From assembly GCA_025800105.1 (NCBI GenBank), contig JAOXSG010000611.1, forward strand, positions 1 through 46,735: a DNA stretch of 46,735 nt. The letters run 5' to 3'. The position numbers and the translations under genes were made by a program. The notes under the pieces were generated by a model. The model made no database searches, had not been told where the DNA came from, and saw nothing but the letters and a program-made list of their open reading frames with translations. This DNA comes from Cohaesibacter sp. Its GTDB lineage: Bacteria > Pseudomonadota > Alphaproteobacteria > Rhizobiales > Cohaesibacteraceae. This document shows positions 1 to 46,735 of the stretch, piece by piece. Every line of letters starts with the position of its first letter. Positions within the stretch are counted from its first letter, which is position 1.

Positions 1-3
1 TTA

Positions 4-130
4 ACCGGCCTGGTGGTTATTGCGAGGAGACCAAACCCGATCCCATACCAAACGAGGACGTTAATGCCCGGGGAGCCGATGAAACGAAACCCTGAAGGCG
101 GGGGAACCGAGAGGACCTGCCAAGCCTGTT
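4..130 (+). rRNA. 5S rRNA-like sequence, probably degenerate
   Basis: The stretch aligns over its whole length with bacterial 5S rRNA. It opens with GGCCTGGTGG, has a loop of the form CCCATACCAAAC, continues with GAGCCGATG, and closes with CTGCCAAGCC, about 120 bases later. Several normally near-invariant positions differ: CCGAAC reads CCAAAC, the loop E strand GATGGTA is GATGAAA, GAGAGTAGG is not preserved, and the terminal helix has at least two mismatches. It could be a decayed 5S copy at the end of an rRNA operon cut by the window edge, or a very divergent functional copy. The call is by alignment from memory, not by a covariance model. Confidence 0.55.
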
Positions 131-171
131 AAAGACAAAAATCAAAACAAAAAGCCCCTGAGGAAATCCTA

Positions 172-189
172 AATTGTGTCGCGATTAAT
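172..189 (+). repeat. IS630 left terminal inverted repeat
   Basis: Left end of the insertion sequence, AATTGTGTCGCGATTAAT. It pairs with 1196-1213 at 16 of 18 positions and is preceded by the TA target dinucleotide at 170-171. Confidence 0.9.
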
Positions 190-209
190 TGACCTCGTAC
201 GCTGCCGCT

Positions 210-1088
210 TTAAAGTAGTTCATGCACTCCTTTTGCCGAATAGAGGTCACAAATATCCCCGATAGCGGTTGTGATTGCATCGAAGCTTCTGGCAGCGCGC
301 TTGCGAAGTAACACCTTGAGTCTGGAATGTGCCATTTCGATGGGATTGAGATCTGGTGAATAAGGCGGAAGAAACAACATCCATGCCCCTTTTGACCTGA
401 CGAGCTTGTCTGCTTGCTCACTCTTGTGGAAGGCGACATTGTCGAGGATGACAATGTCGCTGGCAGACAGGGTCGGCAGGAGCTGGGTTTCGATCCAGGT
501 TTCAAAGATACGCCTGTTCATCGGCGCATTGACGATCCAGGGAGCGACCATCCCATGTGTCCTCAAGCCAGCGATGAAGGTTTGGGACTTCCAATGCCCA
601 AAGGGAGCATTGGTGCGATAGCGTTGCCCACATGGTTCCCATCCGGACCGTTTGGTCAGCTTCGTGTTAATCGATGTCTCATCAATAAAGATCAATCGGG
701 ACAATGCCTTGTTGAAGAAGGGCAAACGCCGATTGATCCAGACATGCCGATCATGAGCAATGTTGGCCCGTAGCTGTTCAGTGGCTATCAGGCTTTTTTT
801 ATGGCTAAGTCCAAGCCTGTGAAGCAGGCGGCCGACGTTGGAACGATGCACATGAACCCCTTGCTCGGCTAATTCAATACAAAGCTCATCAAGGGTCAAC
901 TCACCATTCTCCGACATCCGTTTTCTGATCCAGTCATGATGTCCACCCAATTTGCCTTTGCCTGATCGGCCTTGTTTGCGAGGTTGCACAGAACCCGTCT
1001 CTTTCTTCAGGAGCATCAGGTTATTGACAAAGCGTGGTAAAACAAGGAAATGGGCGGCTGCCGACCGATGAGAATGATCTGCCTCCAC
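210..1088 (-). CDS. IS630 family transposase
   Basis: DDE transposase that cuts and pastes the element into TA sites. The catalytic triad is visible: the first Asp in FIDETS, the second in ILDNVAFHKS, and Glu in PYSPDLNPIE. The N-terminal part is a helix-turn-helix ending in the linker KETGSVQPRKQGR. The given start is a GTG. The reading frame continues upstream for 16 codons that encode the usual family N-terminus (GKSLPIALRERVVSFV), but the codon where the family normally has ATG is ATA (1134-1136), with a stop a few codons further upstream. The copy therefore either starts on a non-standard codon, starts late and lacks part of the first helix-turn-helix, or has lost its start. The rest of the frame is intact. 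Confidence 0.88.
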   Translation of the reverse strand: MEADHSHRSAAAHFLVLPRFVNNLMLLKKETGSVQPRKQGRSGKGKLGGHHDWIRKRMSENGELTLDELCIELAEQGVHVHRSNVGRLLHRLGLSHKKSLIATEQLRANIAHDRHVWINRRLPFFNKALSRLIFIDETSINTKLTKRSGWEPCGQRYRTNAPFGHWKSQTFIAGLRTHGMVAPWIVNAPMNRRIFETWIETQLLPTLSASDIVILDNVAFHKSEQADKLVRSKGAWMLFLPPYSPDLNPIEMAHSRLKVLLRKRAARSFDAITTAIGDICDLYSAKGVHELL

Positions 1089-1195
1089 AAATGAAACAAC
1101 GCGCTCGCGTAATGCAATAGGAAGTGATTTGCCTATGAGGATCCCCTTTTCTCAAAGGGAAGCACAATTATGCAAAAATGGGAATCCTGAATCAC

Positions 1196-1213
1196 ATTAA
1201 TCGCGACACGCTT
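1196..1213 (-). repeat. IS630 right terminal inverted repeat
   Basis: Right end of the insertion sequence, followed by TA at 1214-1215. The complement reads AAGCGTGTCGCGATTAAT, differing from the left end at two positions. Confidence 0.9.
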
Positions 1214-1403
1214 TAAATACTTGAATGGTAGGTCATTTTTGGTGTTCGAAAACTCTCTTCCGTGTATCCATGAAATTTGTTTGGTGTAGGGCAGCTATGT
1301 CCAAAACTTGCCAAATATTTGATAAGTAAAGATGTTATGATTATTTCAATATGTTGAAATTTTAGGTTTTTGAATCTTCTAGGTTTTCTTGCAAAATTGA
1401 GAG

Positions 1404-1431
1404 AGACGGTGTGCGAGTTGTTTCACCGTCT
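1404..1431 (-). terminator. Stem-loop after the M20 amidohydrolase gene
   Basis: Perfect 8-base stem AGACGGTG / CACCGTCT with a 12-base loop, just beyond the minus-strand stop at 1444. The T-run on that strand is weak, so termination is likely but not certain. The 190 bases between here and the insertion sequence show only a short palindrome (ATTTCAA-TATG-TTGAAAT, 1343-1360) and no gene. Confidence 0.6.
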
Positions 1432-1443
1432 TTCTTTGTTATT

Positions 1444-2613
1444 TTAGTCCTTATCCAGAATTGTTTCGACCAGTTTGATCCAGTAAGTTGCTCCGATTGG
1501 CAAGAGGTCATCGTTGAAATCATAGTCTGGGTGATGCAGCGAGGCGCTATCGCCATTGCCTACAAAGATGAAAGCGCCGGGGCGTTCTTCGAGCATGAAG
1601 GAGAAATCTTCGGAGCCCATAGAGGCGACGGTATTTTCATTCACCCGATCTTTTCCAACAATATCGCGCGCAATTTGTGCAACTTTTTTGGTTTCTTCTT
1701 CGTGATTGACGGTGACAGGATAATCACGGTGATAGATCAATTTGGCTGTTGCGCCGTAAAGCTCTGCGGTGCGTTCGACCACTTCTTGCAGGCGTTGTTC
1801 AGCAAAATCGCGGGTTTGGGCGTCCAGTGTGCGCACGGTGCCCAGAATGGAGCCGGTTTGTGGCACCACATTGTCGGTAAAGCCTGCTTCGATTTTGCAA
1901 AGGGAAATGACAAGCGGCTTTTGTGGATCGACATTGCGCGAAGCAATAGATTGTACGGCTTGAACAATGGCTGACATGACCAAGATGGTGTCAATGCCCT
2001 GATGCGGTTTGGCTGCATGGCAGCCTTTGCCTTCGACCTCGATGCGAATGCGATCGGCAGAGGCCATCAAAGGGCCTGCCCGTAAGGCAAAATCACCGAC
2101 CGGCATACCGGGCCAGTTATGCATGCCATAGACTTCTGAAATGTCCCATCGGTCCAGCATCCCATCATCAATCATGGCTTTGGCCCCGCCGCCGCCTTCT
2201 TCTGCCGGTTGGAAAATCAGGGCGACGCGGCCATCAAAATTGCGGGTCTCGGTCAGATAGCGGGCGGCGCTTAGCAGCATTGATGTATGGCCATCATGAC
2301 CGCAGGCATGCATTTTGCCGTCCGTGGTGGAGCTGTAGCTTTTGCCCGATGTTTCATGCAAAGGCAGAGCATCCATATCGGCACGCAGGCCAATGGTCTT
2401 GCCTGATATGTTTGTTTTGCCCTCAATGATGGCAACAATGCCAGAGCGGCCAATGCCTGTTGTGATATCGCTGATGCCAAATTTGCGCAAATGTTCTTCT
2501 ACCTTGGCTGTGGTGCGGGGTAGATCATATTGCAATTCCGGGTGCTGGTGAAAATCCTGACGAATGGCGGCGATTTCGGCTTGATAGTCTGCAAGACGAT
2601 TGAGAATGGGCAT
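1444..2613 (-). CDS. M20 family metallo-amidohydrolase (hippurate/IAA-amino acid hydrolase type)
   Basis: Cytoplasmic di-metal amidohydrolase of 389 residues, the usual size for this family, which hydrolyses N-acyl amino acids such as hippurate. Metal-binding and catalytic motifs are present: RADMDALP, ACGHDGHT, PAEEGGGGAK, MHNWPG and the C-terminal MGSEDFSFM. The lid/dimerisation domain lies between about residues 180 and 290. No signal peptide is present. It is transcribed alone toward the stem-loop at 1404-1431. The family is certain; the true substrate (hippurate, acyl-cysteine, acetyl-diaminopimelate and similar) cannot be read from the sequence. Confidence 0.93.
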   Translation of the reverse strand: MPILNRLADYQAEIAAIRQDFHQHPELQYDLPRTTAKVEEHLRKFGISDITTGIGRSGIVAIIEGKTNISGKTIGLRADMDALPLHETSGKSYSSTTDGKMHACGHDGHTSMLLSAARYLTETRNFDGRVALIFQPAEEGGGGAKAMIDDGMLDRWDISEVYGMHNWPGMPVGDFALRAGPLMASADRIRIEVEGKGCHAAKPHQGIDTILVMSAIVQAVQSIASRNVDPQKPLVISLCKIEAGFTDNVVPQTGSILGTVRTLDAQTRDFAEQRLQEVVERTAELYGATAKLIYHRDYPVTVNHEEETKKVAQIARDIVGKDRVNENTVASMGSEDFSFMLEERPGAFIFVGNGDSASLHHPDYDFNDDLLPIGATYWIKLVETILDKD

Positions 2614-2771
2614 GAAAGAACCTTGTTTGGGCGGGGATATTGGGGTGGGATTGCATGATGATGATCATGCATTTGAAGAGGCAGATTAGCCCCTCTTTTT
2701 ATGCAGGGCAATGGGGATAGTGGATAGCCAACCAACAGCAAATCAGGTATTCAAATGCGATCACAGCAATC

Positions 2772-4055
2772 ATGGCACCTAACAATGAGATGGACAGAAT
2801 GGCTTTGAGACACACTTATGCAGCTTGCATATTGGATGGCAAGATCGGGGCTTTTTTCCGGCTTGGTTGCGCTCTTGCCATGGCTGCTATATTTGTTGTT
2901 GGATCTGTTGTGCCGGGGATTGCTGCAAAAAAGAAAAGCAAGCCGATACCTGAGGTGCCGCTTGAGCAGGTTCTCTCGCCCAATCCCATGCTTTTGCTGG
3001 ATGTGGATAGTGGTAAGGTGCTTTATCATCGTCAGGGCAATCAGCAATGGTATCCGGCATCCCTGACCAAATTGATGACCGCTTATGTGACCTTTCAGGC
3101 TTTGGCTGCGGGTGAGGTTCGTCCTGATTCCCTGATTGAAATTTCTCCTCATGCCCTGTCTTATCCGCCATCGAAAATGGGCTTTAAGGTTGGAACCAGA
3201 GTGACGATTGATAATGCCCTGAAAATGGTGATTGTCAAATCTGCCAATGACATTGCTGCGGCGTTGGCCGAGCGGATTGCTGGTAGTGAAGCGGCCTTTG
3301 CTAAGCGCATGAATAGCGAAGCAAGGCGCTTGGGGATGAGCGCGACGCATTTTGTCAATGCCAATGGTCTTCATTCGCCTATGCAGAAAAGTTCGGCTCG
3401 CGATATGGCTATTTTGGCGCGGGCTTTGTTGTTGGACTTTCCCCATTATCGCCCCTTGTTTCAGATCCCGGCCATTCGTCATGGCAAGCGGGTTTTGCGT
3501 TCTTACAACAAGCTGCTTGAGACCTATTCCGGCACCAATGGCATGAAAACGGGCTTTGTCTGTGCGTCTGGCTATAATCTGGTTGCAGCGGCCAATCGGG
3601 GCGGTCGGCAATTGGTGGCGGTTGTGTTGGGGGCGCCCAATGTGCAGTCGCGGGCTGAGAGTGCGGCGCATTTGCTGACGCGTGGTTTTAGCCAGCCCAA
3701 TATGGTGTCTGGACGGGGGCTTGCTATCTCGGACGGGGCTTTGTTTGGTCCAATGTCGGATGCGGTGAATATGCGGCCAGAGATTTGTACCAAGCGCTCC
3801 AATCCCAAATGGGCAAGCCGGGTGAAAGTGATTGGCTCGTCCTTGCAGCCACGCTTTAAAGTGATGGAGCCGGTGCGGGTTTATGCGGGCGTGAAAAAAA
3901 GCAATCAGCGTGTGATTTTGCCAGTGCAATTGGCTCATTTGCCAGCCCGTGCCCCTTTTGCAAGAGCAGGCAAAGACCGGGCGCCTTTGAGCCTGATCCC
4001 TGTGAAAAAAGCTACCGTATCGGGTTTGATTGCTTTGCCCAAACCCAAGCCCTGA
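2772..4055 (+). CDS. D-alanyl-D-alanine carboxypeptidase, peptidase S11 family
   Basis: Periplasmic penicillin-binding protein that trims the terminal D-Ala of peptidoglycan pentapeptides. The three active-site motifs are clear: SLTK (Ser97, Lys100), SAN (157-159) and KTG (259-261). A hydrophobic segment near residues 31-50 ending in GIAA serves as signal peptide. The C-terminal region after about residue 300 is basic and Pro-rich and carries no recognised domain. No strong ribosome site precedes the first ATG; an ATG at 2799 is an alternative that shortens the unusually long pre-signal stretch. It stands alone and converges on the tusA-like gene. Confidence 0.92.
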   Translation: MAPNNEMDRMALRHTYAACILDGKIGAFFRLGCALAMAAIFVVGSVVPGIAAKKKSKPIPEVPLEQVLSPNPMLLLDVDSGKVLYHRQGNQQWYPASLTKLMTAYVTFQALAAGEVRPDSLIEISPHALSYPPSKMGFKVGTRVTIDNALKMVIVKSANDIAAALAERIAGSEAAFAKRMNSEARRLGMSATHFVNANGLHSPMQKSSARDMAILARALLLDFPHYRPLFQIPAIRHGKRVLRSYNKLLETYSGTNGMKTGFVCASGYNLVAAANRGGRQLVAVVLGAPNVQSRAESAAHLLTRGFSQPNMVSGRGLAISDGALFGPMSDAVNMRPEICTKRSNPKWASRVKVIGSSLQPRFKVMEPVRVYAGVKKSNQRVILPVQLAHLPARAPFARAGKDRAPLSLIPVKKATVSGLIALPKPKP

Positions 4056-4058
4056 GGC

Positions 4059-4316
4059 TTATTGATCCCTCGCACCCTTTTGGCCCTTTTGAATGACATA
4101 GCGAAAATGCGTGTCATCCAGTTGCTCCATTTGTAGCAAGATATGGTGATGCTGGTTGCAATAATGGGGCAGGTCGATGCTTGACATGGGGTCTGTGCTG
4201 ATTACTTCCAAAATATCGCTTGCGTCCAGCTGACGTAATTTTTTGCCTGTTTGAAGGACAGGCAATGGACATTTGAGGCCCGTTAAATCCAGCTTATGGG
4301 TGATTTTGGGGGGCAT
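4059..4316 (-). CDS. TusA-like sulfur carrier protein
   Basis: Small 85-residue protein of the TusA/SirA fold. The signature is KCPLPVLQ with the single conserved Cys that carries sulfur as persulfide in tRNA thiolation or cofactor pathways. The start is set at 4316 because AAGGAGG lies four bases upstream of that ATG; a longer frame beginning 11 codons upstream has no ribosome site. The gene converges on the D,D-carboxypeptidase with three bases between stops. Family members outside enterobacteria often have unassigned roles, so tRNA thiolation is a possibility only. Confidence 0.88.
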   Translation of the reverse strand: MPPKITHKLDLTGLKCPLPVLQTGKKLRQLDASDILEVISTDPMSSIDLPHYCNQHHHILLQMEQLDDTHFRYVIQKGQKGARDQ

Positions 4317-4508
4317 CAGACCTCCTTTGGGGATTGCAATGTCAGGCACTTAACGTCATGCAGGATGCCAAGTCAATCTATCAAGGCATGTCTTCTTGTC
4401 GCGGAAAAAGGGGGAGGTTGTTTTCTGTTTTATATGCCCCTAAAGTCTTATGGTCTTATCCTTATCTTATTAAGGCTATGGGACATGCGTGATTAGGGGA
4501 GTGAGATT

Positions 4509-5045
4509 ATGACGCCTCAGGCTGTGCTGGATTTTTGGTTTGGGGCTGAGCCCCGGTTTTGGTTTGCCAAAGATGACGGATTTGATGCGCAGATTGATGC
4601 GCAATTTGGTGCTATTGTCCATCAGGCGCGGCAAGGGGAATTGATGGATTGGGAAGAGAAAGAGGGTGGTTTGCTGGCCTTGATCATTCTTTTGGACCAA
4701 TTTTCGCGCAATTTGTATCGCGGTTCTGGTGAGGCTTTTGCCAAAGATGCTTATGCGCTGACTTTGAGCAAACGCCTTGTGGCGTCCCATGAATGGAACA
4801 GTCTGGATGAACAGCAAAAGATTTTTGCCGTGATGCCGATGATGCATTCGGAAAATTTACAGGATCAGCGCGATTGTCTGGCGCATATGCAGATGATTGG
4901 CGCAGAAGGCTCGATCAAATATGCTCAGATTCATTTGGATATCATTGAGAAATTTGGGCGCTTTCCCCATCGCAACCAGCTTTTGGGTCGACAGACGAGT
5001 AAGGAAGAGCAGGCTTTTCTTGATGAAGGCGGCTTTTCTGGATAA
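4509..5045 (+). CDS. DUF924 family protein
   Basis: Protein of 178 residues, typical length for DUF924, an all-helical family with a TPR-like fold and no established biochemical role. Recognisable family features are the opening VLDFWFG, the central LIILLDQFSRNLYRG, and MPMMHSENLQDQ. AGGGGAG eight bases before the ATG supports the start. It is monocistronic and ends at the strong stem-loop 5082-5116. Confidence 0.9.
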   Translation: MTPQAVLDFWFGAEPRFWFAKDDGFDAQIDAQFGAIVHQARQGELMDWEEKEGGLLALIILLDQFSRNLYRGSGEAFAKDAYALTLSKRLVASHEWNSLDEQQKIFAVMPMMHSENLQDQRDCLAHMQMIGAEGSIKYAQIHLDIIEKFGRFPHRNQLLGRQTSKEEQAFLDEGGFSG

Positions 5046-5081
5046 GTGCTTGCCCTATTCATTGTAACAAGCCTAACCGCG

Positions 5082-5116
5082 AATCCCGCAAAAGCCTTTG
5101 TTTCTTTTGCGGGATT
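5082..5116. terminator. Bidirectional terminator between DUF924 and chemoreceptor genes
   Basis: Perfect 13-base stem AATCCCGCAAAAG / CTTTTGCGGGATT with a 9-base loop followed by TTTTTC on the plus strand. It sits between two convergent genes and has A/T flanks suiting both directions. Confidence 0.9.
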
Positions 5117-5143
5117 TTTCTTTGTTTTCTGGCAAGGCCGCTT

Positions 5144-7279
5144 TTAGGCAGCTGCGACCTTGTCTAGGAAATTGTTGATCGCGCCACGCAGCTGGTCTGT
5201 CTCGCTGGAGACATTTTGTGAGGAATTGAGCGCTGTATCAGCGGATTGGGATGTTTCCTCGACAGCATTGTTCACGCCCAGCATATTTTCGGTCACCGAT
5301 TGCGTGCCAATGGCAGCCTGCTGGACATTGTTGCTGATTTCAATGGTTGCAGATCCTTGCTGTTCGACAGCGGCAGCAATGGCGGAGGTAAAGGTCTGTA
5401 CCTCTTCCATCACCTGGGTGATGCCCTGAATATTTTCAGCCGCTTCTCCGGTGGAGCTTTGTATCCCGGAAATTTGCTGGGAGATTTCCTCTGTTGCCTT
5501 TGAGGTTTGGTTGGCAAGCTCTTTGACTTCAGAGGCCACAACGGCAAAGCCTTTGCCCATTTCGCCAGCTCGTGCCGCTTCGATGGTGGCGTTCAGGGCC
5601 AGAAGATTGGTTTGTTCGGCAATGTCCTGAATGAGAGAGATCACAGAGCCGATTTTCTGTGATGCATCGGTCAATTCCATCACCTTGGCATTGGTGACTT
5701 CTGTTGTCTGGGCAGCTTGGGCAACAATATTGTTGGTTTGGGCGATTTGTGAGCCGATTTGCTCAATGGAAGCGGATAATTCTTCTGCTGCTGCGGCCAC
5801 TGTATGCACATTGGTCGAGGCTTCCTCGGAGGATGCAGAAACATTGGTGGAGAGCGAAGAGGTTTTGCGTGCCTGATCAGAGAGGGAAGAGGCAACCTTG
5901 TTCATGGAGCTTGCATTGTCTGATAGATTGCCCAAACGGCTTGAGACTTCCTCTTTGAAGCTTGTGATCAAGTCGTCAATCTGGCTTTGGCGCTCCAATT
6001 GGGCTTTGGCGGCTTGTTCGCTCTCAGCTGCCAATTTGTTTTGTTGCTCAACATTGTTGCGGAAAGCCCCAATGGCACTGGCGATAGCACCCAGCTCGTC
6101 TTTGCGATCCAGCTCTTTGAAGGAAATATTGGTGTTGCCTTTGGCCAGTTCGCCCGCACGATCCACGAGCAAGCGGATCGGGTTAACGATGCTGCGCGAG
6201 AAGAGCAGAGAGGCGATCATGGCACCGAGCAAAATGAGGCTGGTGATCATGAAGGTCGCATTGCGCTGAGCGACAATGGGTGCACTTACTTCGTCAACCG
6301 CCTGGATTGCAACCACTTCATAGGGGATATCGTGGAAAGTAAAGCCATGGCTAAAAGCAATGAATGCGTCGTCTCTGTAGCCGTGCAACAGCCCGGTTTC
6401 ACCACCTTCCTGTATTTGAATTTCTGCAATTCTGGTTTGCAGAATGTCATTTTTGTTGCTGGTAAAGGTGGAATCGTTGCGCATCAAACGATCAGAGCCG
6501 ACCAGCAAGGTTTCGCCGGTTTGACCCAATTTTGCGTCGGCGGACATGATTTCATTGATCGCATCAATGGGCATCTGGAAGGCCAAGACGCCGATTTTCT
6601 TGCCTTCGCTCAAAATTGGTGCGGCAATGAAGCTTGCCGGGGCGTCATTGCTGGGGGCATAGGGATGAAAATCGATGAAGGAAATTTTATCGTTGGACGC
6701 ATTTATGGTTTGCTGGAAGATTTTTCCCAGATCTGTATCCCGCCATTTTCCTGTCACCAAATTGGTTGCATAGTCCGCTTCCTTGAAAACGGAATAGACC
6801 AGATTGCCGTCCATATCGATGAGGAAAATATCATAATAACCGCGCTCGGATAACAGGGTATTGAACCATGGATGATATTGGACATGGGCGATATCATAGC
6901 CGGTATATCCCCCCTGCATTAGCTTATGCTTGCTGCCTGTGGGATGTGGATTGTCGTGAATATAGGCCTTTTGTAAATCCTGTTCGGCGGTTGCTCCCAG
7001 TTGCTCCCAGTTTCTTGAAAAAGCCTGTATGGCGCGTCTGACATAAGGACTTTCAACGGTTACTTTCAAATCCTGATCAATGGATGTCAAATAGGCTTTG
7101 ATTGCTTCGCTTCGAATTGTGGCTGCGCCATCCATACGTTCTTTGGTCAAATGCGCGACCATGCTTTTGGTGGAGGTGTAACTGTAAAAGCCTAACGATA
7201 GGGCCATCGTCAGTGTGATCAGTGAAATTACTGCGGGTAATTTCACTGACAGACGAACATTTTTCATCGATGCGAACAT
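5144..7279 (-). CDS. Methyl-accepting chemotaxis protein with periplasmic Cache-type sensor
   Basis: Transmembrane chemoreceptor of 711 residues. Order: transmembrane segment (about 14-33), large periplasmic region (35-340) resembling a double Cache domain, second transmembrane segment (344-361), HAMP (362-415), then a long coiled-coil signalling domain (about 470-711). The hairpin tip carries the canonical [19 protein letters not shown], where CheA and CheW bind. AAGGA upstream of the ATG at 7279 supports this start. No che genes lie nearby, so it must signal to an array encoded elsewhere. The ligand is unknown; double Cache domains usually bind amino acids, amines or organic acids. Confidence 0.93.
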
Positions 7280-7588
7280 TGTACTGTTCCTTAAGGGCTC
7301 TGCAATTTCTGCAAATTTTTGCGAAATTGTAACTATATTTTTCTTTCGATGAGGGTCGACATTATAAGTTAATATGAAATTACTAGGCGCAGTTTTTGGA
7401 TGAAAGTTGAATGGTTTGTATTCTTTTTGTGCACGAAAATCGCGATTTGCTTAATATTTCACCATTTGATTGGTAGGGGTCCTTTATGCACTTACACGTA
7501 TATTGGGCAAAAGTGAGGCTGTTTTATTTGTTTGCTGTTAAGGTCGTTGCTCTAATTTAGAGGCAAAAGAGCAACATAGAGTCTTTTC
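7280..7588. other. Divergent intergenic region
   Basis: This A/T-rich stretch of about 310 bases separates the divergent chemoreceptor and acetyltransferase genes and must hold both promoters. I see no gene in it. The only notable structure is the inverted repeat at 7546-7575. Confidence 0.6.
7546..7575. promoter_or_regulatory. Inverted repeat just upstream of the acetyltransferase gene
   Basis: Perfect 8-base arms GTTGCTCT / AGAGCAAC separated by 14 bases, ending 13 bases before the ATG at 7589. It could be an operator or a leader hairpin. The ATG itself lacks a clear ribosome site. Confidence 0.4.
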
Positions 7589-8710
7589 ATGTCTCCTTTT
7601 CAGTCTGGATATAGCCCGTTTTTGCATCCTGCTTTTGTGCAGTATGGCAAGGATTTGTCCATCCCTCATCGACGGCAGCAGGCTTTGCGCTATGAGACAG
7701 TGGATGCTGCTCAAATACAGGCACTGGCCATGGGTCTGGTGTTTCAGACAGTGCGGCCTTTGTTTTTGTTTGGTGGGCGCATGGCACAGGTCTGGGCGCA
7801 TGACTATGCGCCTTTGGGTGGGCTTTGTTCAGAGCTTGGCAAGCATGAGGCTCCTTGGTCTTATGAGGCTTTTGCTCTGTTGATGGATAAGATTGCCGCA
7901 TCGTCTGAGGCAGGTTTTTTGCATTGGCCTTTCTTTCCCGATCAAGCGCCTTTCTCACACTGGATCGAGCGTTGGGTGCTGGAGCGCGGGTTGGGTGCAG
8001 TGGCACGCTTGCGCTCTCATGAACGGGCTATATGTGTGATAGAGCGCGATGAGGCAGGGGCTTTGTTGCGGCCCGATGGGGGCGCACATGGCTTGTCGCT
8101 GCGCACCAAAAAGCGCAAAGATTATGCGCGGCAATTGCGGCGGCTGGAAGAGTTGGGCAATATTCAGTTTTGCCATGCGAGCGGTGGCAAAGGGGAAATT
8201 GCGACGTTTGATCAGTCCTTGGAGGCGTTTTTACGGCTTGAGGCCAAGGGCTGGAAGGGAGCGCGGGGGACAGCTTTGATTTGCAATGATCGCACAGCTG
8301 GCTTTGCCCGTGCCTGCTTGCCGCAAATGGCGGCTGATGGTCAGGCGCAGATTGATGATGTGAGACTGGATGGAGAGGTGATTGCCAGCCTGATTTCGCT
8401 GCGCGCCGGGCGTGGGCTTTTTACATGGAAAATTGCTTTTGATCCGGCCTATGCCAAATATTCCGCCGGGGTGCAGATTATGTTGCATGTGACGCGCAAA
8501 GCCTTGCAAGATCCGTCGCTGGATTTTCTGGATAGTCTGGCCAGTGCCGATCATTCGATGATCAATCCGCTTTGGGCAGGACGTCGACCTTTGTGTGATT
8601 TGCTGGTGCCATTGGCACCGTCTGCCCGTTTTACGTTGCCCTTGGCCAAAGGGTATATGGCAGGCCGTGATCGGATCCGCCAGCATATCAAGGCCTTGGT
8701 GCGGGGTTAG
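7589..8710 (+). CDS. GNAT family N-acyltransferase, CelD/BioF2-like
   Basis: Soluble 373-residue protein matching the CelD-like acyltransferase group, in which a C-terminal GNAT-type domain (about 165-320) follows an N-terminal half-domain. Family features include the basic segment KKRKDYARQLRRLEE, the FLRLEAKGWKG stretch, and the acceptor-site region around FDPAYAKYSAG. Relatives act in polysaccharide modification, but no exopolysaccharide genes lie here. The gene converges on the acyl-CoA synthetase gene with 14 bases between them, and no terminator is obvious. The acyl group and acceptor are unknown. Confidence 0.85.
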   Translation: MSPFQSGYSPFLHPAFVQYGKDLSIPHRRQQALRYETVDAAQIQALAMGLVFQTVRPLFLFGGRMAQVWAHDYAPLGGLCSELGKHEAPWSYEAFALLMDKIAASSEAGFLHWPFFPDQAPFSHWIERWVLERGLGAVARLRSHERAICVIERDEAGALLRPDGGAHGLSLRTKKRKDYARQLRRLEELGNIQFCHASGGKGEIATFDQSLEAFLRLEAKGWKGARGTALICNDRTAGFARACLPQMAADGQAQIDDVRLDGEVIASLISLRAGRGLFTWKIAFDPAYAKYSAGVQIMLHVTRKALQDPSLDFLDSLASADHSMINPLWAGRRPLCDLLVPLAPSARFTLPLAKGYMAGRDRIRQHIKALVRG

Positions 8711-8724
8711 GTTTTGCCTTGTGC

Positions 8725-10350
8725 CTAGCTTTCTTTGAGTTTGCGGCGGATGATTTTGCCCGTGGTGGTCATGGGCAAATCGTCCAGATAGCTGATTTCG
8801 CGCGGATATTCATGGGCGGCCAGACGGGTTTTGACAAAGGTCTGAATGTCTTGTGTTAAGGCATCATCCGGCTCTATGCCTTCTTTGGGCACGATATAGG
8901 CTTTGACAATCTGTGTGCGCTCAGGATCGGGTTTTCCGATGACCGCGCATAGGGCAACAGCGGGATGGGCAATCAGGCAATCCTCTATTTCGCCCGGTCC
9001 GATGCGATAGCCTGCGCTGGTGATGATGTCATCATCGCGCCCGACAAAGGTGATATAGCCTTCTTCGTCCTGATAACCCTGATCGCCTGTGATCAGCCAA
9101 TCGTCGATATATTTGTCTTTTGTGGCTTTGTCATTGTTCCAATACCCCAGAAACATCACCGGATTGGGTTGCTTGACGGCAATGATGCCTGTTTGGTTGG
9201 GGGGCAGTGTTTCGCCTTGCTCATTGATGATGGCAACGCAATGACCGGGAATTTGCTTGCCAATTGCACCGGGGCGGGAGATGCCCAATTGGGCGCAAGA
9301 GCCAAGCATCAAATTGCATTCGGTCTGACCATAAGATTCGTTGATGCTGATGCCCAATTCCTGTTCGGCCCAATGCAGCATTTCCTTTCCCAGACTTTCG
9401 CCGCCAGTTCCAAAAGAGCGCAAAACCAATTTATAGCGGCTGGCCGGATTTTTCACCTGTCGTAACATGCGAATGGCGGTGGGGGGCATATAGGTGTTGC
9501 GCACTTTCATATCCTGCAACAGGGCAAAGGCGGCTTCGGGGTCGAATTTGGGAAATTTATAGGCAATGACTGGCACGCCGAAATGCAGACAGGGGAAAAG
9601 ACAATTGAGCAAGCCACCCGCCCATGCCCAGTCTGAGGGGGTCCAGAAGAGATCCCCTTCTTGCGGTAAAAAATTATGAGGCATTTGCACACCTGGCAAA
9701 TGACCCAGCAAGACGCGATGGCCATGCAACGCCCCTTTGGCGCGGCCTGTGGTGCCAGATGTGTAAATCATCAGGGCCGGATCATCGGCGCGTGTGGGGT
9801 GGCAAATATGCTCCGTCGATTGGCCCATGACATCGCGCTGCCAATCCAGCTCCTGCTTTGTGTCTTGTCCCGGATTTTGATCAATGCATAAGCAATGGGT
9901 CAGCTCTGGCAGGCTGGAGCGCAAGGGAGTGATGCGGGACATTTGGTCTTGCGCGGTGATGAGCATTTTTGTGCCACTGTCGCGCAACCGATAGGCAAGG
10001 GCCTCTTCTCCAAACAAAAGCGCGATGGGCACGGCAATGGCGCCGATTTTATATATGGCAATATGAGCGATTAGGGTTTGTGGGCATTGGGGCAATAGCA
10101 AGGCCACGCGATCATTTGGTTTCAGCCCTGCTTTTGTCAGGCAATTGGCCAGCTGGTTGGCGCTGTTTTGTAACGCGCCATAGCTGATGGGGGTGATAGA
10201 GCCATTGTCTTTTCGGTGATAGAGGGCAATGCGATCCGGCTCTTTTTGCGCCCATTTATCGCATATGTCCCAACCCATATTATACTGGGTCGGGATGCTC
10301 CATTCAAAGCTGTCATAAAGCTCGGTATAGCTCGTGGCTGGTTTCAGCAT
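8725..10350 (-). CDS. Medium-chain type acyl-CoA synthetase (AMP-binding)
   Basis: Adenylate-forming enzyme that activates a carboxylic acid to its acyl-AMP and then acyl-CoA. Motifs: P-loop-like YTSGTTGRAKGALHGH, the adenine-site ESYGQTE, the hinge region ITGDQGYQDEEGYITFVGR with DDIITSAGYRIGP, and the C-terminal catalytic Lys in TTTGKIIRRKL. The start is placed at the ATG 10350 because MLKPATSYTELYDSFEW is the usual N-terminus of this subfamily; an upstream TTG would add 11 unlikely residues. The final length is 541. It is monocistronic; the acid (medium-chain or aromatic) is not determined. Confidence 0.9.
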   Translation of the reverse strand: MLKPATSYTELYDSFEWSIPTQYNMGWDICDKWAQKEPDRIALYHRKDNGSITPISYGALQNSANQLANCLTKAGLKPNDRVALLLPQCPQTLIAHIAIYKIGAIAVPIALLFGEEALAYRLRDSGTKMLITAQDQMSRITPLRSSLPELTHCLCIDQNPGQDTKQELDWQRDVMGQSTEHICHPTRADDPALMIYTSGTTGRAKGALHGHRVLLGHLPGVQMPHNFLPQEGDLFWTPSDWAWAGGLLNCLFPCLHFGVPVIAYKFPKFDPEAAFALLQDMKVRNTYMPPTAIRMLRQVKNPASRYKLVLRSFGTGGESLGKEMLHWAEQELGISINESYGQTECNLMLGSCAQLGISRPGAIGKQIPGHCVAIINEQGETLPPNQTGIIAVKQPNPVMFLGYWNNDKATKDKYIDDWLITGDQGYQDEEGYITFVGRDDDIITSAGYRIGPGEIEDCLIAHPAVALCAVIGKPDPERTQIVKAYIVPKEGIEPDDALTQDIQTFVKTRLAAHEYPREISYLDDLPMTTTGKIIRRKLKES

Positions 10351-10592
10351 ATTAGGCCATTGCCTTGCGTTGATAAAAAGCAAAGGCGAGCCTATCAGCC
10401 TTCTCGCCCTCTGGCACCCAGACTTTGGTTAGAGGGGTATGCGTTTGAAATTTATTTTTACAATGAAGGCGATTGTTTTTCTATCTTTAATAGATGGTTT
10501 GCATAATGCAATTTGAAACAAAATATTAACCATAATGAGAGAATTATTTAGGTGTTTACATTCTAGCGTTGTCTTTCCAAAAAGGATGATCC

Positions 10593-11945
10593 ATGGCAGT
10601 GCAACTTTTTTCTCACGCTCATAGTCATTATTCTGATATTTATAGCCAAACTTCAAATCATATAGCTGGACGCGATGATCATCGCGCAAACACCAATAAA
10701 AATGCAGGATTATCAAAGCATGATGCTGGTGATGGATATCGTCCAGCAGAACATAATGTGCGTCAGGCGCAGGATATTGGAAAATCTGTCTCTGACTTTC
10801 ATGCCTTCATGCAACGTTTGAGCGCTTTTCATACAGGTGGTCATGGTGCTGATGTCATTCATGCGGACTATGCTTCACATGTGCATGGTGGCAAGGGGGC
10901 TGATGTCATTCACGCGGACTATGCTTCACATGTGCATGGTGGCAAGGGTGCCGATGTCATCCATGCTGATTATGCTTCGCATGTCAGCGGTGGTCATGGT
11001 GCTGATGTCATCCATGCTGATTACGCCTCATATGTTCATGGTGGTAATGGTGCCAATGTCATCCATGCTGATTACGCCTCGCATGTTCATGGTGGTAGGG
11101 ATGCCGATGTCATCCATGCTGATTACGCCTCGCATGTTCATGGTGGCAAGGGTGCCGATGTCATCCATGCTGATTACGCCTCGCATGTTCATGGTGGTTA
11201 TGGTGCCGATGTCATCCATGCTGATTACGCTTCGCATGTTCATGGTGGCAAGGGTGCCGATGTCATCCATGCCAATTATGCCTCGCATGTTCATGGTGGC
11301 AAAGGGGCTGACACTATCCATGCCGACTATGCAGATTTTGTATATGGTGGTGAAGGCAATGATATTATCCATGCAAGCCATGCCGGATATATTGATGGAG
11401 GGTCCGGCGATGATATCATCAATCTTTCCGCGGCTGGATCTGAGGTTAAATTCGGTTTGGGAAGCGGCAATGATGTGATCAATGCCTCTGGTGATGTTAC
11501 CATTGATCTATGGCGCGGTGCGGCACAAAATGAATTAAGCCTTGATGATTTTATCATCAAACGCGAAGGCAATCGTTACGAGATTTCTATCAAGGGATCT
11601 GATGATAAATTGACGATCAATTTGGCACCCGGGGCCAAACTATCACTGGCCATTGCTAATGGTGATGAGGTGGTGAAGCTGGATCTGACGGGAAGCAATG
11701 AGGTTGTTGGTCCTCTTTCCAGTCCTCAGCAGGACGCACAAATAGAGGCCTTGAAATGGCTCAATAAGGCTCTTGAGGCTGGTCACGATAAGACCCAGAA
11801 TGACACTTATTCTTCGGCTGGCGAGACAACTGATATTGACACTTATCGGGTTGATGTATCTGAAGGACAATCTATTCCTTTATCAGATTTGTTTGATAAG
11901 GCTGACTTGACCTATGAAGGGGCAGGTAAATTGCCGGTTTCTTAA
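10593..11945 (+). CDS. RTX-like repeat protein with histidine-bearing 17-residue repeats
   Basis: Protein of 450 residues preceded by a good ribosome site (AAAAAGGATGATCC-ATG). Residues 1-81 are polar and His-rich with no signal peptide. Residues 82-268 are eleven tandem 17-residue units of consensus GGKGADVIHADYASHVH; the first nine residues match the RTX calcium-binding nonapeptide GGxGxDxIx, the other eight do not. Units grade into ordinary RTX turns (GGEGNDII, GGSGDDII, GSGNDVI). A beta-rich tail follows with IKGSDDKLTINLAPG, then a region ending VSEGQSIPLSDLFDKADL. Such proteins usually leave the cell by type I secretion through a C-terminal signal, but no secretion genes are present here. 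The function is unknown; a calcium- or zinc-loaded beta-roll is plausible. Confidence 0.85.
   Translation: MAVQLFSHAHSHYSDIYSQTSNHIAGRDDHRANTNKNAGLSKHDAGDGYRPAEHNVRQAQDIGKSVSDFHAFMQRLSAFHTGGHGADVIHADYASHVHGGKGADVIHADYASHVHGGKGADVIHADYASHVSGGHGADVIHADYASYVHGGNGANVIHADYASHVHGGRDADVIHADYASHVHGGKGADVIHADYASHVHGGYGADVIHADYASHVHGGKGADVIHANYASHVHGGKGADTIHADYADFVYGGEGNDIIHASHAGYIDGGSGDDIINLSAAGSEVKFGLGSGNDVINASGDVTIDLWRGAAQNELSLDDFIIKREGNRYEISIKGSDDKLTINLAPGAKLSLAIANGDEVVKLDLTGSNEVVGPLSSPQQDAQIEALKWLNKALEAGHDKTQNDTYSSAGETTDIDTYRVDVSEGQSIPLSDLFDKADLTYEGAGKLPVS
10836..11396 (+). repeat. Tandem 51-base coding repeats (11 units)
   Basis: Eleven in-frame 51-base units encode the 17-residue repeats. Units 4-9 are nearly identical at the DNA level, including silent positions, which points to recent duplication or gene conversion. 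The outer units, especially 10 and 11, have drifted. No spacers exist between units, so this is not a CRISPR array. Confidence 0.9.
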
Positions 11946-11965
11946 TCTTACAAGGTTTCATTCTG

Positions 11966-11993
11966 ATAGGGGATGATATGAGTCTATCCCTAT
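11966..11993 (+). terminator. Possible terminator after the repeat-protein gene
   Basis: Stem ATAGGGGAT / ATCCCTAT (one bulged G) with an 11-base loop, followed by an A/T-rich tail with TTTTTG at about 12008-12013. It lies between two convergent genes. Confidence 0.45.
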
Positions 11994-12014
11994 AAGTTCT
12001 ATATTGTATTTTTG

Positions 12015-12632
12015 TTATTGCCGTGGCTTTGGGCGTGGGGTGGTTGTGGTTGCCTTGTTGGGTTTTGTGTCGGGGCTGGCCAGAATCAGGCTCCAATAGA
12101 CGCCATATTTGGCGTTGGGGTTATAGGCTGTGGCAATGCCCATATGGGTTGCGTCTTGTTTCAGCATGACGGCATTGTGGCGTTTGGATTGGCGCCAGCC
12201 AGAAAAGGCCTCGGCCAAGGTCCAGTAACCGGCGCTGATATTTTCTGCCGCTTTGCTTTGGCGTGGATGTGTTTGCGGGAAATTGGCCTGTTTTAAGCGT
12301 TGGTTCAAGAGCAGATCTTTTCGTAATTTGCTGGAGACCTGGCCTTTGTCGGCCATGGCGATGGCCTGTTTTCTGGCCGCTTGCATCAAGCGTGGATCTA
12401 GAGCCAATAGGGGCAGGCCCTTTGTTTGGCGATAGCTGTTGATCAGGCCAAGGGCAGCATCAGGGTTCACGCTTTGCTGAGTATGGGTCAGGCGTTGATA
12501 AAGCGGATTTTGCGGTGGATTGGTGGTTTCCAGACAGCCTGCCAGCAAAGCGGAGCTAAGAGTGACCAGCGCAGCTTTTGTTGCAAAAGAGGTTGTTTTT
12601 TGTGTTTTGCGCATCATAGCTGTTTTATCCAT
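12015..12632 (-). CDS. CAP/SCP-domain lipoprotein
   Basis: Predicted lipoprotein: an N-terminal hydrophobic stretch ends in the lipobox LLAGC, so the mature protein begins at Cys and is anchored in a membrane facing the periplasm. The remainder is a CAP domain (cysteine-rich secretory/PR-1 fold) with INSYRQTKGLPLL at the start and the AAENIS and HNAVML motifs characteristic of bacterial CAP proteins. The tail is Thr/Pro/Lys-rich. The start at 12632 has AAGGAGG eight bases upstream; an ATG two codons earlier lies too close to that site. The gene overlaps the 3' end of the mechanosensitive-channel gene by eight bases, implying translational coupling. The role of bacterial CAP proteins is largely unknown. 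Confidence 0.88.
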   Translation of the reverse strand: MDKTAMMRKTQKTTSFATKAALVTLSSALLAGCLETTNPPQNPLYQRLTHTQQSVNPDAALGLINSYRQTKGLPLLALDPRLMQAARKQAIAMADKGQVSSKLRKDLLLNQRLKQANFPQTHPRQSKAAENISAGYWTLAEAFSGWRQSKRHNAVMLKQDATHMGIATAYNPNAKYGVYWSLILASPDTKPNKATTTTPRPKPRQ

Positions 12633-15423
12633 CACCATGGCCTCCTTCTTCCAGCTCCGGCTCTTTTGTCATTTGCTGGGAGCGTAGCTTTTCAGGCTTG
12701 TAAGCACGGGGTGGCTCAAGCGGTTTTTGCTCCTCTTGTGCCAGCTCTATCTCTTCTTTTTGCGCCAGTGCCTTGGCTGTGCGGATATGGATATCCTGTT
12801 GCGGGAAGGGGATTTCGATATTGGCATCTTTCAGTGCCTTGAAAATGGCAAAGCGCAAGGCGCTTTTGGCTGAGAGGGAATAGTCGATATCCTGAATATA
12901 GCAGCGGAGCTGGAAATCGAGCGAGGAAGCGCCAAAATCCATGAAATAGACCGAAGGGGCAGGATAGCTGGCAATATGCTCTGATTCTTCGGCAATATTG
13001 AGCAAAATATCGCGCACTTGTTCGGGATCGGCATCATAAGAGACACCAACAGGAATGATGATACGGCCAAGCGAGCCGTTATGCATCCAGTTCATCACCC
13101 GGTTGGAGATCAGCTCTGAATTGGGAACAATGACGGTGGCACGATCAAAGGTCTCGATTTTTGTGGCGCGGACCGAGATTTTTTTGACATATCCCTGATC
13201 ATTGCCAACAACCACCCAATCGCCGGTTTTTACCGGGCGTTCGACCAGCAAAATCAGGCCTGAGACAAAATTGTTGACGATGCTTTGCATACCAAAGCCA
13301 ATGCCAACGGACAGGGCACCGGCGACCAAGGCCAGATTGGATAGATCAATGCCCATATAGGAAAAGGCCAGCATGGCGGCGAGAATGAAACCCACATAGC
13401 CAACGCTGGTATGGATGGAATTTTTCAGCCCTGTATCGAGATTGGTGCTTGGAAGGAGGCGTCTTTCCATCCAGCGCTGAATGCTTTTGACCAGCACCAG
13501 AGCAATGATGAAAACGACAATCGAGCCCAGAATGCTGACGGGTGAGATTTGCAGATCACCAAATTGCAATTGCAAAGCCCCTGTCTGGATGGCCGTGACA
13601 AAATCGGTGGAGCGCAATCCCCATGGGGCAAAGATCAAAAGGGCTGTGGCGCAATAAAGCAAAATGCGCAGAGCGCCGTTAAAGAGCACGCTGATTTGCT
13701 TTAGGGTTTTGGCTTTCAACCCCATGGAGTTGGCCAATTTTCGGACTTTTTCGGTGTTGGGGTCGATATTTTCCAAAAGGAAATTGTCAATGAAACCGGT
13801 CAGAATGCCCAACAGGCCGAGAGTGAGGAAAATGCGGCCCAATTGCTCGGCCAGAAAATAACCAAGGGAGACATAGCCCAAAATGGGGGCCGCAATGATG
13901 ATGATACAGCTTAGCCAGACAAGAGGCCGCAGCCAGAGCAAAAAAGCTGGTAGGGAAAAACAGCTTGGTTTGCTGTCATCCTCGGTTGCGAAAGAGGCCT
14001 CATTTGTCTGTCTTGTGCTGGCATTGATCACCAGTTTCAGTGCAATCCAGACCAAAATGGCCGTGATGATGGAAAAAGCCCCCCGGATCAGCACGGTTGT
14101 TTCCAGCCTGCCGACCAGCATTTCGCCGAAGGCGCTGATGGTTGCCTGCGCGCCATAGGCGGTGATCAGCAACAGGCCGATGCCAAACAATTTGGCGGCA
14201 CGTGGGGTGCTATAATCGACAAGGCGATAGGCGGCTTTTTGGGGGGTGAGCAACGCGCGCAAGGTGCCATAGGACAGAGCGCAGATGAAAAGCACGCTTA
14301 GCAAGGCTTGGGCAATTTGTTCGACCCTGATGGGCAGCAGAGCGGCATTTTCCAAAATGATGAGACTGCCCAGCACAAAAGCAAAGGGCACCAGCGTATA
14401 GACCAGAATGGACCAAAGGGCATGGCTGGAGCGCTGCAAGGGGGTTGGATGGTCCAGCCGGGCCAGACGGGACATGCTGGAAAAGAGCAAATAGCGTACC
14501 GGGCCGATGATCAGCACTGTGACAAAAGCGATCATGCCAAAGACTTGCCAGATTGTGTCATTGGCTTTTTTGGAGAGAAAATCCAGCCATTCATTGGCCA
14601 GCAAAAAGGCGCTGTCCCACAGATTGATGAGGCCGGACAGGCCCCGTGCCCACAGAATGGGATTTAAAATGGTGCCGGAGCGTTCGAACAATTGGCTGGT
14701 GAAGCGCTCTTGCAGGGCCAAAGTGATGCGGTTTGCCAGCAGATCGGCGCGCACAATGCTGGCGCGGATGAGGGTGAGCTGATTTTGCAGATTGCCATAG
14801 ACTTTGCTCAATTCCTCGCGCTGGCTTTGAAGCTGCTTTTCTTCCTGACTGGGCTGGACAATCACCTGTGCGGCGGGGACTTGTCCGGTTCCGCTTTGGC
14901 TCTGTTCTGTGGTTGTTTCCTCAGGCTTTTGTTGTTGATTTTGAGGCGCGGTGTTTTTGTCTGTCGTGTCTTGCGGTATCGTCTGGCTTGCAGGTGTTGT
15001 TTCTGTCTCTGCTGCTGCCGGGCTTGTCGTCTCTGTTTTTGTCTCTGTCGTTGGAGTGAGGGCATCAAGACGGGCTTTGGTCTCGCTCAATTGCGGTGTT
15101 AACGAGGCTTCCAGCGTGCTGGCCTTGGTTTTGATATCGGCCAGCTCAATTTGCAGCTGCGTGAAGCCTTTGGTTGTCAGACCTTTTTGAGACAGGGCTT
15201 TTTCTATGCGATCCAGCGCTTTGGTCAATTGGGTGATGGCGCTGGATTGAACCGGATTTTGGCTTGACGTTTGTGTCTGCTCTTGTTGCTGGCTGCTTGT
15301 TTGTGTTTGCGCATAGCTGGATTGGCTCATGCCAGCAAGGCCAAACAGGATCAGCATGATCATGGCGAGCCAACGAGAGGTGACACGGCAAAGGGAGGGG
15401 AGGGAAGCGCAAGAAAATGTCAT
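12625..15423 (-). CDS. Large MscS-family mechanosensitive ion channel
   Basis: Inner-membrane protein of 932 residues. A signal peptide (about 1-38, ending SSYAQ) is followed by a low-complexity Gln/Thr/Glu-rich periplasmic part with coiled-coil stretches (40-230, partly like DUF3772), roughly ten transmembrane helices (260-660), and a C-terminal MscS core. The pore helix and beta domain are visible as SVGIGFGMQSIVNNFVSG, LLVERPVKTGDWV and VIVPNSELISNRVMNWM. Members release solutes during osmotic downshock. The final residues are charged (EEIELAQEEQKPLEPP). The stop codon lies inside the start region of the CAP lipoprotein gene, so the two are one transcription unit. Confidence 0.92.
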   Translation of the reverse strand: MTFSCASLPSLCRVTSRWLAMIMLILFGLAGMSQSSYAQTQTSSQQQEQTQTSSQNPVQSSAITQLTKALDRIEKALSQKGLTTKGFTQLQIELADIKTKASTLEASLTPQLSETKARLDALTPTTETKTETTSPAAAETETTPASQTIPQDTTDKNTAPQNQQQKPEETTTEQSQSGTGQVPAAQVIVQPSQEEKQLQSQREELSKVYGNLQNQLTLIRASIVRADLLANRITLALQERFTSQLFERSGTILNPILWARGLSGLINLWDSAFLLANEWLDFLSKKANDTIWQVFGMIAFVTVLIIGPVRYLLFSSMSRLARLDHPTPLQRSSHALWSILVYTLVPFAFVLGSLIILENAALLPIRVEQIAQALLSVLFICALSYGTLRALLTPQKAAYRLVDYSTPRAAKLFGIGLLLITAYGAQATISAFGEMLVGRLETTVLIRGAFSIITAILVWIALKLVINASTRQTNEASFATEDDSKPSCFSLPAFLLWLRPLVWLSCIIIIAAPILGYVSLGYFLAEQLGRIFLTLGLLGILTGFIDNFLLENIDPNTEKVRKLANSMGLKAKTLKQISVLFNGALRILLYCATALLIFAPWGLRSTDFVTAIQTGALQLQFGDLQISPVSILGSIVVFIIALVLVKSIQRWMERRLLPSTNLDTGLKNSIHTSVGYVGFILAAMLAFSYMGIDLSNLALVAGALSVGIGFGMQSIVNNFVSGLILLVERPVKTGDWVVVGNDQGYVKKISVRATKIETFDRATVIVPNSELISNRVMNWMHNGSLGRIIIPVGVSYDADPEQVRDILLNIAEESEHIASYPAPSVYFMDFGASSLDFQLRCYIQDIDYSLSAKSALRFAIFKALKDANIEIPFPQQDIHIRTAKALAQKEEIELAQEEQKPLEPPRAYKPEKLRSQQMTKEPELEEGGHGDG

Positions 15424-15565
15424 GGCAGCCTGTTATCTAATCCGATTCAGTTACTAAGGTCTAATTTATGCGGCGGGCCGGGCAGTTGCAATTGTCTTGT
15501 CATGGCCTGTCATTTTTTGCCAACATGGCTATAAAAGCTGGGTGCGTGTGAAAAAGGGCAGAGAT

Positions 15566-16414
15566 ATGGCACAGAATGAGACATTTGATCTGAATGATCC
15601 GGTTTTCCCGCAGGCGTTAAAAGAGCGGATGATGGCCAGTGGTGGCTATCCTTATGACAAAAAGCTCAAGCGCTCGGATTATGAGGCGGATTTGGAGCGC
15701 TTGCAGATTGAAATGGTCAAGGTGCAGGAATGGGTGCGGTCTAAGGATGAGCGGATTGTGATTGTCTTTGAAGGCAGAGATGCTGCTGGCAAGGGTGGCT
15801 CGATCAAGGCACTAACCCAATATACCAATCCGCGTCATGTGCGGGTGGTGGCTTTGTCCAAACCCAGTGATGTGGAGCGTGGACAATGGTATTTTCAGCG
15901 CTATGCGCAGCATTTGCCGACCGAAGGGGAAATTGTTCTGTTTGATCGCTCTTGGTATAATCGCGCCGGGGTTGAGCCGGTGATGGGCTTTTGTACGCCC
16001 GCGCAGCGGGACAAATTTTTAAAAGATGCGCCGCGGTTTGAGCGGATGATTTTGGATAGCGGCACCAGATTGTTCAAATTCTGGCTCAATATCGGGCAGG
16101 AAATGCAGCTCAAGCGCTTTCATGATCGCCGCCATAGCCCTCTCAAACACTGGAAATTGTCGCCAATGGATCTTGAGGCGCTGGATAAATGGCAGGATTA
16201 TTCGGTGGCACGGGATTTGATGCTGGAAAAGACCCACAATGATGACAGCCCATGGGTGATTTTGCGAGCCAATGACAAGAGACGGGCGCGGCTGAATATG
16301 ATGCGCCATGTGCTGCTCTCGCTGGATTATGATGGTAAGGATGAGAAAGCCATCGGCACGATTGATCCGGCTATTTTAGGGCAAGGACCGGGTTTTTTAT
16401 CAACGGCAGAATGA
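15566..16414 (+). CDS. ppk2: Polyphosphate kinase 2
   Basis: PPK2-family enzyme of 282 residues that transfers phosphate between polyphosphate and nucleoside diphosphates. The Walker A motif [15 protein letters not shown] and Walker B-like [19 protein letters not shown] are diagnostic, with a lid region containing [16 protein letters not shown]. The start is set at 15566 because [14 protein letters not shown] begins the conserved part and AGGGCAGAG precedes it; a longer frame back to 15497 is unlikely. The sequence resembles class I PPK2 (GDP/ADP phosphorylation), although class assignment from motifs is tentative. The gene stands alone and ends at a strong terminator. Confidence 0.94.
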
Positions 16415-16429
16415 CCAAGACCCGCAAGG

Positions 16430-16458
16430 AAAAGGGGGGCGACATTATGCCCCCTTTT
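16430..16458 (+). terminator. Terminator of ppk2
   Basis: Nine-base stem AAAAGGGGG / CCCCCTTTT starting 15 bases after the ppk2 stop and ending in a T-run. Confidence 0.9.
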
Positions 16459-16558
16459 ATGACGGGATTGTCATCTTGCAGCTGTGTGATCTTGTTAAAA
16501 CTTTAATGAAATCTCGATATGCATGATCTCACTTTTGGTCAGATCTGTCATAGCGGGC

Positions 16559-18247
16559 ATGAAAATGAAATCTCTGCGTTTAACCACGGTTTTTGTTCTT
16601 ATCTTCACTTTCCTCTCCGGGTTCGTTTTGATCTCCAGTTTCTTGAATTACAGAAGCATTGAAGAGGTGGAGCAAGGTGGTGAGGAAATTTATGAGAATT
16701 ACCTGACCAGCATTGTCAATCTTTCCTCTGCCAGTTTGGCTCTGGATCAGATCTATATTTTGCAAAAGTCTCATATCATTGCGCCTTCTGATGAGGTGAT
16801 GAATGAGATTGAGAGCAATCTTGGCAAACAGACGACAGCTTTGCATAAAGCTCTGGACGACTTTGAGAAGACCCTTGATGCCGGCGAGGAAATGGCGGCT
16901 TTCAGGACGGTTTCCGCTCAGATTGATCAGTTGCTTTCGCTTAATTCGCGTATCATTTCGCTCAGCCGTAATAACAATGATGATGTGGCCGATGAATTGA
17001 GCCGCACAGACTTTGCCAACTTGTTTGCTTCGCTTGGTGAATTGAACAGCACTATGCTGCAAACCAATATTGACGGGGCCAAGGCATTGGCGGAGTTGAA
17101 TGTGCAGCATTTTAATGAGGCTGTGTTTCAAAATATGCTGATGACCGGTTTGTCTTTGGTGATTGTTTTGGGAGCTTTTTTCTTCCTTCGGATGAAAGTT
17201 GTGCAGCCTATTATCCGTATGACTGACAATATGAATAAGTTAAGTGCTGATGATTTGGCCTTTACCATTCAAGAGTTGGGACGCGGGGATGAAATTGGTG
17301 AAATGGCTGTCGCGCTGGAAGGGTTTAAGGAAAATAAGCGGGAAATTTACCGTCTGAATGATCAACAAAAAGCGCTTGAGCAGCAAAATGCGGATGAGAA
17401 GCGCGCGATGATGAATAGTCTTGCTGATGATCTGGATCAGAGCATTGGTGAGGTCGTGAGCTGGATTGATACAGCCTCGGTTGATTTGCGCCAGACTGCC
17501 AAAAGCATGAATGGTCTGTCTGATGATACCAGTCAGCGGGCGATTGAGGTGTCCTCAGCTGCTGATAATGCTTCCAAGGGTGTGCAGTCGGTGGCCTCTG
17601 CTGTGGAGAAGATGACCGCAACGATTGATGAGATTAATATGCGGGTCGTGAATTTCTCCCATTCATCGCAGCAAGCTGTCAGTGATTTTGCGGTAACGGC
17701 AGAGCAAATGAAGTCTTTGTCTGGTATTGCGGAAAATATTGGCACCGTTGTTGAAATGATTTCGGCCATTGCCGAGCAAACCAATTTGCTGGCATTGAAT
17801 GCAACCATTGAATCAGCCCGTGCCGGGGAAGCGGGCAAGGGCTTTGCGGTGGTTGCCAATGAGGTGAAATCTCTTGCCAATCAGACAGGCAAAGCGACGG
17901 AGCAAATTTCCCGGCAGATTGAAGAAATGCAAATGGCAAGTCGTGATGCCAATGGTTCGCTTGAGGCGGTTTCGGTTGTGATTGAGAAATTGGACGAAAC
18001 CTCTGCCGCCATTGCTGCGGCGATCGAGCAGCAGAGCGCGGCGACAAAAGAAATTGCCCATTCCATTCAGCAGGCGGCGCAAGGCACGGAAGTGGTGTCC
18101 ACCAGCATTGGCGGTGTATCAGAAGCATCGCAAGAGACTGGGCGTGAATGCTCGATTGTCAATGATAAGGCAACGGATTTTCTTGGCAAATCTCAGGCTC
18201 TGAAAGCCGAAGTTGATAATTTCCTTGAGAAAATTCGCGCTGCATAA
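16559..18247 (+). CDS. Methyl-accepting chemotaxis protein with small periplasmic four-helix sensor
   Basis: Chemoreceptor of about 562 residues. The first transmembrane helix ([18 protein letters not shown]) starts a few residues in. A helical periplasmic region of roughly 150 residues follows, of the four-helix-bundle kind, then a second transmembrane helix ([17 protein letters not shown]), HAMP, and the signalling coiled coil with tip [19 protein letters not shown]. The chosen start at 16559 begins MKMKSLRL; a frame from 16523 has no better ribosome site. It is monocistronic, between two terminators. Ligand unknown. Confidence 0.92.
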
Positions 18248-18273
18248 ATGTCAATCAAATTTTGAGCAAGAGA

Positions 18274-18297
18274 AAAGGGCGACAATGTCGCCCCTTT
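18274..18297 (+). terminator. Terminator after the second chemoreceptor gene
   Basis: GGGCGAC / GTCGCCC stem with a tight AAT loop, preceded by AAAA and followed by CTTTCCTT. It lies between convergent genes and may serve both. Confidence 0.75.
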
Positions 18298-18329
18298 CCT
18301 TACCTTTCAAGACTTGGAAGTACGGGAGT

Positions 18330-19451
18330 TCAGTTCGTTGAAAGGCAAGTTTTTAACGACTTGATGTTATAGCGGATCAGATCGGCGTAAAGCTGGGGGC
18401 CAGCTTTTTGAGCGCGACCAATTGGATCCAATGCACCGAGTTTTGTTGTGGTATTTTCGACCAGAACAGGCACAATCTTGTCAGAGAATTGTGGTTCGGT
18501 GAACAGACATGTGGCCTTTGTTTTGCTCAGTTTTTCGCGGATTTGCTTTACACGAGCTGCGCCGGGCATAACGCCGGGTTGCAGCATGATGGAGCCAACT
18601 GCTTCCAGCCCAAAGCGCTCTTCCAAATAATGATAGGCATCATGGAAGACAAGAAACGGGCGCTTGCCAAGATTGGCCAAATCTGTTTTGCCCTCTGCAA
18701 TCACCTTGTTCATCTCAGCAATGAAGGCGTCTTTGTTTTTGGTGTAAGTGGCTGCATTGTCCGGGTCGTGCTCGCTTAATTCGTTCGCAATGGCTTTGGC
18801 CATCGCAATGCCATTTTGCGGATCAAGCCAGATGTGATTGTCCATGCGGTCTTTTTCGTGACCATGATCATCATGCTTGTCGTGAGCATGTTCGTCATGT
18901 TTTTTATGGTCATGATCATCATGCTTGTCATGAGCGTGCTCGTCATGTTTTTTGTGATCGTGATCATCATGTTTGTCGTGAGCGTGGTCGTCATGTTTTT
19001 TGTGATCATGATCATCATGCTTATCATGGGCATGCTCGTCATGATGATCATCATGATCCCCATGGCTGTGCTTTTCCCAATCGTTGCCGCTGCGCAAAGG
19101 CAAGCGAATGATGTCTTTGGCGTCCATCAATTCCAGCAGATGGGCTTTTTTCGGCAAGGTTTTGAGCGGGTCGATCAGGAATGTTTCGATATCAGGGCCA
19201 ATCCAGATCACCAGATCGGCTTTTTGCAGAGCTTTGGCTTGAGAGGGGCGAAAATCTGCGCTGTGAGGTGAGGCATTTTGTGGCACCAGCATATGTGCCT
19301 TGCCAACATCGCCCATAATGGCCTGTGTGATGGAATGAACCGGTGCAATGGTGGTTACGACATTGGGGGCCGCAAAGGCATTGCTGGCCATTGCCATGCT
19401 GCCAGCCAGAAGTGTTGCTGCCAATGTGCGGTTTATTTTGCGCGCAGTCAT
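18330..19451 (-). CDS. znuA: Zinc ABC transporter substrate-binding protein
   Basis: Periplasmic zinc-binding component of the ZnuABC uptake system, 373 residues. A signal peptide ends at SNAFA (about residue 28). Expected metal ligands are present: His in APVHS, His in DNHIWLDP, and His in FHDAYHYLEERF, plus a late acidic residue. Between them (residues 128-199) is a very long His/Asp/Lys loop made of about four 16-residue units; the family has such a loop but it is rarely this regular. A palindromic Zur site overlaps the promoter, predicting repression when zinc is plentiful. The permease and ATPase genes are not in the window, so znuA is separated from znuBC or they lie elsewhere. Confidence 0.95.
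   Translation of the reverse strand: MTARKINRTLAATLLAGSMAMASNAFAAPNVVTTIAPVHSITQAIMGDVGKAHMLVPQNASPHSADFRPSQAKALQKADLVIWIGPDIETFLIDPLKTLPKKAHLLELMDAKDIIRLPLRSGNDWEKHSHGDHDDHHDEHAHDKHDDHDHKKHDDHAHDKHDDHDHKKHDEHAHDKHDDHDHKKHDEHAHDKHDDHGHEKDRMDNHIWLDPQNGIAMAKAIANELSEHDPDNAATYTKNKDAFIAEMNKVIAEGKTDLANLGKRPFLVFHDAYHYLEERFGLEAVGSIMLQPGVMPGAARVKQIREKLSKTKATCLFTEPQFSDKIVPVLVENTTTKLGALDPIGRAQKAGPQLYADLIRYNIKSLKTCLSTN
18855..19070 (-). repeat. Tandem 48-base repeats encoding the ZnuA histidine loop
   Basis: In-frame repeats encode units of the form HDKHDDHDHKKHDEHA. Neighbouring units are almost identical in DNA, so copy number is likely to vary between strains. The loop probably captures or buffers zinc at the mouth of the binding site. 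Confidence 0.85.
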
Positions 19452-19470
19452 GAGAATATCCTGAATATGT

Positions 19471-19484
19471 TATGTTATAACATA
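19471..19484. promoter_or_regulatory. Zur box
   Basis: Perfect 14-base palindrome TATGTTATAACATA located 20 bases upstream of the znuA start. It matches the alphaproteobacterial Zur operator core GTTATAAC and sits just downstream of the predicted -10, where bound Zur would block transcription. Confidence 0.85.
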
Positions 19485-19487
19485 TCA

Positions 19488-19515
19488 CTTATGGGAAATC
19501 GGATCTGTTTGTCAA
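19488..19515 (-). promoter_or_regulatory. Predicted znuA promoter
   Basis: On the minus strand TTGACA (19515-19510) is followed after 16 bases by CATAAG (19493-19488), placing the start of transcription within or next to the Zur box. Read by eye. Confidence 0.5.
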
Positions 19516-19677
19516 GACAGTTATCATTTTGTTCGTCTATATTCTGATTGTTGAATATTTATATCGGCCAAATGGCTGATTTCTGCTGTTTTGTCTGCTT
19601 TCTTTGTTTTTTGTTAACCGTCATTGGTCAGAGTGATTGGTTAATTACCTATAATTTTGAAGAAGATTGAGGCTGTG

Positions 19678-21177
19678 ATGCTAAAATTGAAGCGGCGCGA
19701 GGCGCGGGATCACCATGATTTTGAGCAGGTTGATCTGCCGGGCATACAAGGCAATGATCCCACTCAGTCAGGTGATGAAGGCTCTGCACAGAGACCTTGC
19801 ATGGATGAGGGCCTGTTTCGCACTGTTGTTCATGATCTCAATGGCCTTGGTCTGGAATTGGCTGATGTGGCGGGGCAGATTGAGCAGTTAAGCGGCGAGA
19901 CCACTATGGTTTTCGATTCTTTTTCGCAGTTAAAAAGCTCTGCCGGTATGGTGCAAGAATCCAATGATCGGATCCATGCCGCGGCCACTGCCTCCTATCA
20001 AGTGGCCGAGCAGACATCAGTTGATATGGCGCGCAGCCGTGAAATGGTTGAGACGACCAATGCCAAAATTGCTGATTTGATGCAGGCGGTGGGTGGTATC
20101 AGCACTCAGTTGCAAGGTTTGCAAGAGGCCTTTGGGTCTGTGCGCGATGTGGCGGGGGCTATTGATGCCATTGCCCGCCAGACCAATTTGCTGGCGCTCA
20201 ACGCCACTATAGAAGCGGCCCGTGCGGGTGAGGCGGGCAAAGGTTTTGCGGTTGTGGCCAGTGAAGTCAAGCAATTGGCCGCGCAAACCAGCAAGGCAAC
20301 CGAGACCATCGGTGAGACCTTGTCTGATTTGGACAAAGAGGCGGACTTGCTGATTGAGTTAAGCGTGCAAGCCACAGGTGCCATGAGCGATGTTGAGAAC
20401 AGTTCCAGTTCCATGCATGACGTTTTGCAAGCTCTGGATGGAGCCTTTGAGACCATTCGTCAATCTTCGCAGGATATTGAAAGCGGGGTTGCAGAAAATA
20501 ATCAGTCTCTGCGTTCGCTTGTCGGGGATGTCAATGCGGTGCATGGGGCTTTTGAAAGCAATCAAAGTGGGTTGACCTCTGCCTCAAGCCGAATGGTTTC
20601 TGCTGCCAAGTTATCGGATAAATTGGTTGCGACATCCTCTGTTGGCGGACTTGAGACAGAGAATACCTTTTTCATTGAGACGGTGCAAAAGCTGGCTCAA
20701 CAGATATCCGACGCTTTTGAAGCGGAAGTGAATGCCGGTCGGATCAGCGAACAGGATTTGTTTGATCAGAGCTATCAACCCATTGATGGCACTAATCCGC
20801 CGCAAATGATGGCGCCTTTCACCTCTATGACAGATCGAGTGATGCCTGATATTCAGGAGCCGATTGTGGCAGAGCATGACGCCATTGCCTTTGTGGCGGC
20901 GGTTGATAAAAACGGTTATTTGCCAACTCATAACAAGGTTTTTTCCAAACCTCAGGGCAAAGACCCGGTTTGGAATGCTGCCAATTGCCGCAATCGTCGT
21001 ATTTTTGATGATCGGGTTGGGCTGGCTGCCGGGCAAAGCCGGGAAAAGTTCCTGCTGCAAACTTATCGCCGCGATATGGGCGGGGGCAAATTTGTGCTGA
21101 TGAAGGATCTATCAGCCCCTATCTATGTGAAAGGTCGTCATTGGGGTGGGGTGCGTATGGGCTATAAAGCGGGTTGA
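19678..21177 (+). CDS. Soluble methyl-accepting chemotaxis protein with C-terminal sensor domain
   Basis: Cytoplasmic chemoreceptor of 499 residues with no transmembrane segment. The signalling coiled coil occupies about residues 40-325 with the canonical tip [19 protein letters not shown]. The C-terminal 150 residues form a compact domain with the signature [29 protein letters not shown] and [17 protein letters not shown]. This domain recurs at the C-terminus of many alphaproteobacterial receptors and is probably a PAS/Cache-like sensor. The order is therefore signalling part first, sensor last. The start at 19678 has TTGAGG upstream; a TTG seven codons earlier is less likely. No pentapeptide tether for methylation enzymes is seen at the end. 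Ligand unknown. Confidence 0.9.
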
Positions 21178-21221
21178 TTTTTGTTTCTTTTTTTCTCTCA
21201 CGGCTGCGCCATTGAACATGT

Positions 21222-21315
21222 CTTCACGCTATTCCTGATCTAACGATCAGGGCTCCAGACGGGGCGCTTCGCGCTTGCCTATCGGCCGTCAGAAAAGGAA
21301 GGATTTCCTTTTCTG
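21222..21315 (-). repeat. Structured module C (inverted copy)
   Basis: Read on the minus strand: stem CAGAAAAGGAA / TTCCTTTTCTG (11 pairs), mini-hairpin GCC-GATA-GGC, hairpin GCGC-GAA-GCGC, hairpin CCTGATC-GTTA-GATCAGG, then GAATAGC. About 22 extra bases separate this end from the outer repeat AGCCGTGAGAG, as if an insertion had occurred. Confidence 0.75.
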
Positions 21316-21354
21316 GGTTCTTGTGCCTATTGAAATTTTTGAGGGAAAAGAATT

Positions 21355-21453
21355 CGGCGGAAAAATAGGTTTCCGCCGGGAGCCGCTAGGCGACCGAACC
21401 GAATGGTTCGCACTCCCGTAGGCCCTGATCGTTAGATCAGGATTAGCCGTGAG
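21355..21453 (+). repeat. Structured module A
   Basis: Stem CGGCGGAAA / TTTCCGCCG (9 pairs), mini-hairpin GCC-GCTA-GGC, hairpin CGAACC-GAAT-GGTTCG, hairpin CCTGATC-GTTA-GATCAGG, end AGCCGTGAG. GGGAG (21378-21382) can also pair with CTCCC (21413-21417) to enclose the middle two hairpins. Confidence 0.8.
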
Positions 21454-21464
21454 GGGAATGGTTT

Positions 21465-21562
21465 CGGAGAAAGCAATCACGCTTTCTCCGGGAACCGATA
21501 GGTGACCGGGGCTAACGCCCCGCGCCCTCGCAGGCCCGGCCAAAGGCCGGAATAGCCGTGAG
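21465..21562 (+). repeat. Structured module B
   Basis: Stem CGGAGAAAGC / GCTTTCTCCG (10 pairs), mini-hairpin ACC-GATA-GGT, hairpin CGGGGC-TAAC-GCCCCG, hairpin CCGGCC-AAA-GGCCGG, end AGCCGTGAG. It aligns with module A base for base in the linkers while the stems differ in compensated fashion. Confidence 0.8.
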
Positions 21563-21573
21563 AGAAAAACAGC

Positions 21574-22719
21574 TTAAATACTCTCTTCCAGCAATTTGGT
21601 TGCGACCTCTAATGTGACGGGTAAGGGGTTGCCGCCGCAGCTTGGGTCTTCTATGGCCATGGCCGCGAGATCTGGGATGCGGTCTTTGGTGACACCCAGC
21701 TCGGATAGTTTTTTCGGCACGCCCAGCTCTTCTGACAGGTTCATCAAAGCGGCAAAGAAGCCATCAAAGCCGCCTTCGATATTGAGATAACGGGCCAAAG
21801 CCTCGATGCGTCCTTCAATAGCGGGGCGGTTATAGGTGAGCACCGCTGGCATAACCACCGCATTGGTCATGCCGTGATGGGTGTTAAAGACTGCGCCGAT
21901 TGGGTGGGAGAGGGCGTGCATGGCACCAAGGCCTTTTTGGAAGGCGGTTGCGCCCATAGCGGCAGAGGCCATCATATGGCCGCGGGCCTCAATGTCATTG
22001 GGGTCTTTGGCAACTTTTGGTAAATTCTCCCACGCAAGGCGCATGCCTTCCAGCGCAATGCCTTGGCTCATTGGGTGATAATGCGGGGAGCTATAGGCTT
22101 CCAGGGAATGGATGAAGGCATCCATGCCGGTGCCAACGGTGATCATTTGTGGCATGCCGACGGTTAGCTCAGGATCGCAAATTACCACGCTTGGCAGCAT
22201 TTTGGGATGGAAAATAATCTTTTTGACATGAGATTGAGAGTTGGTGAGCACGCCTGCGCGGCCCACTTCCGAGCCTGTGCCCGCTGTGGTGGGAATGGCA
22301 ATATTGGGGTAGATGGCATCAGCATCGGCCCGTGTCCACCAATCGCCAATGTCTTCAAAATCCCAGATGGGGCGAGTTTGATCGGCTTGAAATGCAATCA
22401 GCTTGGCAAGGTCCAGACCAGAGCCACCACCAAAGGCAATGACGCCATCATGGTTGCCCTCTTTAAAGGCCTTTACGCCTGCTTCGAGATTTTTCTCGGT
22501 TGGGTTGGGGTCAACATCGGCAAAAAGCCCACGGCCCAGCCCTGCCTCTTCCATCAGATCAAGGGTAGAGAGAGTGATCGGCAGATTGGCCAGCCCCTTG
22601 TCGGTGACCAACAAAGGCTTTTTCATGCCAGCGGCAGCGCAGGCTTCGCCGATTTCTTTAATACGGCCAGCGCCGAAACGGATGGGTGTGGGATAGCCCC
22701 AATTCGCAGTCAGTGTCAT
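21574..22719 (-). CDS. Iron-containing alcohol dehydrogenase
   Basis: Group III (metal-dependent) alcohol dehydrogenase of 381 residues, oxidising an alcohol with NAD(P). The nucleotide-binding GGGSGLDLAK and the metal ligands in GMDAFIHSLEAY and in MHALSHPIGAVFNTHHG are intact. It is the last gene of the leftward catabolic operon, four bases after the aldehyde dehydrogenase stop. That pairing suggests it makes the aldehyde which the neighbour then oxidises. In the proposed pathway the substrate would be a gamma-glutamylated amino alcohol; that is inference from context. Confidence 0.93.
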   Translation of the reverse strand: MTLTANWGYPTPIRFGAGRIKEIGEACAAAGMKKPLLVTDKGLANLPITLSTLDLMEEAGLGRGLFADVDPNPTEKNLEAGVKAFKEGNHDGVIAFGGGSGLDLAKLIAFQADQTRPIWDFEDIGDWWTRADADAIYPNIAIPTTAGTGSEVGRAGVLTNSQSHVKKIIFHPKMLPSVVICDPELTVGMPQMITVGTGMDAFIHSLEAYSSPHYHPMSQGIALEGMRLAWENLPKVAKDPNDIEARGHMMASAAMGATAFQKGLGAMHALSHPIGAVFNTHHGMTNAVVMPAVLTYNRPAIEGRIEALARYLNIEGGFDGFFAALMNLSEELGVPKKLSELGVTKDRIPDLAAMAIEDPSCGGNPLPVTLEVATKLLEESI

Positions 22720-22723
22720 GGCT

Positions 22724-24121
22724 TTATGCCTTCTTCAAATGATAGGATTTTGGACGGGTCAGGTTTTGGTAGCCAATGACGGAGAGTGCACCGCCCCGTC
22801 CGGTATTTTTGCAGCCGGTCCAGCACAGAGCCGGATCCAGATAGTCGGCCCGATTCATGAAAATGGTGCCGGTCTCGATTTGTGCGCCAATGTTGGCCGC
22901 GCGCTCAGGGTCTTGTGTCCAAAGGGAGGCTGTGAGGCCAAATTCGCTGTCATTCATCAGGGCAATGGCTTCTTCATCGCTCTCGACTTTCATGATGCCA
23001 ACAACAGGGCCGAAGCTTTCATCGCGCATGACGCGCATGTCATGGGTGACATCGACCAGAATTTGCGGCATCAGATAGGCGCCGCCATCATCTTGCGGGA
23101 AGAGAGCGGGATCAATGAGTGCCTTTGCGCCCGCCTCGATTGCCTCGCTTGTTTGCGCCCGCACTTCATCGGCAAAGCGTTTGTGGGCCATGGGACCAAG
23201 GGTGGTTTCTGTATCCAGCGGATTGCCAAGCTTATAGCTTGAGACGATTTTGACGGCTTTTTCGACAAATTCGTCATATTTGGAGGCATGAACATAAATG
23301 CGTTCAATGCCACAGCAACATTGGCCGGAATTGAACATGGCTCCGTCAATCAGGGTATCGACGGCTGCGTCGATATCGGCATCATCCATGACATAGCCCG
23401 GATCTTTGCCGCCCAGCTCCAGCCCGACGCCGGTAAAGGTGCCTGCTGCTGCCTGCTCAATGGCCTTACCGCCGCCAACAGAGCCAGTGAAATTGACAAA
23501 GCCAAAGCTTTTTTGCGCAATCAATTCGGACGTCGTGGCATGATCGAGAAAGACATTTTCAAAGACATCTTTTGGCACACCTGCTTCCTGAAACGCTTGT
23601 GCCATGCGCTCGCCCACCAAAAGGGTTTGGGTGGAATGTTTGAGCATCACTGTATTGCCAGCGATCAAGGCAGGGGCCACTGTGTTGATGGCGGTCATGT
23701 AAGGATAATTCCATGGGGCAATGACCAGCACCAGACCGTGGGCTTCTTTAACAATGCGGCGCTCAAAGGCATCGCTTTCTTCCACGATGATGGGCTTGAG
23801 GCTTTCCTCAGCAATTGTTGCCATATGAGAGGCGCGCTCGTTAAAGCCACCAAATTCGCCGCCATAGCGGACCGGGCGGCCCATCATTTTTGCCAATTCC
23901 GGCACAATGTCGTCATTTTGCTCGCCAATTTTGGCAACGCCAGCCATGACCAGATCAATGCGCTCTTTTAATGGGCGAGCGGCCCATGCTTTTTGCGCTT
24001 TGGTCAGGCGTAAGACGCTTGCTTTGGCCTCGTCCAGTGTCAGGGTTGGGCGTTCTGCAAAGACGCTCCCGTCAATGGGAGAGATACAGTGAAGGCTCTT
24101 GCTCATGCTTTGGCTCATCAT
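22724..24121 (-). CDS. NAD(P)-dependent aldehyde dehydrogenase
   Basis: Aldehyde dehydrogenase superfamily member of 465 residues. The active-site Glu lies in LELGGKDPGYV and the catalytic Cys in FNSGQCCCGIER (three Cys in a row, the middle one at the usual position); the oxyanion Asn is in APWNYPY. No signal peptide. The first two codons are both ATG and neither has a strong ribosome site. It lies between the glutamine-synthetase-like gene and the alcohol dehydrogenase gene. The likely job is oxidation of an amino-aldehyde or its gamma-glutamyl derivative to the acid. Confidence 0.93.
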   Translation of the reverse strand: MMSQSMSKSLHCISPIDGSVFAERPTLTLDEAKASVLRLTKAQKAWAARPLKERIDLVMAGVAKIGEQNDDIVPELAKMMGRPVRYGGEFGGFNERASHMATIAEESLKPIIVEESDAFERRIVKEAHGLVLVIAPWNYPYMTAINTVAPALIAGNTVMLKHSTQTLLVGERMAQAFQEAGVPKDVFENVFLDHATTSELIAQKSFGFVNFTGSVGGGKAIEQAAAGTFTGVGLELGGKDPGYVMDDADIDAAVDTLIDGAMFNSGQCCCGIERIYVHASKYDEFVEKAVKIVSSYKLGNPLDTETTLGPMAHKRFADEVRAQTSEAIEAGAKALIDPALFPQDDGGAYLMPQILVDVTHDMRVMRDESFGPVVGIMKVESDEEAIALMNDSEFGLTASLWTQDPERAANIGAQIETGTIFMNRADYLDPALCWTGCKNTGRGGALSVIGYQNLTRPKSYHLKKA

Positions 24122-24194
24122 TTGCGGTTGTGATAGGTGAATTGTTCAAACTGGACTTTTGATACAAGTCTCAGATGTGTTTGTTGGTGTACGA

Positions 24195-25565
24195 TCAGGC
24201 GCGTTCAAAGCCACGTGCGACTTCCCAATCGGTGACCTGTCTGTCAAAAATTTCCTGTTCCCAGCTGGCGCAGCGCACATAATGGTCGATCACATCATCG
24301 CCCATGGCTTTGCGCAGCATTTGGGAGTTGTTTAGCACGTTTGTTGCCGCGCGCAAGGTGGCGGGAATGGAGCGCGCATCCGTTGCGGCATATGCATCGC
24401 CAGAGAATTCCGGCTCCAGCTTGCGCTTGTTCTCGATGCCATCAATACCAGCGGCCAACAGCGCGGCCATGGCCAGATAGGGGTTGAGGTCCGAGCCACC
24501 CACGCGGCATTCTACTCGCACGCCCTTTGTGCCATCGCCACAAATACGATAGCCAGCGGTGCGGTTATCCTTGGACCAAATGGCCTTGGTAGGCGCAAAG
24601 GTGCCTTCGGCAAAGCGTTTGTAGGAATTGATGTAAGGGGCAAGGAAATAGGTGATGTCAGAGGCATGATGCAGCAGGCCTGCCAGATAGTGCTCCATCA
24701 ATTCCGACATGCCATATTTGCGGCTTTCATCATAAAAGAGTGGCTCTGTACCATCGACCGACCAAAGGGATTGATGCACATGGGAGGAAGAGCCTGCGGC
24801 CTCTCCGCTCCATTTGGCAAGGAAGGTCAGGGCGCGCCCTTTGGCCCAGGCAATTTCCTTACAGGCATTTTTGACAAAGGCATGATTGTCGCCCGTGGTT
24901 AGCGCATCGGCATATTTGACATTGATCTCTTCCTGTCCGGCGCTGGCCTCACCCTTGGAGCATTCCACCTCGATGCCTGCATCATGAAGGCCATTGCGAA
25001 TGGCGCGCATGACGCTTTCTTCCTTGGTGGTTTGGAAGATGTGATAATCCTCGTTATATTTTCCCCATGTTTTCAGGCCGTGATAGCCGCTGTCATGGGC
25101 CTCTTCAAAGCTTTGTTCAAACAGGAAAAATTCCAGCTCGGTGGCCATGAAGGCGCTCATGCCAAGATCATTGAGGCGCTTGATCTGGGCTTGTAACACA
25201 GCACGCGGAGAATGGGGGACAGGCTGGTGGGTGTGATGGTCCAGCACATCGCACATGACAAAGGCGGTTTTTTCCAGCCATGGGACAAGGCGGATGCTGT
25301 CAAGATCGGGCTTCATGACATAATCGCCATAGCCAGCTTCCCAACTGGTGGATTTATAACCGTCGACGGTTTCCATTTCCATGTCGGTGGCCAGCAGATA
25401 ATTGCAGCTATGGGTTTCCTCATAAGCGCTTTTGCAGAAATAGGCAGCATGAAAGCGCTTGCCCATCAGGCGGCCTTGCATATCGACCTGACAGGCCAGA
25501 ACGGTGTCAATCTCGCCGCTTTGGGTCAGCGCGTTGAGTTGATCAAAAGACAAGGTACCGGGCAT
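24195..25565 (-). CDS. Glutamine synthetase family ligase (gamma-glutamylamine synthetase type)
   Basis: Protein of 456 residues with the glutamine synthetase fold: beta-Grasp part (1-110), then a catalytic domain with ATELEFFLFE, GEASAGQEEINVKYADAL, GSSSHVHQSLW and the Arg-rich CRVGGSDLNPYLAMAA. The residue pattern and the catabolic neighbours point to the group that joins glutamate to amines (PuuA, GlnA3/GlnA4, IpuC) rather than to ammonia assimilation. GGAG upstream of the ATG at 25565 supports the start. The amine is unknown; the adjacent alcohol and aldehyde dehydrogenases favour an amino alcohol such as ethanolamine. Confidence 0.88.
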   Translation of the reverse strand: MPGTLSFDQLNALTQSGEIDTVLACQVDMQGRLMGKRFHAAYFCKSAYEETHSCNYLLATDMEMETVDGYKSTSWEAGYGDYVMKPDLDSIRLVPWLEKTAFVMCDVLDHHTHQPVPHSPRAVLQAQIKRLNDLGMSAFMATELEFFLFEQSFEEAHDSGYHGLKTWGKYNEDYHIFQTTKEESVMRAIRNGLHDAGIEVECSKGEASAGQEEINVKYADALTTGDNHAFVKNACKEIAWAKGRALTFLAKWSGEAAGSSSHVHQSLWSVDGTEPLFYDESRKYGMSELMEHYLAGLLHHASDITYFLAPYINSYKRFAEGTFAPTKAIWSKDNRTAGYRICGDGTKGVRVECRVGGSDLNPYLAMAALLAAGIDGIENKRKLEPEFSGDAYAATDARSIPATLRAATNVLNNSQMLRKAMGDDVIDHYVRCASWEQEIFDRQVTDWEVARGFERA

Positions 25566-25647
25566 GGTGGCAATTCTCCGTCTGTGGTCGGGTGACCGGA
25601 TAGTGTGATGGAACGGCTTTTTGGCGCTTCGTTTCTTTATAGGTTGT

Positions 25648-25667
25648 CACCCCGCCCAAGCGGGATG
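25648..25667. repeat. Intercistronic GC hairpin between dctP and the glutamine-synthetase-like gene
   Basis: CACCCCGC-CCAA-GCGGGATG forms an eight-pair stem (one G-U). It lies in the 125-base gap within the operon. On the coding strand there is no T-run, so it more likely stabilises or processes the mRNA than terminates it. The CCCGC/GCGGG core is like the short palindromes scattered through many alphaproteobacterial genomes. Confidence 0.55.
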
Positions 25668-25690
25668 ATTTTGTTCTGTGGGGCAGCTTA

Positions 25691-26743
25691 TCAGCTATAG
25701 CGATAAGGTCGGCCTGCTTTTTCCATAGAGGCGTTATAGTCTTTAAGGATTTTCACCACCCGCGCATTGCGATCGGATTTTGCGGCAATCTCATCCCAGA
25801 ATTTACGCGCCTCGGCTTCCACTGTTGCCCATTCTTCATCAGGAATGGAAGTCAGTTTCAGTTTAGTACCCTGCGTGCGCAGTTTGGCTTCACCTGCCCA
25901 ATACCAGTGTTGGCGATAATAGTGGGAGCTGTCCATACACAGATTGAACAGAGTTTTGAGATGCTCTGGCAATTCTGCCCAGCGCTCGGAATTGGCAAAA
26001 TAGGAGCCAGCCCATGCGCCGGAAATATTGTTGGTGAGGAAATAATTGGTCACATCGGCCCAGCCGACTGTGTAATCCTCGGTGATGCCAGACCATGCGA
26101 TGCCATCCAGTTCGCCGGTTTGCATGGCTACTTCAATATCTTCCCATGGCAGGGTGACAGGCACCACGCCAAAGCGCGAGAGGAATTTCCCGGCGGTTGG
26201 GAAGGTAAAGACGCGTTTGCCTTTCAAATCGGCCAGACTGTTGATGGGGTCTTTGGTGGCAAAGTGACAGGGATCCCATGCCCCAGCGGAGAGCCATGTT
26301 ACGCCCTCCACTTCGTCATAGGCTTCTTGCCAGATTTCTTTCAAACCCCAATGGTTGAACAGGGCTGGCACATCAAGGCTATAGCGTGAGGCAAAGGGGA
26401 AATAGCCGCCAAAGACTGACACATCGACGGGGGCCGCGATGGAATCATCATCAGACTGCACTGCATCAATAGTGCCGCGCTGCATGGCGCGGAACAATTC
26501 GCCTGTTGGCACCAATTGGTCAGCAAAATAGAGCTCGATTTCCATTTCGCCATTGGCGGCCTTGTTAAAGGCATCAATGGATGGCTTGATCACATGCTCG
26601 GCAAGGGCGGCACCGGCATAGGTCTGCAAGCGCCATTTGATGGGGCGGCCTGCAGCATGAACGGCAGGTGCGGCTAAAGTGGACGCCCCGGCTGCGGCTG
26701 TCACCATACCCGCTTTTTTAAGAAAATCGCGTCTGTTGGTCAT
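25691..26743 (-). CDS. TRAP transporter substrate-binding protein (DctP family)
   Basis: Periplasmic solute receptor of 350 residues. The N-terminus MTNRRDFLKKAG followed by a hydrophobic stretch to VHAA is a twin-arginine signal peptide, so the protein is exported folded. The body shows DctP-family features including ADQLVPTGELFRAMQRG, DLKGKRVFTFPTAGKFL and DGIAWSGITEDY. GAGGAGAAAGACA precedes the ATG. It works with the DctQ and DctM proteins encoded just upstream in the same operon and would deliver the substrate for the downstream enzymes. Substrate unknown. Confidence 0.94.
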   Translation of the reverse strand: MTNRRDFLKKAGMVTAAAGASTLAAPAVHAAGRPIKWRLQTYAGAALAEHVIKPSIDAFNKAANGEMEIELYFADQLVPTGELFRAMQRGTIDAVQSDDDSIAAPVDVSVFGGYFPFASRYSLDVPALFNHWGLKEIWQEAYDEVEGVTWLSAGAWDPCHFATKDPINSLADLKGKRVFTFPTAGKFLSRFGVVPVTLPWEDIEVAMQTGELDGIAWSGITEDYTVGWADVTNYFLTNNISGAWAGSYFANSERWAELPEHLKTLFNLCMDSSHYYRQHWYWAGEAKLRTQGTKLKLTSIPDEEWATVEAEARKFWDEIAAKSDRNARVVKILKDYNASMEKAGRPYRYS

Positions 26744-26850
26744 TGTCTTTCTCCTCTGGATGCTGACATCTGGGCCAGACTTTTGGTTTGTCAGACTGGT
26801 GGTTTTTCATTAGGTGATGCTATTTTTTTGTTGCTTGGGTCCATGCCCCG

Positions 26851-28173
26851 TTAGCGGGCATAGACTTTCTCCGGTAGCCATGTGGCCAGTTCGGGGAAGA
26901 GGGTGACGAGTGCCAGACCCAGCACCATGATGGCGACAAAGGGAATGACCGAGCGGTAAATATCAATCAGTGAAATGTTAGGTGGGGCCATGGCCCGCAT
27001 CAGGAACAGATTGTAACCAAAAGGCGGTGTCATATAGGCAATCTGGCAGGTGATGGTATAGAGCACGCCATACCAGATGAGGTCGAAGCCAAGAGAGCCA
27101 ACCAGCGGAATGAAGAGCGGTGCTACAATAACCAGCATGGCGGTATCATCCAAAAACATGCCCATCAGGATATAGGAAACCTGCATCAGGATGAGAATTT
27201 CCCATGGCCCAAGGCCCAGATCATCGACGAACAGGGTTTTGATGGCCCGCACCGCGCCCAGCCCGTCAAAGACGGCCCCAAAGCACAGGGCGGCAAGGAT
27301 GATCCACATGAACATGCAAGAAATGCCAAGGGTTTTACGCACGGTGGATTCGATCAGCTGTTTGTTGAGCAGGCCTTTGATGGCGGCAGCGCCCATGGCG
27401 GAAGCAGCACCCACGGCGGAGCTTTCCACCAATGAGGTGATGCCCATCAAAAACAGGCCTGTCATGAGGAAGAAGATGATCAGTGGCAAGATGCCAGCGC
27501 GCAGAAGTTTGAGCTTTTCGCTCATTGGCATATCGCGCTCTTCTTTGGAGAGGGCCGGGCCAAGATCTGGCTGCATTTTGCAGCGAATGACAATATAGGC
27601 AATGAACATGGAAGCCAGTATGAGACCGGGAAAGACACCACCCAGCCAGAGCTTGCCCACCGGTTGGCGGGCAATCATGCCATAGAGGACCAGCACCACA
27701 GAAGGCGGCACCAAAATGCCAAGGGAAGAGCCAGCCTGAATGACGCCTGTGACCATGATTTTGTCATAACCACGGCGCAGCAATTCTGGCAGGGCAATGG
27801 TTGCCCCAATGGCCATCCCGGCAACGGAGAGGCCATTCATGGCCGAGATGATGACCATCAAGCCGATGGTGCCAACGGCCAGCCCGCCGGGCATCGGGCC
27901 CATCCAGACATGGAACATTTTATACAAGTCTTCGGCAATGCCGGATTCGGAGAGCATATAGCCCATGAAAATAAACAATGGCAGGGTGAGGAGCGGATAC
28001 CATTTCATCAATTTCATGGAAGCGGAAAAGGCCATTTCCGAGCCGCCATCGCCCCATAGCAACAGCGCAGCCGCCACTGCAACAAAGCCGATGGCGCCAA
28101 ACACACGCTGGCCGGTCAGCAACATGACCATCATGGTGCTGAACATCAGAAGGGCAATCATTTCATAGCTCAT
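26851..28173 (-). CDS. TRAP transporter large permease (DctM)
   Basis: Inner-membrane protein of 440 residues with about twelve transmembrane helices, the sodium-coupled transport subunit of a TRAP system. Typical segments include GLSVAGMAIGATIALPELLRRG, split here as the signature region around residues 115-140, and YLITCQIA-like late helices (TITCQIAYMTPPFGYNLFL). Its ATG overlaps the dctQ stop by four bases (ATGA), showing tight coupling. A gap of about 107 bases then precedes dctP. Confidence 0.94.
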   Translation of the reverse strand: MSYEMIALLMFSTMMVMLLTGQRVFGAIGFVAVAAALLLWGDGGSEMAFSASMKLMKWYPLLTLPLFIFMGYMLSESGIAEDLYKMFHVWMGPMPGGLAVGTIGLMVIISAMNGLSVAGMAIGATIALPELLRRGYDKIMVTGVIQAGSSLGILVPPSVVLVLYGMIARQPVGKLWLGGVFPGLILASMFIAYIVIRCKMQPDLGPALSKEERDMPMSEKLKLLRAGILPLIIFFLMTGLFLMGITSLVESSAVGAASAMGAAAIKGLLNKQLIESTVRKTLGISCMFMWIILAALCFGAVFDGLGAVRAIKTLFVDDLGLGPWEILILMQVSYILMGMFLDDTAMLVIVAPLFIPLVGSLGFDLIWYGVLYTITCQIAYMTPPFGYNLFLMRAMAPPNISLIDIYRSVIPFVAIMVLGLALVTLFPELATWLPEKVYAR

Positions 28174-28697
28174 CCGATATTCTCCCCGCTCAGGATATCG
28201 ACACCGCGAAGGCGGCCCAGATCATAGAAAAAGGCGGCAATGGCCTGTAACAGCATCAGGAAAATGCCAATGCACATGATGATTTTGATGGGAGCCATTT
28301 TTGGGGCCCATGCGGAATAGCTCTCTTCGCCATATTGCAAGGCATATTGGGTGGATGAGAGGCCGCCATAAAGCAGCATGACCAGATAGAAAATCAGCAG
28401 CAGCACGGTGAAGCAATCCATCACCATGCGGGTTTTTGGCGACCAGCTGCCATAGAAAAGATCCATGCGCACATGGGCGTCCAGCTGCATGGAATAGCCA
28501 CCGCCCAGCAGATAATAGGCCACCATGACGAATTGGGCCATTTCCAGTGTCCATAAAGAGGGCGTGAAAAAGGTTTTTGAGATGGAGGAATAGAGCAAAA
28601 TTCCCATCATCACGAAAATCAGATACATGGCGATGGTGCCAACATGGCGGTTCATCACATTCACATATCTGACAAAGGCTTTTATCGCATTTGGCAC
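28170..28697 (-). CDS. TRAP transporter small permease (DctQ)
   Basis: Inner-membrane protein of 175 residues with four transmembrane helices (about 20-40, 55-75, 95-115, 140-160), the usual DctQ size. The start is a GTG at 28697 with GGGAGA upstream. It forms the TRAP membrane complex with the overlapping dctM product. Confidence 0.92.
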   Translation of the reverse strand: MPNAIKAFVRYVNVMNRHVGTIAMYLIFVMMGILLYSSISKTFFTPSLWTLEMAQFVMVAYYLLGGGYSMQLDAHVRMDLFYGSWSPKTRMVMDCFTVLLLIFYLVMLLYGGLSSTQYALQYGEESYSAWAPKMAPIKIIMCIGIFLMLLQAIAAFFYDLGRLRGVDILSGENIG

Positions 28698-28793
28698 GAT
28701 CTGCTCTCCCTTGGCAGGTGGCTGGTGCGGAATTGCAAGGATTGCTGATATTGTCTTTGGCCTCTTCTGCGGAGGCTGTTTGCTTTATGTGTC

Positions 28794-29588
28794 TTAATCG
28801 GGCGTGAGTTGGGCTATGGCCGTTTGGCAGAGTTGGGCCAATGTTTGGGCCATGGCTTTTTGCTGGGCTTTTGTTTCGATTAGGTCGTTGCGAATTTCGA
28901 TCATGACATTATGCAACTCATGGGGCAGGGCATGGGTTTGCAAGGTGTGGGTGACGCCATCCACCGGGCTATAGGGTTCGTTGGCGCGTATGATCAGGTC
29001 TTTTTGGTGCTCGCTTGCTTGCAACAAAGCATTAGCAAGGCGGGTATCCTGATCATAGAGAATGCCCAGCTCTACCTCGCGCTTTTTGCCATGATAGACA
29101 GGAGTGAAAGAATGAATGGTGATGAGGATTGGCGTGCGCCCCTGATCCCGTCTTTTGGCGATAAAGACTTTCAAGCTGTCTTCAAAGGGCTGATAAATGG
29201 CTGCTATACGCGCCGCTTTATCGGTGTCTGACAGGCCTTTGTTGCCCGGTATATCAAAGACTTCGCTGCGCTCTGGCATGGCATCGGTGGCGCTGGGTGG
29301 GCGGTTGCAATCATAGACCAGTCGCGAATAATTCTGGTGAATGAGAGTGGCATCCAACAATTGGCTTAAATGATGAGAGACGCCAAGAGCCCCCGGATCC
29401 CATGCTACATGGCTTTTTGTGGCGTCTTCGCTCAACCCCAATTGCCCCAATTTTTGTGGGAAGGCATTGGAGGCATGTTCGCAGATCAGCAGGATATTGC
29501 TTTTGGCCTGTTCATTGATGCAGCTTACCGGCTCCGGCTCCTCTGGCTTCAAAAGAGCGACTGTCTGATTGTCTGGAGCAGGTTGCAT
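28794..29588 (-). CDS. N-formylglutamate amidohydrolase family protein
   Basis: Metal-dependent hydrolase of about 264 residues (N-formylglutamate deformylase/HutG-like family). Family features are LLICEHASNAFP, HVAWDPGALGVSHHLS, YSRLVYDCNRPP, TIHSFTPVYHGKKRE and MIEIRNDLI. The start at 29588 (MQPAPDN) has AAAGGATC upstream and gives a typical length; a TTG 30 codons earlier would add a low-complexity tail. It is the first gene of the leftward operon. Besides formylglutamate, members may cut other N-acyl or gamma-glutamyl amides; here it could release glutamate and the final acid. Confidence 0.88.
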   Translation of the reverse strand: MQPAPDNQTVALLKPEEPEPVSCINEQAKSNILLICEHASNAFPQKLGQLGLSEDATKSHVAWDPGALGVSHHLSQLLDATLIHQNYSRLVYDCNRPPSATDAMPERSEVFDIPGNKGLSDTDKAARIAAIYQPFEDSLKVFIAKRRDQGRTPILITIHSFTPVYHGKKREVELGILYDQDTRLANALLQASEHQKDLIIRANEPYSPVDGVTHTLQTHALPHELHNVMIEIRNDLIETKAQQKAMAQTLAQLCQTAIAQLTPD

Positions 29589-29685
29589 CTTGGATGATCC
29601 TTTGGGATTTTGGCCTTTTGAATTTTTGAGCAATTTGTGATTTTGTAAAGAATTGTTCAGGATGGATCGATCTGTCAATGACTTT

Positions 29686-29705
29686 TCTGAAAAAATCTTT
29701 TCAGA
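29686..29705. promoter_or_regulatory. Palindromic operator between divergent arms, probably for the RpiR regulator
   Basis: TCTGAAAAAATCTTTTCAGA is a perfect inverted repeat of 8-base arms around AATC. It lies in the divergent region between the hydrolase-TRAP-enzyme operon and the regulator gene. RpiR-family proteins commonly bind sites with TGAAA/TTTCA half-sites, so this is the natural candidate for autoregulation and control of both arms. Confidence 0.65.
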
Positions 29706-29776
29706 TTGCGTCGTGCTGCTAAAATTTGTAACAATGATGTCCTCTTCCCTGACTATGGGGAATCAGTTGCAAAGGG

Positions 29777-30655
29777 GTGAGTTTGGCTAATCGGGTGAAA
29801 AATATTGCAGATATGTTGCGGGACAAGTTTGATGATTTGACCCGGGCAGAGCGCCAATTGGCCAATTGTTTGCTGGACAATTATCCGGTTTCAGGTCTTG
29901 GCAGCATTACCAGCCTTGCTGAGAATGCAAAAGTCTCCACGCCGACGGTGGCGCGGATGGTGCAAAAGCTCGGTTTTAAAGGCTATCCTGATTTTCAGGC
30001 CGCTTTGCATGGGGAATTGGAAGCTAAGATTTCCGATCCCATCGCCAAGCATGATCGCTGGAGCGAGGCGGCACCTGATACGCATATTCTCAATCGTTTT
30101 GCGGATGCGGTGACGCAGAATCTGCGTCAGACCCTTGGTTTGCTGGATGTGGGCGAGTTTGATGCGGCCGCCAATCTCTTGTCCGATACCACTCGGTCTG
30201 TGCATATTGTGGGTGGGCGTATTTCGCGGGCGCTGGCGGATTATTTTTTCACTCATATGCAGGTGATCCGCCCGGATGTGACGTTGGTTGCGTCCAATTC
30301 CAATGCATGGCCCCATTATGTGCTGAATATGAAAGAAGGGGATGTTTTGGTTCTTTTCGATATTCGCCGGTATGAGCGTGATAGTCGAAAATTGGCCCAA
30401 ATGGCGCAGGATCGCGGGGTGAAAGTGGTTTTATTCACCGATCAGTGGAGTTCGCCGGTTTCTGAGGTTGCCGATCATTGTTTTAATTGTCATATCGAAG
30501 TGCCTTCGGCTTGGGATAGTTCGGTTGTTATCATGTTTGTGATGGAGGCTGTGATTGCAGCGGTCCAGACAGAGAATTGGGACGATACCAAGGACCGAAT
30601 GCAGGTGTTGGAAGATTTGTTTGATCAGACGCGCCTGTTTCGCAAATTTGTATGA
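29777..30655 (+). CDS. RpiR/MurR family transcriptional regulator
   Basis: Regulator of 292 residues. The N-terminal helix-turn-helix (about 1-75) includes LTRAERQLANCLLDNYP and ENAKVSTPTVARMVQKLGFKGY; the C-terminal SIS domain (about 125-260) includes VHIVGGRISRALADYFFTH and would sense a sugar-phosphate-like or other pathway metabolite. The start is a GTG at 29777; a TTG at 29783 with AAAGGGG upstream is at least as likely. It is divergent from the TRAP operon with the palindrome 29686-29705 between them, so it is the presumed local regulator. Confidence 0.93.
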   Translation: MSLANRVKNIADMLRDKFDDLTRAERQLANCLLDNYPVSGLGSITSLAENAKVSTPTVARMVQKLGFKGYPDFQAALHGELEAKISDPIAKHDRWSEAAPDTHILNRFADAVTQNLRQTLGLLDVGEFDAAANLLSDTTRSVHIVGGRISRALADYFFTHMQVIRPDVTLVASNSNAWPHYVLNMKEGDVLVLFDIRRYERDSRKLAQMAQDRGVKVVLFTDQWSSPVSEVADHCFNCHIEVPSAWDSSVVIMFVMEAVIAAVQTENWDDTKDRMQVLEDLFDQTRLFRKFV

Positions 30656-30661
30656 GTTTTT

Positions 30662-31513
30662 ATGATGATAATTTCTGATTCCCGTCCCGCCTATACGCTG
30701 GAAATAACTGGCAAGGCCATTCAAGAGATTGTGGCGGCGCAAGAGCTGATCCCGACTGGAACGCCGGTCAATATTGCATTTCTTGGCAATGAAGATCATG
30801 GCCAGCGTATTGAGGCGGCGCGTCTCATTCGGGCTTGTGGATTGGAGCCGGTGCCTATTCTGTCTTCGCGGCGCTTTCTATCGCAAGAGGATCGGGATCA
30901 TTTGATTGAGGCTTTGATCGAAGCGGCTGCGCCTTCACGTTTTTTGCTGGTGGGGGGAGATCCTTCCAGCCCTGCGGGGCCTTATCAGGATTCTCTTGCG
31001 CTTTTGAAAAGCGGCATTGTGGCCCGCCATGGTTTGTCCAAGGTGGGGATTGTTGGTTATCCGCAAGGCCATCATAAAATTGATGAGGCAGAGCTGTGGC
31101 GCTGTTTGTGCTGGAAGCTCGATTTTTTGCAAGAGGCTGGTTGTGATGTGGAGATCACCACCCAATTCGGGCTGGATCCGCAGGCCTTTCTTGACTGGAT
31201 CGAGCATTTGCGTGGGTATGGCATTGATGTGCCGGTGCGTATTGGGGTGCCGGGACCGGCGAAAGTTTCTACCCTGCTGCGTTTTGCCAAACAGTTTGGC
31301 ATTGCAACCTCTGCCTCTATTCTTGGCCGTTATGGCCTTTCTATGGCGAATCTGGTCTCCAGCGCCGGGCCTGACCGCTTTTGGGAGGCTTTGGATGAAG
31401 GCATGAAAGAGCCAGCGCTTGGGGATGTCCTCTTTCATCTCTATCCCTTTGGCGGAATAGAGGCGGCTGTTCGCTGGATGACTGGCGTTTTGTCACCGAA
31501 TCTCAAGCGTTAG
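30662..31513 (+). CDS. Methylenetetrahydrofolate reductase (MetF) family protein
   Basis: TIM-barrel flavoprotein family member of 283 residues. Features: FLLVGGDPSSPAGPY, the IVGYPQGHHK motif of MetF-like proteins, ITTQFGLDPQAFLDWI, and VPVRIGVPGPAKVSTLLRFA. It starts six bases after the regulator stop, so the two are co-transcribed. Housekeeping MetF is usually near methionine genes; this catabolic setting suggests a specialised role, possibly handling one-carbon units from glycine or a methylated substrate. That role is inference. Confidence 0.87.
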   Translation: MMIISDSRPAYTLEITGKAIQEIVAAQELIPTGTPVNIAFLGNEDHGQRIEAARLIRACGLEPVPILSSRRFLSQEDRDHLIEALIEAAAPSRFLLVGGDPSSPAGPYQDSLALLKSGIVARHGLSKVGIVGYPQGHHKIDEAELWRCLCWKLDFLQEAGCDVEITTQFGLDPQAFLDWIEHLRGYGIDVPVRIGVPGPAKVSTLLRFAKQFGIATSASILGRYGLSMANLVSSAGPDRFWEALDEGMKEPALGDVLFHLYPFGGIEAAVRWMTGVLSPNLKR

Positions 31514-31521
31514 TCCTGAGC

Positions 31522-32811
31522 CTAGCTTCTTGGTTTTGGGATTGTGCTCAGATCAGAATTTGTTTGCGCTGATGGTTGCACAGCGGCAGGGGGCGTTTTT
31601 CTGAATGGATTGGAAATGCCCTCTGAGAGGGATTTGAAAAAGCCGCCAACACCGCCTTGCTTTGCAATGGCGCCTGATTGACTGGCTTGTTGTTGATCTG
31701 GTTTTGCGATGGGAGATGCTTGTGGCAGAGTGATCTGCCCCGCGCCTGTTGTTGGTGTCTCAGTTGTGGGTTGTGCCTGTTTTGTGCTTTGCAGCGGCTG
31801 ATCCATGGCTTGATCACTGCTTTGGCCTGTCGGGTTGCCTTTGATCAGACCTGCGAGGAAACCATCGGGATTTTGACCATTTTTGATGCGCTCACGGCGG
31901 GTTAGAATATTGCGCTGGGCATCGGCGATGGTGTCCATTTTGTCAGCTTCGACTTCTTTTGCCTTTGTTTCCAACTCGGCAATGGCTTTTTGGAACTGGA
32001 TTTCCTCTGCGGCGCGTTTGGTTTTTAACGCGGCCATCAGGCTTGGCTCAATGGTATAATTGGGGCAGTTGCCTGTGGCGTCAAAATGGCTGGCCCCTTT
32101 GGGATTGAAGATATAGGTGCGGTTGCAGACTTCGACATTGGGCGGTTTTTTGGTGACTTCAAAATGGTCATAGCCATTTTTGAGATTCAGCCAGAAAGGG
32201 AAATGTTTGCTTTTGCGATGACGGGCCATATTTTCCGGTGTCATGCGAAAGGGAAAAGCATGGACTTTGAAATAGCGCTGGCCGCCTTCAAAAGCCTCGC
32301 GTCCCAATGCGTAAATTTCGCCAATTGGCTCATCTTCCATGGCATAGCAGCCGCGTGAGGAGCAGGAGCCATGGACCATCAAATGCTTTCCGGTGCGCCC
32401 ATAAGAGCGGTCAAATTTGTTGGGATAGCCCAGATTGAAAGACAGATAATAGCTGGAATTGGGGTTCATTTGGCCCGGTGAAATGGCATAAAAGCCTTCT
32501 GGTGCCTGACGGTCGCCCTCTTTCTTTTTGGGGCCGACTTCACCGGAATAGGCGCAAATGGGATAGGTTTTGAGCAGGGCAAAGGTGCCGTCTTTTTTCT
32601 GCTTCCATGTTTCCAGCACCGCTTCTTCCTTGAAAATGCGGATATAGAGCGGCGCATTTTCAGAGGAGCCAATGTCGCGGATTTGCGCCTTAATTTTGCT
32701 GTCTAATGGCTGAAGATGCTTGTTGTCGCCCCATTGTTCGGCATTGCAGGCGGCAAGGCCCAGCAGCAATGCGCTGGTTGCCAGACTTTGCCATTTGCGG
32801 TTTTTGAGCAT
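31522..32811 (-). CDS. L,D-transpeptidase family lipoprotein (YafK/ErfK-like)
   Basis: Predicted lipoprotein of 429 residues: lipobox LGLAAC near residue 22. The YkuD-type catalytic domain (about 50-200) has the active-site His and Cys in HGSCSSRGCYAM. Relatives either crosslink peptidoglycan or cut its bond to proteins (YafK/DpaA). After residue 260 there is a charged helix, then a long Gln/Pro/Thr/Ser-rich tail without a recognised domain; enterobacterial YafK proteins are much shorter. The gene converges on the metF-like gene with eight bases between stops. Confidence 0.9.
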   Translation of the reverse strand: MLKNRKWQSLATSALLLGLAACNAEQWGDNKHLQPLDSKIKAQIRDIGSSENAPLYIRIFKEEAVLETWKQKKDGTFALLKTYPICAYSGEVGPKKKEGDRQAPEGFYAISPGQMNPNSSYYLSFNLGYPNKFDRSYGRTGKHLMVHGSCSSRGCYAMEDEPIGEIYALGREAFEGGQRYFKVHAFPFRMTPENMARHRKSKHFPFWLNLKNGYDHFEVTKKPPNVEVCNRTYIFNPKGASHFDATGNCPNYTIEPSLMAALKTKRAAEEIQFQKAIAELETKAKEVEADKMDTIADAQRNILTRRERIKNGQNPDGFLAGLIKGNPTGQSSDQAMDQPLQSTKQAQPTTETPTTGAGQITLPQASPIAKPDQQQASQSGAIAKQGGVGGFFKSLSEGISNPFRKTPPAAVQPSAQTNSDLSTIPKPRS

Positions 32812-32970
32812 TCTTCTCGCCTGATCTTTGGTTCATCTTATTCTTAACGAAGCCTAAGCCAAACAGATTGACAGTCTGTTACTGAATGATGTGCTGGCAG
32901 GTCCAGATATAGAAAAGCGGCATGGCGAAATTGGGGCGAAGATCGGGAGAGGCATATGCATCGCATATGA

Positions 32971-33007
32971 AAAGGGCGATGCCGTTCGTTGTCCGGCACC
33001 GCCCTTT
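32971..33007 (-). terminator. Terminator of accA
   Basis: Outer stem AAAGGGCG / CGCCCTTT with an inner TGCCG / CGGCA extension, 26 bases beyond the accA stop; on the minus strand it ends in TTTC. Confidence 0.75.
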
Positions 33008-33032
33008 GTGATTTTTCTTTATTATCAGCTTG

Positions 33033-34022
33033 CTACAGCGTGCGGCCAATGGCCAGAAAGCGCTCGCGGCGGGCTTTGCGAATGTCTTTTGCCGACAGAC
33101 CTTCATACTCTTTGAGGGCGCTGGCAATCATCTCGCCTGCTGTTGCAATGACGCTGTGGGGATTGCGATGTGCGCCGCCCACTGGCTCTTTGACAATGTC
33201 GTCAATGACCTTGAATTGTTTTAAATCCTGCGCTGTGATCTTCATGGAGGTTGCCGCATCCTGAGCGCGGGTGGAATCGCGCCAGAGAATGGAAGCGGCC
33301 CCTTCTGGCGAGATCACGCTATAAATGGCATGTTCGAGCATGAAAACCTTGTTGGAGGCAGCAATGGCAATGGCACCGCCTGAACCGCCTTCGCCAATGA
33401 TCACAGAGACATTGGGGGTGCCCATGGCAAGGCAGGCATCGGTTGAACGGGCAATGGCCTCGGCCTGTCCGCGTTCTTCTGCGCCAATGCCGGGATAAGC
33501 GCCAGCGGTATCAACAAAGGTGATGAGCGGTAGGTTAAAGCGCTCGGCCAGTTCCATGATGCGGACAGCCTTGCGATAGCCTTCCGGGCGGGCCATACCA
33601 AAATTGTGACGCAAGCGGCTTTCGGTATCATGGCCTTTTTCATGACCAATGATGGCGACGGGCTGGCCTTCAAAGCGGCCAAAACCTGCCTGTACGGCTT
33701 CGTCATCGGCAAATTTGCGGTCGCCAGCAAGAGGGGTAAATTCCTCAATCAACTGTTTGACATATTCGCGGAAATGCGGACGATCTGGATGGCGGGCAAT
33801 CTGGGTTTTGTGCCAAGGGGTGAGATTGGCATATAAATCGGCCATGGCGCTTTTTGCTTTTGATTGCAGGCGGCTGATTTCGTCGCCCACGTCAACCGCT
33901 TCGCCATTTTCCTGCATGGAGAGCAATTCTTGTACCTTGCCTTCCAGATCGGCGACGGGTTTTTCAAATTCCAGATAACTATGCATGGTCGGCTTGTCCG
34001 ATTGTCTCTCTTTTTCGCTCAT
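33033..34022 (-). CDS. accA: Acetyl-CoA carboxylase carboxyltransferase subunit alpha
   Basis: Subunit of the biotin-dependent enzyme making malonyl-CoA for fatty acid synthesis; 329 residues. The core is highly conserved: RHPDRPHFREYV, FGMARPEGYRKAVRIM, FVDTAGAYPGIGAEERGQ, IIGEGGSGGAIAIA and YSVISPEGAASILWRD. The ATG at 34022 has AAAGGC upstream; the family often starts at MHSYLEFEKPV, 12 codons later (33986), so the first 12 residues are uncertain. It stands between the L,D-transpeptidase gene and xerD, as in many Hyphomicrobiales. Confidence 0.97.
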   Translation of the reverse strand: MSEKERQSDKPTMHSYLEFEKPVADLEGKVQELLSMQENGEAVDVGDEISRLQSKAKSAMADLYANLTPWHKTQIARHPDRPHFREYVKQLIEEFTPLAGDRKFADDEAVQAGFGRFEGQPVAIIGHEKGHDTESRLRHNFGMARPEGYRKAVRIMELAERFNLPLITFVDTAGAYPGIGAEERGQAEAIARSTDACLAMGTPNVSVIIGEGGSGGAIAIAASNKVFMLEHAIYSVISPEGAASILWRDSTRAQDAATSMKITAQDLKQFKVIDDIVKEPVGGAHRNPHSVIATAGEMIASALKEYEGLSAKDIRKARRERFLAIGRTL

Positions 34023-34236
34023 AAAAGCCTTTGTTTTTTCGCAAATTCTTATCCGAAAAGTGTTTCAGCCTTTCGGGAATGCGCTGCTATAAAGGCTTAT
34101 AATAAGGGCTATGGCCAGAATTGGCGCGACCCTGAACCTTTGTTGCCCTTGTGTCAAGTAAAGCTGTGGCAAAGGGTGCGTCTTTATCCTGATCAATGAT
34201 AGTGCTTGTGCTTATTTGTGTAGAAATTGTGGCACT

Positions 34237-35238
34237 TCAAGACTTTTCAGATGTTTCTTTGGTCGTTGGCTGACTTTGCCCTGCGCTCAAGGCTTGTTTG
34301 GCAAGGGGGTGGTGCTCTTGCACCAATTGGCGCAGTTTTTCGTCCAGAATATGGGTGTAAATCTGGGTGGTGGAAATATCGGCATGGCCGAGCATTTTTT
34401 GCACCATGCGCAGATTGGCGCCATTTTGCAGCAAATGACTGGCAAAGGCATGGCGCAAGACATGGGGGGAGACCGATTTTGCCTGTAAGCCGACATCATC
34501 AGCGAGGCTTTTCAGTTCCCGGCCAAAAGCCTGACGGGTATAATGACCACTTTTGCCAAAGGAGGGAAACAGCCAGTCTGTCTCACGCATACTGCCTTTG
34601 GGCTGGTTTTGCGCTTTGATCATGGCCTGATAATGGATCATGGCATCTTTGGCGCGGTCGGATAGTGGCACCAGTCTTTCCTTGTTGCCTTTGCCAATGA
34701 CGCTTAGAAATTGCCCATCCAAATGAGCCGCAGATGCTGGTAGCGAGACCAGCTCGGAGACGCGCAAGCCTGTTGCATAAAGCACTTCGAGCAAGACATA
34801 GAGGCGCAAGGCGCGCAATTGGCGCTTTGGTGTGGGGCCTTCAAAACTGGCATTGAAGCGAGCGGCCTCGATCAGGCGGTCAACCTCTTCGATGCTGAGA
34901 ATTTTGGGCAAAGGGCGATTGCGTTTGGGGGCTTGCAAGGTGGTGGACGGATCGTCTTGGCGCAGGCCTTCGCGATAGAGAAAGCGAAAAATCTGGCGCA
35001 GGGACGAGAGCTTTCTTGCTGCGCTGGAAGGGGCAATGCCCCGGCTTTGTAAATCAACAAGGAAGGCGCGCAAATGATCAGGGCTGGCGGTTTCAAAGCT
35101 GCTATTTTGCTGGCCAAGAAAATCGGATAGATCTTTCAGATCGCGCTGATAGGCCTCTAAGGTATTGAGGGCGGCACCGCGTTCGGCACTTAGCATATCG
35201 AGATAAAGCCTGATCAGACGGGCATCTATATTGGTCAT
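34237..35238 (-). CDS. xerD: Site-specific tyrosine recombinase XerD
   Basis: Tyrosine recombinase of 333 residues that with XerC resolves chromosome dimers at dif. N-terminal SAM-like core-binding domain (about 1-100); catalytic domain with the first Arg in YATGLRVSELVSL, HVLRHAFASHLL containing His and the second Arg, and LGHADISTTQIYTH with the third His and the nucleophilic Tyr. Its location next to aroK and accA away from any phage gene supports the housekeeping XerD rather than a phage integrase. Confidence 0.93.
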   Translation of the reverse strand: MTNIDARLIRLYLDMLSAERGAALNTLEAYQRDLKDLSDFLGQQNSSFETASPDHLRAFLVDLQSRGIAPSSAARKLSSLRQIFRFLYREGLRQDDPSTTLQAPKRNRPLPKILSIEEVDRLIEAARFNASFEGPTPKRQLRALRLYVLLEVLYATGLRVSELVSLPASAAHLDGQFLSVIGKGNKERLVPLSDRAKDAMIHYQAMIKAQNQPKGSMRETDWLFPSFGKSGHYTRQAFGRELKSLADDVGLQAKSVSPHVLRHAFASHLLQNGANLRMVQKMLGHADISTTQIYTHILDEKLRQLVQEHHPLAKQALSAGQSQPTTKETSEKS

Positions 35239-35272
35239 GCTTGTTTCTTGGGTTTTTATGCTCTGGTCCGGT

Positions 35273-35416
35273 TTATGGGCGCAGGTCTTTGGCAGGGATG
35301 CGGATCGTTACTTCTTTTGGCTCTGGTTTGACAAAATTGGCAAGGGCAAACATGCCGCCATAGCCGATGCCTCCAAGAATGAGCAATGTGATGAGAAATT
35401 TCGCAATTGATGGCAT
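35273..35416 (-). CDS. Small conserved membrane peptide (47 residues)
   Basis: Reading frame of 47 codons: one transmembrane helix (FLITLLILGGIGYGGMFALANF, about residues 7-28, written here as its two halves FLITLLILGG and IGYGGMFALANF), then a short charged tail ending PAKDLRP. AGAGGG precedes the ATG at the correct distance. It lies 34 bases upstream of xerD on the same strand, and a similar peptide occupies this place between xerD and aroK in related genomes to my recollection. Function unknown. Confidence 0.8.
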   Translation of the reverse strand: MPSIAKFLITLLILGGIGYGGMFALANFVKPEPKEVTIRIPAKDLRP

Positions 35417-35631
35417 TGCATCCCTCTTGTTGGTTTTGTTTATCCGCTTTGTTTATGCTGCAACATTGGAGTGAGCATAGCATTGTTTTTTTGGAAAAAG
35501 CGATTTTTTTGCCACTCAAGTGATTGGAAGGGACGATATGGGCCATCAATGCTTATTGCTTGCTTGACAGGGGGGCGACAAACCAGCCAATGAGAGGGCA
35601 AGGTTCATAATGCAGGTAAGGACGAGAGAGC

Positions 35632-36231
35632 GTGGTGTCTAAAAATCAGCCAGAGAACGGTCAAGTTGGGAGCGGGCGCGAAGCTGCTCTTGTGCAAGCC
35701 CTTGGGGGGCGGCCTATCATTCTTGTTGGTTTGATGGGGGCGGGCAAAACCACCATTGGTCGTCGTTTGGCAAAAAGGCTGGATATCGCTTTTCGCGATG
35801 CGGATCACGAAATTGAAGCGGCTGCCAATTTAAGTGTGGCCGAGATTTTTGCCCAGCATGGAGAAGCGCATTTTCGCGACGGCGAAAAAAAGGTTATTGC
35901 GCGTCTTCTGGATGAAGGCGCTCATGTTCTGGCAACTGGTGGCGGGGCCTGGATGAATGAGCAAACCCGCGCCGCCGTTGCTGAGCGTGGCATCTCTGTT
36001 TGGCTGAAAGCTGAGTTTGATATTTTGATGGAGCGGGTGCGCAGACGCTCTCACCGTCCCTTGTTGCAAGATCCGGACCCAGAAGGGGTAATGCAGCGTC
36101 TGATCGACGAGCGCTATCCGGTTTATTCGCAGGCCAATGTGACCGTTCTATCGCGTGATGTGCCCCATGAAGCCATTGTCAGCGCGGTGGTTGAGGCGCT
36201 TGAAGACTATGTCAAGCAGCATCCTGTTTAG
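35632..36231 (+). CDS. aroK: Shikimate kinase
   Basis: Phosphorylates shikimate at O3 in aromatic amino-acid synthesis; 199 residues. P-loop GLMGAGKTTIGRRLA, substrate-site DADHEIE and FRDGEKKVI, GGGAWM, and lid RRSHRPLL are all present. The N-terminal 25 residues are an extension common in alphaproteobacteria. The start is a GTG at 35632 following AAGGACGAGAGAGC. It is followed by aroB 83 bases later. Confidence 0.96.
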   Translation: MVSKNQPENGQVGSGREAALVQALGGRPIILVGLMGAGKTTIGRRLAKRLDIAFRDADHEIEAAANLSVAEIFAQHGEAHFRDGEKKVIARLLDEGAHVLATGGGAWMNEQTRAAVAERGISVWLKAEFDILMERVRRRSHRPLLQDPDPEGVMQRLIDERYPVYSQANVTVLSRDVPHEAIVSAVVEALEDYVKQHPV

Positions 36232-36314
36232 GACCACGGTCTTCAATAAGGATCAGGGCCTTTCAAGTCCTCTTTTGATGATTATATAACAGCGTGATGA
36301 GTGAAGGAAAAAGC

Positions 36315-37448
36315 ATGTCTGAAACCAGTGCGAATGAAAGTCGCCTTGTTCGTGTCGAGCTGGGGGAGCGCAGTTATGATATTCAGATTGGCCGCAATCT
36401 TTTGGCTGGACTGGGCGAGACATTTGCAGAGCTTTTTCCCGGAGCCAAAGCTGCGATTTTGACCGATGAGACCGTCGCAGGATTGCATTTACTGAGTGTT
36501 GAAAAAAGTTTGCAGGCGGCTGGTATCGAGAGCCATAGCATTGTGTTGCCAGCGGGCGAGAAAACCAAAAGCTATGAAGGTTTGACCCGTGCTTGTGATG
36601 CGGTGCTGGATACACGGCTGGAGCGGGGCGATCTGGTGATTGCACTGGGTGGTGGCGTCATTGGTGATTTGGCGGGCTTTGTGGCTGGTATCATTCGCCG
36701 TGGTATGCGTTTTGTGCAGGTGCCCACCACGCTTTTGTCGCAAGTGGATAGTTCGGTCGGTGGTAAAACCGGTATCAATAGTGGACATGGGAAAAATCTG
36801 ATTGGTCTGTTTCATCAGCCAAGTCTGGTTCTGGCCGATACCAGTGTGCTTGATACCTTGCCGCGTCGTGATTTTGCCGCAGGCTATGCGGAAGTGGCAA
36901 AATATGGCCTGATCAATGATCCGGCCTTTTTTGCCTGGCTTGAAGACAATTGGTCTGAGATTTTTAACGGTGGGTCTGCCCGTGAAGAGGCGATTGCGCG
37001 CTCCTGTCAGGCCAAGGCTGATGTTGTGGCCGCAGATGAGCGCGAATCGGGTCAACGGGCCTTGCTCAATCTGGGGCATACCTTTGGTCATGCGCTGGAA
37101 GGCATGGCGGAGTATGATGCGAAGCGCCTTGTGCATGGGGAAGGGGTCGCCATTGGCATGGTTCTGGCCCATGAATTTTCTGCGCGCCTTGGTTTGTGTG
37201 ATCCAGCTGTCACTCAGCGGGTGATTACCCATCTCAAAGCCGTTGGTTTGCCAACGCGTATTGATGACATTCCCGGTCAAAAGCCGGGGGCAGATCTTTT
37301 GATGGATTTCATTGCGCAGGACAAGAAAGTCTCGCGTGGCAATCTGACTTTCATTCTCACCCGTGGTTTGGGTCAATCCTTTGTCGAAAAGGGCGTGGAT
37401 CCGGTGGTGGTGCGCGCATTTTTGGCCGAGAAATTGGCTGAAAACTGA
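36315..37448 (+). CDS. aroB: 3-dehydroquinate synthase
   Basis: Converts DAHP to 3-dehydroquinate, the second step of the shikimate pathway, using NAD and a divalent metal; 377 residues from the chosen start. NAD-binding GGGVIGDLAGFVAG, QVPTTLLSQVDSSVGGKTGIN, metal-site Glu in GYAEVAKYG and His in LNLGHTFGHALE and HGEGVAIGM are intact. The ATG at 36315 has GAAGGAAAAAGC in front, better than the GTG/ATG seven codons upstream. Co-transcribed with aroK. Confidence 0.96.
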   Translation: MSETSANESRLVRVELGERSYDIQIGRNLLAGLGETFAELFPGAKAAILTDETVAGLHLLSVEKSLQAAGIESHSIVLPAGEKTKSYEGLTRACDAVLDTRLERGDLVIALGGGVIGDLAGFVAGIIRRGMRFVQVPTTLLSQVDSSVGGKTGINSGHGKNLIGLFHQPSLVLADTSVLDTLPRRDFAAGYAEVAKYGLINDPAFFAWLEDNWSEIFNGGSAREEAIARSCQAKADVVAADERESGQRALLNLGHTFGHALEGMAEYDAKRLVHGEGVAIGMVLAHEFSARLGLCDPAVTQRVITHLKAVGLPTRIDDIPGQKPGADLLMDFIAQDKKVSRGNLTFILTRGLGQSFVEKGVDPVVVRAFLAEKLAEN

Positions 37449-37510
37449 TCTGAATGGTGCCGGGTAGGCTTTGCGTGCGGTTGGATTGTTGAACAGGGAA
37501 AGAGTGTAAG

Positions 37511-38773
37511 ATGGAAACGACTTTGTGGTTCACCTTGCTTGCCATTTTGGTGCTGATTGCCATTTCAGGCTTTTTCTCCGGTTCTGAAACGGCTTTGACT
37601 GCCGCCTCGCGGGCGCGGATGCATCAAAAGGAAAAAAGCGGCGAAGAGCGGGCAAAGGTTGTCAACCAATTGCTGCAAATGCGCGAGCGGTTGATTGGTT
37701 CCTTGTTGCTTGGCAACAATCTGGTCAATATTTTGGCCTCGGCCTTGGCAACCAGTTTGTTTTTGACGGTGTTTGGTGAGGCTGGCGTTGTTTATGCCAC
37801 ATTGGTCATGACGCTGGTGGTGCTGGTTTTTGCCGAAGTGTTGCCCAAGACATGGGCCATTTCCAACCCCGATTCTTTTGCGTTGCGTGTGGCGCCGGTG
37901 GTTCGGGTGGTGACGCTGGTTTTTGGTCCTTTTGTGATTACGGTTGAATGGGTTGTGGTACGTTTGTTGCGCCTGCTTGGCGTGGATACCAAAAACACCC
38001 CCATTTTGTCCGGTCAGGACGAGCTGCGCGGTGCGGTGGATTTGCTGCATATGGAAGGCAGTGTGGTCAAGGATGATCGTGACCGCTTTGATGGCTTGCT
38101 GGATCTGGAAGAGCTGGATGTCTCTGATATTATGGTCCATCGCACCAATATGCTCTCGCTTGATGTTGATGCGGGATCCGAGGCCATTGTCGAGCAAGTG
38201 CTGAAAAGTCCCTATACGCGCATTCCGCTTTGGCAGGATGAGCAGGATAATTTTGTCGGTGTGCTCCATGCCAAGGATTTGTTGCGGGCTCTGGCGCGGG
38301 TCAAAGGGGATGCGTCGCAGCTCAATATTATGGATGAAGTGAACGAGCCGTGGTTTGTGCCCGATACCACCAATCTCAAAGCCCAGCTCAATGCTTTTTT
38401 GAAGCGCAAAAGCCATTTTGCACTGGTCGTGGATGAATATGGCGAAGTGATGGGGCTGGTGACGTTGGAAGATATCATTGAAGAGATTGTCGGTGATATT
38501 TCCGATGAGCATGACATCGATATGAAAGGCGTGCGGCAGGAGCCTGATGGCTCGGTTATTGTGGATGGCACGGTGCCAACACGCGATTTGAACCGGGCTT
38601 TTGACTGGAAATTACCAGAAGAAGAAGCCACGACCATTGCCGGATTGGTGATCCATGAAGCGCGGCAAATTCCTGAACCCGGTCAAGGTTTTACCTTTTA
38701 TAATTTCCGTTTTCGGGTGTTGCGCAAGGAGCGGAACCAAATCATGTCCCTAAGGGTTACGCCTGTGCGATAG
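37511..38773 (+). CDS. CNNM/CorC (HlyC family) protein with CBS domains
   Basis: Membrane protein of 420 residues. DUF21/CNNM transmembrane domain (about 1-180, four helices, with FFSGSETALTAASRARM), a CBS pair (about 205-325, including DIMVHRTNMLSLD and HFALVVDEYGEVMGLVTLED), and a C-terminal CorC/HlyC FAD-binding-like domain (about 345-418). Relatives are involved in magnesium/cobalt transport. It lies 62 bases downstream of aroB, a common arrangement in this order of bacteria. Confidence 0.94.
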   Translation: METTLWFTLLAILVLIAISGFFSGSETALTAASRARMHQKEKSGEERAKVVNQLLQMRERLIGSLLLGNNLVNILASALATSLFLTVFGEAGVVYATLVMTLVVLVFAEVLPKTWAISNPDSFALRVAPVVRVVTLVFGPFVITVEWVVVRLLRLLGVDTKNTPILSGQDELRGAVDLLHMEGSVVKDDRDRFDGLLDLEELDVSDIMVHRTNMLSLDVDAGSEAIVEQVLKSPYTRIPLWQDEQDNFVGVLHAKDLLRALARVKGDASQLNIMDEVNEPWFVPDTTNLKAQLNAFLKRKSHFALVVDEYGEVMGLVTLEDIIEEIVGDISDEHDIDMKGVRQEPDGSVIVDGTVPTRDLNRAFDWKLPEEEATTIAGLVIHEARQIPEPGQGFTFYNFRFRVLRKERNQIMSLRVTPVR

Positions 38774-38779
38774 CTTGCG

Positions 38780-39418
38780 TTATTCCGTCGGTTTTTTTGT
38801 GACGAATATAGATTTATTGTCAAAAAAATCGAGGGCTTTTATCGTTGCCGGTCTTTGCTTGATTGTCTCGCTCCAGCGCGCGACATTGTGATCCTTTTGA
38901 AGCGATAAGCCCAAATGGTCGCATTCATTGATCCATGCAAAGAGCGCGATATCCGCTATGCTATAGACATTTGCACATAGAAAATTCTGGTTCTCCAAGT
39001 GCCTGTTTAGATAGGCAATCGAGGTTTGGGCAATTGATCTATAATGGGTAAGTGCGTCCGCATTTGGCGCTTTTGCAATTGCTGACCAATATTCCACTTG
39101 TCCAAAATATGGCCCTTGAGAAGATGCCTGATAAAAAAGCCATGTGTTGATTATATCGATGTTTTCTGCGCTCTTTGTCAGGCCCCAGTTTGCCTTTTTG
39201 GCCAGATAGAGAAGGATGGCGTTGGATTCTGCCAGTATATGGCCCTTATCGGCAATGACAGGGACTTTTCCGGCGGGGTTCAAGGCGCGAAAGTGGCTGT
39301 TGTGTTGTTCTCCTTTTCGAATATTGATGGGAATGAAATCATAATCGATGCCTGTTTCCAGCAAGCACATCAAAATTTTGAGCGAATTCACCGTGTTATA
39401 GCCATAGAATTTTAGCAT
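38780..39418 (-). CDS. Glutathione S-transferase family protein
   Basis: Thioredoxin-like N-terminal domain (about 1-80; LNPAGKVPVIADKG and ESNAILLYLAKK are the glutathione-site signatures) and an all-helical C-terminal domain (YSIADIALFAWI). Length 212 from the ATG at 39418, which has GGGAG upstream; a longer frame to 39454 is less likely. It interrupts the backbone between the CNNM gene and bolA and is convergent with the former by six bases. Substrate unknown. Confidence 0.88.
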   Translation of the reverse strand: MLKFYGYNTVNSLKILMCLLETGIDYDFIPINIRKGEQHNSHFRALNPAGKVPVIADKGHILAESNAILLYLAKKANWGLTKSAENIDIINTWLFYQASSQGPYFGQVEYWSAIAKAPNADALTHYRSIAQTSIAYLNRHLENQNFLCANVYSIADIALFAWINECDHLGLSLQKDHNVARWSETIKQRPATIKALDFFDNKSIFVTKKPTE

Positions 39419-39514
39419 GATGATGCGCTCCCTTTTGTCGGCTGATCTGGTCATGGCAAAGGGCGCAGAGGGTTGTTTTCCTTCTCCGCCTTTTGTGATA
39501 GAGTGCAGCCCCTA

Positions 39515-39775
39515 TCAAGACTTTATGATTTCCAGTTGCAGGGCATGGACCGGGCCTGCCAGCTCATCGGCAAGGGCCTCATGGACCAATCTATGGGCCT
39601 GTATTCTGGAAAGATCGGCAAAAGCTTTGGCCTGGATTTTGATGGCAAAGTGGGTTTCGCCCCCTTCGCGCCAGCCTCCATGGCCTCGGTGTTTTTCCGA
39701 TTCGTCTATGACTTGTAGAAAGTCAGGCTGTAGTTGATGAGTGAGTTTTTTCTCGATTGTATGCTTGACGGTCAT
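39515..39775 (-). CDS. BolA family protein
   Basis: BolA-fold protein of 86 residues. Recognisable pieces: DESEKHRGHGGW, ETHFAIKI, and RIQAHRLVHEAL with the conserved His that helps bind an iron-sulfur cluster with monothiol glutaredoxin. The frame is open far upstream, but the start is set at ATG 39775, where the family begins. It is divergent from the J-domain protein gene with 87 bases between, the usual neighbour pair in alphaproteobacteria. Confidence 0.93.
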   Translation of the reverse strand: MTVKHTIEKKLTHQLQPDFLQVIDESEKHRGHGGWREGGETHFAIKIQAKAFADLSRIQAHRLVHEALADELAGPVHALQLEIIKS

Positions 39776-39862
39776 GGCTAACAATGGTGAATTGTTGGAC
39801 TTCAATTTCCAAGGTGATTTACACCTTACCAAAACTGGCGCTGCGGAAACTAAACTAGATAA

Positions 39863-40492
39863 ATGAAACTGGATTCGAAACTCTTCGACTCGATTCGCAT
39901 CAAGCCTGCGGTCGAACGTCGCAAAAAGCAAGAAGAAGCTGAAAAATGCGAGTGGCCCGATTGTGACAAGCAAGGGGGATGCAAGGCTCCCAAGCGTGGT
40001 GGCGGGCCAAAAGCCTTTCATAATTTCTGTGCGGCTCATGCGCGGGAATTTAATGTCAATTATGATTATTTTTCCGGTATGGATGATGACGTGGCCGAGG
40101 ACGCAACCAAAAGTGCGGCTACGGGGGATCGTCCGACATGGAAAATGGGGGTTAATGCCTGGGGCAATGAAACTCATAGAGCTGGGGAAACACGGGGCAA
40201 AAGCTGGGAGGCCAGCGGTTTTTCCGATGGGCATCGGCAACGGGCGGCGGAGCGCGAAAGACGTCGCTCACGCCATTCCAACCAGACGCGCAAATTGCGC
40301 CCTCTGGAAGCCAAGGCTTTTGAGACTTTGGGCCTTAGCTTGCCTGCCAGCAATGATGACGTGAAGCGGGCCTATAAACGGCTTTTGAAAGAAAATCACC
40401 CCGATCTAAACAAAGGAGATCGGGCTTGTGAGGAGCGTTTGCAGGCGGTTATTGCCGCTTATAACACCCTTAAAGCTGGTGGTTATGTCTGA
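39863..40492 (+). CDS. J-domain (DnaJ-like) protein with N-terminal cysteine motif
   Basis: Protein of 209 residues. The J domain is at the C-terminus (about 145-205) with the HPD tripeptide in KENHPDLNKGD, needed to stimulate an Hsp70 ATPase. The N-terminal half has a probable metal-binding cluster: CEWPDC, GGC and NFCAAHAREFN, with about 25 residues between. The middle is polar and probably disordered. This architecture is conserved in alphaproteobacteria next to bolA and cobS. The client is unknown. Confidence 0.92.
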   Translation: MKLDSKLFDSIRIKPAVERRKKQEEAEKCEWPDCDKQGGCKAPKRGGGPKAFHNFCAAHAREFNVNYDYFSGMDDDVAEDATKSAATGDRPTWKMGVNAWGNETHRAGETRGKSWEASGFSDGHRQRAAERERRRSRHSNQTRKLRPLEAKAFETLGLSLPASNDDVKRAYKRLLKENHPDLNKGDRACEERLQAVIAAYNTLKAGGYV

Positions 40493-40522
40493 TTGGGCAG
40501 TTTTTGTGTAAGACTTTGTGAG

Positions 40523-40557
40523 ATGCTGCAAGATTGATCCTGTCGATTTTGCGGCAT
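40523..40557 (+). terminator. Terminator of the J-domain gene
   Basis: ATGCTGCAA / TTGCGGCAT stem (one G-T) followed by TTTTTTT, 30 bases after the stop. The remaining 220 bases to cobS show no gene and no cobalamin riboswitch box. Confidence 0.8.
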
Positions 40558-40784
40558 TTTTTTGTGCTTTTGTTCGCATATGTGTTGCTTGTTGGTTGTA
40601 AGGTAACAGCCCATCCCAAAAAATACATAGGGCCTCTTAATTCTGTTTCCCTTTATGCTCTGTTTGCATTAAGTTGCCGGTCAAAAGACTGACCTACATC
40701 CCGTTCGCCTCTTGCATATGGCCTTTCTATGATCAATGACAGGCTGATAAAAACAAGGGGCGCACTGTTACCCAGAGCAATGAA

Positions 40785-41759
40785 ATGAATCATATGAGTC
40801 AAGAAATCGCCAATATGCCTGATACCGAAGTGTCTGTTCGGGAGGTTTTTGGTCTGGATGTCGATTTGATGGTTCCGGCTTATTCCATAGCCAGCGACCA
40901 TGTGCCTGATCTTGATCCCGATTATCGCTTTGATCGGGAAACCACGTTGGCGATTTTGGCCGGTTTCCAGCATAATCGCCGCGTGATGATTTCCGGCTAT
41001 CACGGCACGGGTAAATCTTCTCATATCGAGCAGGTGGCTGCGCGTTTGAACTGGCCTTGTGTGCGTGTGAACCTTGATAGCCATATTTCGCGGATTGATC
41101 TGGTGGGCAAGGATGCCATTGTCTTGAAAGATGGCAAGCAGATCACCGAGTTTCGGGATGGCATTTTGCCATGGGCTTTGCAAAATAATGTGGCTTTGGT
41201 GTTTGACGAATATGATGCCGGTCGTCCGGATGTGATGTTTGTCATTCAGCGCGTTCTGGAAGTGGCGGGTCGCCTGACGCTTTTGGATCAGAACCGGGTT
41301 ATCCGCCCGCATCCAGCTTTCCGTTTGTTTGCCACGGCCAATACTGTTGGCCTTGGGGATACGTCTGGTCTGTATCATGGCACCCAGCAGATCAACCAGG
41401 GCCAGATGGACCGTTGGTCGATTGTGACCACGCTGAATTATCTGCCCCATGACAATGAGGTTGATATTGTCAGCGCCAAGGTCAAAAGCCTTTCTGGTGA
41501 CGATGCCTCCAAAATGGTACGCGTGGCCGATTTGACCCGCAATGCCTTTATGAATGGGGATTTGTCAACTGTGATGAGCCCGCGCAGCGTCATTACATGG
41601 GCCGAGAATGCCAAGATTTTTGGTGATGTTGGCTTTGCTTTCCGGGTGACGTTCCTCAATAAATGCGATGAATTGGAGCAACCTTTGGTGGCGGAATTTT
41701 ATCAACGCTGCTTTGGCGAGGATTTGCCCAATTCTGCCTTGAATGTTGCAGTAAGCTAG
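40785..41759 (+). CDS. cobS: Aerobic cobaltochelatase subunit CobS
   Basis: AAA+ subunit of the CobNST complex that inserts cobalt into hydrogenobyrinic acid diamide with ATP. Walker [11 protein letters not shown], Walker [11 protein letters not shown], sensor-type [11 protein letters not shown] and the arginine-finger region MSPRSVITW are present; 324 residues, standard length. Followed by cobT after 82 bases. CobN is not in the window. Confidence 0.96.
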
Positions 41760-41841
41760 GGGCGTTGGCCCCGGCTTTTTGCTTCTCATTCTATCATTTT
41801 GTTTCTCGCTTTGTCGCGTCCGCGTTCAAGAGGTCCGTTCA

Positions 41842-43740
41842 ATGTCAGGCAAGCCGCATCAAAAATTGCATGGTCAGGTTGATCCCAATCAGGCATTCAA
41901 GCGCTCTGTTGGTGGCACGCTGAAAGCGATTGCCGGGCATGGGGAGCTGGAAGTACATTTCTCTGGTGACCGGGCTATTTTGACGCAAAAAAGTGCTCGT
42001 TTGCCGGAGCCTGTGCGCAATTTGACGCCGGAAGCGGCGGCGATTGTGCGTGGTCAGGCCGATTCCTTGGCTTTGAAAGTGGCGTGCCATAATTCGCAAA
42101 TTCACGCCAAGCATGTGCCAGATGGTGCGCGTGCCAAAAGTGTGTTTGATGCGATGGAGCAGGCGCGGGTCGAGAGCATTGGTGCGCGGCAAATGCAAGG
42201 GTTGGCCCATAATGTGGCCGCTATGCTGGAAGATCGCTATAGTCGTATTTCTCCGCCAGATAGCAGTAGCCCGCAAGAGGCTCCGCTGGATCATGTCCTC
42301 TCCCTGTTGGTTCGTGAGCGCCTGAGCGGTATGCCCATTCCGCCTTCGGCGCAAAATCTGGTTGCACAATGGCGCGACTGGGTGGAGCAGATGGCGGGAG
42401 AGGGGCTGGAAAAGCTGGAAGATGATATTCTGGATCAGGCCCGTTTTGCGCGTCGCTTGCGCCGGCTTTTGTCTGACCTTGAGGTTGCCGATGATATGGG
42501 CGGCGATCCTGAGGAAAGCGAAGAAAATGGCGATGATGCAGAAAGTGGTGAAAATCAGGATAGCCAGCAGGATCAGACCAGTGAAGATGCCAATCAGGGT
42601 GAGCAGCAACTAGAAGAGCAGCAGGATCAATCTGCGCAGGATACCGAGGCTGGCGAGAGCGAGGTTCAGGATCGCTCCCTTGAAATGCAGGATATTGACG
42701 ATCAGTCAAGTGATGAGACGCGGGAAAACCTGCCGCCGCGTGATTATGGCCGCAATGAGCCGCAGAGCGATTATCATATTTACAGCAAGGCATTTGACGA
42801 GATTATTGCTGCGGAAGATTTGTGTGAAGCGGCAGAGCTGGACCGTTTGCGCTCGCAACTCGATAAGCAATTGCAGAATTTGCATAATGTTGTGGCCCGG
42901 CTTGCCAATCGTTTGCAGCGCCGGTTGCTGGCCCAACAAAATCGCGGTTGGGATTTTGATCTGGAAGAGGGTTTGCTTGATACTGCGCGCCTGACCCGTG
43001 TTGTCACCGATCCCATGCGTCCGCTTTCGTTCAAATGGGAGCGGGATACGGAATTTCGCGATACGGTCGTGACCTTGCTGATTGATAATTCCGGCTCTAT
43101 GCGCGGGCGGCCAATTTCCATTGCTGCGACCTGTGCTGATATTTTGGCGCGCACGCTGGAACGCTGCAATGTGAAAGTGGAGATTTTGGGCTTTACAACC
43201 AAAGCATGGAAAGGTGGCCAGTCTAGAGAGGAATGGCTAAAGGCCGGGAAATCTCCAAGCCCCGGGCGGCTGAATGATTTGCGCCATATCATCTATAAAT
43301 CGGCTGACAGCCCATGGCGGCGGTCGCGGCGCAATCTTGGCTTGATGATGCGTGAAGGCTTGTTGAAAGAGAATATTGACGGGGAAGCACTGGATTGGGC
43401 GCATAAGCGTTTGCTGGCGCGGCCTGAGCAACGCAAAATTTTGATGATGATTTCTGACGGGGCGCCGGTGGATGATTCCACTTTGTCGGTCAATCCGGGC
43501 AATTATCTGGAAAAGCATTTGCGCGAAGTGATCGAAGAGATTGAAACCCGCTCGCCTGTCAATTTGCTTGCCATCGGCATTGGCCATGATGTGACGCGTT
43601 ATTATAAACGGGCGTTGACTCTGATTGATGCGGAAGAGCTGGGTGGTGCGATGACCGAAAAGCTCGCAGAAATGTTTGACGAAAATATTTCTGATGATCG
43701 CTGGCAACAGGGCAAAACCCGCGCCCGTTCTGGTCGATGA
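41842..43740 (+). CDS. cobT: Aerobic cobaltochelatase subunit CobT
   Basis: Partner of CobS in cobalt insertion; 632 residues from the ATG at 41842, which has AAGAGG upstream. N-terminal conserved part ([12 protein letters not shown]), a very acidic Glu/Asp/Gln linker (about 215-310), and a C-terminal von Willebrand A domain with the metal-site motif [15 protein letters not shown]. The acidic linker is typical of CobT. Stop and the next start overlap by four bases. Confidence 0.96.
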
Positions 43741-44744
43741 GGCAGAGTTTGCGCAAACAGACTTTTCTGCTTGCGCCCTTTTTGCTCTGCGTCTTTTTTC
43801 TGGCTGAGAGCGTTTTTGCGCGTCCCTTTGTGATAGAATCCAAGCCGTTTGATGCGTTTGAACAGGGCGACCCTGCGCGCACGCAGTTTGGTAAATTGCG
43901 CTTTTTGGGCGGTCTTGAGTTGAGCAGCCCTAGTGAAGAGCATTTTGGTGGGTTGTCGGGCTTTTCCTGGATAGGGCCGGATCGCTTTTTGGCGATTACG
44001 GATCGAGGGCGCACGATCAAAGGGCGTTTGATGCTTGAGAATGGCAAGCCTGTTGGGATTGATCAGGCGGAGATTGACCGCTTGCCGGATTTTATCAAGG
44101 GCAAGCGACGCCGCAAGATGGATTCAGAAGGGCTGGATAGTGTTGGGCAGGATGTATGGGTCAGTTTTGAAGGCTCTCATGCTGTGGTGCTTTATCGCTT
44201 TGATCCATCTGGAGCGCTTCGTTTGATGAAGCGCTTGCCGCTTGCCAATGCCATCAGAGGACATAATAGCCGCAATAAAGGGTTTGAAGCTCTTGCTCTT
44301 GGTGCAGAAGGCAGCAAGCATGAGGGGGCTTTGGTGTTGATATCAGAGCGGGTGAAGGATCGATTGGTGCAGGGCTGGATTTTGCCCAAGCGCGGTATTG
44401 ATCGGTCCTATCAGGCTTTTACTTTGCCGCAGATTGGGGATTTGCGGCCCACAGATGCTGCTTTTTTGGCCAATGGGGATTTGGTGATTGTCGAGCGATC
44501 TTTTTCGCTTTTGGCTGGACTGAAAATCCAGCTTCGCCGTATTCGTGCCGGGCAGTTGAAAGCCGGGGCTTTGTCAGATGTCGAGATTTTGTTTTCCGGG
44601 GATTTGCGTTATGAGCTGGACAATCTTGAAGGATTGGCCGTGCAGGCCCTGCCGGATGGCTCATCGCTTTTGACGCTGGTGTCTGATGATAATTTCAGCC
44701 GTTTGCAAAGAAGCTTGTTGCTGCAATTCCATTTGGCCGACTAA
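43737..44744 (+). CDS. Esterase-like activity of phytase domain protein, exported
   Basis: Exported protein of 335 residues: signal peptide with [18 protein letters not shown]. The body is a beta-propeller-like domain of the type named esterase-like activity of phytase, with [21 protein letters not shown] near the start (residues about 76-96), [17 protein letters not shown] and DNLEGLAVQ. Its ATG overlaps the cobT stop, so it is translated with the cobalamin genes, as in many relatives, though no functional link to cobalamin is established. Confidence 0.9.
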
Positions 44745-44773
44745 GGCACTTTTCAGACATTGCCTTGTTTTAA

Positions 44774-44820
44774 AAGATAAGCGAGAGGGGACTCTATTTT
44801 TTTATTTTCCCGCTTATCTT
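44774..44820. terminator. Terminator between convergent phytase-domain and transporter genes
   Basis: Ten-base stem AAGATAAGCG / CGCTTATCTT enclosing a 27-base loop that itself has a T-run and a small AGAG/CTCT hairpin. It can act on the plus-strand gene and possibly also on the converging one. Confidence 0.65.
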
Positions 44821-44855
44821 CTTCTCTGTCTGCGGGGACAGATTGCGAAAGGGGC

Positions 44856-45506
44856 TTAGGCAGCCGCCTGATTGAGCTTTTGCGTGGTGCTATCGTTGTT
44901 TTTGATCAAAGCCCGATAGGGCACCAGCATTGCCAGCGATACCAGAAGTTTAACAGCATAATCGCCAATAGCCCAGCTTATCCAGCGTGGTGCTTGCATA
45001 CTTTCCACCATCAAAAAGGGTGCCAGGTCGGATGGGAAGGAATCTGTGCTCACGCCAAAGCCTGTATCAAGCATATTGAATTGGGCAGCAAAAGCGAGGC
45101 CAAAGAATAGGGCTGTGTCGAGGCTGGAGCCAAGAAATGAGGAAATGAGGGGGGCTTGCCACCAGCGGCTTTGACGCAATTTGTTAAAGACAAAGACATC
45201 CAGCAAATGCGCGGTTAAAAAGGCGGTGCCAGAGGCAATGGCAATGCGCGGTGTGGCGACCCAGATGGACCAGATGACAGCAAGGGCAAAGCCGACAAAC
45301 ACCACTTTGCGGGCCGCTGTTGGGCCGAATTTTCTGTTGGTGAGATCTGTCACCAGAAAAGCCACGGGATAGGTAAAGGCTCCCCAAGTGAGCAGATCCT
45401 GCAAGCCCAGAGGGGCAAAGGGGAATTGTACCAGATAATTGGATGCAACGACGGTGAGGGCCATTGCAAGAGTGGCCATGATCAGGCCATTGCGAGAAGC
45501 AACCAT
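44856..45506 (-). CDS. Queuosine precursor transporter (VUT/YhhQ family)
   Basis: Inner-membrane protein of 216 residues with about six helices. Family features: FAPLGLQDLLTWGAFTYP, VAFLVTDLTNRKFGP, RIAIASGTAFLTAHLLDVFVFNKLR and the SFLGSSLDTALFFG segment. Family members import queuine-pathway precursors such as preQ0/preQ1. AAGGAGAGCGAT precedes the ATG. It lies downstream of rpmB on the same strand but after a strong terminator. No preQ1 riboswitch was recognised in the leader. Confidence 0.9.
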   Translation of the reverse strand: MVASRNGLIMATLAMALTVVASNYLVQFPFAPLGLQDLLTWGAFTYPVAFLVTDLTNRKFGPTAARKVVFVGFALAVIWSIWVATPRIAIASGTAFLTAHLLDVFVFNKLRQSRWWQAPLISSFLGSSLDTALFFGLAFAAQFNMLDTGFGVSTDSFPSDLAPFLMVESMQAPRWISWAIGDYAVKLLVSLAMLVPYRALIKNNDSTTQKLNQAAA

Positions 45507-45563
45507 ATATCGCTCTCCTTATATGCCGCAGGCGAGAGAATAGCTCGCCGCAGTTGGACAGAA

Positions 45564-45590
45564 AAAAAGCAGCGCTAAGCGCTGCTTTTT
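45564..45590 (-). terminator. Terminator of rpmB
   Basis: Twelve-base stem AAAAAGCAGCGC / GCGCTGCTTTTT with a TAA loop, 26 bases beyond the rpmB stop; the minus strand ends in a run of seven T. Confidence 0.93.
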
Positions 45591-45616
45591 GATTTCAGGC
45601 TTTTAATGCAAATGCA

Positions 45617-45907
45617 TTAAGAAGCAGCCACTTGAGCTTTTTCGATTTTACGCTTGATCGCCAAAGCACCGGTAGACAGATCTGCGTCTTTTGCTTTTGC
45701 CAAAAAGGCATCAAGGCCACCGCGATGCTCAACAGAGCGCAGCGCATGAGCGCTGATGCGCATTTTTACGCCGGTGCCGAGTGTTTCGCTCAACAAGGTC
45801 ACATTGACCAAGTTTGGCAAAAAGCGGCGACGAGTTCTGTTCTTCGCGTGGCTCACATTGTTACCGGACTGTACGCCTTTGCCGGTCAGTTCACAGCGCC
45901 GTGCCAT
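45617..45907 (-). CDS. rpmB: 50S ribosomal protein L28
   Basis: Large-subunit ribosomal protein of 96 residues: [20 protein letters not shown] opens the family signature, followed by [12 protein letters not shown] and [22 protein letters not shown] nine bases upstream supports the ATG. It is monocistronic with its own terminator and a leader hairpin. Confidence 0.97.
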
Positions 45908-45929
45908 GGGAGTACCTCACAAACTTATT

Positions 45930-45949
45930 CGGACGCCAACGGGCGTCCG
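45930..45949 (-). promoter_or_regulatory. GC-rich hairpin in the rpmB leader
   Basis: Perfect eight-base stem CGGACGCC / GGCGTCCG with an AACG loop (CGTT on the transcript strand), 22 bases upstream of the rpmB start. It could be a control structure for L28 synthesis or a simple leader stabiliser. Confidence 0.45.
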
Positions 45950-46376
45950 GTCACATGAATTCAGGTATCCAGCCGGATGCGCATGGCGCAGTCCGATGGA
46001 AAGTTGCCTCGGTATAGTGATCATTGATGGCGCAGTCAAGTGAGTCTTGCTGTCTGTGAGAGGAGAATTGTTGGAAAAGCGGGAAAAATCATCTGTTTTT
46101 TTGCCAAGAGTTGAATCTGGGCTGACTCTGAAGAGGATTCTTTCATGACGGGCAGAGTTGTGTGCCTCTTATCAGCAGGTTTCTTGCTTTTATAAGGACG
46201 GAAAGAGCCGTTCTTAAAAATGCCCCATTATGGCTGTTCTATGGCTCTGGCTATAAATTGTTAACCATATTGAGAGAAAACTGAAAGCAATTGAAAATGG
46301 CGTTTTGGGCGAAGAGGGCGATTGTTCTGTTTTGCTTTTTGCAAGATCGCGCCTGAAAGCGACATTGGGGGTTTTT
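45950..46376. other. Divergent intergenic region between rpmB and the DUF3108 gene
   Basis: About 430 bases with no supported gene on either strand. It must contain the promoters for both divergent genes. I see no tRNA, riboswitch or long repeat. Confidence 0.6.
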
Positions 46377-46735
46377 ATGGGTTTGATGAAACAGCATGTC
46401 TTTCGGCCTTGTGCAGTTGCCAAGGCGTTGTGCCTGACCTCTCTTTTATGGATTGGTCAGAGTGATTATGCTCATGCGACTGATGTGAAAGCCACTTTTG
46501 CCATGTCTATTGCCGGTATTCCTGTTGGCAAGGGCGGCGTGAGTGCAAGCATTGAGGGGCGTAAATATAAGATTGACGGATTTGCCAAAACCTCTGGCGT
46601 GTCGCGCATGTTTGTGGATAGCAAAGGCCGGGCGGTGAGCAAGGGGCGCTTTTCGGGTGAAAAATTGATGCCCAGCTCCTATGCGCTGAATTCCAAGGAA
46701 AACAAAATTCGCAATGTGGTTCAGATTGCCATGCG
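46377..46735 (+). CDS. DUF3108 domain protein, exported (cut by window end)
   Basis: Open frame of 119 codons running off the end. N-terminal signal peptide (positively charged start, CLTSLLWIG, cleavage near DYAHA), then the start of a DUF3108-type beta-sheet domain: ATFAMSIAGIPVGKGGVSAS, followed by YKIDGFAKTSG and a SKGRAVSKGRF stretch. Relatives are periplasmic proteins of unknown function commonly located beside rpmB in Hyphomicrobiales. GGGGG upstream of the ATG at 46377 fits; an ATG three codons later is possible. Confidence 0.85.
   Translation, partial: MGLMKQHVFRPCAVAKALCLTSLLWIGQSDYAHATDVKATFAMSIAGIPVGKGGVSASIEGRKYKIDGFAKTSGVSRMFVDSKGRAVSKGRFSGEKLMPSSYALNSKENKIRNVVQIAM

What the first reader, a model, noticed from the sequence alone, without database searches (positions are those of the whole stretch)
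21190..21569. Three-copy structured intergenic element with inverted outer ends
The whole gap between two convergent genes is palindromic. A perfect 16-base inverted repeat bounds it, and inside are three related modules of 94-99 bases, two in the same direction and one inverted. All three end in the same or a closely related sequence (AGCCGTGAG, or AGCGTGAAG in the inverted copy). No known insertion sequence, terminator or CRISPR has this layout. Likely classes are a mobile mosaic repeat (as RIME/BIME elements are), a miniature element moved by a REP-type transposase, or a structured RNA family.
Basis: seen in the sequence. Interest (0 to 1): 0.8.

Follow-up and report, generated by a model that had tools for sequence, protein, structure and literature searches.

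The report
Mobile, flipping multi-hairpin repeat family
The gap between two genes is filled by a non-coding repeat built from hairpin modules that also occurs elsewhere in this genome and in relatives, comes and goes between species and can lie flipped at the same spot; it looks like an undescribed family of an already known class of small mobile bacterial DNA repeats.

Summary
In detail: 21190-21569 is bounded by a perfect 16-bp inverted repeat and holds three related modules, two on + and one on -. It belongs to a dispersed family: 13 of 16 blastn matches in the own genome lie on five other contigs. A covariance model of the core finds modules in 16 of 61 relatives and 43 of 397 genomes of the order, but 3 of 386 others in a class-wide draw. 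Modules are chains of hypervariable, almost purely Watson-Crick hairpins with conserved linkers, ending GAATAGCCGTGAG. Copies are present or absent at orthologous sites, nearly identical at non-orthologous loci, and vary in tandem number. At 3 of 6 loci comparable with a 93%-identical relative the element is inverted in place, this one included. Best reading: a non-autonomous mosaic palindromic repeat that works like REPIN/RIME elements. A REP-type (Y1) transposase is not supported: absent from 9 of 16 carriers. No Rfam match; the motif occurs in no relevant paper of the held library. The mobilising enzyme and any cellular role are unknown; an RNA role is not excluded.

The parts
21190..21205 (.). 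left terminal inverted repeat (TTTTTCTCTCACGGCT)
   Evidence: the orientation switch relative to G008 falls in this repeat
21554..21569 (.). right terminal inverted repeat, exact reverse complement of 21190-21205
21220..21316 (-). module 1, subtype B (ends GAATAGCGTGAAGAC): hp1 21234-21251, hp2 21264-21274, small hairpin 21277-21286, hp3 21289-21316
   Evidence: sequence; 98% identical over 101 bp to a copy at an unrelated locus of G010; no R2 hit
21317..21352 (.). centre between the two facing modules
   Evidence: sequence
21353..21453 (+). module 2, subtype A: hp3 21355-21378, small hairpin 21382-21391, hp2 21395-21410, hp1 21424-21441, end ATTAGCCGTGAG
   Evidence: R2 hit 21397-21453, 43.5 bits
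21460..21562 (+). module 3, subtype A: hp3 21465-21490, small hairpin 21495-21502, hp2 21507-21522, hp1 21536-21550, end GAATAGCCGTGAG; the corresponding module is present four times in tandem in G008
   Evidence: R2 hit 21509-21562, 66.2 bits (it was among the 26 sequences that built the model); fold
19657..21177 (+). flanking gene: MCP signalling domain protein
   Evidence: PF00015
21574..22719 (-). flanking gene: iron-containing alcohol dehydrogenase
   Evidence: PF00465

Best explanation
The segment is one copy of a non-autonomous, dispersed, mosaic palindromic repeat family found mainly in Hyphomicrobiales. The unit is a roughly 100-nt module: hp3 - conserved linker with a small hairpin (GGAACCGATAGGTGACC in this genus) - hp2 - linker (CNCGCAGGCC) - hp1 - GAATAGCCGTGAG(AGA). 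Modules occur alone, in tandem, or as facing pairs whose GTGAG ends point outward and form terminal inverted repeats; here it is a facing pair plus one tandem module. Shown: dispersal, presence/absence at orthologous sites, change of tandem number, in-place inversion with the switch lying in the terminal repeats. Inferred: an enzyme acting in trans recognises the conserved ends on a folded single strand and moves the unit into short intergenic gaps near gene ends; recombination or template switching between the outward ends flips facing pairs; slippage or unequal crossing-over changes tandem number. In the host it probably serves at most as a passive 3'-end hairpin block between converging transcripts.
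For: Multicopy: 13 of 16 blastn matches in the own genome lie on five other contigs, some overlapping; R2 finds 15 modules in G000, 21 in G008, 43 in G010, 2 in G017, none in the other 14 same-genus genomes. Order-wide and patchy: 43 of 397 genomes, 22 of 137 genera (at most 14 candidates per genome scored, so counts are lower bounds). Dispersal: module B is 92-98% identical at three loci of G010 over 93-101 bp and 96% at a fourth over 78 bp, none orthologous to the window locus, while the flanking genes of the two genomes are 77-83% identical. Presence/absence: of 10 loci put in the flank query (8 G010, 2 G008), 6 could be compared in another genome; at 5 of 6 (L042, L044, L045, L049, L050) at least one genome lacks the module, at 1 of 6 (L046) both others carry it; R2 has 0 matches up to E = 1 in the nine stretches without it and in the MCP-ADH gaps of G010 and G017, and blastn with the window element finds only a 31-nt hp1-like match in one of them, L196. 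Inversion: local alignment scores inverted/same orientation, G000 against G008: 234/37 here, 211.5/78 (C1189), 131/76 (C937, partial); not inverted at C393 (20.5/249), C250 (11.5/107), C899 (14/184). So 3 of the 4 loci with outward-facing ends are inverted and 0 of the 2 one-way arrays. G010 shares G008's orientation at C1189, so the flip there lies on the G000 side. Covariation 0.510 against 0.138 in shuffles. Intergenic: 6 of 121 modules lie inside an ORF of 200 aa or more; gaps with modules are convergent in 18 of 43 against 15 of 115 without (p = 2.7e-4) and divergent in 3 of 43 against 31 of 115 (p = 0.008).
Against: No mobilising enzyme was identified and no target-site duplication could be read, because intergenic DNA is too diverged between the genomes compared. 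Some copies are syntenic in three species (upstream of an SMC-type gene: G000, G008, G010), which fits vertical inheritance. One site without a module (L196) keeps a 31-nt hp1-like hairpin, so some 'empty' sites may be losses rather than sites before insertion. G000 and G008 are fragmented draft assemblies (1224 and about 160 contigs); misassembly is unlikely with a 16-bp terminal repeat but reads were not seen. C937/C35 is rearranged, with one 100-bp part in the same orientation. Which orientation is ancestral at the window locus is unknown.
Confidence: 0.75

Rival explanations
1. A structured RNA or 3'-UTR element (bidirectional terminator, mRNA stabiliser or small RNA), selected for at convergent gene ends, that spreads only secondarily.
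For: Strong covariation; hp3 has G-U 14 versus A-C 4 on the GTGAG strand; enriched in convergent and depleted in divergent gaps; GTGAG end within 30 nt of a facing stop codon in 26 of 63 cases (ORFs of 100 aa or more); two hairpin-plus-T-run sites in the region; syntenic copies in three species.
Against: hp1 and hp2: 3 G-U and 4 A-C in 1205 pairs, no RNA-type excess; CM-aligned pairs 26 G-U versus 32 A-C (where 320 further cells are other mismatches, many from shifted register); terminator-like sites no more than in shuffles (2 versus 1.8); copies absent at orthologous sites; no Rfam match.
Confidence: 0.2
2. REPIN-type elements moved by a Y1 tyrosine transposase (RAYT).
For: Two inverted ends around a spacer, hairpin folding, clusters and tandem arrays, as described for REPINs (PMC3116915, passages). 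Y1_Tnp is somewhat commoner in carriers (7 of 16) than in non-carriers (12 of 45), but p = 0.22.
Against: Y1_Tnp missing in 9 of 16 carriers, including G052 with 86 modules; the own genome is only 65% complete, so its absence there says little, but G008, G017, G044 and G052 are 90% complete or more; modules end in GTGAG, not GTAG, and are about 100 nt with three to four hairpins.
Confidence: 0.06
3. A miniature element (MITE) of a classical insertion sequence with terminal repeats TCTCTCACGGCTATTC.
For: Terminal inverted repeats, 100-400 bp, dispersed.
Against: No autonomous relative was noticed (none was systematically sought) and no target duplication seen; the internal hairpins are hypervariable but paired, unlike a decayed insertion sequence; single modules without the second terminal repeat also appear at sites empty elsewhere (L049).
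Confidence: 0.15

Closest known systems
REPIN / BIME (paired REP elements)
   Same: Outward-facing inverted units, hairpin folding, clusters and tandem arrays, intergenic (PMC3116915, passages).
   Different: Module about 100 nt with 3-4 hairpins and hypervariable stems, GTGAG rather than GTAG end, no dependence on a Y1 transposase seen, in-place inversion observed.
RIME1/RIME2 (Rhizobium intergenic mosaic elements)
   Same: Mosaic palindromic intergenic elements of about 100 nt in the same order (recalled; only the title of the original paper seen, in the reference list of PMC2873474).
   Different: R2 finds nothing convincing in S. meliloti plasmid pSymB (best E = 0.875; the chromosome was not searched); the RIME letters themselves were not available here.
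CIR elements (Caulobacter, Brucella)
   Same: About 110 bp, two arms, intergenic, alphaproteobacterial (PMC2229807, passages).
   Different: No GANTC in the window element and 12 in 207 modules against 62 expected by shuffling (flanks similarly poor); R2 nearly silent in a class-wide draw.
Bru-RS palindromic repeats
   Same: 103-118 bp palindromic intergenic repeats in the same order (PMC2267715, passages).
   Different: Sequence comparison not made.

Membership tests
Mobile interspersed mosaic palindromic repeats (class) | many intergenic copies in varying number and orientation | tested here: met
Mobile interspersed mosaic palindromic repeats (class) | presence/absence at orthologous sites | tested here: met
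   5 of 6 comparable loci
Mobile interspersed mosaic palindromic repeats (class) | target-site duplication | tested here: inconclusive
   intergenic flanks too diverged
REPIN moved by RAYT | GTAG-tagged short REP hairpins | tested here: not met
   module ends GTGAG, multi-hairpin
REPIN moved by RAYT | co-resident Y1 transposase | tested here: not met
   absent in 9 of 16 carriers, one with 86 modules; present in 7 of 16
RIME | sequence similarity to RIME1/2 | not tested
   RIME sequences not available; indirect: best R2 match in pSymB has E = 0.875
CIR | GANTC at the loop of one arm | tested here: not met
Bru-RS | sequence similarity | not tested
   no comparison made
Known Rfam RNA | covariance-model match | tested here: not met
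   0 matches up to E = 1 in 20900-21900
MITE of a classical IS | autonomous IS with the same ends | not tested
   no IS collection on hand and no systematic search made

The most novel reading that the evidence does not exclude
A family of non-coding invertible DNA cassettes, scattered at convergent gene ends, that are moved and flipped in place by an unidentified single-strand or site-specific recombination enzyme other than a Y1 transposase, so that orientation is a heritable, reversible switch of what sits at the 3' ends of the neighbouring genes.
Probability: 0.15. Interest if true: 0.75.

Novelty: new variant of a known kind. Interest (0 to 1): 0.5.

Why it matters
It adds an apparently undescribed repeat family to a large bacterial order, with stems that vary freely while pairing is kept and linkers that vary little, which points to an enzyme or fold still to be found. 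In-place inversion at orthologous loci gives a direct handle on how such palindromic repeats recombine, and their position at convergent gene ends makes an effect on transcript ends testable.

Tried and rejected
Plasmids and phages by distant blastn with the 421-bp query: no match. Viral contigs: one pattern match, L204, without the conserved linkers around it and taken as chance. In genome contigs a few matches in unrelated taxa (Gluconobacter, Deltaproteobacteria, Hymenobacter, Lachnospiraceae, Prevotellaceae; L075, L091, L097, L101, L102) were taken as chance and left out of the context counts; R2 scores three of them weakly (E 0.018-0.038) and two not at all, so 121 of 124 hits were kept.

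The 84-aa reading frame 21289-21543 (-) has no Pfam match and crosses hairpins of varying length; taken as spurious. R2 models the subtype A core: it gives no window hit for module 1 and only 19.2 bits for its G008 counterpart, so copies of subtype B are undercounted. A first hairpin extraction mis-set the hp1 start in many rows and was replaced. Of the 18 counts in the hp3 test, 3 G-U and 3 A-C come from one L053 palindrome read in both directions. The tRNA control for G-U versus A-C (16 tRNAs, 3 versus 1) is too small to calibrate the test. With a 100-aa ORF cut-off 45 of 121 modules seemed to lie in ORFs, with 150 aa 24, with 200 aa 6: short frames in GC-rich palindromes mislead. GANTC is rare in modules but also in flanks, so its scarcity is not special. 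In the flank search a seventh locus, L039, had both flanks in G017 about 2 kb apart and was not examined; L040, L043 and L051 could not be compared.

Papers: passages read in PMC2873474, PMC3733652, PMC10969869, PMC2267715, PMC2229807, PMC2884548 and PMC3116915; search listings only for the rest; the original RIME paper is not held. The motif search found one paper, unrelated.

Full report
What is there. The intergenic gap 21178-21573 is almost wholly one element. Its ends, 21190-21205 and 21554-21569, are exact 16-bp inverted repeats. Inside are three modules: module 1 on the minus strand (21220-21316, subtype B) and modules 2 and 3 on the plus strand (21353-21453, 21460-21562, subtype A). 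The neighbours converge: an MCP-signalling protein and an iron-containing alcohol dehydrogenase. Folding is far beyond chance (z = -14.2 for the whole as single-stranded DNA, -6.2 for module 3 as RNA).

It is a family. With 421 bases as query the window's own draft genome (3.57 Mb, 65% complete) gives 16 blastn matches: the window itself, two within it, and 13, some overlapping, on five other contigs. Of 61 genomes, own included, 11 have a blastn match. Reading each copy in the direction that ends GTGAG gives one plan: hairpin hp3, linker with a small hairpin (such as GCC-GATA-GGC), hairpin hp2, linker CNCGCAGGCC, hairpin hp1, GAATAGCCGTGAG. A model of the hp2-hp1 core (R2, built from 26 sequences) finds 15 modules in G000, 21 in G008, 43 in G010, 60 in G030 and 86 in G052, in all 16 of 61 genomes; 43 of 397 genomes of the order, 22 of 137 genera; but only 3 of 386 other genomes in a draw from the class that includes some of the same order, two of the three with 8-10% contamination and the third with four weak matches. 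Searches scored at most 14 candidates per genome and R2 misses subtype B, so counts are lower bounds. Named carriers among the 80 loci with R2 support include Hyphomicrobiaceae, Methyloligella, Rhodomicrobium, Devosia, Tepidamorphus and Anderseniella records, nearly all metagenome assemblies, and Henriciella, which belongs to another order, Hyphomonadales. The window's order is inferred to be Hyphomicrobiales because contig 32 of the same-order genome G044 has the length and hit position of a named Hyphomicrobiaceae record. The window's genus is not named by any search.

Hairpins. Over 81 distinct aligned modules, 86% of pair cells are standard pairs and the covariation score is 0.510 against 0.138 in shuffles and at most 0.075 with partners slid (the alignment was fitted to the model and some of its rows built it). 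The stems are almost purely Watson-Crick: hp1 743 pairs with 3 G-U and 1 A-C, hp2 462 with 0 and 3 (weak hairpins, 33 and 41 rows, and duplicates were left out, which favours perfect stems). hp3 has 14 G-U and 4 A-C among 779 pairs (p = 0.03; 3 of each from one palindrome). Counted on the model alignments instead, there are 2141 Watson-Crick, 26 G-U, 32 A-C and 320 other cells. RNA selection alone predicts a G-U excess; only hp3 shows one, and folded single-stranded DNA would give it too. So pairing is clearly kept, but the level (RNA or DNA) is not settled.

It moves. Module B of the window is 98% identical over 101 bp to a copy at an unrelated G010 locus, with others at 92-96%, while the flanking genes of the two genomes are 77-83% identical. 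Ten loci were sought by their flanks in three genomes; six could be compared; at five of the six at least one genome lacks the module, at one both others carry it. The stretches without it have no R2 match up to E = 1 and no blastn match to the window element except a 31-nt hp1-like piece in one, L196, perhaps a remnant. The window's own locus in G017 has the two genes with another gap sequence and no module; in G010 further sequence, apparently coding, lies there, also without a module. No target duplication could be read.

It flips and multiplies in place. G008 has the same two genes at 93-94% identity, but its element is inverted between the terminal repeats, carries about 100 bp of extra sequence, and has the module-3 unit four times in tandem at a 108-bp step instead of once. 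Of six loci comparable between G000 and G008, three are inverted (this one, C1189, and C937 in part) and three are not (C393, C250 upstream of an SMC-type gene, C899). The four loci with outward-facing ends give three inversions, the two one-way arrays none. At C1189 the third species G010 agrees with G008, so the flip lies on the G000 side. At the array upstream of the SMC-type gene there are 3 modules in G000, 1 in G008 and 4 in G010. These are draft assemblies and no reads were available.

Where it sits. In the named loci (75 of 80 kept), with ORFs of at least 200 aa, 18 of 43 gaps with modules are convergent against 15 of 115 without (p = 2.7e-4) and 3 of 43 divergent against 31 of 115 (p = 0.008); 6 of 121 modules lie inside such an ORF. 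Where the GTGAG end faces a stop codon (ORFs of 100 aa or more) the median distance is 45 nt, 26 of 63 within 30 nt. ORFs were called mechanically; the loci were gathered by the motif itself and several come from the same genomes, so the counts are not fully independent. A terminator role is plausible, but terminator-like sites in the window region (2) are no more than in shuffles (1.8).

What it is not, or not shown to be. It has no Rfam match, no match in plasmids or phages, and its motif strings occur in one unrelated paper only of the held library (topic searches listed nothing recognisable as this family). It is not a RAYT-dependent REPIN on present evidence: Y1_Tnp is missing from 9 of 16 carriers; it is present in 7 of 16 carriers and 12 of 45 others, p = 0.22. 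It lacks the GANTC of CIR elements and is not seen in S. meliloti pSymB (chromosome not searched).

Verdict. A new family of a known class, non-autonomous mosaic palindromic repeats, with two less usual features: freely varying but strictly paired stems, and inversion in place. How it is moved and whether orientation matters to the cell are open.

Noticed in passing
L032 about 5921-6025 (G008) and L199 about 340-395 (G008:C102): The roughly 100-bp extra piece in G008's copy of the element contains an AT-rich palindromic sequence that also occurs at another G008 locus, so it may be a second small mobile repeat.
   Followed up: no
L043 about 630-715, L048 about 1425-1480, L175 about 440-570, L177 about 570-630: In G010 another palindromic sequence (GATACGC...GCGTATC) sits inside the hp2 region of several modules: nested repeats.
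   Followed up: no
L048, L050, L051, L178: A third recurring hairpin in G010 (CCGAAAAGTTGCAGACTTTTCGG type) is also found inside modules.
   Followed up: no
L176 (G010), L190 (G008), L191 (G000): A one-way array lies directly upstream of an SMC-type gene (PF02463 in G008) in three species, with 4, 1 and 3 modules and different stems.
   Followed up: partly
window 18330-19451 (-): ZnuA-type zinc-binding protein (PF01297) with a long tandemly repeated His/Asp-rich stretch.
   Followed up: no
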